Assembly (NCBI RefSeq): GCF_023115355.1
Contig: NZ_CP096019.1
Coordinates: 434,001 to 498,000, forward strand
Source: Halocatena salina
GTDB taxonomy: Archaea; Halobacteriota; Halobacteria; Halobacteriales; Haloarculaceae
Direction of reading: 5' to 3'
DNA length: 64,000 nucleotides
The notes under the pieces were generated by a model. The model worked only from the letters and a program-made list of their open reading frames with translations, searched no databases and was not told the origin of the DNA. The position numbers and the translations under genes are program-made. The stretch's first letter is position 1. Each line of letters starts with the position of its first letter. Of this stretch, positions 1 through 64,000 are shown one piece after another.

Positions 1-1133
1 TCGGTCGCATCGACGTCGAGATTGATTCCGAACAGGGTCAGTCGTTCGGGACCGTTACGATAGCGAGTGGGTTGGATCAGGTCGAAACCGCGATCCTCGC
101 AGCCGCGCTCGAAACGATCGAACGGGTCGGTCCCTGTCGGTCCCGCGTCGAGATCGACCGCATCGAGGACGTTCGGGCTGCAAAGCGCCGACAGATCGTT
201 GACCGGGCGAAAACGCTGCTCGGTGAGGCGTTCGACGGGGGAATCCTCACCAGTGAGGAACTCGTCGAGGAAGTTCGTCGATCGATCCGAGTCGAGGACA
301 TCACCGAATACGACGGGCTTCCAGCCGGTCCACGCGTCGAAGATTCCGATGCCATCATCGTCGTCGAAGGCCGGTCGGACGTGCTCACGCTGCTCCAGTA
401 CGGTGTGAAAAACGCGATCGGCGTCGAAGGGACGAACGTCCCAGCACCGATCACCGAACTCGCGACCGAGCGCACTGTTACGGTGTTTTTCGACGGCGAC
501 CGCGGTGGGGATCTCATCCTCAAAGAACTCAGTCAAGTCGCAAACATCGATTACGTCGCCATCACGCCACCAGGACGAAACGTCGAAGATCTCTCTCGGA
601 GCGCTGTGATGAAAGCGCTCAGGGAGAAAGTCCCCTACGAGACGGTCGCCGACGCGGGCACCCCACGCGATGCGATGGCCGCAACCGACGGGAGTGCTCG
701 TCCTGCTCCGCCGGCTGCCACACCGCCGTCTTCGGACGTGGCGGACAGCGAGCCCGCCGATACCGATGCCAGGACGGAGATCACAGACGAACGAGCACCG
801 TCCGACGAGCACACGCCACAAACCGAGCCAGAAACGCTCCGTGGACACACCCGATCGGTCATCGTCGAGGACACCGGTTCTGTCCGGTTGCTCGATGAGC
901 AGTTCGACACGCTCGACGAAGGCAATGCTGAGGAGGCGTTCGATCGGATCAAAGCGTGCGAGCCGGTTCCGGCGGCGGTGGTCCTCGACGACGAGCTGAG
1001 CCAGCGGATACTCGACATCGCTGCCCAGCGCGGGGTGGCCCAGATCGTCGCGCGCGAAACAGCGGCGTTCGTCAAACAACCGACCAGCGTGCGGGTCCGA
1101 ACGGGAGACCAGCTCGTCCAAACGGAGTCTTAG
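1..1133 (+). CDS. dnaG: Archaeal DnaG primase-like protein, 5' end outside window
   Basis: This is the C-terminal part of archaeal DnaG, a TOPRIM-domain protein that makes short primers in vitro and associates with the archaeal exosome. The frame is open from base 3, so the true start lies upstream. The TOPRIM core shows the conserved glutamate in VVEGRSD (about bases 358-380) and the metal-binding FFDGDRGGD (about 486-512). A low-complexity acidic and proline-rich linker (about 650-835) separates TOPRIM from a conserved C-terminal segment; such linkers are usual in haloarchaeal DnaG. An internal TTG at base 72 could be misread as a start, but the residues before it (a GRIDVEID stretch) match the family. 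The identification is secure; only the 5' boundary is unknown. Confidence 0.95.
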   Translation, partial: GRIDVEIDSEQGQSFGTVTIASGLDQVETAILAAALETIERVGPCRSRVEIDRIEDVRAAKRRQIVDRAKTLLGEAFDGGILTSEELVEEVRRSIRVEDITEYDGLPAGPRVEDSDAIIVVEGRSDVLTLLQYGVKNAIGVEGTNVPAPITELATERTVTVFFDGDRGGDLILKELSQVANIDYVAITPPGRNVEDLSRSAVMKALREKVPYETVADAGTPRDAMAATDGSARPAPPAATPPSSDVADSEPADTDARTEITDERAPSDEHTPQTEPETLRGHTRSVIVEDTGSVRLLDEQFDTLDEGNAEEAFDRIKACEPVPAAVVLDDELSQRILDIAAQRGVAQIVARETAAFVKQPTSVRVRTGDQLVQTES

Positions 1134-1152
1134 CCCGAACCGATTTCCGTCC

Positions 1153-1638
1153 TCACGTTCGCTTTGAAAACAATAGTCCGTCCTCTGGTCCCTCTTCACC
1201 GTCGTAGTAGGCGGTAAGCCGATCGATCACGCGGAAACTGTTAGCGGTGTAAAACGCTCGGGTAGCGTCCGCTTTGGCCCGGGCAGTCAGAACGATTTCC
1301 TCCGCGTCAGTTCGATCGACGATAGCTTTGAGGAGCGCAGAGCCATAGCCCTCACGGCGGTGATCGGCTGCGACGGCGATCTCCGCCACGTAACACTGTC
1401 CCTCAGTCCCTTCGTAACCGACCGCATCCTGTTCGTCGGGGCGACCCTCGACCGCTAATACGTAGCCGACGGGCGTGTTCGACGTTGGAGACGTTGCTAC
1501 GAGACAGAGTGGACCGTCCAGGTCGAGATCAGATGCCTGAACGGCGGTGTCGAGTAGTTCCGGCCAGGGTGCCAAAAGCGACTCGCGTTGAATCGCCTTG
1601 AGAACGGAACGATCGGCAGGAGTGACGTCTCGAATCAC
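1153..1638 (-). CDS. GNAT-family N-acetyltransferase
   Basis: This 161-residue GNAT acetyltransferase would transfer acetyl from acetyl-CoA to an amine; the substrate is not known. The acetyl-CoA pyrophosphate-binding loop is visible as RREGYGSALL (residues 94-103), after a beta strand CYVAEIAVA and before a C-terminal region with an ARAFYTANSF-like motif (TRAFYTANSFRV) typical of RimI-type enzymes. Length is normal for a single GNAT domain. The start codon overlaps the end of the upstream DUF92 gene by four bases, so the two are probably co-translated. Whether it acetylates protein N-termini or a small molecule cannot be told from the sequence. Confidence 0.85.
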   Translation of the reverse strand: MIRDVTPADRSVLKAIQRESLLAPWPELLDTAVQASDLDLDGPLCLVATSPTSNTPVGYVLAVEGRPDEQDAVGYEGTEGQCYVAEIAVAADHRREGYGSALLKAIVDRTDAEEIVLTARAKADATRAFYTANSFRVIDRLTAYYDGEEGPEDGLLFSKRT

Positions 1639-3044
1639 AGTACCACGACGCCAGTTACGAGCGACATCCCCACGGCGGCGATCGCCGCAGAGAGGGTAGC
1701 GAGGAAGTTGACAGCCATGTTGTCGAGCAGTGGTCCCTCCACGGTTGCCCCTAGGAGACTATCGACCGTCATACCGACGACCCCGGCAAGAACGACAATA
1801 CCCGCACCGAGCGCAGTGAGATCGAAGAAGATCACAGCGATCATTGCAACAACGGCAGCGCCACCGATGCCGGCGACGACACCTTGCCACGTCACTCCAC
1901 CGTTGGTTCCGGGCTGTACGGGCCGCATCGTCGTGATGAGCCGGGGAGGTCCGAACAACCCGCCGATCTCGCTCGATAGTGTATCGCTCATCGCTGCGGC
2001 GATCGCTCCTGTGAATGCGAACAGAAACACCGATTCGGAAACGCCGAACGTGGTGTGCGCTGCCGCCCCGATGACGGCGATGAGAGCGACGGCCGAGTTG
2101 GCAAGCACGTTCCCGCTGCCACGGGCACCCTCGTTCTCTTGGGCGAGACCGCGGTGACGTTTGGTCTCATACCGGAACTTGGTCGCAAGTCCACCGACGA
2201 CGAAAAAGGAAATCAACACCGCAAACCAGCCGTAGTCACCGAGGACGACGGTCAACAACGCGAGCAAGACACCGGACAGCATTCCAGTGACCGATGCGGT
2301 TTCGAGCGCGTAGGAAAGATAGCCAAACACAAGGGTTAGACAGAGCGCCCCGACCACGTGAATCCCATTCAGCGAAAGTGGAAGATCGGCGAACAGCCAA
2401 AGAGCGAACGCCACTGCAAGCAGAACGATCGGATCGTCCCGATCGAACAGCATCGACCGCAACAGCGCAGCTAGAAGGCTGCCACTCGCTCCGAGAAAGA
2501 CTGCAAGCGAAAGTGACAGTGGTGTTCCCAAAATCGAGGACGTGAGAACCTGTCCAGTCACTGCCATACAGAAGGCAGTTCCGGCGAAGATGGTCGTTAA
2601 CACGAACGGATCCTTAGTGAACTGATGAGCTACCTTCTCCGCGAGGTTCCCATACACTAGTAAGAACACGCTGGCGACAAACGCAGGGAGGGACAGATCG
2701 AACTGGAGGGCGAACATCGTCAATCCCGCGGTTACGAAACAGAAACTCGCGAGTCCGTACAGTCGTCCTTCCTCGTGGTCAGCCGGAAACGCAAACAGAT
2801 CGAACAACCGACCCCGGGTTGTGATCAGCGAAAGGGCTGTGACTGCGAGAAACGGGACGCTGACCAAGATCGTCGTTGCCTGTGCTGGATCGAGAACCGA
2901 ACCGACCGGAATGGTGCCGACTATCGTCTGGAGTTCGCCCCACCCAACGAATACCGGCACGAGAAGGGCAAACGACCCAACGAAGGCGAACCCTACCGCC
3001 CGCCGGACTGTGGATGCCACACCCTCGATTTTGTTGTCGGTCAC
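1635..3044 (-). CDS. DUF92 family integral membrane protein
   Basis: This 469-residue polytopic membrane protein has about a dozen hydrophobic segments and belongs to the DUF92/TMEM19 family, which is related to phytol and farnesol kinases. The diagnostic C-terminal part is seen around ALSDTLSSEIG-like AMSDTLSSEIGGLFG, followed by PRLITTMRPVQPGTNGGVTW. The family is proposed to use CTP to phosphorylate prenols, but the activity here is inference. A role in prenyl phosphate recycling would fit the cis-prenyltransferase genes found just across the promoter region. The gene heads an operon with the acetyltransferase (four-base overlap). Confidence 0.8.
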   Translation of the reverse strand: MTDNKIEGVASTVRRAVGFAFVGSFALLVPVFVGWGELQTIVGTIPVGSVLDPAQATTILVSVPFLAVTALSLITTRGRLFDLFAFPADHEEGRLYGLASFCFVTAGLTMFALQFDLSLPAFVASVFLLVYGNLAEKVAHQFTKDPFVLTTIFAGTAFCMAVTGQVLTSSILGTPLSLSLAVFLGASGSLLAALLRSMLFDRDDPIVLLAVAFALWLFADLPLSLNGIHVVGALCLTLVFGYLSYALETASVTGMLSGVLLALLTVVLGDYGWFAVLISFFVVGGLATKFRYETKRHRGLAQENEGARGSGNVLANSAVALIAVIGAAAHTTFGVSESVFLFAFTGAIAAAMSDTLSSEIGGLFGPPRLITTMRPVQPGTNGGVTWQGVVAGIGGAAVVAMIAVIFFDLTALGAGIVVLAGVVGMTVDSLLGATVEGPLLDNMAVNFLATLSAAIAAVGMSLVTGVVVL

Positions 3045-3099
3045 TTAATCCTCTCGGGTGCCAGATCGACGTTCAGCCTGAATTATGAAACCAAACATA

Positions 3100-3140
3100 C
3101 TGGTGAATAAATTAATATAAAATTTATTGTATTTATGGCC
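3100..3140. promoter_or_regulatory. AT-rich divergent promoter region
   Basis: An AT-rich stretch lies between the divergent DUF92 gene and the UppS-like gene. It contains TATA-like runs usable on both strands (a TTAATATAAAATTTA stretch and a TTGTATTTATG run), each roughly 60-90 bases from the nearest start codon. It probably holds the two promoters. No operator repeat was recognised. Confidence 0.4.
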
Positions 3141-3207
3141 TATGGAACAGTGAGAGTGCGAAGATCGAGGCGTGAAGTTTAGGCTTGTTTATCCGTTTTC
3201 TGCGTAC

Positions 3208-3816
3208 GTGTCCCTTTACGATCGGTATCTCGCTGCCCGGACGCGGTGGAACGATGCGGATCTTCCTCAGAGCATCGCGCTCGTGATCACCGAGCGGGAT
3301 CTCCTCAATCCGGGAGCCTACTCGACGCTTGAGGCGTTCTTTCGATGGACGTTCGAGAACGGTGCCCGCCGCGTCATGGTGTACGTGAGCGTTCTCGACG
3401 AAGCCGCAGTACCGACGCTCGAAAGTGCACTCGCCGAGATCGAAACTCCCCGTGAGCTTGCGATCCGAGTTCCCGATGACAACGAACGGGTGGACACGCC
3501 GATTCAGGTGAGCATCGGACTCGGCGGAAAGGCCGAATTTGCGAAAGCCGTACAACAAGTCACTCGAAGCGTCGAATGTGGTGAACTGACCGCAGATGCG
3601 ATCGACGAGCCACAGATCGAGCAACACCTTGTCTTTCCTACAAATCCCGATCTCATCATCAAGACCGGCGCCGAACGGCTGTCGGACTTCATGATCTGGC
3701 AGTCGGTGTACTCCGAGTTGTATTTCACCGATATCAACTGGCGGGACTTCAGAAAGCGGGATTATCTACGCGCGATTCTTGACTACCAGGAGCGACAACG
3801 ACGGTTTGGCACGTGA
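3208..3816 (+). CDS. UppS-like cis-prenyltransferase homologue lacking the catalytic Asp
   Basis: This 202-residue protein is in the undecaprenyl diphosphate synthase fold family. The C-terminal half is well kept: DLIIKTGAERLSDFMIWQ (149-166) followed by ELYFTDINWRDF, matching the substrate-binding arginine and the Mg-linked glutamate of the family (R157 and E170 here). The N-terminal DGNRR catalytic motif is absent: aligned to the neighbouring UppS, the catalytic Asp is replaced by T28 in an ALVITERDLL stretch, and the first of the two binding arginines is Lys152. It may therefore be a non-catalytic partner. The chosen GTG start gives MSLYDRYLAAR; an earlier in-frame GTG at 3172 would add 12 residues. 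It converges on uppS with six bases between the stops. Confidence 0.75.
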   Translation: MSLYDRYLAARTRWNDADLPQSIALVITERDLLNPGAYSTLEAFFRWTFENGARRVMVYVSVLDEAAVPTLESALAEIETPRELAIRVPDDNERVDTPIQVSIGLGGKAEFAKAVQQVTRSVECGELTADAIDEPQIEQHLVFPTNPDLIIKTGAERLSDFMIWQSVYSELYFTDINWRDFRKRDYLRAILDYQERQRRFGT

Positions 3817-3822
3817 CGACGT

Positions 3823-4722
3823 TCACTGCTTGGGTGTGGGGTCGTCCTCGATATCGAACCCATCGAATTCGCCCACCTGTCTGCGAAGCCGAGACCGAAG
3901 TCCGTCGTCCGATCCGAGAACACGCACTAACGTGATCGCGCGTTGGACGCGCGTTCTGCGCCACGACTGTTGGCGTGATTCGTAAGTCCGGATCGCGCGC
4001 AGGAGATCGATCCGTCTGAACTCGGGCCAGTAGGGCGTACAGAAGAACACGGCGGCTTCGTTGCCGTTGGCGTGCCACGGGAGAAAGTTGCTCGTGCGTT
4101 CTGCGCCTCCCGTTCGAATGATGAGATCGACATCGCGCCCGGAGTGGGAGTACAACCGCTTTTCGATGTCATCGATATCGATCTCAGCGGGCGAGAGGTC
4201 ACCGCGTTCGACGGCAGCGGCGGCGTCGCGTGCGGCATCAAGCAACTCCGCGCGTCCACCGTACGCGAGCGCGATGTTCAGATGAAAGCGATCGTAATCG
4301 GCGGTTTTCGATTCGGCGTACTCGATCGCGTCCCGCACCCGCTCCGGAAGACGGGTGATCTGCCCGATAGCACGGATGTGTACCCCTCGTTCGTGAATCT
4401 CTGGCTCGTCCGCAAACGTCTTGAGCTTGGATTCGATGAGATCAAACAACTCCTTTCGTTGGTCGGGCGGGCGGTTGAAATTCTCGGTCGAAAACGTGTA
4501 TAAGGTAAGCTCTTCGACGCCAAGATCCGCACACCATTCGAGGATCGACTCCGTGGTTTTCACTCCTTCTCGGTGGCCAAACGCCGTTCCTTCACCGCGT
4601 TCGTCAGCGTATCGGCGGTTACCATCCTGAATGACCGCGATGTGGCTCGGTACGCCGGAGAACTCGCGTTCGAGATTTCGCTCATACAGATCGAGCGCCC
4701 ACCGACGAAACCGTCGTAACAT
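3823..4722 (-). CDS. uppS: Polyprenyl (undecaprenyl) diphosphate synthase
   Basis: This 299-residue cis-prenyltransferase condenses isopentenyl diphosphate units to make the long polyprenyl diphosphate used as glycan lipid carrier (dolichol type in archaea). All family motifs are present: HIAVIQDGNRRYA with catalytic D33, TLYTFSTENF near 73-82, LNIALAYGGRAEL near 148-160, DLIIRTGGAERTSNF with R203 and R209, and E222 before AAVFFCTPYWPEF. The start is the ATG at 4722 (MLRRFRRWALDLYERNL); the frame stays open upstream for 38 codons but that part lacks family similarity. The 3' end almost touches the convergent UppS-like gene, which lacks the catalytic residue. Confidence 0.92.
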   Translation of the reverse strand: MLRRFRRWALDLYERNLEREFSGVPSHIAVIQDGNRRYADERGEGTAFGHREGVKTTESILEWCADLGVEELTLYTFSTENFNRPPDQRKELFDLIESKLKTFADEPEIHERGVHIRAIGQITRLPERVRDAIEYAESKTADYDRFHLNIALAYGGRAELLDAARDAAAAVERGDLSPAEIDIDDIEKRLYSHSGRDVDLIIRTGGAERTSNFLPWHANGNEAAVFFCTPYWPEFRRIDLLRAIRTYESRQQSWRRTRVQRAITLVRVLGSDDGLRSRLRRQVGEFDGFDIEDDPTPKQ

Positions 4723-4802
4723 ACCGGGAGGTGTCCGTCTGAGCGTATGAAACTTGTGACCGGTGTCTGGTCGCTTCCGCGCGGGAAGCATCACCCAGAG
4801 GA

Positions 4803-4810
4803 TTTTAATA
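4803..4810 (+). promoter_or_regulatory. TATA box for cold-shock gene pair
   Basis: TTTTAATA lies 26-33 bases before the ATG at 4836, the usual archaeal TATA-to-TSS distance, so the transcript probably starts within a few bases of the start codon (leaderless or nearly so). Confidence 0.5.
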
Positions 4811-4835
4811 GGGTCGTCTCTACCAGTAAAACGCA

Positions 4836-5030
4836 ATGGCGACCGGTACGGTTGATTTCTTCAACGACACTGGCGGTTACGGTTTCATCGATACTGACGA
4901 GTCCGACGAGGACGTGTTTTTCCACATGGAAGACGTCGGAGGCCCCGACCTCGAAGAAGGTCAAGAAGTCGAGTTCGAGATCGTGCAGGCCGATAAAGGC
5001 CCGCGTGCGAAGGATCTAACGAGGCTTTAA
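4836..5030 (+). CDS. cspA: Cold-shock domain protein (first of tandem pair)
   Basis: A 64-residue single cold-shock domain (OB fold) that binds single-stranded RNA/DNA and acts as an RNA chaperone. RNA-binding motifs are seen as GYGFID (RNP1) and DVFFHMED (RNP2). The protein is acidic, as expected for a haloarchaeal cytosol. It is followed after two bases by an almost identical copy; the two proteins differ at only six positions (residues 5, 20-22 and 58-59). A TATA box just upstream suggests a single, nearly leaderless transcript for both. Confidence 0.92.
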   Translation: MATGTVDFFNDTGGYGFIDTDESDEDVFFHMEDVGGPDLEEGQEVEFEIVQADKGPRAKDLTRL

Positions 5031-5032
5031 TC

Positions 5033-5227
5033 ATGGCGACTGGTAAGGTTGATTTCTTCAACGACACTGGGGGCTACGGTTTCATCGATACAGAGGACGC
5101 TGACGAGGACGTGTTTTTCCACATGGAAGACGTCGGAGGCCCTGACCTCGAAGAAGGTCAAGAAGTCGAGTTCGAGATCGTGCAGGCCGATAAAGGCCCG
5201 CGCGCCTCGGAACTCACTCGATTGTAA
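5033..5227 (+). CDS. cspA: Cold-shock domain protein (second of tandem pair)
   Basis: A second 64-residue cold-shock domain protein with the same RNP1 (GYGFID) and RNP2 (DVFFHMED) motifs. The ATG follows the first copy's stop by two bases with no own promoter visible, so it depends on read-through transcription and probably re-initiation. Long stretches of nucleotide identity with the first copy, including at third codon positions, point to recent duplication or continuing gene conversion. Confidence 0.92.
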   Translation: MATGKVDFFNDTGGYGFIDTEDADEDVFFHMEDVGGPDLEEGQEVEFEIVQADKGPRASELTRL

Positions 5228-5335
5228 CACAGTCTGTACTGGACTGAATGCGGTTTTCTTTGAGACACGATCGTGAGTGGCGGGTCCGGTTGTGTAATCG
5301 TGAGAAGTATACGGATCAGCGGTCCATATCCGAAT

Positions 5336-5734
5336 ATGGACAACGTTCTCGAAGAAGATCTCATCGAACGGACGAAGGCATTGCTCGAACCGGGTGAGAT
5401 CGAACTGAACGGACTCATCGTCCACACCGAACTGGAAAGCGACCAGGAGTCCCGTCTCCATCAACTCACACTCGATGTAGGAGAACAGATCGCTAACCAC
5501 GCCGATGCGGGCGAGACGTACGTGTATTCCGGAAACGACGATCCGGAGTTCGGGCTGAACCAACACCAAGGACTCACGCTCGCCGATGATGCGTTCGTTT
5601 GGGAGTGCCAACAGCTGCTCCGAGACGGCACGTTCGATGTTGTCTTTTACTACGAGGCCACCGTCGATCAGTCAGCACTCCTCGACGATGTCGAAAGCGA
5701 AGATGTTCGAGTAACGAGTGTGGAAGGCGATTGA
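5336..5734 (+). CDS. Haloarchaeal conserved protein, DUF5778-like
   Basis: A 132-residue soluble acidic protein that I recognise as a conserved haloarchaeal family (DUF5778, by memory). It has a conserved middle with EIELNGLIVHTEL, a HADAGETYVYSGNDDPEFG segment, and a C-terminal ALADD-type block (LADDAFVWECQQLLRDGTFD) ending in VVFYYEA. The function is unknown; there are no membrane segments or cysteine clusters. The start ATG at 5336 fits the family; the frame is open 21 codons further upstream, but that part looks non-coding. A putative transposon end follows immediately after the stop. Confidence 0.7.
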   Translation: MDNVLEEDLIERTKALLEPGEIELNGLIVHTELESDQESRLHQLTLDVGEQIANHADAGETYVYSGNDDPEFGLNQHQGLTLADDAFVWECQQLLRDGTFDVVFYYEATVDQSALLDDVESEDVRVTSVEGD

Positions 5735-5735
5735 T

Positions 5736-5895
5736 ATCCCCCATGCCCTAAAGGGCAGGGCTTTCTCCTCGCACTTTCGTAATCCGTCGTGGATCGTGGA
5801 GGACGGGTCGGATTTACGCCCGTCGCCAGATGCAGTCTGGTGTCGCCGTAAACGGCGGGATCCTCTCCTCGAAGGAAGTGGCGGGAACGAAAAGG
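5736..5895. mobile_element. Possible IS200/IS605-type end remnant with structured RNA-like hairpins
   Basis: A perfect hairpin (GCCCT-AA-AGGGC, 5745-5756) followed by AGGGCTTTCTCCTC resembles the ends of haloarchaeal IS1341/IS605-type elements, where such sequence lies beside tnpB. Downstream are further short inverted repeats (GCCGTAAACGGC near 5848). No tnpA or tnpB coding sequence remains, so this would be a solitary end or MITE-like remnant. The assignment rests on memory of element ends, not on a search. Confidence 0.35.
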
Positions 5896-5941
5896 ATAAA
5901 CAATCATGCGGTATATTCTGGATAGCACGGCTAGCCCACCG

Positions 5942-6595
5942 ATGAGGTATTTCGATTTCACGCTGACACCCGAGGAGGGATCCATTCATCCGGTAGATAC
6001 GATCATCGCGGAGCACGCCGGCGTGACACGCGAGGCTTTGTTGCACATCAACGCACTCGGGGATGGCACTGGCGTCATGCTGTATCGACTTCGCGGTGAT
6101 GCCGCCCCGATTCAAGAGGCACTTACCGAGGTTGCCGACGTCATCGCTCACGACGTTCTCGACGTTGAGGGGGACGTGTTTCACCTGTATCTCCATGTTC
6201 GGCCCGGAGAGCCAGCAGGAAAGCTGATGGCACTTGCTCAGAAATACGCGCTCATCATTGATACGCCTCTCGCGTTTACCGACCGTGGTGGGCTTCGAGT
6301 GACCGTCGTCGGAACTCACGACATGTTACGCCGGGCGCTCGAAGCTCTGCCGGAAGACATCCAGATCTCCGTCGAACAGGTCGGACAGTATTCACCCGAA
6401 CGGCCGTATCTCCTTTCGTTGCTCACCGAACGCCAAGCCGAAGTGTTCCAACTAGCGGTCGAGATGGGGTACTATGAGATTCCACGCCAAACGACGCACG
6501 AAAAACTCGCAAACGAACTCGACTGTGCCCCCTCGACGATCGATGAACACCTCCGAAAAGCCGAATCACGCGTTCTCTCGACGCTCGTAGACTGA
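5942..6595 (+). CDS. Bat-type helix-turn-helix transcriptional regulator
   Basis: This 217-residue regulator has an N-terminal sensor-like region and a C-terminal HTH_10 (Bat) domain, as in many haloarchaeal regulators. The HTH region reads LTERQAEVFQLAVEMGYYEI then PRQTTHEKLANELDCAPSTI and DEHLRKAESRV near the end. The ATG at 5942 gives MRYFDFTLTP, matching the start of the related gene at 48980; an upstream in-frame ATG at 5906 would add 12 unsupported residues. The ligand and targets are unknown. A possible mobile-element remnant lies directly upstream, so its promoter may have been altered. Confidence 0.85.
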   Translation: MRYFDFTLTPEEGSIHPVDTIIAEHAGVTREALLHINALGDGTGVMLYRLRGDAAPIQEALTEVADVIAHDVLDVEGDVFHLYLHVRPGEPAGKLMALAQKYALIIDTPLAFTDRGGLRVTVVGTHDMLRRALEALPEDIQISVEQVGQYSPERPYLLSLLTERQAEVFQLAVEMGYYEIPRQTTHEKLANELDCAPSTIDEHLRKAESRVLSTLVD

Positions 6596-6645
6596 CCGTC
6601 CATCACACAAAACATTCATTACGGGTTTCTCACTACTGGACGGTG

Positions 6646-7125
6646 ATGAAAAACGGGAGGCTTGACGAACTCGACCGCTACATCCTTTATTCCCTCCAGC
6701 AAGACGCTCGAAACACCTCATCGGGGGATATCGCTGAAGAATGGGGGGTCTCGTCCAGTACGGTGCGAAAGCGCTTGCAACGGTTGGAAGAGAATGGGGT
6801 CATCACCGGCTATCACGTCGACATCGATTATGAGGCGGCTGGATTCCCATTGTACGCGAAACTGATCTGTTCAGCACCGATACCGGAACGGGAAACCCTC
6901 GCCAAGCAGGCGCTTGAGATACCAGGGGTCGAAGCGGTACGCGAGATCATGAACGGGCACAAAAACGTCTACATCAACGTTCTCGGGACCGACCACGAGG
7001 ATCTAAGCCGGATCGGAAAGGACCTGTACGATCTGGGACTCGAAATCGAAGACGAACAGATAATTCACAACGAGTACGTCTGCTCCTATCGCGGCTTTCT
7101 CGCACGAGACGATATCGAACGGTAA
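6646..7125 (+). CDS. Lrp/AsnC family transcriptional regulator
   Basis: A 159-residue Lrp/AsnC-type regulator. The N-terminal winged helix (LDELDRYILYSLQQDARNTS, then DIAEEWGVSSSTVRKRLQRL) binds DNA and is followed by a RAM/ligand-binding domain with the usual IPGVEAVREIMNGHKNVYI pattern. Such proteins sense amino acids or act as global regulators, usually as dimers or octamers. The start could be GTG 6643 or ATG 6646; the ATG is preferred. No adjacent metabolic gene indicates its target. Confidence 0.88.
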   Translation: MKNGRLDELDRYILYSLQQDARNTSSGDIAEEWGVSSSTVRKRLQRLEENGVITGYHVDIDYEAAGFPLYAKLICSAPIPERETLAKQALEIPGVEAVREIMNGHKNVYINVLGTDHEDLSRIGKDLYDLGLEIEDEQIIHNEYVCSYRGFLARDDIER

Positions 7126-7644
7126 CGCGTCGTTTTTCGCGAAGCTGAGGATGCCGAGCAGCTGTCAGCATAACCACGATGGTCGGGACGCTACCGGTCA
7201 CTCGTTTCGACCCTCGATACGAATATCGCCGAAAACCCACTGTCTACTCGACGCAGGTCGCCCGCTCGACATGGATTACCATATCGTCATATATCGCCCT
7301 AATATTTCACGTTCTGGTAATTCATTCGGAAGTTTTATCACGATATGTTCTTTATAAGTAGGTGTGAGTAAGAACGAGACCGGTTCGATCGAGCGGGTCG
7401 TACGGTTCTACAACATGGCGCTGTGGGTGTGATCCCACTATTCTGACTATGCACTCTGAAACGAACAGTGATTACCAAGCCGCTGTCCTCGGTCCAATGT
7501 CGATACGCGCCGGCATCGGAGTACTAGGGACACAACCGTACTAAACATTCAACATTATGACAATAACACACACGATAGCACCGCATAACCGGATCGACGA
7601 TCGAGTACTCGACCCGTTTGAAGCGATCATTAGGGGGTGTCAAG
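7126..7644. other. Intergenic region, 519 bases, no gene recognised
   Basis: Only short unlikely reading frames occur here. There is an AT-richer patch near 7280-7360 (including TTCTTTATAAGTAG at about 7348-7361) that could carry a promoter. No tRNA or repeat was seen. Confidence 0.5.
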
Positions 7645-8889
7645 ATGGTTGAAGCAGCTGCGGGATTCGATATTCTGAATCTCCTGTTGGTGTTGGTGGT
7701 AGCGTGGATCTGTGGCGCTATTGCCGAGCGGCTGAGTTATCCGGCGATGATGGGGGAGCTGGTCGCTGGGTTCGTGTTCGGACCACCGCTGTTGGGAATG
7801 TTACAACCCTCTGAAACGCTCGACGTGTTCGCTGAGCTTGGCGTCTTCCTTCTGATGGTGTACGTCGGAATGGAAGTGGATCTCGACGACCTGTTCGCGA
7901 TGGGTCCCCAAGCGCTCGTCATCGCGATCGGTGCGTTCATCATTCCGTTTGCGCTCGGTTACGCAAGCGGTATCTTGACCGTCGCAAGCGTCGACGGGGC
8001 ACTGTTTCTCGGACTCGCAATGGCGGCAACGTCGTTGGCGACGAAATCTCGGATCCTCGTCGATCTCGACATCCTCGATACGCGGATCGCCAACATCCTG
8101 TTAGGGGGTGCGCTCGTCTCTGATGTTGGAGTGCTCGTCGCGTTCGCGGGCGTTCTGGGCTTCATTCAGGCCGGTACAGTGGAGATAGTCACGCTGGGGA
8201 CGATACTTCTCAAGGCGATCGCGTTTTTCGCTATCACTCTCTTCATCGGATACCGGTTCTTGCCCCACGTTTGGGAACGAGTTGAGTCGCTGCGAGAGCA
8301 GTATGGATTCGTCGATAAGACGTCAGTGTTCTCGATCGCGTTGCTCGTCGCGCTCGTCTTCGCGGAGCTCGCCCATCTCGCGGGACTGCACATGATCATC
8401 GGTGGGTTCATAGCCGGAATGTTTCTGCGACAAGCCGACCTTCAGGAGGCACTGTACGAACATATGCACGCAGTCATCTACGATTTGGCGATCGGATTTT
8501 TCGCACCGATCTTCTTCGTAACAGTTGCCTTCGAGATAACCCTCGGTGTGTTTACCGAAAACCTCCCGCTTCTCGTATTGCTCGTGGGCATTGCGTTCGT
8601 CGGAAAGATCGTCGGGTCGTGGCTGTTTGCCCTACCGACGGATCTCTCTTCCAAGGAGGGATTCGTCATCGGGTTCGGAATGAACGGTCGTGGAACCGTC
8701 GAGATCATCATCGCATCGATCGGTCTCTCCAACGGGATCATCGGTCAAGGGATGTTCTCGATCCTCGTCTTCATCGCGGTGTTCACGACAGCTCTGGTGC
8801 CGGTGACTGTCAAATGGGGCGTCGATTGGCTGTCCCAAACCGACGAGTTGGTGTACACCCGAGAAGCTGCCGACATCAATGCTGATTGA
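7645..8889 (+). CDS. Cation:proton antiporter (CPA2 family)
   Basis: A 414-residue membrane protein with about 12 hydrophobic helices and the Na+/H+ exchanger domain of the CPA2 (Kef/NapA-like) family. Typical features are the early SYPAMMGELVAGFVFGPPLL segment, the acidic VYVGMEVDLDDL loop and a helix with LGGALVSDVGVLVAF that holds a single Asp where electrogenic members have two. There is no C-terminal TrkA/Rossmann domain, so it is the bare transporter. The start ATG at 7645 is preceded by a GGGGGTG Shine-Dalgarno-like stretch. The ion (Na+ or K+) cannot be assigned from sequence. The next gene converges with six bases between stops. Confidence 0.88.
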   Translation: MVEAAAGFDILNLLLVLVVAWICGAIAERLSYPAMMGELVAGFVFGPPLLGMLQPSETLDVFAELGVFLLMVYVGMEVDLDDLFAMGPQALVIAIGAFIIPFALGYASGILTVASVDGALFLGLAMAATSLATKSRILVDLDILDTRIANILLGGALVSDVGVLVAFAGVLGFIQAGTVEIVTLGTILLKAIAFFAITLFIGYRFLPHVWERVESLREQYGFVDKTSVFSIALLVALVFAELAHLAGLHMIIGGFIAGMFLRQADLQEALYEHMHAVIYDLAIGFFAPIFFVTVAFEITLGVFTENLPLLVLLVGIAFVGKIVGSWLFALPTDLSSKEGFVIGFGMNGRGTVEIIIASIGLSNGIIGQGMFSILVFIAVFTTALVPVTVKWGVDWLSQTDELVYTREAADINAD

Positions 8890-8895
8890 TGGCGA

Positions 8896-10899
8896 TCAGT
8901 GCTCGGGGAGGGCTGGTCGCGTGGTATCGGCGTAGATCCGATCGACCTGTCCGGCGTACCGCTGTAAGATATTGCGGCGTTTTTTCTTCAGTGACGGAGT
9001 GAGGAGATCGTTGTCAGGTGTCCACTCTTCGGGAATGAGTTCGAACATCTTGATCCGTTCTTCGTATTCGAGCTGTTCGTTCACCATATCGACCTCTTCG
9101 AGAACCCATCGTTTTACCAGATCATTTTGACAGATGGCTGCCTTGTTATCAGGAAGATTGACTTGTCGCTGGTTGGCCCATCGTTCGATGGTCTCGAAGT
9201 TCGGAACGATCAGCGCAGCCACGAACTTCTCGTTATCCCCGATGACCATGATCTGTTCGATCCGATCGCTGGTTGCAAACTCGTCTTCGATGGGTCGAGG
9301 ACTGATGTTCTTCCCCGTCGAGAGGACAAGAACCTGTTTGAGTCGATCGTGGAAGATGAGATACCCATCGTCGGTCTGCTCGACGATATCACCGGTTCGG
9401 AGCCAACCATTGGTGAACGCGTCTTCGGTCGCCGCTTGGTTTTCCCAGTAGCCTTCCGTGACGTTCGGACCTTGAACCAGCAGTTCGCCGACGTCGCCCG
9501 ACATGTGCTGTTTTTGCTCCTCACTCAGAACCGTCTGATCGATGCCGACCTCTACGCCGGGCAGGGGAGGTCCGAGCGTCCCCGGTTTGACGTTCTCTAG
9601 GGGATTGACGCTCACGACGGGGGAGGCCTCGGTGAGTCCGTATCCTTCGACGATACGAACACCCATCCCCAAGAACAGTTCCGAGAGATCCTTCGAGAGA
9701 CTTCCCCCACCGCTGATGAAGATGTTGATGTTTCCTCCCAGCTGCTCTTTCACGTCACTGTACACCAACCGATCTGCCAGTGCGTATTTCAGTCGGTGGA
9801 TGATCCCGTGGGAATCGCTTCGAGCATGTTCGCGGGCAACGCCAACGGACCAATCGAAGATACGTTCTTTGAGCGACGACCCACTGACTTCTTCGAGCAT
9901 ACTGTCGTAGATCCGCTCGTAGATCCGGGGCACACTCGCTATATTGCTCGGCTGCACGGTCTGGAGATCGTCGGCTACTGTATCGGACGACTCGGCGTAC
10001 GCCACCGTCGCTCCGGAGGCGAACATCAGGAAGTGATTGGCGGTCCGCTCGAACACGTGTGCGAGTGGAAGGAACGCCAGCGTCGTTACCTCCTTATCGA
10101 TCACGGGCAGTTCCGGGTCCTTATCCGGCCGCGGACCGAGCCGCGTTCTGGTCTGGTTGATGTTCGATCTGAGCTGCCTGTGTGTGAGTCTCACACCTTT
10201 GGGTTTTCCGGTCGTTCCTGAGGTGTAAATGATGCTCGCCAGATCGTCGACATCTCGTTCGTTGAGCCAGCTTTCGAGCTGTAACGGCCACGAAATCCCC
10301 TCTCCTCGTCGATGTAGTTCACCGAGTGTGAGTATGTCCTCTCGGTCGTCGTATCCGGCGTACTCGTCCATGACGACGATCAAGGAGAGGTCGAGTTGGT
10401 CCTCAACGGCGAGGACGCGCTCTAGCAGTTCTTGGTTCTCGACGACGACTGCCGAGGCACTGCAATCTCCAAGCAGAAACTGCACTTGTTCCGGCGAGGA
10501 TTCGGTGTACACAGTGGTCACGACGCCACCCGCAACGTGCAGCGCGAAATCGACCTGTGCCCACTCCATCCGGGTACTCGCAAAAAGTCCGACGCGGTCG
10601 CCCGGTTCGATGCCCATGTCTCGAAAGCCCGCAGCGAGATTGTGGACGATATGTTGCATCTCGTTGTAGGTCAACGGTGAGTATCGTCCGGCTGCCGAGG
10701 CATCGATCACCCCCTCCGAAACGAGCGAACGGTCGTACACGCCGCCTTTGTACAGCTGTGCATTCCGGTCGCGGTTGCGACTAGTACTCCCTTCGAACAG
10801 CCGTCCAAGCGTAGACACGCCGATCACCTCATCGTCAGTCCCATGTCGGCTTTCGGCCTCTCGCCAGTTCGAGACATCACTCTCCTCGCTATCAGCCAT
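8896..10899 (-). CDS. Long-chain acyl-CoA synthetase (AMP-binding)
   Basis: This 667-residue protein is an adenylate-forming enzyme that activates fatty acids with ATP to acyl-AMP and then acyl-CoA. The ATP-binding loop IIYTSGTTGKPKGVRLTH, the GYGLTEASPVVSVN motif and the WLRTGDIVEQTDDGYLIFHD/RLKQVLVLSTGKNISP region (A8 hinge and catalytic area) are all in order. It resembles FadD/AAE15-type long-chain synthetases. The start is taken at ATG 10899 (MADSEESDVSNW). Upstream in-frame codons to 10956 look non-coding. With the thiolase, hydratase and dehydrogenase genes elsewhere in the window it fits a fatty acid degradation role. Confidence 0.88.
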   Translation of the reverse strand: MADSEESDVSNWREAESRHGTDDEVIGVSTLGRLFEGSTSRNRDRNAQLYKGGVYDRSLVSEGVIDASAAGRYSPLTYNEMQHIVHNLAAGFRDMGIEPGDRVGLFASTRMEWAQVDFALHVAGGVVTTVYTESSPEQVQFLLGDCSASAVVVENQELLERVLAVEDQLDLSLIVVMDEYAGYDDREDILTLGELHRRGEGISWPLQLESWLNERDVDDLASIIYTSGTTGKPKGVRLTHRQLRSNINQTRTRLGPRPDKDPELPVIDKEVTTLAFLPLAHVFERTANHFLMFASGATVAYAESSDTVADDLQTVQPSNIASVPRIYERIYDSMLEEVSGSSLKERIFDWSVGVAREHARSDSHGIIHRLKYALADRLVYSDVKEQLGGNINIFISGGGSLSKDLSELFLGMGVRIVEGYGLTEASPVVSVNPLENVKPGTLGPPLPGVEVGIDQTVLSEEQKQHMSGDVGELLVQGPNVTEGYWENQAATEDAFTNGWLRTGDIVEQTDDGYLIFHDRLKQVLVLSTGKNISPRPIEDEFATSDRIEQIMVIGDNEKFVAALIVPNFETIERWANQRQVNLPDNKAAICQNDLVKRWVLEEVDMVNEQLEYEERIKMFELIPEEWTPDNDLLTPSLKKKRRNILQRYAGQVDRIYADTTRPALPEH

Positions 10900-11013
10900 T
10901 ATCCCGATCGTATGCGGCCCATGAAAAATCAATGTTGCGTGAGGAATCGGTAGCATCGACCAGTTCGGCCCTTCACACCGTTCACACGCTAGCCATCCGT
11001 TCGGGATATCGCC

Positions 11014-11958
11014 TCAATGGAGTTGTGCACACCGCAGATGTTCACAGTCACCGGCGTGAAGGCTGACCGTTTCGTCGTCCGTTTCGACCACGAGTGCACC
11101 CGGTGGTTCGACATCGACAGCACGTCCGACGACGACGCCGTCCGGCGTTTCGACGCGAACGTGCTGTCCCAGCGTGGCAGCAGCCTCACGCCAGCGAGCA
11201 AGGATCGATTCGGATTCTTGCTTTCGAAGCGCATCGAACGATTCTAGCAGGTGGTGGACGAACGTCCGCAGCGGAACGTGATCATCGAGCGCGGCCCGGA
11301 GACCGGTGGCTCCTTCGATCCCTGGATCGTCCATGTTCACCCCGATACCCACGGCGAGCCACGCGATGCGGTCTGTCTCGCCTTGCATTTCGGTCAAGAT
11401 CCCTGCGATCTTGTTCTCCGAGTCGTCATCGACGAGGAGGACATCGTTTGGCCACTTGATCCGCGCGTCGAGTCCCGTCTCGCGCACCGCATGCGTCGTC
11501 GCTACAGCCCCAGCAAGGGTGTACAAGGGGGCTTCGGCGGGTGGACGGTCGGGACGACAAAGGATACTGACGTAGACGCCACCGGGAGGAGACTCCCACG
11601 ATCGGTCGAGACGCCCTCGTCCCGCGGTTTGTGCGTCAGCGACGATCACGGTGTCCGTCGCACCACTCTCTGCTAGTTCCCGCGCGCGCCGGTTCGTGCT
11701 GTCGATCGTCTCGTGGTACTCCACCTCGAACGGCGCATCGAGCCCCAACGCAAGCGCTGTCGAGCCCCGTTCCGGAACGCCGATCAATCGGTAGCCGCTC
11801 TCGTCGCTTTCGATCTCGAATCCTTCCTCCCGGAGCCCTTCGATCTGTTTCCACACTGCTGTCCGTGAAACCGAAAGCTCCTCTGCAAGCGTCGGTCCGG
11901 ACACCGATCCGTCACTGTCTGCAAGCGCCCGCGCGATGCGGTGGCGTGGATGGGTCAT
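11014..11958 (-). CDS. birA: Biotin--[acetyl-CoA-carboxylase] ligase with N-terminal HTH
   Basis: A 314-residue BirA-type bifunctional protein. An N-terminal winged helix (VSGPTLAEELSVSRTAVWKQ) is followed by the ligase domain with the biotin/ATP-binding loop QTAGRGRLDRSWESPPGGV and KWPNDVLLVDD, then KIAGILTEM and GIGVNMDD, and a C-terminal SH3-like domain. It attaches biotin to acyl-CoA carboxylase carrier proteins and may repress biotin genes. No biotin synthesis genes are adjacent. The start ATG at 11958 is preferred over a TTG two codons upstream. Confidence 0.93.
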   Translation of the reverse strand: MTHPRHRIARALADSDGSVSGPTLAEELSVSRTAVWKQIEGLREEGFEIESDESGYRLIGVPERGSTALALGLDAPFEVEYHETIDSTNRRARELAESGATDTVIVADAQTAGRGRLDRSWESPPGGVYVSILCRPDRPPAEAPLYTLAGAVATTHAVRETGLDARIKWPNDVLLVDDDSENKIAGILTEMQGETDRIAWLAVGIGVNMDDPGIEGATGLRAALDDHVPLRTFVHHLLESFDALRKQESESILARWREAAATLGQHVRVETPDGVVVGRAVDVEPPGALVVETDDETVSLHAGDCEHLRCAQLH

Positions 11959-12193
11959 GACCAAGGTACACCGGCCATCACCTTCAGCGTTGAGACATCC
12001 GCTACGCTATCCCTGCCATATCTGCTAGTAAGCTGATGGTATGTGGTAGTCGAAGGGTGTGCGGATACAAACGAACAACGATCCGGTGTGAAGAATTCGA
12101 AGCAGACGGGAAACGTACGAACGGCCTGTGAAAGATACGAGACGGAGGGCAGCGTACGATCAACGTTTTACCAATCGCCGTCCCAACTAGGTT

Positions 12194-12862
12194 ATGAGTC
12201 TTATCGCTGAGTTTCGTCTCTTCAATCCGAATTTCCCACTCATGGATTCGCTCTCTACAGTTCCCGATATGCGGTTACGGGTCGAACAGGCGATTGCCGA
12301 ACACTCGGGCCAGCCCATCCTGTTTCTGTGGGCAAGCGGTGACGATTTCGAGACGTTCGAGTCGGCACTCACAGCCGATTGTACCGTAGAGGATTCGACA
12401 CGGATCGAGGACACGGGCGATCGTCGGCTCTATCGGGTGCAGGTCACTGAGCGATCGGAGATGGTGCTGTACCCGGCAGAACTCAAGGCTGGCACGTCGC
12501 GGCTATCGGTTTCGGTCAGCGAAAATGGCGTTGAGACCAGAATGCGACTTCCCGACCGGAGGGCGCTTCGACGATTCCGGGAGATATGTGATGAATACGG
12601 CGTCACTCTCTCGCTCCAAGGATTGTACGAAGACGACGGAGCAGCCGGAAACAGTCAGTATGGGCTGTCTCAGAAGCAAGAAACCGCGCTACAAGAGGCA
12701 GTAAGTCGTGGATATTACACCGTTCCACGGACGATCACACTCGAAGACCTCGCAAAGGAGTTAGACATCTCTCGCCAAGCAGCGTCCGAACGCCTCCGTC
12801 GAGGCTGTCATCTTCTCATCAAGAACACGCTCGGTGGTACGGAAACGGAGGGCGACACGTGA
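12194..12862 (+). CDS. Bat-type HTH_10 transcriptional regulator
   Basis: A 222-residue regulator with a C-terminal HTH_10 domain (LSQKQETALQEAVSRGYYTV, then PRTITLEDLAKELDISRQAA and SERLRRG) like Bat of Halobacterium. The N-terminal region is a distinct sensor-like domain, not closely similar to those of the Bat-type genes at 5942 and 48980. The ligand and targets are unknown. It is followed by a peptidase gene, with 66 bases between. Confidence 0.85.
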   Translation: MSLIAEFRLFNPNFPLMDSLSTVPDMRLRVEQAIAEHSGQPILFLWASGDDFETFESALTADCTVEDSTRIEDTGDRRLYRVQVTERSEMVLYPAELKAGTSRLSVSVSENGVETRMRLPDRRALRRFREICDEYGVTLSLQGLYEDDGAAGNSQYGLSQKQETALQEAVSRGYYTVPRTITLEDLAKELDISRQAASERLRRGCHLLIKNTLGGTETEGDT

Positions 12863-12928
12863 CCGACGTGCCAACCGTGATCTGCTGACAGGAGGAACGG
12901 ATTAGTGACCGCCGTTCGAAGCCGGTGT

Positions 12929-14041
12929 ATGACACCGTTCGAGCGTCGAACACGCGCCTGTCAACGACGACTCCGCGAACAGGAGACCGAGGCCGTCGTG
13001 TTGTTTCCGAGCCGAAACCTTCAGTACACGACGTCATTCGTAGAGGAGCCGGGCGAGCGACACCTGTTTTTCATCGTCCCTGCGGCGGGAGAACCGGTGT
13101 TCGTCGTTCCCGAACTGTATGGGAAACAGCTTCGTTCCGAGACGTGGGTGACAGATGTACGAACGTGGGGGGACAGTGACGATCCCCGCACTCTCATCGA
13201 AACAGTTGTGCGAAACTCATCGATCGACCCACAGAACCGTCTTCTCGTCGATGATACGATGGGAGCACGATTCACCCAAGAGCTTCGTTCGTTGTTTCCG
13301 ACAGCAACGTTCGGGCTGGCGAGCGAAGTGCTCGCATCGCTTCGACGTCGAAAGGACGACGCAGAGATCGAGTCTCTCAAAACGGCAGCGGCGATCACCG
13401 ATCAGGTGGTCGCATCGGTCAGAGGACTCGGCTCGGATGCGATCGGACTGACTGAATCCGAACTCGCAGCCGACATCGAAAAGCGGTTGCAGGCAGCGGG
13501 CGGATCGGGCGTGTCGTTCGCACCGATCGTCGGATCCGGACCCAACGGCGCGAAACCCCACCACAGCCACGAGGACCGCGAAATCCGTCCTGGGGAGCCG
13601 GTGGTACTGGATTTCGGTACGCGTGTGGAGGGATATCCCAGTGATCAAACGAGAACGCTCGTCTTCGACGGTGAGCCCCCCGAAAAAGTCACCGACGTAC
13701 ACGAGATCGTCATGGACGCCCAGGCAGCGGCCGTCGACGCCGTCGCGCCCGGCGTCGAAGCGAGCACGGTCGACACCGCAGCGCGCGACGTCATCGAATC
13801 GGCTGGATATGGCGACCAGTTCATCCATCGAACCGGTCACGGTGTCGGTCTCGATGTCCACGAAGAGCCATACATCGTGGCTGACAACGACCGAACCCTG
13901 CAACCAGGGATGGTGTTCAGCATCGAACCCGGGGTGTACGTATCTGATGAGTTCGGCGTTCGGATCGAAGATCTGATGGTCGTCACCGAGGATGGCTGTG
14001 AACGACTGAATCACGCCGATCGTGGATTGATGTGTGCGTAG
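12929..14041 (+). CDS. M24 family Xaa-Pro peptidase
   Basis: A 370-residue cytosolic metallopeptidase of family M24 (PepQ/prolidase type) that removes N-terminal residues preceding proline. The creatinase-like N-domain is followed by the pita-bread domain with the metal ligands visible in order: Asp in VVLDFGTRVEGYPSDQTRT (two Asp), His in HRTGHGVGLDVHEEPY, Glu in FSIEPGVYV and Glu in VRIEDLMVV. The start is ATG 12929; a GTG at 12905 would add eight residues. The role is peptide turnover. Confidence 0.9.
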   Translation: MTPFERRTRACQRRLREQETEAVVLFPSRNLQYTTSFVEEPGERHLFFIVPAAGEPVFVVPELYGKQLRSETWVTDVRTWGDSDDPRTLIETVVRNSSIDPQNRLLVDDTMGARFTQELRSLFPTATFGLASEVLASLRRRKDDAEIESLKTAAAITDQVVASVRGLGSDAIGLTESELAADIEKRLQAAGGSGVSFAPIVGSGPNGAKPHHSHEDREIRPGEPVVLDFGTRVEGYPSDQTRTLVFDGEPPEKVTDVHEIVMDAQAAAVDAVAPGVEASTVDTAARDVIESAGYGDQFIHRTGHGVGLDVHEEPYIVADNDRTLQPGMVFSIEPGVYVSDEFGVRIEDLMVVTEDGCERLNHADRGLMCA

Positions 14042-14096
14042 GGTGATTCACGTATACGTGATGAACTGGTGCTAATACGATATGCTATCGAAATGT

Positions 14097-14110
14097 TTTT
14101 TAATATAAAT
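14097..14110 (+). promoter_or_regulatory. TATA box of lipoprotein gene
   Basis: A TTTTTAATATAAAT run ends about 13 bases before the ATG at 14123. The spacing fits a leaderless transcript starting close to the start codon. Confidence 0.45.
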
Positions 14111-14122
14111 AGTAATTCATAC

Positions 14123-15781
14123 ATGATGGATCGTCGTATGTATCTCGCTGCGGTGAGTGGGATCGGACTCTCGGGACTAGCTGGTTGTAGTATGCTTTCT
14201 AGTAACAGTAATGAGGGATCTACGACGCCCACCCCGACGATCGTCGAAGGACCTGCACAGTTCACCGACTACAAGATCGAACCGCCGGGAAACGCGGCTG
14301 TCGACACGCCGGTGAGTGTGACGGTGTCCGCGTTTAACTACGGTTCGCAAGCCGGCGGTGTCAGCGCAACGCTCGCCGCCGTCGAAGGGGCCCAGTCGAT
14401 CTCGAAGCCGGTCAAACTCACCGACGTCGACTCCGGCTCACGGGGAGAGACAGCTGTCGAACTGGAGTTTTCGGTGGGAGATGAATTCGTTCTAGGGGTG
14501 TTCGAGACGCCCCCGTCGTCAACCCCGCAGGCGATGGAAAAGCCGGTGACCACGTCGACGGTCACAGTCGGGCCAAAGGAGAAACCGGTCGGAGAAACGT
14601 TCGACCTGAATGAGCAGCTCCGGGCGACGCTGACCGACGTGACGTATCGACACGGTATCGAATACAAGACGGAAAAACAGGGGTTCTTTTCTTCGGAGAC
14701 GGTGGCGGGAACGACGTTACCCCAATCCGGAAACGTTCTTGCAGTACTTCAATTCGAAGTCGAGAACAAGGGAACGGAACCAGTGTCGGTCAATTCGACA
14801 TCGTTTTCGATGAATGGGTCGTCTCTTCTCCCGGATCTCGACGGCGTACCCATGGATGCAGCTGCCACCGTGGATGGCACACCTCTCAGCGGTACGTCGG
14901 TGAAAGGAGGACAGAACATCAGAGGATGGCTGCTCGGAGCGGTTCCGAAACCGCAGGCAAAAAACGGTACGTCAGTCGAATGGCAACGAGACGAACGGAA
15001 AACAACCCCCGAGCGAGCGTGGACCGTCGAATCGAGGGATATTCCCTCGTTCAGCCTCGAAACGTGGGAGAAACTCGGAGATCAGGTAACGGGGTCGTAC
15101 ACCCAGCACGTCACGGTGAAAAACACCGGGAAGGCCACAGGCACGTTTTACGGCTCACTCGATTACAGACACGATCAAGGCAACTGGAAATCGCTCTCGC
15201 GGTTCAAGGCTGATCTCGATCCCGATCAGAGCAAAACGTTCGACGTCAAAAACAGCTATCTGTCCGTCGGAACTGTCGACTTCCGTCTGCGTCCGTTCGG
15301 CAAAACTGACAGTGTCGAGATCACGGCTCCGAAGCTGTCCTTCGGAGAGAAAGCGCGGATTCCGAACGGAGAGATCCGAGTGAACGACTTACAGACACAG
15401 TCGTCCTACGTGGTGGACAGTGGTTGGGGAGGGACCACCTACACACCAGATAACGGCGATGCGTTCCTCTTTGCGTACGTGGAGTTCATTCCCGACAGCG
15501 GCGATGTCACGAACATGCCTGACGACGATCACTTCTCGATCCGAGCAAACGGGACGATACATCCCGAATCCGGGAGCCTCAAGGGACCGATGGATTCACC
15601 GATCGAAGGTCGGTTTTACCGTTCCGCTCTCAGCGGCAGTCAGATCCGGGCAAAAGAACCGTGGACGGGATGGATTAGCTTCGACGTTCCATCGGACGTT
15701 ACCCCAGAAAACACGACCGTCATTCTCGAAAAGGAGTATAACGATAGGGGTGTCTCGAAAGTGGAGTGGAGCAAAAAATAA
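14123..15781 (+). CDS. Exported lipoprotein of unknown function
   Basis: A 552-residue secreted protein. The N-terminus has twin arginines (MMDRRMYLAAVSG) and a lipobox (GLAGC, cysteine about residue 20), so it is probably a Tat-exported lipoprotein anchored to the outer face of the membrane. A threonine/proline-rich tether (STTPTPT) follows, and the rest consists of beta-rich, Ig-like regions with phrases such as TVSAFNYGSQAGG and HVTVKNTGKATGT that recall CARDB-type adhesion domains. No catalytic motif was seen. A leaderless TATA box lies just upstream. The function is unknown. Confidence 0.75.
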   Translation: MMDRRMYLAAVSGIGLSGLAGCSMLSSNSNEGSTTPTPTIVEGPAQFTDYKIEPPGNAAVDTPVSVTVSAFNYGSQAGGVSATLAAVEGAQSISKPVKLTDVDSGSRGETAVELEFSVGDEFVLGVFETPPSSTPQAMEKPVTTSTVTVGPKEKPVGETFDLNEQLRATLTDVTYRHGIEYKTEKQGFFSSETVAGTTLPQSGNVLAVLQFEVENKGTEPVSVNSTSFSMNGSSLLPDLDGVPMDAAATVDGTPLSGTSVKGGQNIRGWLLGAVPKPQAKNGTSVEWQRDERKTTPERAWTVESRDIPSFSLETWEKLGDQVTGSYTQHVTVKNTGKATGTFYGSLDYRHDQGNWKSLSRFKADLDPDQSKTFDVKNSYLSVGTVDFRLRPFGKTDSVEITAPKLSFGEKARIPNGEIRVNDLQTQSSYVVDSGWGGTTYTPDNGDAFLFAYVEFIPDSGDVTNMPDDDHFSIRANGTIHPESGSLKGPMDSPIEGRFYRSALSGSQIRAKEPWTGWISFDVPSDVTPENTTVILEKEYNDRGVSKVEWSKK

Positions 15782-15840
15782 AAACATCCCATCATGGGAG
15801 GTGATAGCAATATACGTGTGGTGTCACAACTGAAGCGTCG

Positions 15841-16407
15841 ATGACGACTACGGACATCACCCAACGGATCGAGACGGTGCTAGACGCGCCCGACGATCAG
15901 CTCGCCGCGGAGCTGCCGGCGCTGCTCGATGAAATCGAAGGGGATATCGAGGCGGTGCTGCTCGACAATCCGGCGCTGTTCGCACAGATCACCCAACGGA
16001 TGGAAGCGGTGGATATCGGTGCGTTCGCTACCGAACACCCCAAGACGGTCGAGCAGTTTCAAGGGATGCTGTGGACCGGAATGGGGCTGCTCGTACGCGC
16101 CAGCCCCGACGTGCGCGAGTCGATCACCGAAGATATCAGCGTCAACTTCGAGGCGACCGACGCGCCGATGACGGGCCACCTCGAAGTGATCGAAGACGAG
16201 CAGACGATCGAAGGTGGAACGGTCCTGCTCGATGCACCTGACCTCACCATCAGAGGTCCGGCAGACGAACTCGTCGATCTCATCACTGGCGCTGTCGATC
16301 CGACTCAGGGCGGTATGCAACAGAACTACCAGCTGGATGGCGAGATCCAGAAAGGTACACAGCTCGCAGCTACCATGGGCCAGCTCACGAAGCTACTTCC
16401 AAGCTGA
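15841..16407 (+). CDS. SCP2-like sterol-binding-fold protein
   Basis: A 188-residue acidic protein whose C-terminal part (about 95-185) resembles the SCP2 lipid-transfer fold: DLTIRGPADELVDLITGAVD then PTQGGMQQNYQLDGEIQKGT, with the DAD-like beta strand and a G-LDP-helix pattern. The N-terminal third is a helical domain of unknown role. It is closely similar to the protein at 51942 in both halves. The gene sits 24 bases before an FMN hydroxy-acid oxidase, so it may deliver or bind its hydrophobic or acyl substrate; this is inference. Confidence 0.7.
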   Translation: MTTTDITQRIETVLDAPDDQLAAELPALLDEIEGDIEAVLLDNPALFAQITQRMEAVDIGAFATEHPKTVEQFQGMLWTGMGLLVRASPDVRESITEDISVNFEATDAPMTGHLEVIEDEQTIEGGTVLLDAPDLTIRGPADELVDLITGAVDPTQGGMQQNYQLDGEIQKGTQLAATMGQLTKLLPS

Positions 16408-16431
16408 ACCGTTCATATTTATCATATCAAT

Positions 16432-17613
16432 ATGACGTTCGATCCGAGCGAGCCGTACGGGGAGTATCGTCAACAGGAGATCTACGCGATGGGGACACTT
16501 GCCGATCAGCCACCGGAGATCCCGGTTCGATGGACTGCCCTCGAAACGGCAGCGATCGAGGCGATGGACGACCGGGCAGCGGCGTACGTCTCTGGCGGTG
16601 CCGGTAGCGGGGAAACGGTGGACGAGAACCGCCGTGCGTTCGCCCAGTGGCGCATCGTGCCACGGCTGCTTCGGGATGTGAGCGAGCGCGATCTTAGTGT
16701 CGACGTGTTCGGACGACAGTGGGATCTCCCATTGCAGATCGCGCCAATCGGCGTGCAGTCGATCGTCCACGAGGACGGAGTCCTCGCAACCGCACGAGCA
16801 GCTGCGGATCTCGACGTTCCGATCTGTCTGAGCTCGGTTTCATCGTCTCCGATCGAGGAGATCACGGCCAAACTGGGAGAGACACCGACGTGGTTCCAAC
16901 TGTACTGGTCGTCGGATCGTTCGATCACCGAGAGCTTCGTGCGGCGGGCCGAGAACACCGGGTGTAACGCGATCGTTCTCACGGTCGACGTGCCGCTTTT
17001 GGGGTGGCGTGAGCGAGATCTCGAACAGGGGTATCTCCCGATGCTCGAAGGACACGGGATCGCGAACTACACGAGTGATCCGGCGTTCTGTGATGGGCTT
17101 TCGGATTCACCGGCGGAAAACGAGGACGCTGCCATCCAACACTTTCTCGACGTGTTCGGCGATCCAACGATTACGTGGAATGCGGTGTCTGATCTGTGCT
17201 CGATGACCGATCTCCCAGTGGTCATCAAAGGAGTACTCCACCCCGACGATGCTGAGACAGCCGTAGACCATGGCGTGGACGGTATCGTCGTCTCCAATCA
17301 CGGAGGGCGGCAGGTCGATGGGGAACTCGGCGCGCTTGAGGCGCTTCCCCGGATCGTCGAACGGGTAGCTGGACGGAGCGCCGTGTTCTTCGACAGCGGC
17401 GTCAGATCGGGAGCCGACGCGCTCACGGCTCTCGCGCTCGGTGCCGATGCAGTAGGAATCGGTCGTCCCGTCGTGTACGGGTTGGCGCTTGACGGTGCCG
17501 ATGGTGTTCGATCGGTGCTCGAAAACATCCGGGCGGGGTTGGACCTCACGCTCGCAAACACCGGCCGAACGAACGTTGCCGACCTCGACCGATCGCTGCT
17601 CGTTGCTCGGTGA
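16432..17613 (+). CDS. FMN-dependent alpha-hydroxy acid oxidase (lactate monooxygenase-like)
   Basis: A 393-residue TIM-barrel flavoprotein of the glycolate oxidase/lactate 2-monooxygenase family. It has the early GEYRQQEIYAMG motif known from lactate monooxygenase, the APIGVQSIVHEDG segment, and the catalytic His/Arg pair in VVSNHGGRQVDG (about 285-296), followed by the FMN phosphate loop FDSGVRSGADALTALALGAD. It would oxidise an L-2-hydroxy acid to a 2-oxo acid or, as monooxygenase, to the decarboxylated acid. The SCP2-like gene just upstream is in the same transcription unit. Which hydroxy acid is used is not known. Confidence 0.85.
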   Translation: MTFDPSEPYGEYRQQEIYAMGTLADQPPEIPVRWTALETAAIEAMDDRAAAYVSGGAGSGETVDENRRAFAQWRIVPRLLRDVSERDLSVDVFGRQWDLPLQIAPIGVQSIVHEDGVLATARAAADLDVPICLSSVSSSPIEEITAKLGETPTWFQLYWSSDRSITESFVRRAENTGCNAIVLTVDVPLLGWRERDLEQGYLPMLEGHGIANYTSDPAFCDGLSDSPAENEDAAIQHFLDVFGDPTITWNAVSDLCSMTDLPVVIKGVLHPDDAETAVDHGVDGIVVSNHGGRQVDGELGALEALPRIVERVAGRSAVFFDSGVRSGADALTALALGADAVGIGRPVVYGLALDGADGVRSVLENIRAGLDLTLANTGRTNVADLDRSLLVAR

Positions 17614-17647
17614 TCGGTGATCGGAAAACGGACGGTTTTACACCGGT

Positions 17648-18574
17648 TCAGTCGTTGACCGTCGCGTCACGCTGGGGCGGCATGACGGGATCGGAGACCG
17701 AAACCTCGCCAGTGAGTTCGGTGAAGGGGTAGGGCATGTCGATTCCCTCGGCGTCGAACCGCTCTTTGACTGCTTGGACGAAATCGGATCGAACCTTCAC
17801 GTAGTCACTGTGTGTCGGGTCGGCGATCCAGACCGCGCCCGTCAATCCGACGTATGAATCACCAAGCTCCGTGAGTCTGACGACAGGACTCGGATCGCTG
17901 ACCGTACCCGGTGTGCTGCGTGCTTCCTCAAGGATGACCTGCTTTGCGTGTTCGATGTCGTCGTCGTAGTCGATCCCGAACAAGAACGTGATCCGCAGCG
18001 TGTCGTTCGAAACGGGGTTCGTAACCGCGTTGTTCGCGAGATGGGAGTTCGGAACGGTGATCACTTCGTTGTCGAACGTCTCGATCTTCGACGTTCGAAG
18101 CTGAACTTCGCGTACGACTCCCTCGTTGTCGTTCCACTCGATCCAGTCACCGACGTGAAACGGCTCGTCGCGAAGGATGAAGACGCCGGACACGAAGTTG
18201 CTGACCATGTCTTGAGCGGCAAACCCGACCGCCAGCGCCACTGCTCCGGTGAGCGTTGCAAACGCTGACATCACGACCTCGAAGCCCGCGATGGTCGAGG
18301 CGGCCGCGATCGAAATGAGCAGGGCAACCGCCTCCACAATGCTCATCGAGAGGCTAACCACCGTCGGGTCCACATCACGGGAGTGGAGAAGACGCTGAAG
18401 TGCAGGCTTGAATACCCGTTTCAGCGCGTAGTACAACAGCGCGAACGCAGCGACGAACGTTATCATCGTCCCGAGCGCTTCGAACGCCGTTCCTTGGGAC
18501 TGCTCGATCAGCTTGTCGAAATCCGAAACTGTCGAATTGTTCGTCGAAGCGCTCGCCTGGAGTATTGGATGCAT
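17648..18574 (-). CDS. Small-conductance mechanosensitive channel (MscS)
   Basis: A 308-residue MscS-type channel. Three hydrophobic segments (about 35-57, 73-95 and 99-125) are followed by the conserved pore-lining and beta-domain region GFAAQDMVSNFVSGVFILRD, VGDWIEWNDNEGVVREVQLR and the NEVITVPNSHLANN motif. It releases osmolytes when membrane tension rises, for example on dilution stress. The length and domain order are normal. It lies alone, convergent with the oxidase gene. Confidence 0.92.
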   Translation of the reverse strand: MHPILQASASTNNSTVSDFDKLIEQSQGTAFEALGTMITFVAAFALLYYALKRVFKPALQRLLHSRDVDPTVVSLSMSIVEAVALLISIAAASTIAGFEVVMSAFATLTGAVALAVGFAAQDMVSNFVSGVFILRDEPFHVGDWIEWNDNEGVVREVQLRTSKIETFDNEVITVPNSHLANNAVTNPVSNDTLRITFLFGIDYDDDIEHAKQVILEEARSTPGTVSDPSPVVRLTELGDSYVGLTGAVWIADPTHSDYVKVRSDFVQAVKERFDAEGIDMPYPFTELTGEVSVSDPVMPPQRDATVND

Positions 18575-18767
18575 TGTTGGTATGAACAGTAATAGTCGTA
18601 TAACCGTTGCGGTTGTTTTCGAAACTAATCAAACAACTATATTGTACTATCCGGTGCGACAGTAACGGTCTCGGGGGGTTCGAGACCGTCCACGTATCTG
18701 CCCCTACAATCAATAAAAATTCAAATACTTATTTGTAGGCTTCAAATAATGAGTTATCCGCGCCCGA

Positions 18768-20195
18768 TCAGTGGTCAGCGTCGTGGGGGTTGGGTTCGGT
18801 AGCGTACTGATCTGCGTGGTCCGTGTACTCGATGAACCGAGGTGCATCGGGATCGAACGGTCGTTCGAGCGAGTCGAAGGCCTTCTTTTTGTCCCAGCCC
18901 TGAAGCTTGCCGATCGCGCTGCGGTCTTCGAGATCGTGGTACTCGAGGTCCTCAGCCGTCAGTTCCCACGCGGCCATGCCCGTCTCAGTGCGAACAATAA
19001 CACTAGAGAACTCCTCGCTGCTTCCGACCGAACCGACGGCCAGATCCGCACAGAGTCCCGAGAAATCCGCACACTCATCACAGCCTTTGAGCGCCGCGTC
19101 GTGGAACTGTTCGACGTCCTCTTCGAGCAGCATCTCCCCCTCCCGGTCGTACACCATCATCTTCCCGTGAAGCACGTCGAGCTTGCCGATGTCATTCGGA
19201 TCGATCCCTCGCTTTGCTTCGAGTTGCTCTCCAATGAGTTTCTGGTAGTTGAAGTTTTTCGTACACATCAGCGCGATCGTGTAATCGATCGCGCGCACAC
19301 CCACATTTTGAGACTGATAGTCCCACTCGAAGTCCTGAAGCGCCCGAACACCTTCGATCTCACACGGCGTTCCCACGAGCGCCAACGAAAGATCTTCTGG
19401 AGATTTATCCGGGAGTTTGTCCTCCCAGCGGGCTATGTCGAGATTTCCGAGCGCCATCGTCTGGTTGTAGAAGCTCCCGGCGTTCTCGATCAGCTCTGAG
19501 GGTGTGATTGCGAGGAACGACTCGGCTTTCCAAGGGTCTGTCTCGGATTCGGTGGCGATGAGCGCCCCATCGATCTCGTCGGCCTCGAGCAAATGAATCA
19601 GGACGCTCGTGACGACGCCGCCGTCTTGGGCGTTTTCGCGCCACTCGTCTCTGACTTTGGCTGAGAACTCGGTGATTGGATCGCCCGCACCGCTTACGTT
19701 GTCCTCGCCGCCGGTGATCTTCCATTGACGCTCGTACCGAAGTCCACCCCGGGGACAGAAGTCCCAACACAGAGAACAGCCCGTACACATCTTCACCAGT
19801 TTCGGGAGTCCGTCCTCACCGATTCCGATCGAATCGGACGGACAGGACGCGACACAGGTCCCACACTGGATACACCGGTCGTCCTGGATGACTGCCTCGT
19901 CGAGTTCCATGAACCACGTTTTCTCGTCGGGCGTTTCGATCCCGTTCATCTCATCACGAATGCCGTATCCCGGCGTATCGAGCGCCACGCCATCGGGAAC
20001 GCCGACGCGCTCGTCGGGCCGGCCGTGATCGACGTCCTGACTGGCGTCGTCCGCTGGCTGGGTGAATTCGATCTCGCCGAGATCGCCGTCCCGATCAACG
20101 TTCGTCGGAACGCTTCCTCCATCCGTGACCGTGTGCTGAGCGGACGGAACGCCCGGCAGCGATCGCTCGTTGGCGGACGCCGGATCAGTCCCCAT
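18768..20195 (-). CDS. Ferredoxin-FrhB fusion protein, F420-dependent electron donor candidate
   Basis: A 475-residue protein. After an acidic linker of about 100 residues it has a 2x[4Fe-4S] ferredoxin domain (CIQCGTCVASCP near 108 and CTGCSLCWDFCP near 140) and then a coenzyme F420 hydrogenase beta subunit (FrhB) domain, with GGVVTSVLIHLL, the GTPC motif in LALVGTPCEIEGVRA, and the Cys-rich ALKGCDECADFSGLCADLAVG. FrhB-type proteins carry FAD and iron-sulfur clusters and exchange electrons with F420. The start ATG 20195 overlaps the preceding sirohaem reductase gene by 11 bases, so the two are translated together. This is the layout of methanogen Fsr split into two proteins. I infer F420H2 as electron donor. 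Confidence 0.88.
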   Translation of the reverse strand: MGTDPASANERSLPGVPSAQHTVTDGGSVPTNVDRDGDLGEIEFTQPADDASQDVDHGRPDERVGVPDGVALDTPGYGIRDEMNGIETPDEKTWFMELDEAVIQDDRCIQCGTCVASCPSDSIGIGEDGLPKLVKMCTGCSLCWDFCPRGGLRYERQWKITGGEDNVSGAGDPITEFSAKVRDEWRENAQDGGVVTSVLIHLLEADEIDGALIATESETDPWKAESFLAITPSELIENAGSFYNQTMALGNLDIARWEDKLPDKSPEDLSLALVGTPCEIEGVRALQDFEWDYQSQNVGVRAIDYTIALMCTKNFNYQKLIGEQLEAKRGIDPNDIGKLDVLHGKMMVYDREGEMLLEEDVEQFHDAALKGCDECADFSGLCADLAVGSVGSSEEFSSVIVRTETGMAAWELTAEDLEYHDLEDRSAIGKLQGWDKKKAFDSLERPFDPDAPRFIEYTDHADQYATEPNPHDADH

Positions 20196-21891
20196 GAGAA
20201 ACACCCCGTGAGACTGGCGCATCGGCGCGTTGCATGAGCGTTCGCAGTCTGTCGTTGTCCACCCGGCGACACCATTCATAGAATCGTTCGCCATCGGCAC
20301 GTTCCTCGGCGTAGACGGCAAACAGCTGTTCGAGTGCTGGGATCACGGCTTCAGCCGGAACGGCCGTTTCGACCCAGTCGATAAAGGCGTTGTCCACGCC
20401 GAGGCTGCCCCCGAGTCCGAAATCCATCCCTTCGACGATGGTGTCGCCTTCGTCGTTGGAGCTTCGGTCGGGATCGGTTATCGTGACCGTCTCGCCTCGG
20501 AAACCGATATCAGCGATCTGGGGCTGGGCGCAGGAGGCCGAACAACCGCTCATGTGCATCCGAACGACGTCCAAATCTTCCGGCGTCTCGATGCGGTCGT
20601 CTAATTCTCGCGCCCACTGCTTCACGCGCTGTTTCGTCTCGATGATTCCGTAGTTGCAGAATTCGCTGCCGGTACAACCGACTGCACCCCGGGAAAAGGG
20701 ACCAGGATCGGGCTGGTATTCGGCAGCGAACGGCTCGGAGATGAGATCGTCGGTGGCGTCGTTCGGTACGTGACTGAGCAGGAAGTTCTGCTCAGTCGCC
20801 AACCGAACCGAGGCCTCGTCGGTACCGTATCGGCGAGCGGCACGAGCGGCTGACGCGAACTCCGATCCACCGATCCGTCCGGCGACGACGTTGAAGCCGA
20901 CGTACGACAGTCCGTCGTCTTTCTGTTCGTGAACGCCCACGTGGTCGCCGGTGTATCCTTCGGTGAGATCTACGCCGCGGTCACGCAAGGGAACCGAACA
21001 CCGGTCACGGACGGCTTGCTCGAACGTTTCCGGACCGAGCTGTTCGACAAGATACCGCATTCGGCACACCCCGCGGTTGTGACGGTCACCCAACTCTTTG
21101 AACACCTGCGCGATGGCACGACAGAATTCGACTGTATCCTCCGGAGGGACGAACACATCGAGCGGTGAGGCCATCCGCGGTCCATCCGACAGCCCGCCAC
21201 CGACGCGGGCGTGAAAGCCGTAGTACCACTCGCCGTCGATGCGTCGCTTTGCCGGTATCAATCCCACGTCGTTGATCTGTGATTGGGCACAATCCTCCCG
21301 GCAGCCCGTGATCGTCATTTTGAACTTCCGAGGAAGGTTCGCATACTCTCGATTCCCCGTGAAAAAGTCCGAAACCGCGTTCACGACCGGCTGAGCGTCG
21401 AAACACTCGTGATCGTCGAGACCTGCGACCGGACAGCCCAAGACGTTTCGTGCACCATCGCCACACCCCTGTACCGTCGTGAGACCCACCGCATCGTATC
21501 GCTTCCATATCTCAGGGATGTCCTCGATCTCGATCCAATGCATTTGGACGTCTTGACGGGTCGTGATATCGAGGAAACCGTCACCCCACTCCTCGTTTTG
21601 CTCGCTCCCGCCGAATGCCTCGGGAGCAGTAGCGAACTCCTCGGCGACGGTACCGATCACTTCGGCTTGCTCGGGAGTCAAATACCCCCCCGGAACCTTC
21701 GTTCGGAGCATGAAATACCCCTGATGTTGGCCATGCGTGTACAGCCCGGCCCATTTCAGCCGCTCCCACTCCCCCTCTCCGGCACGGGCTTCGATCTCGT
21801 CGAACGTCAATCCCTCGTGAGCATATTCGTACACGTCGTCGATAACGTCTAACGGATGTTTGTCCTGTTTCCACTGTTCGACAGTATTCAT
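20185..21891 (-). CDS. Sirohaem nitrite/sulfite reductase
   Basis: A 568-residue six-electron sirohaem reductase of the NirA/Sir family, reducing nitrite to ammonia or sulfite to sulfide. The four cluster and sirohaem ligands are C406, C412 (CTGSEFC) and C450, C454 (CSASC), and substrate-binding arginines fall at R63, R112 and R148 (GARNVLGCPVAG). The segment NLPRKFKMTITGC has K189-x-K191. Spinach nitrite reductase has K-x-N at this place and sulfite reductases have K-x-K, which leans towards sulfite but is not proof. It is usually annotated as NirA in haloarchaea. The downstream FrhB-like protein overlaps it by 11 bases and may supply electrons. Confidence 0.9.
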   Translation of the reverse strand: MNTVEQWKQDKHPLDVIDDVYEYAHEGLTFDEIEARAGEGEWERLKWAGLYTHGQHQGYFMLRTKVPGGYLTPEQAEVIGTVAEEFATAPEAFGGSEQNEEWGDGFLDITTRQDVQMHWIEIEDIPEIWKRYDAVGLTTVQGCGDGARNVLGCPVAGLDDHECFDAQPVVNAVSDFFTGNREYANLPRKFKMTITGCREDCAQSQINDVGLIPAKRRIDGEWYYGFHARVGGGLSDGPRMASPLDVFVPPEDTVEFCRAIAQVFKELGDRHNRGVCRMRYLVEQLGPETFEQAVRDRCSVPLRDRGVDLTEGYTGDHVGVHEQKDDGLSYVGFNVVAGRIGGSEFASAARAARRYGTDEASVRLATEQNFLLSHVPNDATDDLISEPFAAEYQPDPGPFSRGAVGCTGSEFCNYGIIETKQRVKQWARELDDRIETPEDLDVVRMHMSGCSASCAQPQIADIGFRGETVTITDPDRSSNDEGDTIVEGMDFGLGGSLGVDNAFIDWVETAVPAEAVIPALEQLFAVYAEERADGERFYEWCRRVDNDRLRTLMQRADAPVSRGVSHGD

Positions 21892-22137
21892 GAATTCTCC
21901 GTGGCCTGTGATACAAGCTCACCCATGAGATTGTATCTCTGCCTTGCGGCCAGTCATGTCGATGCTACCCGATCGAGGCGGGTTTTGCCATAATGTGTGA
22001 CAGAGTAACACCGAACGATCAGTCGAGACGTAGCAGACAGTGCTCGACAGACGATTACTCACGGAGAACGGTGATGATCACGGCGTCCCAGCTACCGGAA
22101 AACGCCACGGAAGATCAAGTATCGATTCCATCGAACG

Positions 22138-23388
22138 TCACCAGCCATCGCTGTCGATGAGCTGCGATGGGGTGACGACATCGACATCTTTGCTGTTGAC
22201 GTGGTCGACGATCTGCTCAAACGTATCGACGGAAACGCCCTCACTTCCGATTTCGTGGTACGAGATAACAGCTAATTGGTTGAATTCCGCGGCCATATCG
22301 ACGATTTGGCTCGTTCCGTCGGCTGATGGACCCTGTACGCGAGAGATGAATGCAGAATTACTCGGATGCTTGGCGTTGTTCGGCCCTGCTCCGAAGAGAT
22401 ACCCGGTTTCGAACAGATCGTTGATGTGGTTGAGAGTGGTCGTATCGACCCGGCTGTAGGGAGCGACGAAATGGCGAGCGCCGTTCGTGAACCCCTTGAC
22501 TTCGAGATACTGTTTGGTTTGCTGGAGGATCTGTCGTTGTTCCTTAGATGAGTGATCCGGGAGGAGTTCACTGGCGTGTCCGATCATATCCCATCCATCC
22601 CCGCCCATCTCACGCATGTCGGCTTCAGTAATGCGGTCATCGCCACCGACCGCGTTCGGAGCGACGGCGACAGCGCCCGACCAGCCGTTCTGTTTCAACG
22701 TCGGATAGGCCGTTTCGTAAGCACTCACGTGTCCGTCGTCGAACTGAAACATCACCTTTCCGGTGTCGGGCTTCGGTATCTTCCGCAGGTCGTCGACCAA
22801 CACCTGAAACGGCTTGTCCACGGGTCCGATCTGAACGTTCACCTTGGTCACGCTGTCCAACACCGGATTCCCCCGTTTGCCAGTGTACCCGAGATCAAAG
22901 CGGACCCAGCCATCGAGTTCGATCGGAATGTGTCGAGTGCTCGTGAGCATCGTGCTTTGGGCAGGAGCGATGATCTCCGCCCGTACCTTGATACTGTCGG
23001 GTTTATTTACCTTTACTGCCAATGAGAGGTCGTGGCTACTGAGGTTCAACGCCTCCGGATAGAATGCGCGGGAAATCTTGGCAACCGGTTCGCTCGCACC
23101 GTTTTTGGGTTCGAGCACCATCGATTGACTGCCCTGAAACACGTCTTGACCGGTGCCTCGCAACCGCCCGTTGGTGACCTCCCACCTCGAGATGTCCTCG
23201 AAGTCATCAACCGACGTACCAGGTGCACCGGAATCGTCGTTCGTTCCGTTATCCGTGTTCTTCGTGTCGGTAGGAGGGGTGGACGTTGATCCACCGCTTC
23301 CCGGAAGCGAGGAACACCCAGCAACCGACATCGCCCCAGCTACACCGACTGTCGTAAGGAATGTCCGTCGAGTTGACTGTCGTTGCAT
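22138..23388 (-). CDS. Exported polysaccharide deacetylase-like lipoprotein
   Basis: A 416-residue protein with a Tat-like RR motif (STRRTFLTTVGVAGAM) and a lipobox (VAGC), so probably a membrane-anchored exported lipoprotein. After a low-complexity linker and a carbohydrate-binding-like beta region (about 60-200), the NodB-type deacetylase domain begins: VMFQFDDGHVSAYETAYPTL carries the catalytic DDG, and MIGHASELLPDH holds the histidine motif. It would remove acetyl groups from a polysaccharide or glycan at the cell surface. Exact substrate unknown. Confidence 0.82.
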   Translation of the reverse strand: MQRQSTRRTFLTTVGVAGAMSVAGCSSLPGSGGSTSTPPTDTKNTDNGTNDDSGAPGTSVDDFEDISRWEVTNGRLRGTGQDVFQGSQSMVLEPKNGASEPVAKISRAFYPEALNLSSHDLSLAVKVNKPDSIKVRAEIIAPAQSTMLTSTRHIPIELDGWVRFDLGYTGKRGNPVLDSVTKVNVQIGPVDKPFQVLVDDLRKIPKPDTGKVMFQFDDGHVSAYETAYPTLKQNGWSGAVAVAPNAVGGDDRITEADMREMGGDGWDMIGHASELLPDHSSKEQRQILQQTKQYLEVKGFTNGARHFVAPYSRVDTTTLNHINDLFETGYLFGAGPNNAKHPSNSAFISRVQGPSADGTSQIVDMAAEFNQLAVISYHEIGSEGVSVDTFEQIVDHVNSKDVDVVTPSQLIDSDGW

Positions 23389-23590
23389 GTATCGTCAATC
23401 AGTTGGTAGTCATTATACGTTTTGTGGACGTCCTGAATTGTATGCCAATTTAATTAGGATATATGAAATTTAATGTTTTATTTATTATTTATAATAATGC
23501 AATATTCTCTGAATCCGAGTCGTAGTATTATTCGACATCGCTACATCGAATCAGTGTGAGACAACGCAACCGTACTCAGTGAACCAGTAG

Positions 23591-23601
23591 CTTATATAAA
23601 A
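23591..23601 (+). promoter_or_regulatory. TATA box of thiolase gene
   Basis: CTTATATAAAA fits the archaeal TATA consensus and sits about 55 bases before the ATG at 23656, giving a 5' leader of about 30 bases. Confidence 0.5.
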
Positions 23602-23655
23602 CGGCTCGTATCCCCTCGATGAGTTATTTGAGTGATCAGACAATACGGTACAGCG

Positions 23656-24804
23656 ATGCGAGAAGCAGTCATCGTCGACGCCGTCCGCACTCCGTTTGGC
23701 AAGCAATCGGGTGTATTCAGTGACATTCATCCACAGGATCTGGCAGCCGAGCCGTTGGTCGGACTCCAAGAGCGCAACGGGTTCGATCCAGAGAGCATCG
23801 AAGACGTGATCTACGGCTGTGTAACCCCAGTCGAAGAACAAGGACTGAACATCGGCCGGATCGCCTCGATGGTCGCTGGGTGGGGTGACGGCGTTCCGGG
23901 TGTTCAGCTCAATCGCATGTGTGGGTCGGGCCAGCAGGCAGTCAACTTCGCAGCCGGGCAGATACAAGCGGGAACACACGACGTGGTCATCGCGGGCGGT
24001 ATCGAGCACATGTCCTGTGTGCCGATGGGTTCGGATGGGAATTCCCTATCAGAAACGTATTTCGAGCAGTTCGATGAGCTTACAACACAAGGAGAGGGAG
24101 CCGAACGGATCGCAGAGCAGTGGGGATTCACGCGGGAGGACGTCGACGCGATCGCTGCCGATTCCCAACATCGATGGGGTGATGCGTGGGAGGCAGGCCA
24201 CTATGACGATCAGATCGTCTCTGTCGAAGCTGAGATCGACGGCGAACCTGTGACGGTCGAGCGAGACGAACACCCACGTCCCGAGACGACCGAGGAGACG
24301 CTTCACAATCTACCACTCGCGTTTCGATCACCGGGCGACGGTGTCGTTCATCCAGGGAACTCCTCGGGGATCGTAGACGGCTCATCAGCACTGTTGATCG
24401 CAAGTGCCGATGCTGCCGACAAACACGGCTGGGAGCCGATGGCCCGGATCGTCGACAGCCACGTCGTCGGCGTCGATCCGATCACGATGCTCACAGGACC
24501 CATTCCAGCCACGCAGGAACTCCTCGACCAACACGACATAACGGTCGACGATATCGATCTGTTCGAAGTCAACGAGGCGTTCGCGCCGGTGATCTGTGCG
24601 TGGCTCGAAGAGACCGGTGCAGACTGGGATCGAACTAACGTCAACGGCGGGGCGATCGCTCACGGACACCCACTCGGAGCTACCGGAGCTGCACTCGTAA
24701 CGAAACTCGCCCACGAACTCGACCGTACCGGCTTAGACACCGCACTTTCGACCATGTGTATCGGCTTCGGACAGGGTATTGCTACACTCATCGAACGCGT
24801 GTAA
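23656..24804 (+). CDS. Acetyl-CoA C-acyltransferase (thiolase)
   Basis: A 382-residue thiolase that cleaves 3-ketoacyl-CoA (or condenses two acetyl-CoA). The acylated cysteine is C89 in NRMCGSGQQAVN; the C-terminal His and Cys are in NGGAIAHGHPLGATGA and MCIGFGQG. The length is normal and no extra domain is present. The ATG at 23656 (MREAVIVDAVRTPFG) is the family-like start. With the enoyl-CoA hydratase/isomerase directly downstream it supports fatty acid beta-oxidation. Confidence 0.9.
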   Translation: MREAVIVDAVRTPFGKQSGVFSDIHPQDLAAEPLVGLQERNGFDPESIEDVIYGCVTPVEEQGLNIGRIASMVAGWGDGVPGVQLNRMCGSGQQAVNFAAGQIQAGTHDVVIAGGIEHMSCVPMGSDGNSLSETYFEQFDELTTQGEGAERIAEQWGFTREDVDAIAADSQHRWGDAWEAGHYDDQIVSVEAEIDGEPVTVERDEHPRPETTEETLHNLPLAFRSPGDGVVHPGNSSGIVDGSSALLIASADAADKHGWEPMARIVDSHVVGVDPITMLTGPIPATQELLDQHDITVDDIDLFEVNEAFAPVICAWLEETGADWDRTNVNGGAIAHGHPLGATGAALVTKLAHELDRTGLDTALSTMCIGFGQGIATLIERV

Positions 24805-24872
24805 GCGCGCATGCGATCCGATCGTTTCAGTGACCCGGAAGAATTATGCTGGTGGACGACGCGGCTCATCCA

Positions 24873-25664
24873 ATGAGCGAGGATGCAGTCCTGCTCGACA
24901 TCGAAGACGGAACCGCGACGATCACGTTGAACAACCCCGGAATGCGAAACGCACTCTCCGAGGACGTATCAACCGGTATCATCGAAGCGATTCGCACGAT
25001 CGAAGGGAGCGACGCCCGCGCCGTCGTGATCAGGGGTGCTGGCGATGCGTTCTGTTCGGGGGGTGATGTCTCCGCGATGATGGAGCGAATGAGCGGCGAC
25101 GTGGAACTGTACGAGGCTGTGCGGCGGATTCATCAGCAGACGAGCCGCGCTGTTCAACGAGTGTATGAGTGTCATCTTCCGACCGTCGCGCTGATCGAGG
25201 GCGTGGCGTTCGGGGCGGGAGCGAACCTCGCCATTGCGTGTGACATCCAACTCGGAAGCAGTGATGCGAAGATCAGTTTTGGCTTCCGGAACGTTGGGCT
25301 TGCGACTGACACCGGAACGTCGTATCTGCTCCCACGACTGGTGGGATTGAACACCGCAAAAGAACTCGTCTTTACCGGTCAAGTGCTTGAGGCCGATCGA
25401 GCAAAGCAGTTCGGTCTCATAAACCACGTCTACCACGAGGACTTCGAAGAACGGGCCGCCGAGTTCGTCGCTCAACTCGCTCACGGTCCCACCATCGCGC
25501 TTGAAGCCTCGAAACGAGCACTCAACCAAGGTCTCGAACAGTCACTCGATCAGGCGATGACCCGCGAAGCTGCCCATCAGGCGGCCGTCTTCGAAACCCA
25601 CGACCACAAGGAAGGTGCATCAGCGTTCATGGAACGCCGGGAGCCCGATTTCACCGGCGAATAG
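24873..25664 (+). CDS. Enoyl-CoA hydratase/isomerase family protein
   Basis: A 263-residue crotonase-fold protein. The oxyanion-hole and CoA-binding loops are seen in GAGDAFCSGGDVSAM and in EGVAFGAGANLAIACDIQLG. The glutamates expected for a true hydratase are not clearly both present, so an isomerase or other crotonase reaction is possible. The ATG at 24873 (MSEDAVLLDIEDG) is preferred; an ATG nine codons earlier at 24846 is possible. It lies 68 bases after the thiolase and probably shares a transcript with it. Confidence 0.85.
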   Translation: MSEDAVLLDIEDGTATITLNNPGMRNALSEDVSTGIIEAIRTIEGSDARAVVIRGAGDAFCSGGDVSAMMERMSGDVELYEAVRRIHQQTSRAVQRVYECHLPTVALIEGVAFGAGANLAIACDIQLGSSDAKISFGFRNVGLATDTGTSYLLPRLVGLNTAKELVFTGQVLEADRAKQFGLINHVYHEDFEERAAEFVAQLAHGPTIALEASKRALNQGLEQSLDQAMTREAAHQAAVFETHDHKEGASAFMERREPDFTGE

Positions 25665-25868
25665 CCCCCGGAGACTGCGGCGCTTATCGGTGAGCACGCA
25701 TATCTCGACAGTCACATGATAATTTGAAGACGCGATTCGGACACGACAGCAAGAACTTTCCAAATACGACATTACACTCGTTGAAAATCGTAGTTTGGAA
25801 ATCAAAGAGAGTGCGGCCGATTCTGTCACACTCACATCGCTTATCTGTGGGCGAATCGAGTAGCGAGT

Positions 25869-26705
25869 ATGGTACCGGATTTGGATGGTCGAACCGCATT
25901 TATCACGGGGACAACCCGAGGGATCGGAAAACAGATCGCACTCAGCCTCGCGGAGGCAGGGTGTAACATCGTTTCTACGGGAAAGACGACCGAAGAGGGT
26001 GGGGAGTTGCCGGGGACGATCCACCAAACCGCTCAAGAGTGTGAAGAACGCGGCGTACAGGCCCATGCCATTCGGCTGAATCTCCGGGACGAGGAGAACG
26101 TGCGGGCGGCTGTCGAGGAGGCGATCGACGTGTTCGGTGAGATCGACATCGTCATCAACAACGCGAGCGCCATTCAATTAGCCCCTGTCGAGGAGATGCC
26201 GGCCGACCGATTCGATCTAATGACTGACGTCAACGTGCGAGGAACGTATCTCACCAGTCGGGCGTTCATTCCACACCTGCGCGAGATCGGGGGCGGTCAC
26301 ATCCTGACAAACGCACCGCCGATCACCACGGATCGTTCGCCGGGCAGCGCGGCGTATTCGTGGTCGAAGCTCGGTATGACGTTCGCAACTCTCTCGCTCG
26401 CTAAGGAACTCGCCAGCGACGGGATCGCAGCCAACACCCTGTGGCCCGTTACCGCCATCGATACCCGTGCAACGCGGTATTTCGGAATGGGTACCGAAGA
26501 CGACTGGCGGTCACCGGACGTCGTGGCGGATGCGGTGCTCGAAATCCTTGCTCGTGATCCTGACCAGTTCACTGGGAACGCACTCTATGACGAAGAGGTC
26601 CTTCGAGAGTCTGGCATCGAGGACTTCTCGCAGTACAATCTCACAGAAGGAGACCCAGCACCGCTCTCTGCCCAAATGTTCGATCCGGAGTACGAGCGTC
26701 CCTAA
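25869..26705 (+). CDS. Short-chain dehydrogenase, HSDL2-like
   Basis: A 278-residue NAD(P)-dependent SDR. The cofactor loop TGTTRGIGK, the NNAS motif after DIVINNASAIQ and the YSWSK catalytic motif (Tyr and Lys) are present. It resembles hydroxysteroid dehydrogenase-like protein 2 (HSDL2); in animals that protein also carries an SCP2 domain, which this one lacks. The substrate may be a hydrophobic hydroxyacyl or steroid-like molecule; this is inference. It starts about 200 bases after the enoyl-CoA hydratase. Confidence 0.85.
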   Translation: MVPDLDGRTAFITGTTRGIGKQIALSLAEAGCNIVSTGKTTEEGGELPGTIHQTAQECEERGVQAHAIRLNLRDEENVRAAVEEAIDVFGEIDIVINNASAIQLAPVEEMPADRFDLMTDVNVRGTYLTSRAFIPHLREIGGGHILTNAPPITTDRSPGSAAYSWSKLGMTFATLSLAKELASDGIAANTLWPVTAIDTRATRYFGMGTEDDWRSPDVVADAVLEILARDPDQFTGNALYDEEVLRESGIEDFSQYNLTEGDPAPLSAQMFDPEYERP

Positions 26706-26847
26706 CGGTCCACGAATCGTTTCTGGTGTGGCGGTCGGTGGCCCAGACAGGAGAGTAACGTTGTGGGCGACACTGAATCGATACACCGAGGATAGCGAGT
26801 GCTGGCGGTTGTGTCTTCGCAAAAAACGGATGCGACCGCGTGTCTCT

Positions 26848-27072
26848 CTATCCAGAGAGGACGTGCACGTTGGTGTCGTCGGCCTGAATGCCCAACACGT
26901 TGGTACTGATATTGTTGGCCGTGTTGTCGACGTCCACGAGGTCGTTGTCGTTAACGACAGTGGTACACCCACTGTTGATATCGGTCTGTTCGGCAGCAGC
27001 GGTACCAGCCCCGCCTGCGATGAGCGTCACGAGCAGGGCAACGGTCAGTACGGTTCGGAATGTTCGTGTCAT
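26848..27072 (-). CDS. Small secreted repeat protein, single-unit form
   Basis: A 74-residue protein with a classical signal peptide (MTRTFRTVLTVALLVTLIAG, cut near GTAAAEQ) and one 46-residue unit: TDINSGCTTVVNDNDLVDVD followed by NTANNISTNVLGIQADDTNV and HVLSG. The unit alternates polar and hydrophobic residues and reappears twice in the longer protein at 27519. The signal peptide is nearly identical in the two, so they are paralogues from a duplication. There is one cysteine. The N-x-S/T site could be glycosylated. The pattern recalls surface amyloid-type proteins (chaplins, rodlins), but this is speculative; the function is unknown. Confidence 0.72.
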   Translation of the reverse strand: MTRTFRTVLTVALLVTLIAGGAGTAAAEQTDINSGCTTVVNDNDLVDVDNTANNISTNVLGIQADDTNVHVLSG

Positions 27073-27287
27073 GATTGGATCTTCGCTGGGGCCTGATCAC
27101 GGTTGAACGATGAGTACATCATCCATTCTCGGCGCCGATTATCCGATCGAGAGGGAGATCAGCACAGCCGATACCGACCGATTCGACCGGCATGCCAATC
27201 GAAATCGGTAGTGTCGTTTGTCCTGATCATCTATCGATCATACCAATATATTTAATATATCGAAATAACTTTCGATGATGCCTTGTG

Positions 27288-27363
27288 TCATTCCCCAGTA
27301 TCGCTGTCTACCGAGGAGGAGGATATAAAATATGGTGGAGTATCAAACAGTGATATGATTGAT
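27288..27363. repeat. Upstream repeat block, copy 1 (TATA-containing)
   Basis: About 76 bases closely matched at 28148-28221. Both copies lie 215-290 bases upstream of the start codon of a secreted repeat protein and include a run that on the minus strand reads TTTTATAYCCTCCTCCTCGG, a good TATA-like element. Sequence between the block and each gene has diverged more than the block itself. Confidence 0.6.
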
Positions 27364-27490
27364 AGGGCCTGTAGTCGAACTCTGATGAATCAGTAAGAAC
27401 CGCGATCAAATTTGGTAATGGGAACAAAAGAGGGCACCCGGATACAAAGCTCGGTAACGATGTATCTACATATATCATACCAATAATACA
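27364..27490. other. Non-coding stretch between the two secreted-protein genes
   Basis: This stretch, together with the flanking non-coding sequence (27073-27518 in all), contains the upstream repeat block, AT-rich sequence and the terminator-like run near 27491. No other gene was recognised. Confidence 0.5.
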
Positions 27491-27510
27491 CCAAAAAATA
27501 AAAAATTATA
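27491..27510 (-). terminator. Poly-T type terminator of the two-unit secreted protein gene
   Basis: On the minus strand the sequence after the stop at 27519 becomes a T-rich run (TATAATTTTTTATTTTTTGG), the usual archaeal termination signal. Confidence 0.5.
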
Positions 27511-27518
27511 TTTCTTCT

Positions 27519-27932
27519 TTATCCAGAGAGGACGTGTACGTTGGTGTCGTCGACCTGAACGCCCAACACGTTGGTGCTGATGTTGTTGGCCGTGTCGTCA
27601 ACGTCCACGAGGTCGTCGTCGTTGACGACCGTGGTTTCGCCACTGTTGATCTCGGTTCGTTCGCTTCTCTGTTGAGCATCGTCTTGTTCATCCACCTGAT
27701 CGTTATCCAGCGCTGAGAGGATGATCACGTTGGAGTCGTCGACCTGAACGCCCAACACGTTGGTGCTGATGTTATTCAGAACGTTGTCAAGTTCAACGAG
27801 ATCGTTGTCATTAACGACTGTCGTCTCACCGCTGTTAATGTCGGTCTGTTCGGCAGCAGCGGTACCAGCTCCGCCTGCGATGAGCGTCACGAGCAGGATA
27901 GCAGTCAATGCGGTTCGGAATGTTCGTGTCAT
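27519..27932 (-). CDS. Small secreted repeat protein, two-unit form
   Basis: A 137-residue protein with the same signal peptide as the gene at 26848 and two 46-residue units. Unit 1 includes TTVVNDNDLVELDNVLNNIS and TNVLGVQVDDSNVIILSA; unit 2 includes TTVVNDDDLVDVDDTANNIS and TNVLGVQVDDTNVHVLSG. A short acidic linker (LDNDQVDEQDDAQQ) joins them. The ATG at 27932 matches the paralogue's start. The conserved V/L/I alternation suggests stacking beta strands. It is expected outside the cell. No known family was recognised; a role in surface structure or adhesion is a guess. Confidence 0.72.
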   Translation of the reverse strand: MTRTFRTALTAILLVTLIAGGAGTAAAEQTDINSGETTVVNDNDLVELDNVLNNISTNVLGVQVDDSNVIILSALDNDQVDEQDDAQQRSERTEINSGETTVVNDDDLVDVDDTANNISTNVLGVQVDDTNVHVLSG

Positions 27933-28062
27933 GGTTGTCTCTTGCTGGGGTCCGATCACCACTAGACGAAGTACGTATCACTCACAGCAGCACTGAGCAA
28001 TCCGACCAGAACAGGGTACAGCACGACCGATACTGACTGATCTCCACACACATATTGATCAA

Positions 28063-28072
28063 AATTTATAGT
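28063..28072 (-). promoter_or_regulatory. TATA-like element upstream of the two-unit secreted protein
   Basis: On the minus strand an ACTATAAATTTT-like run lies about 130 bases from the ATG at 27932 and could drive it with a 5' leader of about 100 bases. The more distal repeated block also has a TATA element, so either could be the promoter. Confidence 0.35.
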
Positions 28073-28147
28073 ATCGGATATACTTATACTTGTTCTATTA
28101 TATCATCATGCATCATATCCAACAGTGATTGTGAGTGCCGTCTCGTA

Positions 28148-28221
28148 TCATTCCCCAGTATCGATGTTACCGAGGAGGAGGGTATAAAACGTGATGAAGC
28201 ATCAAACGGTGGTATGATTGA
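28148..28221. repeat. Upstream repeat block, copy 2 (TATA-containing)
   Basis: Partner of the block at 27288-27363, with shared TCATTCCCCAGTATCG and ACCGAGGAGGAGG segments, a TATAAAA core and ATCAAAC further on. Confidence 0.6.
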
Positions 28222-28318
28222 ATGAGATGCAACCGTCGTACAGCAGTGTCGGGGTTTTGTGAGTGTTCGAATGATGGTAGAGCGAGACAGTTCCGTACAA
28301 TCAGTCATCACAGAAGTG

Positions 28319-29506
28319 TCACGCTGCTTCGAGACAGTACAAGGTTTGATCGGATCCCTCACACGCGACGAAGAGGGCACCGTTAGCGATCGCGAGTCCC
28401 TGAACAGTGGACGATGTCGAATGAGACCATCGTTTTGCGCCCGTGCGTATCGAGCCGATTCCAAAACCGCCGTCAGCCGCGAACGCATGGACCGTATCAC
28501 CACTACTGAGATACAGAGTGTCCCCGGCAGCGACGGGAGCAACAGCGTCGTATCGTCCATCGATCTGCCAGTCCGTCTGCTCGTTATACTCTCGAATCGC
28601 CGTGATCCCCTGCGTTCCAGCCGTATAGAACGTAGGATTGGTGTAAATGGGAGCTACACGTGCGAGTTTACGATCGATCGTCCAGAGGGTGGTTCCATTC
28701 GATTCCCCGCCTTGGAGCAAGCTCAGAGAATCATCGGTCGTGTGGACGGCGACACCATCCGAAGACGGAATCGTCGTTCCAATAGCACCGTCTACCGTAC
28801 TGCGCCACGCTTCATGTGGAAACGTATCGGTCTCTTTCCAATAAAACGCATACACCGTTCCCTCGTCAGTCCCCACGTACAGAACGAACGAACGGAATCC
28901 GAACGCAGAGATCGCACTGGAAAGATCTTTCTGCCACATCTCATCGCCTGTCTGGAGCGCAACTGCCACTATCGTTCCAGATGTGGTACCGGCGATGAGG
29001 TGTGGCGTGGGAACCCCCTCACCAGCGACGACTGTAAGTGTGGTATACTCGTGACCGTCGGCCCCGTAAGACCAGTGGGAGGTACCTGTCGCTGGATCGA
29101 GAGCGTACAGGCGTTTTTCACTCGTCATATACACCCGCCCATCGTAGACGATGGGAGAAGAGGGGTCTCTCGCCTCTGGAAGGGTAAACCGCCACAGTTC
29201 GTTTCCACTCTCGGCGTCTAGAGCAAGGAGCATACCTGCTGTCGGAAGATAGATCCGCTCGTCCACGATCGCTGGTATCCCAGTCGCCGTTTCTCTCCCG
29301 ACGGTCCAGCGTTCGCGGACGGACTCCCGAGGTGCTTTCGCATCCGGAACGTATCCCGTATTGGCAGTATCAGCTCGAGGGTAGGGCCAATCCGTGCTCG
29401 TATCCGTTCCGGGGGCGAGTGACGAATTATCACTGTTTAGACAGCCAGCAAGCACTGCCGTTAGTACACCCCCTCCTCCGCTGAGAAATACACGACGGGA
29501 TACCAT
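28319..29506 (-). CDS. PQQ-like beta-propeller exported lipoprotein
   Basis: A 395-residue protein with a Tat-type twin arginine (MVSRRVFLSGGGG) and a lipobox (LAGC), followed by a beta propeller of PQQ/WD-like repeats such as LLALDAESGNELWRF, RLYALDPATGTSHWSYGADG and TIVAVALQTGDEMWQ. It resembles BamB-like propeller proteins, but archaea have no Bam complex, so it is best seen as an exported scaffold or binding protein. The N-terminal lipid would hold it at the outer membrane face. No catalytic motif is evident. Confidence 0.82.
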   Translation of the reverse strand: MVSRRVFLSGGGGVLTAVLAGCLNSDNSSLAPGTDTSTDWPYPRADTANTGYVPDAKAPRESVRERWTVGRETATGIPAIVDERIYLPTAGMLLALDAESGNELWRFTLPEARDPSSPIVYDGRVYMTSEKRLYALDPATGTSHWSYGADGHEYTTLTVVAGEGVPTPHLIAGTTSGTIVAVALQTGDEMWQKDLSSAISAFGFRSFVLYVGTDEGTVYAFYWKETDTFPHEAWRSTVDGAIGTTIPSSDGVAVHTTDDSLSLLQGGESNGTTLWTIDRKLARVAPIYTNPTFYTAGTQGITAIREYNEQTDWQIDGRYDAVAPVAAGDTLYLSSGDTVHAFAADGGFGIGSIRTGAKRWSHSTSSTVQGLAIANGALFVACEGSDQTLYCLEAA

Positions 29507-29641
29507 TGGATAGAATTAATAAACGAATGCTATGTGTTTTGTGGTATGGACAGTACATGAGTGTTGTTGGGTGGTGCCAAGATCAATTCTCTTCGAAAAC
29601 ACGAAATGACCCATAGAATATCATGTTTTTATCGGCAGCAT

Positions 29642-30217
29642 TCAATCTTTTATTGGTGTATCTTCATAATATTGCCAGATATATAACGCTGCGATACTGC
29701 GATACGGTCGCCACTGTTCGGCCACTTCGATCATCTCTTTCCGGGTACATTCCCCATACAACTTGATCATCCCGTTTCTGATACCGAGATCCTCTAAGGG
29801 GAAAACGTCCTCACGACCGAGTGAAAACATCAAAAACATTTTCGCCGTCCAGACACCTACTCCGTGGATCGTCGTCAATTTCTCGATCACCTCCTGATCA
29901 GTCATCTCTTCGAACGAATCACGGGTAAAATCGTTTTCCATAAACGCTTGGGCAGCGTCCTGGATATATTCGATTTTCCTGTGTGATACGCCTAGATCGT
30001 TGAGCTCAGTCGCATCAACATCTATCAGCACTTCAGGAGCGATCTCAAAGCGAGCGAATACACGCTCACGGATCGCGTTCGCCGAAGCGGTCGAAAGCTG
30101 TTGTTCGATGATCGAAACGACCAACTGCACGAAGGGATCGTCTGTGGGTTCGAGCGAGAGCGGTCCGTACGTATCGATGACCTCCGCAAGGACTGGGTCG
30201 GTCCGTAACGGTTCCAT
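29642..30217 (-). CDS. DNA-3-methyladenine glycosylase (HhH-GPD family)
   Basis: A 191-residue base-excision repair glycosylase. The helix-hairpin-helix (LTTIHGVGVWTAKMFLMF, 114-131) is followed by the catalytic aspartate D143 in PLEDLGIRNGM, as in AlkA-type enzymes. Length is that of the short AlkA/MpgII-like form without the N-terminal domain of E. coli AlkA. It removes alkylated purines such as 3-methyladenine. No iron-sulfur cysteine cluster is present, which argues against EndoIII. Confidence 0.88.
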   Translation of the reverse strand: MEPLRTDPVLAEVIDTYGPLSLEPTDDPFVQLVVSIIEQQLSTASANAIRERVFARFEIAPEVLIDVDATELNDLGVSHRKIEYIQDAAQAFMENDFTRDSFEEMTDQEVIEKLTTIHGVGVWTAKMFLMFSLGREDVFPLEDLGIRNGMIKLYGECTRKEMIEVAEQWRPYRSIAALYIWQYYEDTPIKD

Positions 30218-30968
30218 CGTTCCGTCTGGGGGACACCATACGTGAAAAACCCTGCGTTACCATGTCACCGAACGGCATCAAAGTACGAAATCGTCGAGCT
30301 GTCCGTGTTCATCATCGCCTCGTCCTCGTCTCAATATTCTCCGAAGACGACCACCTATCAAGGGATCCGGACGCCGTCAGTCACGGAGACGGAATCACCC
30401 CGTATTCTATACAGTGATATATAATTTATTTGTTTAAAATATAGTCTGAGTATGAGTAATGGTGGGTTTAGATGAATTTATAAAATATAGAAATGAATGT
30501 CGTGGAACGTCAGGGATCGCCACAGGGTTTTCCGTGCCTCTGCTGTGGTCTCGTTTTCAGTCGTGGGTTGTCCCCATGACGAGCATTGACGACAACGGCC
30601 ACATGAACCGCCGTTCGACGCTGTGGCGCAGACAGAAGCGTCATCATGACAGACGAGCGTTCTCGTCTGAGACGTATTCACATCCATCGGGACCGATGGA
30701 AGCGACTCCGCAGAGTACCTACCCGACACGCTGAATCCTTTCTCCGGGACGGGACACATACTGCCATGATACTGATATATCCTACGGATACATACCCGAT
30801 GGTCATTCACAGCGCAAAAATATATCCCATCTCATGGGGTGAATAGTGAATGTAGTGACCATATGAAGCGGGATATAGTTCCGATATCTTTCGACATCAA
30901 TCGGGATAAGAATCCTTATCCTAATAGATAGGGACAGATTGATAGGCCCCGAGAAAGATCGCACGATC
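30218..30968. other. Long AT-rich intergenic region, no supported gene
   Basis: 751 bases without a convincing gene. Bases about 30415-30485 are very AT-rich (a run such as ATATATAATTTATTTGTTTA). Short open frames on both strands lack family features. It precedes the recombinase operon and may be a decayed or horizontally acquired segment; no attachment repeat was found. Confidence 0.5.
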
Positions 30969-31370
30969 ATGGTTGAAGACGACGACAGGGTGTCGATAAA
31001 AGTACATATGCCTCGGTGGCAGAAAAAGCGCTGGGTTGCCAACGCCGACCAACTCGACATGACCCAAAGCGAGTTCGTCCGGTCGATGGTACAGGCCGGT
31101 CGTCGAGGGTTCGGTGGGGAATCTTCGGAGCCGCCAGAGACCGGTTCCAACGGTGCTACCCCTAGGGGTAACGACCTCGAAACACGTGTCCTCGATGTGC
31201 TCCGGAATTCCGACCTCGACTATCTCGGTTGGGAAGAACTTCTCGCCGGTGTCACTGACGACATCGAAGAACAGCTCGAAGCAACGCTCGATTCACTCCA
31301 AGAAACCAACCAGATCAAATACAGCGGCCGAAACGGCGGCTACACGATACAGAATGAAAGCACGAACTGA
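30969..31370 (+). CDS. DUF5805-like small protein, recombinase partner
   Basis: A 133-residue acidic protein. The N-terminal part (RVSIKVHMPRWQKKRW, then LDMTQSEFVRSMVQAGRRGFG) resembles a ribbon-helix-helix DNA-binding motif. A linker is followed by a helical C-terminal domain (ETRVLDVLRNSDLDYLGWEE and LTATLDSLQET-like LEATLDSLQETNQIKYSGR). This resembles the haloarchaeal DUF5805 family, found directly before tyrosine recombinases. The start ATG at 30969 is used. It overlaps the recombinase gene by 17 bases. Possibly a DNA-binding accessory for recombination; this is inference. Confidence 0.7.
   Translation: MVEDDDRVSIKVHMPRWQKKRWVANADQLDMTQSEFVRSMVQAGRRGFGGESSEPPETGSNGATPRGNDLETRVLDVLRNSDLDYLGWEELLAGVTDDIEEQLEATLDSLQETNQIKYSGRNGGYTIQNESTN
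31157..31170. repeat. 14-base perfect palindrome containing CTAG
   Basis: TACCCCTAGGGGTA within the linker region of the DUF5805-like gene. CTAG is rare in haloarchaeal DNA. It could be a chance feature or a binding site. Confidence 0.35.
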
Positions 31371-32385
31371 CTCGGACGGATCCGATCCGATCACATACTT
31401 CATCGACGACCTCACTTACCACGGAAAATCCGAACGCACGCTCAAGGCGTACGAGCGGGTACTTCGTCGTTTCGAGCGGTTCGTGGCCGATCGAGACGCT
31501 ACCCCGGCGACGGCTACCCAACGCGACTGCATGGCGTTCGTCCATTCGCTTCGAGACTCACTCGCTACGAGTACCGTGGCGTCGTATGCGTCCTACGTTC
31601 ACCGATTTTACGCCTACATGACGCAAACGGGGGAACTCGATACGAACCCGATGACTCTCGTGATGGCCGAAATGGACGAATCAATCAACACGGATCCGAC
31701 CCGGCGTGAGATCTCTATCGAAGAGATGCGCACATTCCTTGATGAGATCACCCATCCGCTGGAACGGACCGTCACGCTGTTGCTTTTGAAAACAGGACTG
31801 CGCGTCGGGGAGTGTTGCAATCTCGACCTCCGGGATCTCAATCTCGATGCACCGGCCGTCCGTGCGGAGTACGACTACACCCATCGACCACAACTGGACG
31901 GACGGGCCGACACACTGTTCGTTTCGAACGACATCGCGGCCGGACAGACGGTCAACGGCGAAGAGCGAACCGCTTCGAACAAACGAAAGCGAGTGACGAT
32001 GATTCCCATCGACGCGGAGCTAAAAGAGACGCTCATCAGATGGCTTGCGATCCGTCCCGGAACGCCCTCATCTGCAAAGCCGTTGTTTGCGGACACGGGA
32101 CGGAGCTGGGGACATCGTCTCAAACCGTCCCAAGTGCGGACGTTCGTCCGAAGGCACGCCGAACGGAGAGGATGGTACCGTGTCGGTGGCGGTGCCTCGG
32201 AGAACGTCACCCCGCATTATTTTCGTCACTTCTTCACGACCTATCTGCGTGACCGGACTGGTGACCGTGGGATCGTGAAATATCTTCGGGGAGACGTCGC
32301 ACAGGACATCATTGATACCTACACCCACGACTGGGGGAACCGTGTTCGGGCGGTGTACGAATCAAACATCTACTCGCTCCGCTAA
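31354..32385 (+). CDS. Tyrosine recombinase/integrase (XerC/D-like)
   Basis: A 343-residue site-specific recombinase. The N-terminal SAM-like DNA-binding domain (YHGKSERTLKAYERVLRRFE) is followed by a catalytic domain with Arg150 in LLKTGLRVGECCNLDLRDL, the HxxR box in HYFRHFFTTYLRD (H288, R291) and the nucleophile Tyr323 in IIDTYTHDW. The ATG at 31354 overlaps the DUF5805-like gene by 17 bases, a layout I recall as recurring in haloarchaea. It may be a resident dimer-resolution or domesticated enzyme rather than a recent phage integrase, since no phage genes flank it. Target site unknown. Confidence 0.9.
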   Translation: MKARTDSDGSDPITYFIDDLTYHGKSERTLKAYERVLRRFERFVADRDATPATATQRDCMAFVHSLRDSLATSTVASYASYVHRFYAYMTQTGELDTNPMTLVMAEMDESINTDPTRREISIEEMRTFLDEITHPLERTVTLLLLKTGLRVGECCNLDLRDLNLDAPAVRAEYDYTHRPQLDGRADTLFVSNDIAAGQTVNGEERTASNKRKRVTMIPIDAELKETLIRWLAIRPGTPSSAKPLFADTGRSWGHRLKPSQVRTFVRRHAERRGWYRVGGGASENVTPHYFRHFFTTYLRDRTGDRGIVKYLRGDVAQDIIDTYTHDWGNRVRAVYESNIYSLR

Positions 32386-32587
32386 CCCACAACGCCACCA
32401 CGAGTGTACATCACATACCACTATATGAAATATGATTCTCTCAGTGATCGAGGCTTGTCATCAGTCGGTACGGAATGGGTTTTATCGTATGAACATTCCG
32501 GACTGATCAGCTGCGAATATAGACTGAACGGTAACAAGACAAATATGGCTTTCGAAGCGGATCAGAAATCGATTGCACTCGGGGGGT

Positions 32588-33055
32588 TCACCGCACTGTC
32601 TTCGTCGCCGTTCGGTGTTCGAACCCATCGGTCGGTCGTTCCGTGACGGTGATTGTGGCTGGGAGACTGTCCGGGAACCCGACTACCAACCGATACGGTT
32701 CCACGCCAAGCGACGGTTGGCAGCTAGTCATCCATACCGGACGAGGGGACTGCACCGATGCAATCACGATGTCAAGTGTTTCATCGGAATCATCGTACGA
32801 TATCTTCGTGGGTTCTACGGTTTCACAGGAACTTCCCCGCTCTATCGTTCCCGTAACGATCGTTTCAGTAGCACCGCGATCGATCGATATCGTTGGACCA
32901 TCAGAAGTCCGTCCATTCGGCACATCAGTTAATAATTTGAAATTAGCTGATTGCTCAGGTTCGACTGTATCATCACGAGTAAGAAGTAGCGTAGATCCAC
33001 CGAGTAACAGCGTTAGATACCCTGATACCGATCGAAAGAGGGTACGTCGTCGCAT
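32588..33055 (-). CDS. Exported haloarchaeal conserved protein of unknown function
   Basis: A 155-residue protein with a signal-like N-terminus (MRRRTLFRSVSGYLTLLLGG) that might be an anchor or Tat-type signal. The rest is beta-rich with two conserved cysteines (SSCETVEPTKISYDD and WMTSCQPSLGVEPYRLVVGF), a pattern I recall from a widespread haloarchaeal family. No catalytic motif. It is a single gene convergent with the recombinase, with 202 bases between. Confidence 0.65.
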   Translation of the reverse strand: MRRRTLFRSVSGYLTLLLGGSTLLLTRDDTVEPEQSANFKLLTDVPNGRTSDGPTISIDRGATETIVTGTIERGSSCETVEPTKISYDDSDETLDIVIASVQSPRPVWMTSCQPSLGVEPYRLVVGFPDSLPATITVTERPTDGFEHRTATKTVR

Positions 33056-33290
33056 ACCTTATCCTGCGTGTGATTCGATATCAACTTTCTCATAGATAAA
33101 ACAGCTATGTGATATAATACATATATAGATATTACTTCAAATCGCATGATTTCGTACAGTTCGAGTACACTGCGGTGGGTACGACACGTCGGTAGAACAC
33201 GCATCGATCAGTGTAACAGAGTGTGATTACGGATCCGGTTACACTGTCCGGGATCGCGGAGGCATAATGTGATCCTCTCGAAACACCAAT

Positions 33291-34301
33291 ATGCACGAAA
33301 CGAATCGGCGGTACGTGCTCGCAAAGCGTCCCGAGGGCGTTCCGGATAAAGAAACGTTTGAACTCGAAGAGACCGAAATCCCCGACCTTGAAACGGGTCA
33401 AGTACTCGTTCAGACCGTGTACCTGTCCGTCGATCCGTACATGCGCGATCGAATGCGGGCGGGCGAGTCGTACGCAGAGCCGTGGGACGTCGGCGACCCG
33501 ATGCAGGCAGCCGTCGTCGGTCGCGTCGTCGACTCCGAGAACGGTCAGTGGAACGAAGGCGACTACGTTACCGGTGAACTTGACTGGGCAGAGTACACAG
33601 TGACCGGCGGTAGCGCCCTCCATCCAGTCGATCCCGATCTGGCACCCCTCTCGACGTATCTCGGTGTGCTCGGCATGCCCGGCCGAACGGCGTACTTCGG
33701 ACTACTCGAAGAAGGCAAGCCAACCCCCGGTGACACCGTCGTCGTTTCGGGCGCGGCCGGAGCGGTCGGTTCCACCGTTGTTCAGATCGCGTCGATCGCG
33801 GGGTGTCGCGTCGTCGGTTTCGCCGGTAGCGATACCAAAATCGAGTATCTCGAAGAGATCGGGGCCGACGCCGCGATCAACTACAAGCAAACCGACGACT
33901 ATCGTGCTGCGCTTGATGACGCTGCGCCGGAGGGGGTAGACGTGTACTTCGATAACGTTGGCGGACCGATCAGTGACGCCGTGTTCACCAAACTCAACAC
34001 CGATGCCCGCATCGCGGTGTGTGGGCAGATCGCACACTACAACGAGGAAGGAGTAGTAACCGGGCCGCGAAAGCTCCCCCAGATTCTTCCGACTCGCGCG
34101 ACGATCAGTGGCTTCATCGTTAGTGATTATGCTCCTCGATTCGAGCAAGCGACCCAACGTCTCGGGAATTGGGTCGCAGCCGGTGATATCACCTACCGCG
34201 AGACCATCACGGAGGGACTCGAAAACGCACCCGATGCGTTCCTCGGACTGTTCGAGGGAGAGAACATCGGAAAACAGCTCGTGCAGGTCACAGACGAGTA
34301 G
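33291..34301 (+). CDS. NADP-dependent MDR-family oxidoreductase (CurA-like)
   Basis: A 336-residue medium-chain reductase of the leukotriene B4 12-hydroxydehydrogenase/CurA type (no zinc cluster). The N-terminal GroES-like domain is followed by the Rossmann domain with VVSGAAGAVGSTVVQIASIAG and then FAGSDTKIEYLEEIGADAAI. It reduces the double bond of an alpha,beta-unsaturated ketone or aldehyde with NADPH. The start ATG at 33291 is used. The downstream E1-alpha gene is convergent. Confidence 0.88.
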   Translation: MHETNRRYVLAKRPEGVPDKETFELEETEIPDLETGQVLVQTVYLSVDPYMRDRMRAGESYAEPWDVGDPMQAAVVGRVVDSENGQWNEGDYVTGELDWAEYTVTGGSALHPVDPDLAPLSTYLGVLGMPGRTAYFGLLEEGKPTPGDTVVVSGAAGAVGSTVVQIASIAGCRVVGFAGSDTKIEYLEEIGADAAINYKQTDDYRAALDDAAPEGVDVYFDNVGGPISDAVFTKLNTDARIAVCGQIAHYNEEGVVTGPRKLPQILPTRATISGFIVSDYAPRFEQATQRLGNWVAAGDITYRETITEGLENAPDAFLGLFEGENIGKQLVQVTDE

Positions 34302-34348
34302 CGTCCGAGTATCTCGGACGCACGCGAACAATCCCGATCCGGAGAGCG

Positions 34349-35473
34349 TCAGGCTCCGTCCGTGATGGACGTATCGTGGTCCACGAACGCAGAGAGTTCC
34401 TCTCGTTGTTTCCGAAGTCTGTCCGGTAGTGACTCGTACGTGTGGTCGATCATCCGTCCGGGATCGACCGACACCGATCGCGCCGTGTCGATAGCGGTTT
34501 GCACCTGTGATTCGATCCGGTCGTCGATCGTGGCTTGGCGGTCCATGTCGAGGATCCCCGTTCGATATAGGTGCGTTTCGAGGCGGTCGAGTGGATCGCG
34601 TTCTTTCCACTTTTCGACGGCAGTCTCCTCCCGGTAAACGCTGGGATCGTCAGCGGTCGTGTGGGCACCGTATCGATACTGAACCGACTCGATGAGCGTC
34701 GGGCGGCGTTCGTCCGTTCGGGGATTTTTTGCTTTTTCGAGCGCGTTCTGCGTAACCATGTACACGGCGAGTGGATCCAGTCCATCGACCCGAACGCCGT
34801 CGAATCCATAAGCACGGGCCTTCACTGCGAGCGTCTCGCTGGCAGTTTGGCGTTCACGCGGAACCGATATCGCCCACTGATTGTTGTTACAAACGAAAAC
34901 GACAGGAACGTCGAACACACCGGCGAAGTTCAACCCTTCGTGGAAATCTCCTTCGCTGGTTGCTCCGTCCCCGAGGTGACACAACACAGCGGTGTCGTGG
35001 TTGTTTTGAAGCGTACAGCCCCACGCGACACCGACTGCGTGGGGAATTTGCGTTGCAATAGGGATGTACTCAGGCATGACGTTCACATCTTCGGGTACGG
35101 CATACTCATACCCCAACAGCGAACGGATCACCGACGCGAGATCGATACCGTGAACGTACTTCGCGGCGTGCTCGCGGTAGGTCGGAAACAGCCAATCACC
35201 CGCATCAAGCGCGTAGCTCGTCGCAACCTGTGACCCTTCCTGCCCCGTCATCGGTGCGTACGTTCCGATCTGTCCCCGACGCTGAAGACTGAGCATTCGC
35301 TGATCGAAGTGTCGAGCGAGCTTGATGTGCTCGTACAACGCGAGTCGATCGCTTTTGGACAGTCCGAGCGTCTCCGTCTCCACCCGGAGATGACCATCGC
35401 GGTCAAGCACGGAAAACGGCTCCGTATCCGTCATGGTCCTTCGGACCCGGTCGGGATCGTCGTGTGTACTCAT
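34349..35473 (-). CDS. Thiamine-diphosphate dehydrogenase E1 component alpha subunit
   Basis: A 374-residue E1-alpha of the pyruvate/branched-chain 2-oxoacid dehydrogenase type. The TPP-binding motif is GDGATSEGDFHEGLNFAGVF followed by VVFVCNNNQWAIS. The regulatory/substrate loop YRYGAHTTADDPSVYR is normal. The start is ATG 35473 (MSTHDDPDRV); an ATG 13 codons later at 35434 (MTDTEPFSV) is also possible. No E1-beta, E2 or E3 gene lies within the window next to it, which is unusual for this complex. Which 2-oxo acid it uses cannot be said. Confidence 0.88.
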   Translation of the reverse strand: MSTHDDPDRVRRTMTDTEPFSVLDRDGHLRVETETLGLSKSDRLALYEHIKLARHFDQRMLSLQRRGQIGTYAPMTGQEGSQVATSYALDAGDWLFPTYREHAAKYVHGIDLASVIRSLLGYEYAVPEDVNVMPEYIPIATQIPHAVGVAWGCTLQNNHDTAVLCHLGDGATSEGDFHEGLNFAGVFDVPVVFVCNNNQWAISVPRERQTASETLAVKARAYGFDGVRVDGLDPLAVYMVTQNALEKAKNPRTDERRPTLIESVQYRYGAHTTADDPSVYREETAVEKWKERDPLDRLETHLYRTGILDMDRQATIDDRIESQVQTAIDTARSVSVDPGRMIDHTYESLPDRLRKQREELSAFVDHDTSITDGA

Positions 35474-35685
35474 GACGATCGGTGGTACGCGGCGTGACCG
35501 CTCATCGATACCCGATAAACGCACGGAAGCACGGCTCGATGGGCCGCGATATCCGTCACAGACCCACCGGGACGTCGATCTGACTCCATCGACATACTGG
35601 ACGCTAAAGCTCTGTCTGCCGGCATGTTTCAATAAAGTGGTGATTGATACTTAATAGTTCCGTGGCTGTAGTTCACATAGATCGA

Positions 35686-36291
35686 TCACTGCGTTTGGCT
35701 ATGTTCCTCGATCCACTCCTGGAGAGTGATACCCATCGTTGCCTGTGTGATAGCGTTCGATGACGCTGCATTCGCGCTTTTGACGAGTTCGGCTTCGAGC
35801 GTTCGCGCAGGGATCTCGCCGTGATAATGAGGGATCGCTCGCTGCACCGAAAGCGGACAGCCGACCTCGTGAGCGAGCGCGTACCCCGAGATGGAGTGTG
35901 GAATCACACCGTCGGCATACCGGTGGCGATCGGGGGACTCGAGGAGTGACGAGTCCACGTACTCAGTGTACTCGTAACACTTTCCGACATCGTGTAACAG
36001 ACAAGCCCCAACGACCACGTCCGAATCCGGTGTAGCACCGTGACGGGCACGCTGAACTGCCATCGATTCGAGCGCGATTTCAGTTACCCCACGTACGTGT
36101 TCGACGGTGTTCACCTCGTGGATGTTCCACGCGTAGGGGATGTCTGCGATGTCGCGCCACCCCCCCCGCTCCAATCCGAGCACCCATGCCTCGGAGATCT
36201 GTTCACGGAGCTGGTCGTCCTCAACCCGTTCGAGTTCTGGAAATGCGGTTCGGACCTGTGTCTCGTACGCTGGATCGTTGGACTCGGACAT
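35686..36291 (-). CDS. HD-domain phosphohydrolase
   Basis: A 201-residue metal-dependent phosphohydrolase. The HD motif is visible: NTVEHVRGV, then LLHDVGKCYEY (the HD pair) and PHSISGYALAHEVG as later histidine region. It would cleave a phosphate ester, perhaps a nucleotide or cyclic nucleotide; the substrate is not known. It starts two bases after the stop of the EthD-like gene, so the two are in one operon. Confidence 0.85.
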   Translation of the reverse strand: MSESNDPAYETQVRTAFPELERVEDDQLREQISEAWVLGLERGGWRDIADIPYAWNIHEVNTVEHVRGVTEIALESMAVQRARHGATPDSDVVVGACLLHDVGKCYEYTEYVDSSLLESPDRHRYADGVIPHSISGYALAHEVGCPLSVQRAIPHYHGEIPARTLEAELVKSANAASSNAITQATMGITLQEWIEEHSQTQ

Positions 36292-36293
36292 CG

Positions 36294-37013
36294 CTATTCG
36301 GTTTCGTCTTTGATGAGTCGTTCCTGACCGACAAAGCGAGGTCGATCCTCGATCGAGAGGAAGTTGTCTACGTCTTCGCGGGGAGCGGACGCTTTCGGAT
36401 GGTTCGGGTCGTAGTCGCGGGACGATTCGTGTCCCAATCCGGCCCGGAGGGCGTCCAATTCTTCGAAATACAGCTCTGCAATTCCATCGAACTCCGCGTG
36501 TTCGGGATCGGTCGGGGTGACGCGAGTGTACCGGACCACACCGGGAATCTCACGAGCGAGCGGCACATGTTCGTTCACCCAGTGATCGAGAAACGCATCG
36601 TAGCTCATTCCGTCCTTACGGACGAGAAACGCCGAGTGTTTGTACAGGCCCTCGGTATCACCATCGACCGCATCTAACTCGACAGTCTCTTCGCCGATCA
36701 ACCGGGGACGCTGTTCCACGTCGAGAAAACTGTCCACATCCGCTCGGGCCTGCGCCGCAACGCGGCGTGACGGATCGTAATCTCGTGACCCTTCGCTTCC
36801 GAGCGCGTCGTACAGTGCATCTAACTCTTCGAAGTATAGCTCTGCGATCCCATCGAACTCGGTTGCTGCCCGATCCACCGGAAGAACCTGATGGTAGCGC
36901 ACGACCCCCTCGATGTCGCGGGCGATCGGCGTGTGGGTCTCGCGCCAGTGATCGAGAAACGCATCGTGACTCAGCCCCGCCTTGCGGACGAGAAGGGCTA
37001 CGTGTTTGTACAT
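36294..37013 (-). CDS. Double EthD-domain protein
   Basis: A 239-residue protein made of two tandem EthD domains (about 1-100 and 122-225), each starting with a strand like YKHVALLVRKAGLSHDAFLD (second copy YKHSAFLVRKDGMSYDAFLD) and keeping HTPIARDIEGVVRY / HVPLAREIPGVVRY and FDGIAELYFEELDAL. EthD proteins are small dimeric ferredoxin-like-fold proteins linked to oxidative degradation and polyketide tailoring. The fusion effectively makes a single-chain dimer. The start is ATG 37013. It is followed directly by the HD phosphohydrolase. Its catalytic function is unknown. Confidence 0.82.
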   Translation of the reverse strand: MYKHVALLVRKAGLSHDAFLDHWRETHTPIARDIEGVVRYHQVLPVDRAATEFDGIAELYFEELDALYDALGSEGSRDYDPSRRVAAQARADVDSFLDVEQRPRLIGEETVELDAVDGDTEGLYKHSAFLVRKDGMSYDAFLDHWVNEHVPLAREIPGVVRYTRVTPTDPEHAEFDGIAELYFEELDALRAGLGHESSRDYDPNHPKASAPREDVDNFLSIEDRPRFVGQERLIKDETE

Positions 37014-37213
37014 CCGGGAAACTATTGGTATACCGTCTTGATAAAACATAGGGCCGAACACGATAGCACCGAGAACTATTTCGTCCCCCGAACTGGCGCA
37101 TACCGACCGTCGTAGATTCCATATACATACCAACAACAGTTTCATAAATATAATATACATCTAGATATACAATATTAAATTTACAATATGACATGAATTT
37201 GAATAAGAAAAAG

Positions 37214-37223
37214 TTTTATATTA
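37214..37223 (+). promoter_or_regulatory. TATA box of halolysin gene
   Basis: TTTTATATTA ends 25 bases before the ATG at 37249, predicting a leaderless or nearly leaderless transcript. Confidence 0.5.
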
Positions 37224-37248
37224 TAGTGAGCTAACCATTGTGCTGGGT

Positions 37249-38808
37249 ATGCGAGAAGATCACTCTGTAAATAGGCGACGATTCCTGCAATTGCTGGGAA
37301 TGTCCGGTCTTGCAGGCGCGACAGGGGTCTCAGTTGCAACCCCGAGTCGAGAGCCAGGACCGAAGACCGATGAACTGCTGGTCGGTGTGAGCGCGACGGC
37401 GAGTAGTCCGCGTGCGTCAGTCGAGTCGCATCTTCCAAGCCAAGCGAACGTCGTTCACGAGAACGATACCTTGGGATACGTCGCTGTCGAACTTCCCGAT
37501 CAAGCTAACGATCAGGCCTACGAATCTCTGAAACAAGCCGTAGAGAACCGGGGCGCAGTGAAGTACGTCGAGCCGAATACGACCCACCGAGCGTTTTACA
37601 CGCCGAACGATCCTCAGTACGGTGATCAGTACGCCGATCAGATGGTGAACGCCCCTACCGCGTGGGAAGACACGCTAGGGGATTCGGGTGTGACGATCGC
37701 CGTTGTCGACCAAGGGATAAAGTACGACCATCCGGACTTGTCGGGGAACATGGCTAGTGATCCAGGACAGGATTTCGTCGACGGCGACGGGGATCCGTAT
37801 CCGGACAATCTATCCGAAGAGATCCACGGAACACATGTCGCCGGGATCGCAGCCGCTGGCGTCGACAACGGTACAGGGGTGTCGGGAATCGGAAATTCGA
37901 CGATCATTTCCGGGCGCGCACTGAGTGAAGACGGGACGGGTTCGACCAGTGACATCGCTGACGCCGTCGAGTGGGCTGCCGATCAGGGGGCAGACGTAAT
38001 CAATCTCTCACTCGGTGGGGGTGGTTATAACCAGACGATGAAAAACGCCGTTTCGTATGCCACCGACAACGGGGCACTCATCGTCGCGGCTGCGGGGAAC
38101 TCTGGGAGTCAAGGCGTCTCCTACCCGGCAGCGTACAGCGAATGTGTGGCGATCTCGGCACTCGATTCCGACGGTTCACTCGCATCGTATTCCCAATATG
38201 GGACTGACATCGAGCTTGCTGCGCCGGGGACGGACGTTCTCTCGGCGTGGACCGACGACGGCTACAACAGGATCTCCGGTACGTCGATGGCGACGCCGGT
38301 AGTTGCGGGAATCGCAGGACTCACCCTCGCCAAATGGGATCTCACCAATAGCGAACTCCGAAGTCATCTCAAGAACACCGCTGTCGACGTCGATCTTTCC
38401 AGCGACAAACAGGGGAGCGGCCGCGCCGACGCTGGCAACGCGGTCACTACCGAGCCAGGAGATGGAGGAGGCGGTGGTGGAGGCGACGACTCTATCACGG
38501 ACAGCGTTACGAGTTCACTGTCCGGATATTGGGACAGCGAATGTCACTCCTGGAACTGGGAGTTCAGCGATCCGACACAGATCGTCGTTGAACTCGACGG
38601 TCCGTCGAGTGCGGACTTCGATCTCTTCGTCAACGAAGGCACGGGAAGCTGTCCATCCAGATCCAACTACACACACAACGCTTGGTCAACCAACAGCCAG
38701 GAGTCGATCACGATAGAGAATCCCGATACGTCAGCTGCTCTGTACATGCTCGTCGATTCCTACAGCGGCAGCGGAGAGTACACACTCACCGTTACCGAAT
38801 CTGCGTAG
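37249..38808 (+). CDS. Halolysin-type subtilisin-like protease
   Basis: A 519-residue secreted serine protease. It has a Tat signal (NRRRFLQLLGMSGLAGATG), an I9-like propeptide, and a peptidase S8 domain with the catalytic triad D154 (IAVVDQGIKYDHPDL), H193 (HGTHVAG) and S346 (ISGTSMATP), plus the oxyanion Asn284 in AAAGNSG. A glycine-rich linker (GGGGGGG) joins a C-terminal PPC-type beta domain (about 420-519). Such haloarchaeal halolysins are exported folded and degrade protein outside the cell. The ATG at 37249 is used. Confidence 0.93.
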   Translation: MREDHSVNRRRFLQLLGMSGLAGATGVSVATPSREPGPKTDELLVGVSATASSPRASVESHLPSQANVVHENDTLGYVAVELPDQANDQAYESLKQAVENRGAVKYVEPNTTHRAFYTPNDPQYGDQYADQMVNAPTAWEDTLGDSGVTIAVVDQGIKYDHPDLSGNMASDPGQDFVDGDGDPYPDNLSEEIHGTHVAGIAAAGVDNGTGVSGIGNSTIISGRALSEDGTGSTSDIADAVEWAADQGADVINLSLGGGGYNQTMKNAVSYATDNGALIVAAAGNSGSQGVSYPAAYSECVAISALDSDGSLASYSQYGTDIELAAPGTDVLSAWTDDGYNRISGTSMATPVVAGIAGLTLAKWDLTNSELRSHLKNTAVDVDLSSDKQGSGRADAGNAVTTEPGDGGGGGGGDDSITDSVTSSLSGYWDSECHSWNWEFSDPTQIVVELDGPSSADFDLFVNEGTGSCPSRSNYTHNAWSTNSQESITIENPDTSAALYMLVDSYSGSGEYTLTVTESA

Positions 38809-38854
38809 GAACGACGACACGGTGATTTTCGCGTGGGCCACGTCCAGTAGAGAG

Positions 38855-39634
38855 CTATCCGTTCGAAGAGTATCGAAGGTGAATGTGGATCTCGTCGATC
38901 GTAGCGAGCAGCTGATCCGGAAGCCGAGTGCGAAGGAGGTCTCCTTTGACCCGATTCGCTGGGCCTGAGATGCTGATACTCCCGATCGGATCCTCATTCG
39001 AATCACAGATCGCTGCACCCACCGCATTCAGTCCCTCGATCGATTCACCGAGGTTGAAAGCATAACCGCGCTCTTCGATCGTCGCCAACTCATCGAGTAA
39101 CTCATCCGGATCGGTGATCGTGTTCGATGTCTGTTCGGGAAGCCCCCTTCGTTCGATGATCTCCTTGCGTTCCCCGACAGGAAGTGCCGCGAGGATTGCC
39201 TTGCCAGCTGCGAGTTGATGCAGATAGCGACGCTGTCCGATCCGCGCCGATGTTTTGAGTGGATTGTCACCGAACGCTTTGTACAGATGAACGCTGAAAT
39301 CCCCCTCTTTTGCGGCCAACCAGACTTTCTCACCGGTGTTTGCCGCCAGCCGATCAACAGGTTCGCGGGCGACATCGAAAAACGGAACGCCGTCCCGAGC
39401 ACTGATGCCGAACTCAAGAAATCGAAGTCCGATGTGGAACGTCCCGTTATCTCGGACAACAAAATCATTGGATTCGAGTGTGAGAAGGTGTCGATGAATC
39501 GTGCTCCGAGCGATGGCTAACTCCTCCGCCAACTCCCCGAGTGTAAGCCCATCACTCTGTTCGAGTCGTTCGAGAATCCGAAACGACGTCTCAGTCGTCG
39601 TAACCGCGCGATTCGGACCGTCGGTGTTCGACAT
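38855..39634 (-). CDS. IclR family transcriptional regulator
   Basis: A 259-residue regulator. An N-terminal winged helix (SDGLTLGELAEELAIARSTI then HRHLLTLESNDFV) is joined to a GAF-like IclR effector domain (about 85-255) with the usual GEKVWLAAKEGDFSVHL and GYAFNLGESIEGLNAVGAAI segments. IclR members usually regulate a nearby catabolic operon; here the neighbours are a protease on one side and PEP carboxylase 600 bases away on the other, so the target is unclear. The protein has no odd features. Confidence 0.88.
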   Translation of the reverse strand: MSNTDGPNRAVTTTETSFRILERLEQSDGLTLGELAEELAIARSTIHRHLLTLESNDFVVRDNGTFHIGLRFLEFGISARDGVPFFDVAREPVDRLAANTGEKVWLAAKEGDFSVHLYKAFGDNPLKTSARIGQRRYLHQLAAGKAILAALPVGERKEIIERRGLPEQTSNTITDPDELLDELATIEERGYAFNLGESIEGLNAVGAAICDSNEDPIGSISISGPANRVKGDLLRTRLPDQLLATIDEIHIHLRYSSNG

Positions 39635-40251
39635 GGTTCGTGTTAGGCGATCAATGGTATAGTTCTTATCCGACCCACGGTCGGACGTCCAAGAAGCTTG
39701 GATGCTAAGGATGACAGATAGCTGAGACGACTGGGGATGAGGCCACCGACCCCGAGCATGCCGTTACGCGAGTACTGATGTAACCACCTACAGGAACGTG
39801 ACTGCAGTGCGGCTCCCATTCAAGTAATTGTAGAGTGGTAGAACACAGAATACACCAATTCTATTACTATCTCATATATTTCCATATATGTCTTAATTAC
39901 TGTAAATAATATGAATTATTGAATTAATGACGATGGAATAAGCGTATAGAAAGGTAGTATCGGTCGATGTCTGCGAAGAAACTGAATATACGTCGTTTTT
40001 TCGGCCATACTCAGGACGGTGATTTGTTGCGTCCGTCGTCTCGCATTCCAGTAATTTTGAACCCATATCGTTCTAATGTATCGATGAAACCTGATATATT
40101 TCTATCAGCCGTTAGACTTCTTTGCTCTCGGTTCACCTTCACCATGGCGAGACAGTTGCAGTAGATATTCTTCGGGTGTGATTCTCATGAACAACCGACA
40201 GGAATTGTCCGCAAACGAGAAAGTTTAATAGATCGGTCACAGATTGGTGGT
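39635..40251. other. AT-rich intergenic region upstream of ppc
   Basis: 617 bases with no supported gene. It contains several AT-rich tracts (about 39850-39960) and the ppc promoter near 40224. The small open frames have no recognisable product. Confidence 0.5.
40224..40230 (+). promoter_or_regulatory. TATA box of ppc
   Basis: TTTAATA lies 22-28 bases before the ATG at 40252, so the transcript probably begins at or near the start codon. Confidence 0.5.
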
Positions 40252-42945
40252 ATGGCATTGCACAGCAGAGATGTCCGTCAAGACGTTCGTGAGCTTGGAT
40301 CCTTGCTCGGAGAGGTGCTAGAAAACCAGGCCTCCGAAGGAGCATTCGACGCGGTCGAATCGCTTCGGACGACAGCGATCGAATACCGCCGTGGTGAACG
40401 TGATTCACGATCGGTGTTACACGAGGATCTCACGGCGCTCGAACCCGAACGCAGACGGAGCGTTGCTCGGGCATTTACGACGTACTTCGAGCTGATCAAC
40501 CTCGCAGAAGAACGAGAGCGGATCCGTTCAGTCCGGTCTGCGTCTCAGAATCAGGAGCTTGCGGGCAGCTTTTCGGACGTAGCCACCGCATTGGACGACG
40601 TAGACGAGTCGACGGTACAACAGATCGTGGACGACGTGTTGATCGAACCGACGTTTACTGCGCACCCGACGGAGGCACGACGCAAGACGATCAAAGCCAA
40701 ACTTCGGTCGATCGAATCGCTTCTCGAAACGCTCGATGAGCGGACGCTGACAGATATCGAGCGGGAGCACGTAGAGCGGGCATTACACACCGAGGTGACG
40801 AGTCTCTGGCAGACGGCTCAGGTCCGTAGCCGTCAGCCGACGCCGGACGACGAGGCCCACAACGTGCAGTGGTACCTCGAACACGTGCTGTTCGACGTGG
40901 TCGGTGATGTGTACACGGAGTTCGAATCGGTGTGTGAATCGGATATGGCCGCATCGGTCGACGTACCGAAGTTGTTCGAATTCCGGTCGTGGGCTGGCAG
41001 CGACCGAGACGGAAATCCCTACGTAACCCCGGAGGTGACTTCGAGAACACTAGCTCGCCAACGTGAGATCGTACTGGAACAGTACCAGGATGCGCTCGAT
41101 TCGTTACGGCTGGTGTTAAGTCATGACCGCACACGGTTATCGCTGGGCTCGGAGTTCCGTCAATCACTCAAAACGGATCGAGAGGAGTTGCCTCAGGTGG
41201 CCGACACGGCTTCAGAAGCGTACTCGGACGAGCCGTACCGACAGAAGATCCGACTGATGAGCGAACGACTCGATCGGATCGGTGACGTTCGTCCCGGCGG
41301 CTACCCCGACGCCGATGCCTTCGCCGAGGACCTCGCAATCCTGGCCGAGAGCGTCCGGAACAACGGTGGCGAGTCGATCGTCGAGTCCCACCTCGCTCCA
41401 CTCCAACGGCAGGTCGACACGTTCGATTTCACGCTCGCGAGCTTGGATCTTCGGGATCACCGCGAGAACCACACCGCGACCGTGTCCGAAATGCTCCAAC
41501 GCGAGGGGATCGAGTACGAAACCCTCAGCGAATCCGAACGCGTCGAACTGCTCACCGATGCGATCACTCAAACGCAGTCGGTGATCGATCTCACCGACAC
41601 CGCGGAGCTGTCGGAAACGGCAGCACGCGTCTGTGAGCGGTTCGTTCGGCTCGCCGACTGGCAAGCCGAATACGGAAGCCACGCGATCGATACGTACTGT
41701 ATCAGCATGACTGAACAGCCAAGCCACGTGCTCGAAGTGCTGTTTTTAGCGGATCAAGCCGACGTCGTCTCGTTGCCAGACTACGCCGGTATCGACGTGG
41801 TTCCGCTACTCGAAACGAAGCATGCGCTTTCGAACGCTCGTGAGATCATGGGAACTCTCTTCGAGAACGAGGCATACGCGCGGGCGCTCTCACTGCGGGG
41901 AGACACCCAAGAGATCATGCTGGGCTACTCCGATTCCAACAAGGAAAACGGCTTTCTCGCCGCGAACTGGGCGCTGTATCGCAACCAACGCCGCCTCGGC
42001 CACATCACCGAGGAGTTCGACGTGGATCTGCGCCTGTTCCACGGTCGAGGAGGTTCGATCTCACGAGGGGGCGGGCCGATGAACGAAGCACTCCTCGCAC
42101 TCCCACCGGAAACGGTGACTGGTGAGGTCAAATTCACCGAACAAGGTGAAGCGATCGCAGAGAAATACGCCAACCCTCGGATCGCGGAACGTAATCTCGA
42201 ACAGATGCTTACCGCACAGCTCCGCGCCCGATTGGAGGCCATACAAGCGTCCAAAGCACCGATCGAATCCCACTGGGTGGACGCGATGGAAACGATGGCC
42301 GATGCCGCGCGCGAAGCCTATCAGGATCTCCTCACGACCGACGGGTTCGTCTCGTATTTCGAGCAGGCAACGCCGATTACGGTGATCGAGACGCTCAATC
42401 TTGGGTCACGACCGGCCTCGCGCTCGGACGAGCGCTCCGTTGAAGACCTTCGGGCGATCCCGTGGGTGTTCTCCTGGACCCAGTCGCGGTGTATACTACC
42501 GGGTTGGTATGGGTTAGCTGCTGGGATCGAGGCGTACCTCGAGAACGGTACTGTCGAAACGCTACAGGAGATGTACGAGCAGTGGCCGTTCTTCCGAACG
42601 ACGCTCGATAACGCCGCACTCGCGATCGCACGAACAGATATGGAAATCGCTGCCGAGTACGCCACGCTCGCCGACGACGAACTCCGTGATCGAATCTTCC
42701 CCCGATTGTCTGATGAGCACGAACGCGCCCGAGAACTCGTCTTAGCGATCACGGATCGCGAACACCTCATCGACCGCGAGTGGTTACGAAAAAGCCTCGA
42801 ACGACGCAATCCATACGTCGACCCACTCAATCTTCTACAAGTCCAGCTCCTCGGAACAGACGCAGACGATCGTTCGCCTGAAGAGGAACGTGCGCTCCGA
42901 CTCACGGTGAATGGGATCGCTGCCGGTATGAAAAACACCGGGTAG
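40252..42945 (+). CDS. ppc: Phosphoenolpyruvate carboxylase
   Basis: An 897-residue PEP carboxylase, the full bacterial-type length, making oxaloacetate from PEP and bicarbonate for the citric acid cycle. The catalytic motifs are present: FTAHPTEARRKT with the essential His near 137, the GYSDSNKENGF motif near 557 and the FHGRGGSISRGGGP loop near 594. The C-terminus (MKNTG) is normal for the family. It is alone, with a leaderless-type promoter directly upstream. The regulatory Asp/Glu sites for acetyl-CoA activation were not examined. Confidence 0.95.
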   Translation: MALHSRDVRQDVRELGSLLGEVLENQASEGAFDAVESLRTTAIEYRRGERDSRSVLHEDLTALEPERRRSVARAFTTYFELINLAEERERIRSVRSASQNQELAGSFSDVATALDDVDESTVQQIVDDVLIEPTFTAHPTEARRKTIKAKLRSIESLLETLDERTLTDIEREHVERALHTEVTSLWQTAQVRSRQPTPDDEAHNVQWYLEHVLFDVVGDVYTEFESVCESDMAASVDVPKLFEFRSWAGSDRDGNPYVTPEVTSRTLARQREIVLEQYQDALDSLRLVLSHDRTRLSLGSEFRQSLKTDREELPQVADTASEAYSDEPYRQKIRLMSERLDRIGDVRPGGYPDADAFAEDLAILAESVRNNGGESIVESHLAPLQRQVDTFDFTLASLDLRDHRENHTATVSEMLQREGIEYETLSESERVELLTDAITQTQSVIDLTDTAELSETAARVCERFVRLADWQAEYGSHAIDTYCISMTEQPSHVLEVLFLADQADVVSLPDYAGIDVVPLLETKHALSNAREIMGTLFENEAYARALSLRGDTQEIMLGYSDSNKENGFLAANWALYRNQRRLGHITEEFDVDLRLFHGRGGSISRGGGPMNEALLALPPETVTGEVKFTEQGEAIAEKYANPRIAERNLEQMLTAQLRARLEAIQASKAPIESHWVDAMETMADAAREAYQDLLTTDGFVSYFEQATPITVIETLNLGSRPASRSDERSVEDLRAIPWVFSWTQSRCILPGWYGLAAGIEAYLENGTVETLQEMYEQWPFFRTTLDNAALAIARTDMEIAAEYATLADDELRDRIFPRLSDEHERARELVLAITDREHLIDREWLRKSLERRNPYVDPLNLLQVQLLGTDADDRSPEEERALRLTVNGIAAGMKNTG

Positions 42946-43459
42946 CGCACCGAAACGAATCGTACCCACCTAACTCTGTACGTCCCACGACTTGCCTATG
43001 CGTACTCTGTTGTGGTACTGATCAGTACGGATTACAATGGTAACTATGTAATAGCTACCGCTGGGAGATGAAAACGAGAACGTGTTTTATCGCCCACGCC
43101 ATTGTGGGTAGTTACCAAATCTCAGGAAAGAGCACGCTAATCACACATAATTGATTGTATGCACTTGCTACTGTTTGACGCACGAAAACGTCAGGGATCG
43201 TACCAGGCATCTCCCAGTAGTCATGCGAATCGAATCATCATGTACCACGTCTATCCCTCAATATAAATTTAATACTATATATTAGAGAATATATCGTCAT
43301 TACGTAGCGTTCTATCGTTTCTAACTACACAAAATAACAATTATAAATCAGCTAATCTACACAGTTGTCAGACCGAATCGTGTTGATGGCTGGTCGATTG
43401 TTCGCCGCTCGATGCTATCGGTGTATAATACAAATCGTTTTATTATTTTCGGAGCGACA
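42946..43459. other. Intergenic region downstream of ppc, no gene
   Basis: 514 bases with an AT-rich patch near 43250-43350. Nothing recognisable was found. Confidence 0.5.
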
Positions 43460-45154
43460 TCAGTCGTGAACGAGCACGTCAAGCACATCCGGGCCAGAAT
43501 TGGAAAGAGCCATCTCAAGTGTCGGACGAATGTCCTCGGGAGTTTCGACGCGGTGTGCACACGCTCCATGGCTTTCCGCGTTTTTGACGAGGTCGACAGG
43601 CGGGTCGAAATCCATGCCAACGAAGGTGTGATCCGCATCGTCGCCACCGAAGATGGCGTTCGTGTTGTCCTTGAGGATGCGGTAATTCCGGTTATCGGGG
43701 ATCACAACCGTGAGATCCAGATCGTATCGAGCAGCGGTGTACAACGCGTGTGGATAATACAGATACGATCCATCACCCACGTATCCAACCACGTTGCGTG
43801 GGTTCGCTCGTTCGCTCTCGGCAAACGCCGCGCCGAGCGATGCTGGGAGTCCGTAGCCCAATCCACCGCCCTTGTTCGAAAGGAGCTGTCGTCGTTCGAG
43901 TGGCCACCGGGTCAACAATGGGTATTTGGCAGTGACGCCTTCGTCGACGATGAAACAGTCGGGAGCGACTGTATACAGCGCATCGACGAGATCAGCCTTA
44001 GAAGCTCGGGTTTCCTCAGGCGGTGTTTCGTCTTTACCCATGGATTCGATCATCCCCGATAGCGACTGTTTCAGTGCCCGTACGGATTCGAGTCGTTGAC
44101 TGTGTGTTTCCGAGGAAAGACGATCTCGAACGCGCGTCGTGAGATCGTCCATGACGAGACCGGGATCTCCAATGACGGCGATGTCGGCAGGATTGCGCTT
44201 TCCGATCTCCCGGGGGGCGTCGGTAATAGCGACACAAGTGGTCGTGTCTCCCACGAGATCGGTTTCGTGGCGCAACAGCGTGGTGTTGGTCGAACAGCCC
44301 ACGAAGACGATGGTGTCGGTGTCCATGAGCATCGACGCGATGCCTTCGTTCGGTGGGATATGAGAGATCCACTGTTCGTGATCACCGGGGAAATTCACCT
44401 CACAAGCGAGGATTTCTCCGTGAACGCGCGCGCCGCTCGCTTCGGCTAGCGCCACAGCTGCATCGACGGCACCGGCGCGGGCGACGTGGTCACCGACAAT
44501 CAACACCGGATCGTCAGCTTCGATGAGTGCGTCAGCTGCCGCGGCGATTTGCGTTGGGTCCCCCCGTCCGGCGTTCGGGATCGCGCCGAGCCGTTGGGAG
44601 GTTTCATCGGTTTCGGTAAGCATCACGTCCATCGGTAATCCGAGAAAAACCGGTCCCGTCGGGGGGGTAAGCGCGGTCCGGAACGCCCGTCTGAGCAACA
44701 ACGGAAGGGCACTCACGTCCGTTACTTCCGCGCTGAACTTCGTGAACTGCTCGACCATCGCCTTGAGATCGCCTGACAGCAGTGGCTCCTCGTGGCGGAA
44801 ATCCAATTCGTGATTACCAGCAGTGAGAACGACGGGCGCACCTGCCCAATGAGCCGCATACAAGTTTCCCAGACCGTGAGCGACGCCCGGTGTGATGTGC
44901 AGATTAACGACACCGACCGGTGGCTGGCTATCGGCGTCGTCACTGTGGTGATGATAGCGGCGCGTGCTCGCGTAGCCGGCAGCCATTCCGACGGCGATGT
45001 CCTCGTGGAGACCGAGGACGTATTCGAGATCGCTCTCCGCGATGGCGTTCAAAACTGGCAGTTCGGTAGTACCCGGATTGCCAAAGACGCGCGAAACGCC
45101 GTACTCCTCGAGCGTATCCACGAATAGCTCTGCGCCAGTGGACGAGTCACTCAT
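43460..45154 (-). CDS. Thiamine-diphosphate-dependent enzyme, benzoylformate decarboxylase-like
   Basis: A 564-residue TPP enzyme of the acetohydroxyacid synthase/2-oxoacid decarboxylase superfamily. The catalytic Glu51 sits in LGLHEDIAVGMAAGYAS. The TPP/Mg site is VGYVGDGSYLYYPHALYTAA followed by VVIPDNRNY. The middle domain is FAD-type in AHAS relatives, but no FAD motif is clear here, which favours a decarboxylase (MdlC-like). The start ATG at 45154 is used. It is the last gene of an operon with an F420-type oxidoreductase (55 bases upstream) and an SDR. The substrate is unknown. Confidence 0.82.
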   Translation of the reverse strand: MSDSSTGAELFVDTLEEYGVSRVFGNPGTTELPVLNAIAESDLEYVLGLHEDIAVGMAAGYASTRRYHHHSDDADSQPPVGVVNLHITPGVAHGLGNLYAAHWAGAPVVLTAGNHELDFRHEEPLLSGDLKAMVEQFTKFSAEVTDVSALPLLLRRAFRTALTPPTGPVFLGLPMDVMLTETDETSQRLGAIPNAGRGDPTQIAAAADALIEADDPVLIVGDHVARAGAVDAAVALAEASGARVHGEILACEVNFPGDHEQWISHIPPNEGIASMLMDTDTIVFVGCSTNTTLLRHETDLVGDTTTCVAITDAPREIGKRNPADIAVIGDPGLVMDDLTTRVRDRLSSETHSQRLESVRALKQSLSGMIESMGKDETPPEETRASKADLVDALYTVAPDCFIVDEGVTAKYPLLTRWPLERRQLLSNKGGGLGYGLPASLGAAFAESERANPRNVVGYVGDGSYLYYPHALYTAARYDLDLTVVIPDNRNYRILKDNTNAIFGGDDADHTFVGMDFDPPVDLVKNAESHGACAHRVETPEDIRPTLEMALSNSGPDVLDVLVHD

Positions 45155-45209
45155 ACGCGGTTCCTCCGATCGTTCGGGAACGGTTGTTTGTTCATCGTTG
45201 GTCAGATAC

Positions 45210-46208
45210 TCACGGAGCGAGCGCAGCCAAGGTCGTATCGATATCGTTCGGCTCGGCTGCCCGAGGGAACGAGACGGAAAGCGCATCGACGCCGTCGATC
45301 GCCGTGAACCGTTCGAGTTGATCGCGAGCCTGTTCGGGCGTGCCAGCGACAGCGAGTTGTTCTACCAACGCTTCAGGAATCGCATCCATTGCTCCCTCAC
45401 GATCGTCAGCGTTCCACCGCTCGTAAATCTCGTTGGCAGCCGTGTCGTACCCCTGTTGGGCGATCGTATCACGGTAAAACGTTCCCATGCCACCGATGTA
45501 AAACGCGAGGTGTTGTTTGACGAGTGCTCTCGCTCGGTGTTCATCCTCGGTCGCACAGCAGGTCAACGACAGCGTCGTTCGTAGCTCGGCTGGATCACGA
45601 TCGGCGAGTTCTGCGCCACGCCGGAGATCGTCCAGTCGGCTTTCTACGCCCTGTGGCGTGAGCATGATCGCGTGCCAGCCATCGGCGAATCGACCGGCGA
45701 GTTCCACCGCCTTGGGTCCCATTCCGGCTGCATCGATCGACGGTCGTGGGTCGGGTGACTCACACCGGAGTCGAAATCCGGACAGTTCGAACTGTTCGCC
45801 GTCGTAGGTCACTGTTTCGTCCGACAGCACGCGCTTGACGATCTCGATCGTCTCCCGCGTCCGACGGAGTGGGCGATCGAAGGAAGCGCCATGCCAGTTC
45901 TCGATGACGATCGGCCCGCTAGGACCGAGACCCAGACGGAATCGTCCGTCGGATACCTCCTGTAGCGTGGCCGCCGTTTGACCGATGAGCGCGGGTGAAC
46001 GGGAGTACACCGGCATGATCGACGCACCGATGCCGACGGTGTCGGTCCGCTCGGCAAGGGTGGTAAGTAACGTTACCACATCACGTCCCCACGTCTCCGG
46101 CATCCATACGCGATCGTACCCCAGAGACTCGGCACGCGTCGCCTGATCGCTGAGGACGTCTACGCTGGGTTGTGAAGCGACAGGAAGCGAGACGTCGATA
46201 CGGGTCAT
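45210..46208 (-). CDS. F420-dependent LLM-class oxidoreductase (NP1902A family type)
   Basis: A 332-residue luciferase-like monooxygenase fold protein (TIM barrel). The opening MTRIDVSLPVASQPSVDVLS and the later LGYDRVWMPETWGRD, DTVGIGASIMPVYSRSP and RFRLGLGPSGPIVIENWHG match the F420-dependent branch related to methylene-tetrahydromethanopterin reductase. I recall a Natronomonas protein family NP1902A of the same kind. It would use F420 or F420H2. It overlaps the SDR gene by four bases and is followed by the TPP enzyme. Confidence 0.85.
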   Translation of the reverse strand: MTRIDVSLPVASQPSVDVLSDQATRAESLGYDRVWMPETWGRDVVTLLTTLAERTDTVGIGASIMPVYSRSPALIGQTAATLQEVSDGRFRLGLGPSGPIVIENWHGASFDRPLRRTRETIEIVKRVLSDETVTYDGEQFELSGFRLRCESPDPRPSIDAAGMGPKAVELAGRFADGWHAIMLTPQGVESRLDDLRRGAELADRDPAELRTTLSLTCCATEDEHRARALVKQHLAFYIGGMGTFYRDTIAQQGYDTAANEIYERWNADDREGAMDAIPEALVEQLAVAGTPEQARDQLERFTAIDGVDALSVSFPRAAEPNDIDTTLAALAP

Positions 46209-47008
46209 ACGTCAGGTGATTCCATGATATCGGGAACGCCACGAACCGTGATGGTTTCGCCGGTGATGTAGGATGACGCTGGAGAGGCAAGGAATTGGAC
46301 GGTGTCAGCAATCTCCTCGCTCAGTCCGATCCGACGATCGACGGTCTCTCGGTCGATCTCATCGGCAGTCACCCCCATCTGAGACTCGACGCCGGGTGTC
46401 GCAACGAATCCCGGTGCGACGCAGTTTACCCGCACGTCGTCACTCGCCCACTCGAACGCCAGCGTCCGAGTGAGATTGACGACCGCAGCCTTCGCTGCTG
46501 CGTAGTGGCTCATGTACGGCGCGCCCTCGGTCCCGGCAACGCTAGCGAAGTTGATGATGTTACCGTGACCCTGCTCGCGCATTTCCTCACCAGCGACCTG
46601 GGTACAGTGGTATGTGCCGTGAAGATTGATATCGACGATCGTTTTCCAGCCGTTCTCGGAAATTCCTTCGAAGTTCGCCATGAAGCTCGCACCCGCATTG
46701 TTCACGAGCACGTCAACACTACCGAACTCCTCGACAGTCGCCTCTATCAACGCTTCGACAGCATCGCGCTCTCGGACGTCACACTCCATGGCGAGCGCCT
46801 CGCCCGGACCGTCGATCCCCGCTACCACCTCATCTATCTTCTCTTGGGTCCGCGACGAGACGACCACGTTCGCACCACTGGCCGCGAAGCGTTCCGCAGT
46901 AACTTTCCCGATTCCTTGCGAAGAGCCGGTGATAACGACGGTTTTTCCGTCGACACTGAACTGATCGGTTTTCATGTTCCTGTCACCATATTCATCGTTG
47001 TTCTCCAT
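46205..47008 (-). CDS. Short-chain dehydrogenase/reductase
   Basis: A 267-residue SDR. It has the cofactor loop TGSSQGIGKVTAERF, the NNAG motif (VLVNNAGASFM), and the catalytic Tyr/Lys in MSHYAAAKAAVV, followed by the glycine-rich region typical of 3-ketoacyl reductase-like members. It heads an operon with the F420 oxidoreductase (four-base overlap) and the TPP enzyme. The start could be ATG 47008 or the ATG at 46975 that gives MKTDQFSVDGKTV. The substrate is unknown. Confidence 0.85.
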   Translation of the reverse strand: MENNDEYGDRNMKTDQFSVDGKTVVITGSSQGIGKVTAERFAASGANVVVSSRTQEKIDEVVAGIDGPGEALAMECDVRERDAVEALIEATVEEFGSVDVLVNNAGASFMANFEGISENGWKTIVDINLHGTYHCTQVAGEEMREQGHGNIINFASVAGTEGAPYMSHYAAAKAAVVNLTRTLAFEWASDDVRVNCVAPGFVATPGVESQMGVTADEIDRETVDRRIGLSEEIADTVQFLASPASSYITGETITVRGVPDIMESPDV

Positions 47009-47088
47009 TGTTCGTTAAGAAAGACAGTATATAAACAACAGTGATTCCGGTACCGACCGCCGGTTTCGTCACCCCACTTTTTCCGCTC

Positions 47089-47105
47089 GGGTAGCTGCGC
47101 TACCC
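47089..47105. repeat. Perfect hairpin between divergent genes
   Basis: GGGTAGC-TGC-GCTACCC, a seven-pair perfect stem in a CCGCTCGGG...CCGCAAAAAAGG context. I recall similar sequences as a common haloarchaeal intergenic element; it may affect transcription or act as a structured element. Confidence 0.4.
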
Positions 47106-47160
47106 TCCGCAAAAAAGGCGGGACGCCAGCCTTATTCTCGTGCTCCGGGATGTGTCGGTA

Positions 47161-48153
47161 ATGGCGTCATGTGAGCGAACCGTTCCGATCCACCGGATCG
47201 AATACGATGTCAACTGGCCACCCGAACACGTAGCCAGCTATCTGATCGGTTGTGAACAGCCGGTGTTAGTCGACGCTGGGATGCCGGGAGCAGACGGACG
47301 GAAACGACTGTGTGAGACACTCGCTACCCACGGGTATGATCTCAACGACATCGAACATCTCATCGTCACCCACCCCCACATCGATCACATCGGACAGATA
47401 TCCGAAATCGTCGATGCGGCCTCACCCACAGTGTACGCACCGGTTGGTGTCCAAACGCGGTTCGAACGGAATCTCGAAGGACTCGAAACCACGGTTCGGG
47501 AGAACGCGCGTACCGCAGGGTTCTCGGAGGCAGAACGTGATGTTCTGGTCGACAAAGCCGTCGAATCGCTCCGACGCAACCGGGAGCTGTTGGCTCCGGA
47601 GGTCGTCGACGTGTGGGTTGATGGCGGTGACATCGTCGAGATCGGTGAAGCGGTCGTCGACGTGCTCCACACACCGGGCCACCAAGCGGATCACTGCTGT
47701 TACCGTCTCGAACTGAACGGTGAGGACGTACTCATCTCCGGTGATATGGTCATCGAACCGTTCCGACCGGTGATTCTCCACGCAGGGTTGGATCAAGGCG
47801 TCGAGCGGGCAGTCGAGGGGTTCTATACGGCACTCGATCGGATCAGTGCGCTCGACATCGATCGGGTGTACCCCGGGCACGGCCCAGTTCACACGGATTT
47901 CGAAGCCACACTCGAACGCGACCGGAACAGCCTCGACCGAACGCTCGAAAAAGCCGTGGACACGGTGGGTGAAGGACACGGTGATGGATCTGAAACACCG
48001 ATGACGGCAGCGGACGTCGCTACAGAACGCACCGGGAGTCGTGACACCACCTACATCGCCGTGGAGGTGGTGGCAGCGCTTTCGTACCTCCGCTCAACGG
48101 GACAGATCCGAGCCACCGAGAGGGACGGCATGAGACACTACGTTCCAGAGTGA
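47161..48153 (+). CDS. MBL-fold metallo-hydrolase
   Basis: A 330-residue metallo-beta-lactamase-fold protein with the metal motif THPHIDHIG (HxHxDH) and a later histidine in TPGHQADHC and in PGHGPVHTD. There is an extra C-terminal helical segment of about 80 residues with a winged-helix look, as in many haloarchaeal relatives of RNase Z or glyoxalase II. The start is ATG 47161. The reaction (thioester, lactone or nucleic acid) cannot be told from sequence. Confidence 0.85.
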   Translation: MASCERTVPIHRIEYDVNWPPEHVASYLIGCEQPVLVDAGMPGADGRKRLCETLATHGYDLNDIEHLIVTHPHIDHIGQISEIVDAASPTVYAPVGVQTRFERNLEGLETTVRENARTAGFSEAERDVLVDKAVESLRRNRELLAPEVVDVWVDGGDIVEIGEAVVDVLHTPGHQADHCCYRLELNGEDVLISGDMVIEPFRPVILHAGLDQGVERAVEGFYTALDRISALDIDRVYPGHGPVHTDFEATLERDRNSLDRTLEKAVDTVGEGHGDGSETPMTAADVATERTGSRDTTYIAVEVVAALSYLRSTGQIRATERDGMRHYVPE

Positions 48154-48203
48154 TCCGAAAAGGACGTGATACCGTCACACGAAATATCATACGATCACCA
48201 ACG

Positions 48204-48896
48204 ATGACCGAATACGATGGGGTGTTCTTCGACATCGGCGGGGTTATCCTTGATCTCACGTCAGTAAAGGACGGTCACGTCGACTTTCTAACCCGACTGG
48301 CCGAACAGGAAGGCGTCGAAAACGTGGAGACGTTCATCGAGGAGTGGCGCTCGACGTTGGGAACGTACTTCCGAGAACGGAATGGCACTGAATATCGTCG
48401 GGCGAAGACGGGCTATCAGCACGCTGTCGACACGGCAATCGGATACGAGCTACCCGAACCGAAGTGGATGCCGGCGTTCGAAGCGGCGAGTACAACGTGT
48501 TTAGAGCCGAACCCCGCCGCAGCCGAGACGATCCGAACGCTTGATCGCGCGGGACTGTATCTCGGGGTGATCTCCGATATTGATACCTGGGAAGCGGAGT
48601 CGATGCTCGCACAGTTCGACACCGCAGATCGGTTCGATCACATCACCACTTCCGAAGAGGTCGGCCGGACCAAACCCGATCGGGCGATCTTCGAAACAGC
48701 AATCGAGAAGGCACCCATCGAGCCCGAGCAGTGTCTGTACGTGGGCGATCGCTACGAGCACGACATGAAAGGCGGCAGCCAGATCGGGTTGGTTACAGTT
48801 GCCTACGGCGGCAGTGCCACAGAACACGCCGACAGTGCTGCTGTCGATCACGTGATCGATGACCTCGGTGAGCTGTGTGATCTCGTCGGCCTCTAA
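48204..48896 (+). CDS. HAD-family hydrolase
   Basis: A 230-residue HAD-superfamily hydrolase. Motif I is FFDIGGVILDL, motif II lies in SDIDTW, motif III includes GRTKPD with its Lys, and motif IV is VGDRYEHDMKGG. The second Asp of motif I is replaced by Gly, as in the DxG subgroup of YihX-like phosphatases. It likely removes a phosphate from a small sugar or sugar-phosphate. The start ATG at 48204 (MTEYDGVFFDIGG) is chosen. It follows the MBL gene by 50 bases, so the two may be in one operon. Confidence 0.85.
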   Translation: MTEYDGVFFDIGGVILDLTSVKDGHVDFLTRLAEQEGVENVETFIEEWRSTLGTYFRERNGTEYRRAKTGYQHAVDTAIGYELPEPKWMPAFEAASTTCLEPNPAAAETIRTLDRAGLYLGVISDIDTWEAESMLAQFDTADRFDHITTSEEVGRTKPDRAIFETAIEKAPIEPEQCLYVGDRYEHDMKGGSQIGLVTVAYGGSATEHADSAAVDHVIDDLGELCDLVGL

Positions 48897-48979
48897 GGGA
48901 GTATAGACGGGCTGGGTGGATAGTTCCCCCGATATTCCGGGTCGAAGGTATATACGTCTCGCAAGTAGTATCGTGTGCT

Positions 48980-49630
48980 ATGAGGTACATTACCTTCGTC
49001 ATCATCCCTCCGAATGGCGGATTGACCGACACCGATCGGGCGTTCGGGACCGCGCCGAACATCACGCGCCGGTCGATCCAACACATCAATCTACTCGCGG
49101 ACGAAACAGCTGTAGTCATCTTCGAGTTGGATGGAGAGATCGGCGCAGTCGAAGCGATCCTCGACACCGAACCCGAAGTACTAGAATACAATATCACTGA
49201 AACGCGGGAGAGCCACCACGTGTACATCCACTTGGAAACGAACGAAATCATCTCGGAGTTGCTCACCATCCCGAACGAGTACGAGCTCGTCGTCGATACG
49301 CCGATGGTGTACACTCACCGCGGTGGACTTCGGGTGACGATCATCGGTGAGGAAACGGTGTTTCGGGAAGCGATGCCAGAGATTCCCGCTTCGCTTCGGT
49401 TCAAGCTCGAACAACTCGGAGAGTACGAACCGACCACCGAGCGGTTGTTCTCGTTACTCACGGACCGCCAACAGGAGATCCTGATGGAAGCCATTCGGCA
49501 GGGGTATTATGAAGTTCCTCGACAGGTCACCCACCAAGACGTTGCCGAATCGCTCGACTGTTCGGGTGGAACTGTCGGAGAACACCTCCGAAAGATCGAA
49601 GCGAAACTCCTCAACGAGATTACGCCCTGA
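48980..49630 (+). CDS. Bat-type helix-turn-helix transcriptional regulator
   Basis: A 216-residue regulator with the same architecture as the gene at 5942, including the start MRYITFVIIP and the C-terminal HTH_10 domain (LTDRQQEILMEAIRQGYYEV, PRQVTHQDVAESLDCSGGTV, then GEHLRKIEAKL). The N-terminal sensor is only loosely similar between the two. It may regulate the small MTH865 gene downstream or a distant target. Confidence 0.85.
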   Translation: MRYITFVIIPPNGGLTDTDRAFGTAPNITRRSIQHINLLADETAVVIFELDGEIGAVEAILDTEPEVLEYNITETRESHHVYIHLETNEIISELLTIPNEYELVVDTPMVYTHRGGLRVTIIGEETVFREAMPEIPASLRFKLEQLGEYEPTTERLFSLLTDRQQEILMEAIRQGYYEVPRQVTHQDVAESLDCSGGTVGEHLRKIEAKLLNEITP

Positions 49631-49699
49631 TCTCGACTTAATACCACGGGTATCAAAGGCAGTGGGATTAGGTGTTCTGATTCGGTACGAACAGTCACA

Positions 49700-49963
49700 A
49701 TGGTCGATAAAAACGACCTCAGACAGCAGCTCACCGACGCCTTCGAAGACGCTGACTACCCAGTTAACAGTCCCATGGATCTCGTTCCGGCGCTGCCGAA
49801 CGGTCCCGCCACGACGTTCGAATCCGATGGTGTAAGCTTCACTGCGATGGAACTCAACGCACAGGCAGGGAGCAAACAATCGTTCCCTTACGACAGCGTC
49901 GACACGCTCGTCAACGACATCATGGACGGTCTCGAAGACGAAGGCTATCTGGACGAGGCCTGA
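49700..49963 (+). CDS. MTH865-like small protein
   Basis: An 87-residue acidic protein that matches the MTH865 family (PF07747): DLRQQLTDAFEDADYPVNSP, then MDLVPALPNGPATTFESDGV and SFTAMELNAQ, with a C-terminal helix ending in LEDEGYLDEA. The structure is a small helical fold and the function is unknown. It follows the Bat-type gene by about 70 bases. Confidence 0.85.
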   Translation: MVDKNDLRQQLTDAFEDADYPVNSPMDLVPALPNGPATTFESDGVSFTAMELNAQAGSKQSFPYDSVDTLVNDIMDGLEDEGYLDEA

Positions 49964-50265
49964 CGGTACATCCACAGTAGGTCCGACCACGGCTACAACG
50001 ACGGTCGGCTATCGTTTGAAATTCACCGACTGCGAGTCATGGGTGAGATCGCTGTCTCGAAGTTGCTGTCAGCCTCGTCCTCCTCATGGAGATTTCACAG
50101 CTGACAGCTGTACCCAAAACCACATTGTTTCCTCAAGCACTTGCTATCCGGATTCGACGTGTCACCGATACCGATGAATTCCGGTTCGTGACGACTAGCG
50201 CTCTGTCTCAGTCGCTCGGAGGCTGAGCGACCCCGGTACCGATTCGATAGCAGCGACCGGTTGGG
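49964..50265. other. Intergenic region with inverted repeats between convergent genes
   Basis: 302 bases. A nine-base inverted repeat GCTGTCAGC / GCTGACAGC pairs 50065-50073 with 50100-50108 and a second stem GTCGCTC / GAGCGAC occurs near 50211-50235. They may help termination of the two convergent genes. No gene is seen. Confidence 0.45.
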
Positions 50266-50796
50266 CTAGAACCGCTCGTCAGCGAACTCCGCGTCGATAC
50301 TGGACGCCACCTCAGTGAGCTGGACAGCAGCATCGGAGTACTGGAGCACTTTCTGCATGTCACCGTCCAGCTCGAAGTCTCCACCCATCAGGCCGTCAAT
50401 GACGCCCAGTTCCTGACGCAACAAGGCCTTCCACGTGTCGGTGTCCGCACTCAGATAAAACCCGTTTTCGACCTCGTCCTTACTTTCGATGAGATAACAC
50501 TCAGAACAGTTGCCGTCTTCGAGGGCTATGTACGCCTGTCCGACGTATCCTCGATCACTGGTTTCTGTAACGTACGTTCCGAGTTCGTCTTGGAGATACT
50601 CCGGCATCGCGTCGACGTCCATCTCGTCGATCGGCATGTCAGTCATCTCAAAGATGAAGTCACCGTCGAAATCGACACCCCATCCCTCGCTCACGTCTTG
50701 ATATTCCTCGTCTTCGTCGACACGCGTTCCGTACTCGATAAACCATGCTTGGCTCGGAAAGAGCATCGGGTCTGGATCGTAATCCACATCGACCAT
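50266..50796 (-). CDS. SCP2-like sterol-binding-fold protein
   Basis: A 176-residue protein. The C-terminal part shows the SCP2 pattern: YLIESKDEVENGFYLSADTD then TWKALLRQELGVIDGLMGGD and FELDGDMQKVLQYSDAAV, a strand followed by a helix and the G-DMxK-type segment. The N-terminal half is acidic. The start is ATG 50796. It is divergent from an SDR at 51007 and lies near the SCP2/acyl-CoA dehydrogenase pair, so a lipid or acyl-CoA binding role with these enzymes is inferred. Confidence 0.72.
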   Translation of the reverse strand: MVDVDYDPDPMLFPSQAWFIEYGTRVDEDEEYQDVSEGWGVDFDGDFIFEMTDMPIDEMDVDAMPEYLQDELGTYVTETSDRGYVGQAYIALEDGNCSECYLIESKDEVENGFYLSADTDTWKALLRQELGVIDGLMGGDFELDGDMQKVLQYSDAAVQLTEVASSIDAEFADERF

Positions 50797-51006
50797 TGCG
50801 TCCGACAGGAACCTCGCGGCTGGTATAAATCTATCTCGGGATATGGACGTCGGTTTAAAACCCCTCATGGATGAAGCCCGATCGACCGCGAGCGCGGGCA
50901 AACCAGACGGCCACGGTTGGGGACACCCGTCCCGACCGGTCGGTATAAGCGACCGCGTATTCGGCAGGGAAAGTATTAGTCAGTCATCCCCCAATCGTTC
51001 GCCGTA

Positions 51007-51783
51007 ATGGATTTCGGATTCGACGACAAGACAGCCCTCGTGACGGGCGGTGCTGGACGGATCGGGAGTGAAGACTGTCACGTGCTCGCAGAGGAGGGCG
51101 CAGAGGTAGTCGTCCTCGACGTGAAAGAGGATGCCGCCCAAGACGTGGCAGACGAGATCGAAGAAGACGGCGGGACAGCTCACGCGGTCGAGTGTGACCT
51201 CACCAATAGAGAAGAAGTAAGCGCGACTGTCGATGCGCTCCGCGAGGAAACCGGTGGTATCGACATCCTCATCAACAATGCAGGGATGGTCGACGCCCGT
51301 GCTCGAATGGAGGATTTCGATGACGACACTTGGGACCGGGACATGTCGATCAACATCACCGGCACGTACAACATCACTCATGAGGTGTTCCCGGGGATGT
51401 GTGAACGTGAATGGGGACGGATCATCAATATGTCCTCGATCACAGGTATACAGGGTGGGTTCGGCCAAGCGTCGTATGCCACGACGAAGGCGGCGCTGAT
51501 CGGCTTTGGCAAAACGCTCGCGCTCGAAGGCGCACAGAGCGGCGTCACCTGCAACGTGGTGGCACCGAACATCGTCGTCGGCGCACTCGCTGATCTTCCC
51601 ATCGAACAGCTCGAACAGGTCGATGAGCATTTCGCCCGCATCGCAAAGGCAACACCGATGCGAACGCTCGGTAAGGAAGAAGACGTATCGAACCTCATCG
51701 CCTTCTTGTGCAGCGAACAGGCCGAATACATCACCGGACAGGTCGTCGGCGTTACCGGTGGTGTCGATCTGTTCAGCTTCTGA
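51007..51783 (+). CDS. 3-oxoacyl-reductase-type short-chain dehydrogenase
   Basis: A 258-residue SDR of the FabG type. It has TGGAGRIGSEDCHVLAEEGA as cofactor loop, NNAGMVDARARM and the catalytic YATTKAALIGF motif with Tyr and Lys, then NVVAPNIVVGAL. It reduces or oxidises a ketone/alcohol with NAD(P)H. Together with the divergent SCP2-like gene and the downstream SCP2/acyl-CoA dehydrogenase pair it points to acyl-CoA or steroid-like substrates (inference). Confidence 0.87.
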   Translation: MDFGFDDKTALVTGGAGRIGSEDCHVLAEEGAEVVVLDVKEDAAQDVADEIEEDGGTAHAVECDLTNREEVSATVDALREETGGIDILINNAGMVDARARMEDFDDDTWDRDMSINITGTYNITHEVFPGMCEREWGRIINMSSITGIQGGFGQASYATTKAALIGFGKTLALEGAQSGVTCNVVAPNIVVGALADLPIEQLEQVDEHFARIAKATPMRTLGKEEDVSNLIAFLCSEQAEYITGQVVGVTGGVDLFSF

Positions 51784-51870
51784 ACGAGTCGATTCAGGTC
51801 AGCCCCCGTTCTCGTAGCTTTTGACCGGTAGATGGCAGAGTGCAGGATCGTTTCGACGACCACCAAAACA

Positions 51871-51881
51871 ACGTATATAAA
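51871..51881 (+). promoter_or_regulatory. TATA box upstream of SCP2-like/acyl-CoA dehydrogenase operon
   Basis: ACGTATATAAA fits the archaeal TATA consensus and lies about 60 bases before the ATG at 51942, giving a short 5' leader. Confidence 0.5.
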
Positions 51882-51941
51882 CACCCTCCTATCCGATGAG
51901 ACAGATCCATTCTGGTTTCGGTGGTACAGTGAGACACGACG

Positions 51942-52514
51942 ATGGTAGACGACGAACTCATTCAACGGATCGAAACCTCATTCGAGAAAGACGACGACGA
52001 ACTCGAATCGGAACTTCCGGGGCTCCTCGCGGATATCGAGGGAAAATCGGACGAGTTGGTGCGCCAACAGCCCGAAATCGTCTCGAAGATCCTGAACCGC
52101 ATGAGCGAGATGGATATCGCGTCGTTCGTCTCTGAGAACCCCGAAACCGCCGACCAGTTCCAGGATCTGCTCTGGTCGGGTGTGCGTATCGTCGCGGAGG
52201 GCAATGAGGAAGTCCAACAGCAGATCAACGAGGACATCACCGTCAACTTCGAGGCCGACGACTGTCCGATGACGGGCCACGTGGAAGTTAATGAGTCCGA
52301 ATCGACCGTAACGGGCGGGGCGGGCGTACTCGACGATCCCGACATCGCGATCACCGGTCCGGCAGACGTACTCGTTGGACTCATCACCGGCAACGTCGAT
52401 CCGATCCAAGGGTTCATGCAACAGCAGTATCAGATGGATGGCCCGGTTCAGAAGGGCACCCGATTGGCACCGATCATGAACACGCTGTCCGAACAGGCTC
52501 AAGTCGATCAGTGA
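51942..52514 (+). CDS. SCP2-like sterol-binding-fold protein
   Basis: A 190-residue acidic protein closely similar to the gene at 15841. An N-terminal helical region (IQRIETSFEKDDDELESELP) is followed by the SCP2-like part: DIAITGPADVLVGLITGNVD, then PIQGFMQQQYQMDGPVQKGT. The ATG is preceded by a promoter. One base after its stop is the acyl-CoA dehydrogenase ATG, so the two are tightly coupled and the protein may present acyl-CoA to that enzyme. Confidence 0.75.
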   Translation: MVDDELIQRIETSFEKDDDELESELPGLLADIEGKSDELVRQQPEIVSKILNRMSEMDIASFVSENPETADQFQDLLWSGVRIVAEGNEEVQQQINEDITVNFEADDCPMTGHVEVNESESTVTGGAGVLDDPDIAITGPADVLVGLITGNVDPIQGFMQQQYQMDGPVQKGTRLAPIMNTLSEQAQVDQ

Positions 52515-52515
52515 G

Positions 52516-53724
52516 ATGCGCCTAACTGACGAACAAAAGGCGTTTCGGGCCGATCTCCGGGGGTACTTGCAGGAGAACGTCGATCCGGTGGTCGACGAAT
52601 TGGACCGAAACGGACCGATGGATCGTGATACGTTGATGGGCTTTATCACCGACCTACGGGAGCTAGGTATCGGGTTCGATCCCGAGATAGCACCCGACTT
52701 TTTCGGTGACGTGTGGAAGTTCATGCTCACTGCGGAGGAGATCAGCTACGTCTGGCCCAGCTTGAACGTCGGCTTGATGATGTCGTTCCCCTCCGTATTC
52801 GTGCGTTTTGCCGCCGAAGAAACCCGTGAGGCGATGCTTCCAAAACTCGAAACCGGCGAGTGTCTCGGAAGCCTCGCAGTCACTGAACCGAGTGGCGGCA
52901 GCGACACTGCCCGCCCGCGGACGACCGCCCGCAAAGATGGCGACGAGTTCGTGATCGACGGACAGAAGACGTGGGTCGGGAACGCTCATTATGCAGACGT
53001 ATGTCTGGTTGTCGCTCATGACGAATCGACGGGCGCACAGGACATGTTCCTCGTCGACCGAGAAAACGCCTCCTTCGAAACCGAGGAGCTCGACAAGCTC
53101 GGCTGGAAAGGCGTCTCGAACGCGAAGATAACGTTCGACTCGGTGCGCGTCCCGGCGGACAATCGGCTGTCGAACATTTTCAGTAACGCCATCATGGAAG
53201 GGTACGACATGAACGAGATCGTTCCGTTCCCCGAGAGCGTCACACAACTGTTCTTCGAACAGAAGCCGCTCAATGCGACGTTCTCGTTCATGCGAACCGG
53301 GATGTCGTTCATGGCAGTCGGCATCATGCAAGCCGCCATGGATGAAGCGCTTGGCTACGCGACCGAACGGGAGACGTTCGAAAAGCCAATCGCACAACAC
53401 CAACTCGTCCAAGAGAAGTTATACGACATGAAAGTGGGACTCGAAACCTCTCGCCAACTGTCTCGTCGAGCGGCCGAGTTGCTCGAATCCGGTGACCCCG
53501 ACGCTCGACTCATGTCGTCGCTGGCGAAAGGCTACACGTCAGAAACTAGCAAGCAAGTGGCCGACGACGCGCTTCAAGTGTTCGGAGCAGAGGGTCTCAA
53601 GCCGGAAAACCGTCTCGAACGCTACTACCGGGATGCACGGGTCATGACCATCCCCGATGGGACGACCGAAATTCAAAAGCTCATCGTCGGATCGGAACTC
53701 ACCGACATGAGTGCCTACCACTGA
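52516..53724 (+). CDS. Acyl-CoA dehydrogenase
   Basis: A 402-residue FAD-dependent acyl-CoA dehydrogenase. The N-terminal, beta and C-terminal domains are in order: AVTEPSGGSDTARPRTTARK and IDGQKTWVGNAHYAD in the FAD/substrate region, and KPIAQHQLVQEKLYDMKV later. In the C-terminal catalytic motif the usual Glu (YEGT-type) is replaced by Asp in MTIPDGTTEIQKL, so the catalytic base may be Asp. An unusual insertion of about 20 residues follows VRVPADNRLSNIFSNA. It is coupled to the SCP2-like gene, one base apart. Confidence 0.88.
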   Translation: MRLTDEQKAFRADLRGYLQENVDPVVDELDRNGPMDRDTLMGFITDLRELGIGFDPEIAPDFFGDVWKFMLTAEEISYVWPSLNVGLMMSFPSVFVRFAAEETREAMLPKLETGECLGSLAVTEPSGGSDTARPRTTARKDGDEFVIDGQKTWVGNAHYADVCLVVAHDESTGAQDMFLVDRENASFETEELDKLGWKGVSNAKITFDSVRVPADNRLSNIFSNAIMEGYDMNEIVPFPESVTQLFFEQKPLNATFSFMRTGMSFMAVGIMQAAMDEALGYATERETFEKPIAQHQLVQEKLYDMKVGLETSRQLSRRAAELLESGDPDARLMSSLAKGYTSETSKQVADDALQVFGAEGLKPENRLERYYRDARVMTIPDGTTEIQKLIVGSELTDMSAYH

Positions 53725-53936
53725 TACCGAGCCCTCCGACACGGGCGTCGATCGCCTCCCGACCGCGGTCATGAGTGTTAACCCCATGATCGAAACGACA
53801 ACACGTTTGTAAACCGTACCGCCGCCAACGATCGCACAGAATTAATTGGTTTAATTTGAATTATTTTTATTATCTTCGAATTGATGGTCAAGATTTAACA
53901 GCCCCCCCGTAGATGGTTGCTCTGAGGCGAAAGACA

Positions 53937-54548
53937 ATGGCTGAACGTTCAAATCCAGAGCTGCCATCGCTACCGTACGACTACACCGCGCTTGAACCAC
54001 ATATCTCCGAGCAGGTGCTCACCTGGCACCACGACACTCACCATCAGGGCTACGTAAACGGGTTAGAGAGCGCCGAAGAAGAGTTGGCGCAAAACCGCGC
54101 AGATGGTGACTTTTCCACGACCGGCGGCGCATTGGCAAACGTCACCCACAACGGCTGTGGTCATTATCTTCACACCCTGTTTTGGGATAACATGTCTCCA
54201 GACGGTGGAGGAACGCCAGAGGGTGCGCTGGCCGACCGCATCGAGGAGGATTTCGGTTCGTATGAGGGGTGGAAAGGCGAGTTCGAGGCGGCTGGAAGCG
54301 CCGCCAGCGGGTGGGCGCTGTTAGTGTACGATCCCATCGCAAAGCAACTCCGAAATCTCAGGGTCAACAGACACGATCAGGGGGCGCTGTGGAGTGCGCA
54401 TCCGATCCTCGCGCTCGACGTGTGGGAACACTCGTATTACTACGACTACGGACCGGATCGTAGCTCGTTCATCGACGCCTTTTTCGAGGTCATCGACTGG
54501 TCGAGCGTCTCAGATCAGTACACGAAGGTCGTATCGACCTACGAGTAG
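53937..54548 (+). CDS. sod: Fe/Mn superoxide dismutase
   Basis: A 203-residue superoxide dismutase. The four metal ligands are His in LTWHHDTHHQGYVNG, His in GCGHYLHTLFW, and Asp and His in LDVWEHSYYYDY. Haloarchaeal enzymes of this family are normally Mn. The ATG at 53937 (MAERSNPELPSLPYDY) is chosen; ATG-like codons earlier add eight unsupported residues. It follows an AT-rich promoter region (about 53845-53880). Confidence 0.95.
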   Translation: MAERSNPELPSLPYDYTALEPHISEQVLTWHHDTHHQGYVNGLESAEEELAQNRADGDFSTTGGALANVTHNGCGHYLHTLFWDNMSPDGGGTPEGALADRIEEDFGSYEGWKGEFEAAGSAASGWALLVYDPIAKQLRNLRVNRHDQGALWSAHPILALDVWEHSYYYDYGPDRSSFIDAFFEVIDWSSVSDQYTKVVSTYE

Positions 54549-54618
54549 CGGCCCGGTCGTTTCACGTTTTTGTGGCTGGATCAAGCGGCTTTAGTTCTGG
54601 GGGGCTGTCTACATCGAT

Positions 54619-54882
54619 ATGCCTCGTCCAAAAGAAACGTTCGAACGCACACAGCCGCTCACGTTCAAATCACCGGAGGAGGTGCTGGAGGAGGAGACGA
54701 TGTACACCACCTATGAGATCGCCCGGTTGCTTCAGGGACTCGATCCTGGCTGGGAACTCGATGCCGAAACGGAATCTGTCTTGTTGGACTGGGCTATCCC
54801 GTGGATAATGGTCAACGCCGACTCGTTCGTCTTCGCCGCCCCGGAATCCGATGACGAGCCCGGATACTATGGACTCAAGTGA
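54619..54882 (+). CDS. Haloarchaeal small protein, DUF5827-like
   Basis: An 87-residue protein that I recognise as a conserved haloarchaeal family (DUF5827, by memory): MPRPKETFERTQPLTFKSPE then YTTYEIARLLQGLDPGWELD and LLDWAIPWIMVNADSFVFAA. No known function. It ends one base before the start of the ATPase gene, so the two are co-transcribed and may work together. Confidence 0.7.
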   Translation: MPRPKETFERTQPLTFKSPEEVLEEETMYTTYEIARLLQGLDPGWELDAETESVLLDWAIPWIMVNADSFVFAAPESDDEPGYYGLK

Positions 54883-54883
54883 G

Positions 54884-55696
54884 ATGCAACTGCTCGTCGC
54901 AGGCAGCACGCAGGTCGATGCGGGAAAGACGACGTTTTCGGTCGGATTGCTCGATCACGTCGGTGGAACCGGATTCAAACCCCGCGCTGGCAACGATTAC
55001 TGGTTCGATCACGACGATTACTGCCATGCCACGACAGCAGGCCGCCTCTACGGGAAAGACGCCCGTCGGCTTGCAGCCGTGAATGACGACCGATCACCCG
55101 AGACGATCAACCCGATCCATCGGCTATGGCAACCATCGCCCGGCCCAAACGAGGGGCTGTTGGGTCGTACGGACCGCGAGTTCGTCGTCGACCGGGTGGG
55201 ATGGGACGACCCCACCTACGTCGTAAACGACACGGTCGAGCTACCGGCGTCGATCACCACGCAGCTCCCACTGAACTCGGCTATCCGTGTCGCCTCGCTC
55301 GAAGAGTTCAACGAAGTGATGAGACGTGTTCACCTCCCGGCACTGGAACGGATCGGCGACCGGATCGAAGCGACCGATCGATCCGTGATCGAATCCTACG
55401 GAGCCATCGCTCGTCCGATCACGACGCTGGAACCCGATGCAGTCGCAGTCGTCGAACCCGGGATCGTGCGGATTTACGACGGTGCGCGGTACGCGAAGGC
55501 GTGTACGGTAGCCAGCGGGAGCGCACGGGAAGGACGACTCGAAGTGCCGGTCGATCGGGTGGTCGATCTCATCGAACGGCAAGCGACCGTCGAACTCCCA
55601 GCACTCGACAGCGAAACGCAAGCCAAACCCGAACGGATCGCAAACGCGTACGCACCGGCGTACGACGCCCTGTGTACGACGGCACGAGAGACCTAA
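54884..55696 (+). CDS. Predicted P-loop ATPase
   Basis: A 270-residue protein. The N-terminal P-loop is GSTQVDAGKTTFSVGLLDHV, of the BioD/CobQ-like deviant Walker A kind (GxxxDAGKT), and SSIRVASLEEFNE-like segments follow; no other catalytic motif is certain. Its function is unknown. The ATG 54884 is just after the stop of the DUF5827-like gene, which makes an earlier in-frame ATG at 54869 less likely. It overlaps the 3' end of the convergent MBL gene by four bases. Confidence 0.75.
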   Translation: MQLLVAGSTQVDAGKTTFSVGLLDHVGGTGFKPRAGNDYWFDHDDYCHATTAGRLYGKDARRLAAVNDDRSPETINPIHRLWQPSPGPNEGLLGRTDREFVVDRVGWDDPTYVVNDTVELPASITTQLPLNSAIRVASLEEFNEVMRRVHLPALERIGDRIEATDRSVIESYGAIARPITTLEPDAVAVVEPGIVRIYDGARYAKACTVASGSAREGRLEVPVDRVVDLIERQATVELPALDSETQAKPERIANAYAPAYDALCTTARET

Positions 55697-56277
55697 TACA
55701 TCTCCGCCGCTTGGCGCGCCAGTTGGATGTCGCGGTACGGATCGGAACGCACACTCTGACCGTGACCGGTGTGCATCTCCGATAGCGAGGTATCGGCTGT
55801 ATCGAGAACGCGGTCGATGCTTCGGATGAGCTGTTTGCGGTCACCTTCTTCGAGATCCGTACGCCCGAAGCTCCCGCCCGCAAAAACGAGATCACCCGCG
55901 AACAGGATACCCGGAGCAGCTGCATAGAAACAGAGATGGTCGTTTTTGTGGCCCGGCGTGTGCAACGCGGTGTACGTGTGATCACCTAGCTGAACACTGT
56001 CACCATCGTCGATCGCGTTGTCGACACCGGCCTGATCAGTGTCAAATCCCCACGCTGAAACGCCAAAGGACGTTTTTACTTCCGAAAGATTGCCGATGTG
56101 ATCCGGATGTGTATGAGTGAGCACGACCGCATCGATGTCCGATACGTGGTCACGAATTCGGGCGGACGCGTCGAATCCGCTCCCCGGATCGACGACGACC
56201 GTCCGCTCTCCTGAAAGGAGAAACGCATTGCTCGTAAATCCCTGTTCCCCCTGCGCGAGATTCGTGATTTCCGTCAT
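55693..56277 (-). CDS. MBL-fold metallo-hydrolase, glyoxalase II-like
   Basis: A 194-residue metallo-beta-lactamase-fold hydrolase. The metal motif is THTHPDHIGN and the other ligands lie in HTPGHKNDHLC, LFAGDLVFAGGSFGRTD and HTGHG. The length is like glyoxalase II-type thioesterases without the C-terminal domain. It may hydrolyse a thioester; the exact substrate is not known. Confidence 0.86.
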   Translation of the reverse strand: MTEITNLAQGEQGFTSNAFLLSGERTVVVDPGSGFDASARIRDHVSDIDAVVLTHTHPDHIGNLSEVKTSFGVSAWGFDTDQAGVDNAIDDGDSVQLGDHTYTALHTPGHKNDHLCFYAAAPGILFAGDLVFAGGSFGRTDLEEGDRKQLIRSIDRVLDTADTSLSEMHTGHGQSVRSDPYRDIQLARQAAEMY

Positions 56278-56466
56278 ACACCCAGTACAATAGATGGGCG
56301 TTTGTGCATATCGATCGCTGGAGATGGATATACTCCTGATCGATCGTCGTCAATACAGACGGTGGCTCACACGCCTGATCTGAGGTGACATCCTCCAGAG
56401 ACGCCCGGAGGAAAACCTCCCGCACTGTTATAAAATACTTGTCTGATCGTTGCTAGTGTAGTACCG

Positions 56467-58119
56467 TTATTTGTACTGATTACCACTGGTTGCAACGTTC
56501 GAACCAGAGATGCCCTGGTAGAGGGTGTTGTTAACGAGCTCGGCAGCTCCTTTGACGACCTTGACAGCGACGTCGCCGTTGTAAGCACCGGCAGTAATCT
56601 CACGAACACTGACTCCCTCCCCTTCGATAGTGAGCGGACGACCGCTCGACGCGTAGTCACCGCCCTTGACGAGAACGTTGTCAGAGAAGATCCCGAGCGC
56701 GCGACGGTGGTCGCCTGCGGGCAGATCGACATCGAGATCGTGGAACTCACACCCATCGCGTGCGCAGTAGATGGCGTTGCGACCACCGCTTTCACCGGTC
56801 GCTTCCCCTTTGAGGGTGAGGTTTTTGACGACAACCGGAAGATCACCGTCTTTGATCTGCAGTGCCTGCCCTGGGTGGTTATGAGTGATGGAACAGCCTT
56901 CCATGAGAACCTCACCAGCACCCTTACGGATGGCGACCGAATCGATACTGTCCCGTGCGTCGTTGTCCTCAGTGACGATCTCGGTGTTTTTGATCACCGC
57001 GGATTCGACTGGTTCACGGGCGAAAATGGCGTGACCGTTCGGTCGGGGCATCTCGATGAGACAATCGGAGATGGTGATGTTGCTCCCGCCATCGAGACGG
57101 ATGCCGTGTTGTCCATCGTCGAGAGGACGGTTCTGGTCGATAACGACGTGGGCACCGTACACACCGCTGTTGTCGCCCGTAATGCGGATGCTCCCGGATT
57201 TACAGTTCTGGAATCGTCCCCCTTTGACCAGAACCTGACCGGGGCTGTTGGAGTCATACACGCCGTTGTCGGGGAACGCGCCGATAACACAGTTTTCGAT
57301 GTCGACGCGACCGGTGTGATAGGGAGACAGAAGGAATGCAGTCGGTCCCCATTCGACAGTGGGCATAGCGTCCTGGGAGGTGTTTTTCGTGAATTCGCCT
57401 CCCTCGGGCATTTCGACGTTCCTGACGACGCCGTATCCATCGGAACCGACGATGTCGACGTGCATCGGTCCCCACGTTCCAGCATCGTGAACTCCCTCGA
57501 AGGTGATATTCTCGGCGATCAATCCGTCGGAAACCGACATATCGAACGCGCGCAGGCCGGTGTTCGGCGCGGAGTAATCGACCGTGAAGTTCTTAACCTC
57601 AAGGTTCCGTCCCGGATTGTAGCGCACACCGAATTTGAACATCCGGGCCTCGCTCTTGTACTCGTCCGCAGGAGCTGGCACGAGCGTGGCATTGTTACCG
57701 ATCATTCCGAAGTTCTCGAAGCCGGTAAGCCGAACCAGCTCGTCGATGTAGTAGCGTCCTTCCGGGAACTTGAGTAGCGTGTTATCGCCAGCCAACTTCT
57801 GGATTACGGAAGAAATCGATTTTCCCCCGGTGTTGTCCGCTCCCGCTTCGACGACGTTGATAACTTCGTCGTACTCGATTTCTGGCTCCGACTCGGACTC
57901 CGGCGCCTCGGTCTGAAGCTCGACCTCGTCCGTGGATGCCTTTTTCAGCTCCACGTCCTGGTCGATATCGCCCGTATCCTGCCGCGAACAGGACGACGCA
58001 GCGGCCGTCCCGGACACCGAAAGCGATGCTGCTGCAGCACCGGTCGTTCCAAGGAACGATCGGCGACTGACGCCTGGTGACAGACGCGACAGTGTACTGG
58101 CCTCTTCTCTCTCTGGCAT
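56467..58119 (-). CDS. Exported right-handed beta-helix protein
   Basis: A 550-residue secreted protein with a Tat signal (VSRRSFLGTTGAAAASLSVS). Its main part (about 80-540) consists of pectate-lyase-type parallel beta-helix repeats, for example NLEVKNFTVDYSAPNTGLRA, GLIAENITFEGVHDAGTWGP and NITISDCLIEMPRPNGHAIF. It would bind or cleave a polysaccharide, but no lyase residues can be identified with confidence. It sits beside membrane proteins and the sugar-nucleotide operon, which suits a role in surface or extracellular polysaccharide. Confidence 0.82.
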   Translation of the reverse strand: MPEREEASTLSRLSPGVSRRSFLGTTGAAAASLSVSGTAAASSCSRQDTGDIDQDVELKKASTDEVELQTEAPESESEPEIEYDEVINVVEAGADNTGGKSISSVIQKLAGDNTLLKFPEGRYYIDELVRLTGFENFGMIGNNATLVPAPADEYKSEARMFKFGVRYNPGRNLEVKNFTVDYSAPNTGLRAFDMSVSDGLIAENITFEGVHDAGTWGPMHVDIVGSDGYGVVRNVEMPEGGEFTKNTSQDAMPTVEWGPTAFLLSPYHTGRVDIENCVIGAFPDNGVYDSNSPGQVLVKGGRFQNCKSGSIRITGDNSGVYGAHVVIDQNRPLDDGQHGIRLDGGSNITISDCLIEMPRPNGHAIFAREPVESAVIKNTEIVTEDNDARDSIDSVAIRKGAGEVLMEGCSITHNHPGQALQIKDGDLPVVVKNLTLKGEATGESGGRNAIYCARDGCEFHDLDVDLPAGDHRRALGIFSDNVLVKGGDYASSGRPLTIEGEGVSVREITAGAYNGDVAVKVVKGAAELVNNTLYQGISGSNVATSGNQYK

Positions 58120-58392
58120 AGTCCATTGGGATCACGGGAGTACTCTACAAAATAACTTACTATATCGATCAGCCATCTGCCAGACAAATACGGTCCAGCA
58201 GCCAAAAAGAATATAGTACTGTAACAGCCAATAACTCCGGTTTATGGAAACGTAGCGTACTAGTATCCTACTAGATGTAGGAATAATATATATTCAATGC
58301 TAATCATCCGGGTTTATTTCTTGATATTTGGTGTTATTTCCTCCCCATATGCTTGCAGCATCATCCTCAAACATCACCCGCGCGAGGATCCG

Positions 58393-58974
58393 TTAGTTCG
58401 ACGGAGTGAGAAAGCGCCGTATCGCGGTGATCCCCGGCGCACCATCGAAGAGCCAGACGACGACGGCGAGCACCACCGGACCGAAATACACCGCGAGAAG
58501 GACCAGCACGGCAGCCAACCCCTCGTCCGCGAAGAAATTGAGGAACGAGATGATGTAGGCTTGCACGCGCGCGAGTCCGCTGAGATCGGTAGAATACGGT
58601 GGGAGGGTCACGACTGGCCACAACACACGCGCGAAGGTGTAGGGATTGCCGGAGAACAACCCAAAGAGGAGATCGCCGACGATGTGTGACCAGTAGCCGA
58701 GGAGGAACGCCAACCCGTATTCGGTCCGTCGTCGCCACACGGCACCCGCAACCACGAGCATCCCGAGGGGAACCGCAACGAACACCGAATGAGCAACCGA
58801 ATACCCCTGTGGGAACAGCTCAAACACCCACGACAGCGTTTTATCGACGAGATCAGGGAGCTGGGTCCCGAGCAGGAGCACGATCACTGGATACCCCTGT
58901 GGCGTTCGACCGAACAACCTCGATCCAAAGGAGTACAGCAGATAGCCGAACGCGGCGTGACCCCATGGCCACAT
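58393..58974 (-). CDS. DUF457 family membrane-bound metal-dependent hydrolase
   Basis: A 193-residue membrane protein with five to six hydrophobic segments and the DUF457/YdjM-type motifs: WPWGHAAFGYLLYSFG, GTQLPDLVDKTLSW, HSVFVAVPLGM and GYWSHIVGDLLFG. These His and Asp residues are proposed metal ligands. The activity in the membrane is unknown. It starts two bases after the stop of the DUF1616 gene, so the two form an operon. Confidence 0.85.
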   Translation of the reverse strand: MWPWGHAAFGYLLYSFGSRLFGRTPQGYPVIVLLLGTQLPDLVDKTLSWVFELFPQGYSVAHSVFVAVPLGMLVVAGAVWRRRTEYGLAFLLGYWSHIVGDLLFGLFSGNPYTFARVLWPVVTLPPYSTDLSGLARVQAYIISFLNFFADEGLAAVLVLLAVYFGPVVLAVVVWLFDGAPGITAIRRFLTPSN

Positions 58975-58976
58975 CG

Positions 58977-59948
58977 TTATGAACTCCCTAGGGCGCGTGA
59001 TGGCTCCAGAACCGCTGGCGCAGCGAGCGACTCCTGTTCATCACCATCGGACGAGGAAAGCTGGAATCGAGAGACGTAGTCGGTGGAATTGAGCGAATGT
59101 TGGTCGGGCGCACTACCCTCGTACATGTAAAACGTGAGCTGTTCTCCATCGTTGGGTGGGTCGTATCTGATGCGTCCCTCCTCGCCGCCATCGACGGTTC
59201 GAGTCGTTTCATTGATCTCCTCGCCATCGTTGGTGACGACGACCGTGTACTCTTGGGCCGCACTCTCGTTGTTCCAGATCACTGCCGTCACTGGTCGTCC
59301 CTCTACGACCGCCGTTTCCGCTGCTTGTGCCGACACGTTGTTGGAGCTTTCGTTCTGTGCAACGACGAGGAATCCGGAGTTAGAAGATTGAGCTGGATCC
59401 ATGAACACAAAGCCAGCGGTGCTGGCAACCAACACGAGTAAACTGAGGCCGAACATCCCGAGGAAAGACGCGTCCATCGGGATCCCTTTCGTGGTTATTT
59501 CGACGGTGTAACGCTCTTCCGGAGGAAGAACGATCCGTCGAGCGATGGCGAAGATAATCATCGATCCAGTGAAGCCAAACAGCATGATAGCGATCCGTCG
59601 CGTGTCGAATCCCACCGTGAAATTCAGCCCGAAAACGGTGAATGCAACGACAGCGAGACTAAGCGCGATCGACAGCACGAACCGTTCGATGTTACCCAAC
59701 AGAAAGTCCGTCTCGGAACCCTGTTGGGCTTGTCGATTCGGTGAGCCCCATGGCTGGCGACCCCGGCGCGACCGGGAGAGCTGACTTTCTTCGGGGAACA
59801 ATGCCGAGAGAAACGCGTACCCGGGCAGGAACACCAGAAGTGGGTAGACGAGGGCGGTTCGTGCCGGTCCATCGAGCGTAAACAGGGCCACACCCGCCAC
59901 GGCCGATAAGAGCGCGACGGCGAGGAGGTCGAGCAGCCAACGTACCAT
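58977..59948 (-). CDS. DUF1616 family membrane protein
   Basis: A 323-residue membrane protein with three or four N-terminal hydrophobic helices (LLDLLAVALLSAVAGVALFT and later) and a soluble outer beta region from about residue 180 (STAGFVFMDPAQSSNSGFLV and YTVVVTNDGEEINETTRTVD). DUF1616 proteins are common in archaeal surface and glycosylation gene sets. It forms an operon with the DUF457 gene, upstream of the divergent sugar-nucleotide operon. Confidence 0.82.
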   Translation of the reverse strand: MVRWLLDLLAVALLSAVAGVALFTLDGPARTALVYPLLVFLPGYAFLSALFPEESQLSRSRRGRQPWGSPNRQAQQGSETDFLLGNIERFVLSIALSLAVVAFTVFGLNFTVGFDTRRIAIMLFGFTGSMIIFAIARRIVLPPEERYTVEITTKGIPMDASFLGMFGLSLLVLVASTAGFVFMDPAQSSNSGFLVVAQNESSNNVSAQAAETAVVEGRPVTAVIWNNESAAQEYTVVVTNDGEEINETTRTVDGGEEGRIRYDPPNDGEQLTFYMYEGSAPDQHSLNSTDYVSRFQLSSSDGDEQESLAAPAVLEPSRALGSS

Positions 59949-60291
59949 TTAGGCGCTGTAGCGGTTGGAGGAGGTTAAAGCTCACTAGACTGTTTCCATC
60001 GTTGCAGTTTGGCTTCCAAACGAATACGCTCCAGCTATAGTCTCAGACCCGGAAAAACAGCCGAGACGGGAAAACCCCTCCTCGGAGTGGATGGAAACAG
60101 ATCACAACAATGCTACCGAGTACCTCGGCGAGTGCATTAGACAACCTATAATAAAGAGCACCGAGTTCGTGGTAAGCGAAAATGCACGGGTTGAGGCACC
60201 AAAACCAGAAGCGACGTCTGGGCTTCGAGCTCAGCAGGCAGTGGGATGTCAGTGGTCGTAGCGCGCGATCAGCAAGCGGGGTGAGATAGCT
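59949..60291. other. Intergenic region before the sugar-nucleotide operon
   Basis: 343 bases between divergent genes. A TATA-like CCTATAATAAAG occurs near 60145-60157, upstream of the aminotransferase gene. No gene is evident. Confidence 0.45.
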
Positions 60292-61398
60292 GTGTCCGAG
60301 ATACCGATCGCCGATCCCCAACTCGGGGAAGCCGAGCGAGCCGCAGTGCTCGACGTACTCGAAGCCGGTGATCTCGCGGCCGGGGAGGCGGTAGCCGCGT
60401 TCGAGGAAGCGTTCGCGGAGTTCTGTAACGCCGAGCACGCGGTCGCAACCACGAACGGGACGACTGCGCTGCATACAGCGCTCGTCGCCGCCGGAATCGG
60501 CGAGGGCGACACCGTGATTACGACGCCGTTCTCGTTCGTCGCAACCGCGAACGTGATCCGACTCGCCGGAGCCGAGCCGGTGTTCGCGGACATCGATCCA
60601 TCGACGTACGCGCTCGATCCCGATGCGGTCGAAGCGCGCATCGAAGAGCGTGACGGGGACGTTGACGCGATCATGCCGGTCCATCTGTTCGCGTTGGCGG
60701 CGGACATGGATCGGTTTCGAGAGCTGGGCGAACGGTACGACACAACGCTCATCGAGGACGCCGCACAGGCCCACGGAGGGCGATATCACGGCGAACGGAT
60801 CGGATCGCTCGGGGACGTGGCGTGTTTCTCCTTCTATCCCACCAAGAACATGACTTCGGGAGAAGGAGGGATGATCACGACCGACGACGAATCGATCGCA
60901 GCGGCCGCGAGGCAGTTCATCAACCACGGACGAACCGATGGTGGCTACGGCTACGAACACGCATCCCTCGGACACAACTTCCGGATGACGAACATCGCGG
61001 GAGCCATCGGACAGAATCAACTCCCGCGACTACCCGAGTACGTCGAACAGCGCCGGGAAAACGCGGCCCGGCTGACCGACTATCTGGAAACGACACCTGC
61101 CGTCACGCCGACGGAACCGGACGGGCGATACCACGCCTACAACCAGTACACGATTCGGTGTGGTAACCGGGACGAAGTACAAGAAGCGCTCACCGAGGCA
61201 GGAATCGGAACGAGCATCTACTACCCCACACCGATCCACCAGCTCCCGGTGTACGACGGGCACGACGCGTCGATGCCGGTCGCAGAACGGTGCGCCGAGG
61301 AAGTGCTTTCCGTCCCCGTTCACCCGTCGCTGTCAGACGCAGACGTAGATCGAATCGGTGAAACGATACGAGACAGTGAGGTCGAGCATGTCCGATGA
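60292..61398 (+). CDS. DegT/DnrJ/EryC1/StrS sugar aminotransferase
   Basis: A 368-residue PLP enzyme that aminates a keto-sugar nucleotide. The PLP lysine is in FSFYPTKNMTSGEGG and the GHNFRMTNIAGAIGQNQL and IEDAAQAHGG segments are typical. It resembles WbpE, which forms the 3-amino group of UDP-GlcNAc(3NH2)A. It starts at GTG 60292; no ATG is in a suitable place. It overlaps the next gene, a Gfo/Idh oxidoreductase, by 11 bases, forming an operon. Confidence 0.9.
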   Translation: MSEIPIADPQLGEAERAAVLDVLEAGDLAAGEAVAAFEEAFAEFCNAEHAVATTNGTTALHTALVAAGIGEGDTVITTPFSFVATANVIRLAGAEPVFADIDPSTYALDPDAVEARIEERDGDVDAIMPVHLFALAADMDRFRELGERYDTTLIEDAAQAHGGRYHGERIGSLGDVACFSFYPTKNMTSGEGGMITTDDESIAAAARQFINHGRTDGGYGYEHASLGHNFRMTNIAGAIGQNQLPRLPEYVEQRRENAARLTDYLETTPAVTPTEPDGRYHAYNQYTIRCGNRDEVQEALTEAGIGTSIYYPTPIHQLPVYDGHDASMPVAERCAEEVLSVPVHPSLSDADVDRIGETIRDSEVEHVR

Positions 61399-62383
61399 GT
61401 CGCTTCGAGCGGGAGTGATCGGCGTTGGGAGCATGGGACAGAACCACGCTCGAGTGTACAACGAGCTATCGGAAACCGAACTCGTTGGCGTCGCTGACGC
61501 GAACGCTTCGCGCGCGCAGTCGATCGCGTCGGAGTATGGAACGGACGCCTACGCGATCGCCTCGCTACTCGATCACGTGGACATGGTGTCGATCGCCGTT
61601 CCGACTCAGTATCACAGCACGATCGCGCGCGACTGTATCGCTGCCAACGTAGATCTTCTCATCGAAAAGCCGTTCGTCGGGGATCCAGCGGAAGGACGCG
61701 ATCTTATCGAGCGCGCGGATGAGCGCGACGTCATTCTGCAGGTCGGGCACATCGAACGGTTCAATCCGGCGGTGAGAGCGCTCATGGGGATGGTCGACGA
61801 TCTCGACATCATCGGTATCAACGTCGAGCGGTTGGGACCACCGCCGAGTCGAGCCATCGAGGACACCGCCGTCATGGATCTAATGATCCACGACGTAGAG
61901 ATCATGCTCGCGATCGTCGGCGAGCCGGTGGCGTCGGTCCAAGCCGCTGGAAACCACGAGGGACGATACGCCGAGTCGTTACTCGAATTCGAATCGGGGA
62001 TCATCGGGCAGTTGAGCGCGAGCCGGGTGACTCAGCGAAAGATCAGGCGGCTCACGATCTCCGCTGAAAGCTGTTGGGTCGAACTCGACTACATCAACCA
62101 GTCTGTCGAGGTCCACCGACAGTCTTCTTCTGAGTTCGTCAACAAAGGTGATATCCACCATCGTCATTCGAACGTCGTTGAGCGACTCTCGATCGACCAA
62201 ACCGAGCCTCTGAAAAACGAACTAACGTCGTTCGCAACCGCGGTTCGGAACCACGAAGCCCCGATCGTGACGGGTGAAGACGGACTTCGGGCGCTCGAAC
62301 TAACTCAGACGATCGATACGAAGGTAAACGACAAAACGGCAGAGACACAATCCAGTCCATTTTCCTACTCCGCCGTCGATTGA
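61388..62383 (+). CDS. Gfo/Idh/MocA oxidoreductase (WbpB-like)
   Basis: A 331-residue NAD-dependent sugar oxidoreductase. The Rossmann motif VGSMGQNHARVYNEL and the catalytic EKPF (LLIEKPFVGDPAEG) and DLMIHDVEI segments are present. It resembles WbpB, which oxidises UDP-GlcNAcA at C3. The ATG at 61388 lies inside the end of the aminotransferase gene. With its neighbours it matches the Wbp route to 2,3-diacetamido-glucuronic acid. Confidence 0.88.
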   Translation: MSDESLRAGVIGVGSMGQNHARVYNELSETELVGVADANASRAQSIASEYGTDAYAIASLLDHVDMVSIAVPTQYHSTIARDCIAANVDLLIEKPFVGDPAEGRDLIERADERDVILQVGHIERFNPAVRALMGMVDDLDIIGINVERLGPPPSRAIEDTAVMDLMIHDVEIMLAIVGEPVASVQAAGNHEGRYAESLLEFESGIIGQLSASRVTQRKIRRLTISAESCWVELDYINQSVEVHRQSSSEFVNKGDIHHRHSNVVERLSIDQTEPLKNELTSFATAVRNHEAPIVTGEDGLRALELTQTIDTKVNDKTAETQSSPFSYSAVD

Positions 62384-62448
62384 CCAGTAACCGACGCCGA
62401 AGCGACGAAACACACAAGTCGACTCACACCGATGACAACTGAACGATC

Positions 62449-62568
62449 ATGAAGCAACGAGGAATCACACGCGAACATCCTGATTCGGGATCGAAGACGA
62501 ACGGTATCGACGCGGGAAGGAATGAGATCGGCAAGATAGCCACAGTGAGCGCGAGGGGCGTCCGATGA
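62449..62568 (+). CDS. Possible small protein before the acetyltransferase gene
   Basis: A 39-codon frame starting ATG 62449 ends with a TGA that overlaps the acetyltransferase ATG by four bases (ATGA), the same coupling as seen elsewhere in this operon. It is basic and has no recognised domain. It may be chance. Confidence 0.3.
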
Positions 62569-63149
62569 CCGCATACGACGCGGGGGTTGACGTCGACATC
62601 GACGAGCGGGCGACCGTTGGATACCGACACGACGACGACGCATCGGCCACGGTGTTGGGCGATCGGGCACGGGTCCGGGCCGGCACGATCATCTACACGG
62701 ACGTACAGATCGGGGACGATTTCACCACGGGCCACCGGGCACTCGTGCGAGAGGAGACGACGATCGGTGACTCGGTGGTCGTCGGCACGGACGCCGTTAT
62801 CGACGGAACCACAAGCATCGGTTCACACGTGAGCCTCCAAACTGGAGTGTACGTGCCACGCGACACGGAGATCGGGGACAACGTGTTTATCGGACCCCGG
62901 GCCGTACTGACGAACGATCCCTATCCCGTACGCCGGGATGTCGATCTCGTCGGACCGGTCATCGAAGATGGCGTCTCGATCGGGGCAAACGCGACGATAC
63001 TCCCCGACGTAACCGTCGGAGAGGGCGCGTTTGTGGCCGCTGGGGCCGTGGTTACGAGGAACGTACCGCCGAAGACGCTGGCGGTCGGCACACCGGCGGT
63101 TCACCAACAGTTACCACAGGAACTGACCCCGGAGAACATGCTACGATGA
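62565..63149 (+). CDS. Left-handed beta-helix acyltransferase (WbpD-like)
   Basis: A 194-residue hexapeptide-repeat acetyltransferase. The repeats run through [20 protein letters not shown] and [20 protein letters not shown], with the catalytic-region loop NDPYP and [20 protein letters not shown]. It resembles WbpD, which N-acetylates the 3-amino group to give UDP-GlcNAc(3NAc)A. The stop overlaps the next gene's start by four bases. Confidence 0.88.
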
Positions 63150-64000
63150 GCGACACACAGACGACGAGCGTCGGACTTTATAATTCGGATGCATCGATCG
63201 CAGAACAACGGAACGCCCTGAAAAACGGCGCGGTCCCGGTGTCGGTGACTGGACTCGGGAAGATGGGGCTACCCCTCGCAGCGGTGTACGCCGACGTGAC
63301 TAGCAACGTCACCGGCGTTGATATCGACCGGGCGGTGGTCGATCAGATCACCGAAGGAGAGTGTCACATCACCGGCGAGCCGGGACTCCCCGAGCTCGTA
63401 TCGGAGCTGGTCGCTGCCGGAAAGCTCACTGCAACTACCGACGGCACGGCAGCCGCCACGAACGCGCGCGTTCACGTCGCGATCGTCCCGACGCTCATCG
63501 ACGAAAACGACCAGCCGGATCTGTCGGTGATGGAGACAGCCATGCGCACTATCGCCGGCGGACTCGAACCGGGCGACATCGTGATCGCGGAATCGACGTT
63601 GCCGCCACGGAGCTGTGTTGACCGGTTGCTGCCGGTGCTCGAAGCCGAAAGTGGTCTGTCGCTCGGGGAGTTCGGAATGGCCTTCTGTCCCGAGCGAACC
63701 GCGAGCGGTCGGGCACTCGAAGACATCCGAGGGGCGTATCCGAAGATCGTGGGCGGACTCGACGCGGAAAGCACCCGCGTGGCCGAGCTCATCTACGGAG
63801 AGATCAACGACAACGAGATCGTTTCGGTCTCGGATGCGACGACCGCCGAAGCGGTGAAAGTGTTCGAAGGCGTCTACCGCGACGTCAATATCGGATTGGC
63901 GAACGAGCTGGCCCGCCTGACCGAGGAGTTTGACATCGACGTGACCGAGGCCATCGATGCCGCGAACACACAGCCGTTCTGTGAGATCCACCAGCCCGGA
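63146..64000 (+). CDS. UDP-sugar 6-dehydrogenase (WbpA-like), cut by window end
   Basis: The first 285 residues of a UDP-N-acetylglucosamine or -mannosamine 6-dehydrogenase, which oxidises C6 to a carboxylate with two NAD+. The NAD-binding loop [12 protein letters not shown], the TEAESTLPP-like [14 protein letters not shown], the [15 protein letters not shown] and the [20 protein letters not shown] segments are present. The active-site Cys and the C-terminal domain are beyond the window. The ATG overlaps the acetyltransferase stop. With the other three it completes the set for a diacetamido-glucuronic acid nucleotide. Confidence 0.9.

Follow-up and report, generated by a model that had tools for sequence, protein, structure and literature searches.

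A sirohaem reductase gene overlapping an FrhB-type gene in Halocatena salina: a probable F420H2-dependent assimilatory sulfite reductase of haloarchaea

In Halocatena salina, the gene for a sirohaem reductase overlaps the gene for a protein that joins a ferredoxin to an FrhB-type domain. This raises the question of whether the two products work as one enzyme in this haloarchaeon and, if they do, where the electrons come from and which oxyanion receives them. The locus lies in the window, the whole stretch of 64,000 nucleotides that was analysed, and coordinates given without a locus label refer to it.

The overlapping genes and their products

The two genes, and the sites within them on which the argument depends, are as follows.

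20185-21891, minus strand: alpha (aFsr-alpha), a NirA/SirA-type sirohaem-[4Fe-4S] sulfite/nitrite reductase of 568 aa (PF01077 and PF03460; PDB 2akj/1zj8; fold match 1zj8)
21463-21465, minus strand: Cys143 of alpha, which the alignment places opposite the ACGD cysteine of M. tuberculosis NirA/SirA; all 64 type-1 proteins compared have C here
21319-21327, minus strand: K189-x-K191 oxyanion-site motif of alpha, aligned with spinach NiR K224/N226 and M. tuberculosis LPRKYK; invariant in the clade
20530-20676, minus strand: sirohaem-[4Fe-4S] cysteines C406, C412, C450 and C454 of alpha, from the spinach NiR alignment; invariant across all clades compared
20185-20195, minus strand: overlap of the alpha stop and the beta start, 11 bases
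18768-20195, minus strand: beta (aFsr-beta), a 2x[4Fe-4S] ferredoxin plus FrhB-type F420/FAD domain, 475 aa from ATG (PF04432, 1.4e-32; PF04422; Fer4; PDB matches)
19911-20195, minus strand: N-terminal extension of beta, about 95 aa; type-1 proteins conserve part of it, whereas type-2 and orphan FrhB proteins have a shorter, different one
19755-19874, minus strand: dicluster ferredoxin of beta, eight cysteines C108-C147, from the cysteine positions; invariant in the alignment of relatives
19608-19628, minus strand: QDGGVVT motif of beta (Q190-T196), common to Fsr and FrhB in the alignments; Q190, D191, G192, G193 and V195 invariant
19071-19364, minus strand: span of C278, C311, C372 and C375 of beta (cluster 1), aligned to conserved cysteines of the Fsr F420H2-oxidase domain (7np8/8riu); invariant

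For alpha, the Pfam search gave two NIR_SIR domains (PF01077) and two NIR_SIR_ferr half-domains (PF03460), and Fer4 was absent. The PDB sequence matches were 2akj (E 1e-86) and 1zj8 (E 6e-73); the latter, NirA of M. tuberculosis, was also the top match of the fold search, and the phmmer match to the Dsr-type half of Fsr was weak (7np8, E 2e-7). In the alignment with spinach NiR, R63, R112, K189 and K191 of alpha correspond to R109, R179, K224 and N226, so that K191 stands in the place of the asparagine, and the earlier note was right to describe the motif as K-x-K and not K-x-N. Judged from this alignment, R63, R112 and the four sirohaem-[4Fe-4S] cysteines would, besides K-x-K, make the active site complete. 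Cys143 (TTEACGD in alpha, TVQGCGD in the M. tuberculosis protein) corresponds to a cysteine which we take to be Cys161 in M. tuberculosis numbering, and Tyr59 is likely to be the tyrosine partner of the SirA-type Cys/Tyr pair. A curated NirA label for alpha through NCBIfam NF007125 was rejected, the score (384.5) being under the cut-off of 594. The nas-linked NirA of H. salina is itself below this cut-off (428.0), therefore NF007125 discriminates poorly in haloarchaea. The nearest named relative of alpha, 92% identical, is in Halocatena pleomorpha; outside the Halobacteria, where 120 genomes of the phylum were searched, homologues with 33-37% identity were found in one family alone.

The beta ORF can be extended to 517 aa from a TTG, which is merely the mechanical maximum, and the ATG start was taken. 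The Pfam domain order (Fer4 dicluster, FrhB_FdhB_N, FrhB_FdhB_C) and the cysteine positions agree with the earlier description of beta as two [4Fe-4S] clusters plus an FrhB-type domain, and the eight ferredoxin and four FrhB-domain cysteines are all invariant in the 39 relatives aligned. By sequence profile, the full-length PDB matches were exclusively F420 enzymes, namely 8riu, Fsr, FwdI and FrhB, the closest being 8riu_B (ACDS zeta). The AlphaFold models were weak (mean pLDDT 52 and 67); with the weak beta model, FrhB and 8riu were the best fold matches. In type 1, the N-terminal extension conserves N32, G37, L39, T45, P47, T74, P75, Y77, R80 and M83, and it may hold both subunits together.

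The next gene after beta, also on the minus strand, encodes an MscS-type channel (17648-18574 (-)). MscS-like genes are also found 3' of the pair at some other loci.

Pairing across haloarchaea and a rhodanese-fused sister clade

Whether the pair co-occurs across haloarchaea, a question raised in the earlier note, was answered with 391 haloarchaeal genomes. PF04432 was found in 126 of them, covering 47 of 86 genera, and all 118 alpha relatives with at least 70% identity are followed immediately, on the same strand, by an FrhB gene. Haloferax volcanii, which served as a control, lacks FrhB. Among the matches listed, 30 of 32 further reductases with 46-54% identity to alpha are also paired with FrhB, and 148 of 150 FrhB genes lie beside such a reductase, the other two being located elsewhere. 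The 11-base overlap reported for H. salina is exact, and at the named loci that could be checked (62/62) the beta start codon lies 11 or 8 bases inside the end of alpha, being ATG in 60 and GTG in two.

Open frames of 905 aa in three genomes (G186, G231 and G351) suggested fusion of alpha and beta; in G231 this does not hold, as beta has its own start within the frame (L122). Two type-1 pairs lie about 41 kb apart on scaffold 2 of Halorubrum laminariae with identical gene coordinates in both loci (L088, L089), which is either a recent duplication or an assembly effect. One orphan FrhB protein, of 427 aa, adjoins a FAD_binding_2 oxidoreductase gene (475 aa; L120:6801-9886), and these two perhaps form another F420-linked reductase.

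The reductases with 46-54% identity to alpha form a second clade, type 2, in which the N-terminus of alpha is fused to tandem rhodanese domains (PF00581 twice in Pfam). There are at least 30 listed type-2 pairs, and type-2 counts are lower bounds.

L105-L119, e.g. L107:8004-10391 (-) and L119:5930-8302 (+): type-2 pair loci with tandem rhodanese N-terminal of the sirohaem reductase

The motif LYCNTARR is present in 14 of the 15 type-2 alphas examined, and type-2 beta is without the long N-terminal extension. In one genome (G129), where type 2 is the sole sirohaem reductase, the pair clusters with a CysD/PAPS-reductase-family gene and with CysG-N, SUMT and sirohydrochlorin chelatase genes (whole cluster, L113:6555-14413). 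For type 1, a search for conserved sulfur-gene neighbours at 63 loci gave no more than synteny of housekeeping genes and, in Natrialbaceae, a rhodanese some 6 kb downstream; no conserved sulfur-assimilation neighbour was found at most type-1 loci, the window included. The Natrialbaceae rhodanese (e.g. L102/L103, about 15000-16950) is free-standing and about 50% identical to the fused domain of type 2, which is a Rosetta-stone hint. At one locus only, a type-1 pair is followed directly by a cysteine-synthase-family gene (L044:9505-10587).

Haloarchaeal NirA-rhodanese fusions, 19 in number, were noted in a 2024 study, in which no link of these fusions to FrhB was found (PMC11237513). It is possible, and we propose it tentatively, that haloarchaea evolved two clades of assimilatory sulfur reductases driven by F420H2, a family that accounts for nearly all their use of FrhB. 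The type-2 rhodanese could then split thiosulfate (or carry a persulfide) and hand sulfite to the sirohaem, which would make type 2 a previously undescribed F420H2-dependent thiosulfate-to-sulfide enzyme.

Electron donor and substrate

Alpha and beta probably make up one enzyme, aFsr, an F420H2-dependent assimilatory sulfite reductase that would convert sulfite to sulfide. We infer the donor, the formation of a complex, the main substrate and the assimilatory role from the domains, the cofactor-ligand residues, the strict pairing, the conserved overlap, a clade apart from NirA and Sir, and the F420-synthesis genes. In the proposed mechanism, beta would bind FAD and oxidise F420H2, and the electrons would pass from FAD to the [4Fe-4S] cluster of the FrhB domain, then through the two ferredoxin clusters of beta to the [4Fe-4S]-sirohaem centre of alpha, where the six-electron reduction of sulfite to sulfide for sulfur assimilation would take place. 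The ferredoxin domain of beta would thereby replace both the free ferredoxin of plant sulfite reductase and the inserted ferredoxin domain of methanogen Fsr, which holds two further clusters (PMC10229431). As alpha is without the inserted domain, the beta ferredoxin domain would dock at the free-ferredoxin site of maize sulfite reductase.

In the readable sequences, the oxyanion-site motif was K-x-K in type 1 (63/63), type 2 (15/15) and Sir (14/14), and K-x-N in all 15 nas-type NirA proteins; NasA or NarK is in reach of 15 of 16 NirA loci. Type 1, type 2, NirA and Sir each came out as one group in a quick tree, where a branch with full SH-aLRT support split NirA and Sir from the two FrhB-linked groups. 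The H. salina genome encodes three full-length sirohaem reductases, namely alpha, a nas-linked NirA and a Sir. This NirA sits in a cluster with nasA (NF041323 above cut-off) and an MFS transporter, therefore nitrite assimilation is covered outside aFsr. The Sir is the second K-x-K reductase of the genome, so the role of aFsr there may be redundant or specialised. In the Sir paralogue (L010:7562-9376 (+)), N replaces a conserved Tyr before FMMR, and two cysteines after K-x-K, which its relatives L123 and L124 keep, are missing. Seventeen genomes have no sirohaem reductase other than type-1 aFsr. The K-x-K/K-x-N split, the genomes with a sole reductase and the sulfur-gene neighbours in G129 and at L044 point to assimilatory sulfite reduction.

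The motif favours sulfite for aFsr because the nas-linked NirA paralogues have K-x-N, but nitrite is probably a second substrate, since Fsr enzymes with K-x-K reduce it in vivo in Methanococcales (PMC13381448). The same Fsr activity would also fit a pair whose main task is to reduce nitrite (or hydroxylamine) with F420H2, in nitrogen assimilation or detoxification, as would FsrII of ANME, which is F420H2-dependent on nitrite and not on sulfite (PMC9295563), and Natrinema sp. J7-2, which without nas or narK uses nitrite as sole nitrogen source and sulfate as sole sulfur source (PMC3402447); in the genome of the related N. gari (G092), aFsr is the only sirohaem reductase. However, such a main function appears unlikely to us, as nasA is within reach of none of the aFsr loci examined, the nas-linked reductases, with K-x-N, form a clade of their own, H. 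salina already has one of them, and the sister clade, type 2, combines the rhodanese fusion with sulfur-gene neighbours.

The donor and the partnership itself have to be weighed in the same way. Plant HCAR, a relative with the FrhB fold, is ferredoxin-dependent, and it is among the fold matches of beta (5dqr, E 4e-13, Z 16.4), where FrhB, 8riu and Fsr have better E-values. By analogy, beta could be a FAD/Fe-S adaptor fed by ferredoxin or another donor and not by F420H2. We consider this very unlikely, as the best fold matches are F420 enzymes like all the full-length profile matches, HCAR is outside the best 60 of the latter, and the H. salina genome encodes CofD and CofE for F420 synthesis; the profile matches, the position of HCAR and these two genes make F420H2 the likely donor of aFsr. 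ACDS zeta (8riu_B) and FwdI, from an ethanotroph, are part of complexes with measured F420 reduction (PMC11493965). It is also conceivable that alpha and beta are translationally coupled yet separate enzymes, with beta serving another acceptor, since the orphan FrhB genes, one of them beside the FAD_binding_2 oxidoreductase gene, indicate that proteins of the FrhB family can work with other partners. With almost complete pairing in two diverged clades, and only two FrhB genes elsewhere among the matches listed, this is highly improbable, and aFsr as a single sulfite reductase remains the reading that we prefer.

Comparison with known systems

The pair itself is not new. Susanti and Mukhopadhyay predicted in 2012 a haloarchaeal pair, 'aFsr', with an assimilatory-type sulfite reductase as alpha and a free-standing homologue of Fsr-N as beta (PMC3448663). 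The anatomy seen here is the same, that is, a two-repeat aSir-type alpha, a free-standing FrhB with two N-terminal [4Fe-4S] clusters, and genomic linkage; no anatomical difference is known, and the H. salina pair is a new instance. No biochemical assay of the haloarchaeal pair was found among open-access papers. What is new is that haloarchaeal FrhB is almost always coupled to a sirohaem reductase, that the oxyanion-site motif divides these reductases into K-x-K and K-x-N, that some genomes have aFsr as their only such enzyme, and that there is a sister clade with fused rhodanese domains and, in one genome, sulfur genes nearby; the systematic pairing, the K-x-K pattern and the rhodanese-fused clade were not found in the 2012 paper. 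The role of F420 in haloarchaea was called 'currently enigmatic' in a 2021 review, with one F420-dependent reaction reported (PMC8305020). As the survey ties almost every haloarchaeal FrhB-type protein to a sirohaem reductase, it offers one directly testable F420 function. The survey further suggests that aerobic-type archaea can power the assimilatory reduction of sulfite with F420H2, along a path put together independently of methanogen Fsr.

With group I Fsr of Methanocaldococcus jannaschii and relatives (7np8, 7npa, 9tn7), the pair shares the K-x-K motif in alpha and, in beta, the N-terminal half made of 2x[4Fe-4S] and the F420H2 oxidase. However, Fsr is a single polypeptide, whereas the haloarchaeal pair is encoded by two overlapping ORFs; its Sir domain is Dsr-type and single-repeat with an inserted ferredoxin, whereas alpha is built of two NIR_SIR repeats without an insert; and the relay before the sirohaem centre has five clusters in Fsr and three, as proposed, in aFsr. 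The earlier note had called the pair a split Fsr. Homology, co-occurrence, overlap and phylogeny support its combination of an F420-type input subunit with a K-x-K sirohaem reductase, but the idea of an Fsr cut in two was rejected because alpha, being NirA/SirA-type and only weakly matched to it, is not the Dsr-type half.

M. tuberculosis NirA/SirA (1zj8) has K-x-K and the ACGD-type cysteine as alpha does, but it is not known to have an FrhB-type partner and uses ferredoxin. The nas-linked NirA of haloarchaea belongs to the same superfamily (the H. salina copy is 43% identical to alpha) and differs from alpha in its K-x-N motif, the adjoining NasA/NarK, the lack of an FrhB partner and its separate clade. 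For beta, the closest solved relatives are ACDS zeta (8riu_B), the CO dehydrogenase subunit that reduces F420, and FwdI (8rja_E), in which the ferredoxin and FAD/F420 domain likewise form a detachable module. Unlike beta, these receive electrons from other catalytic cores and reduce F420 with them.
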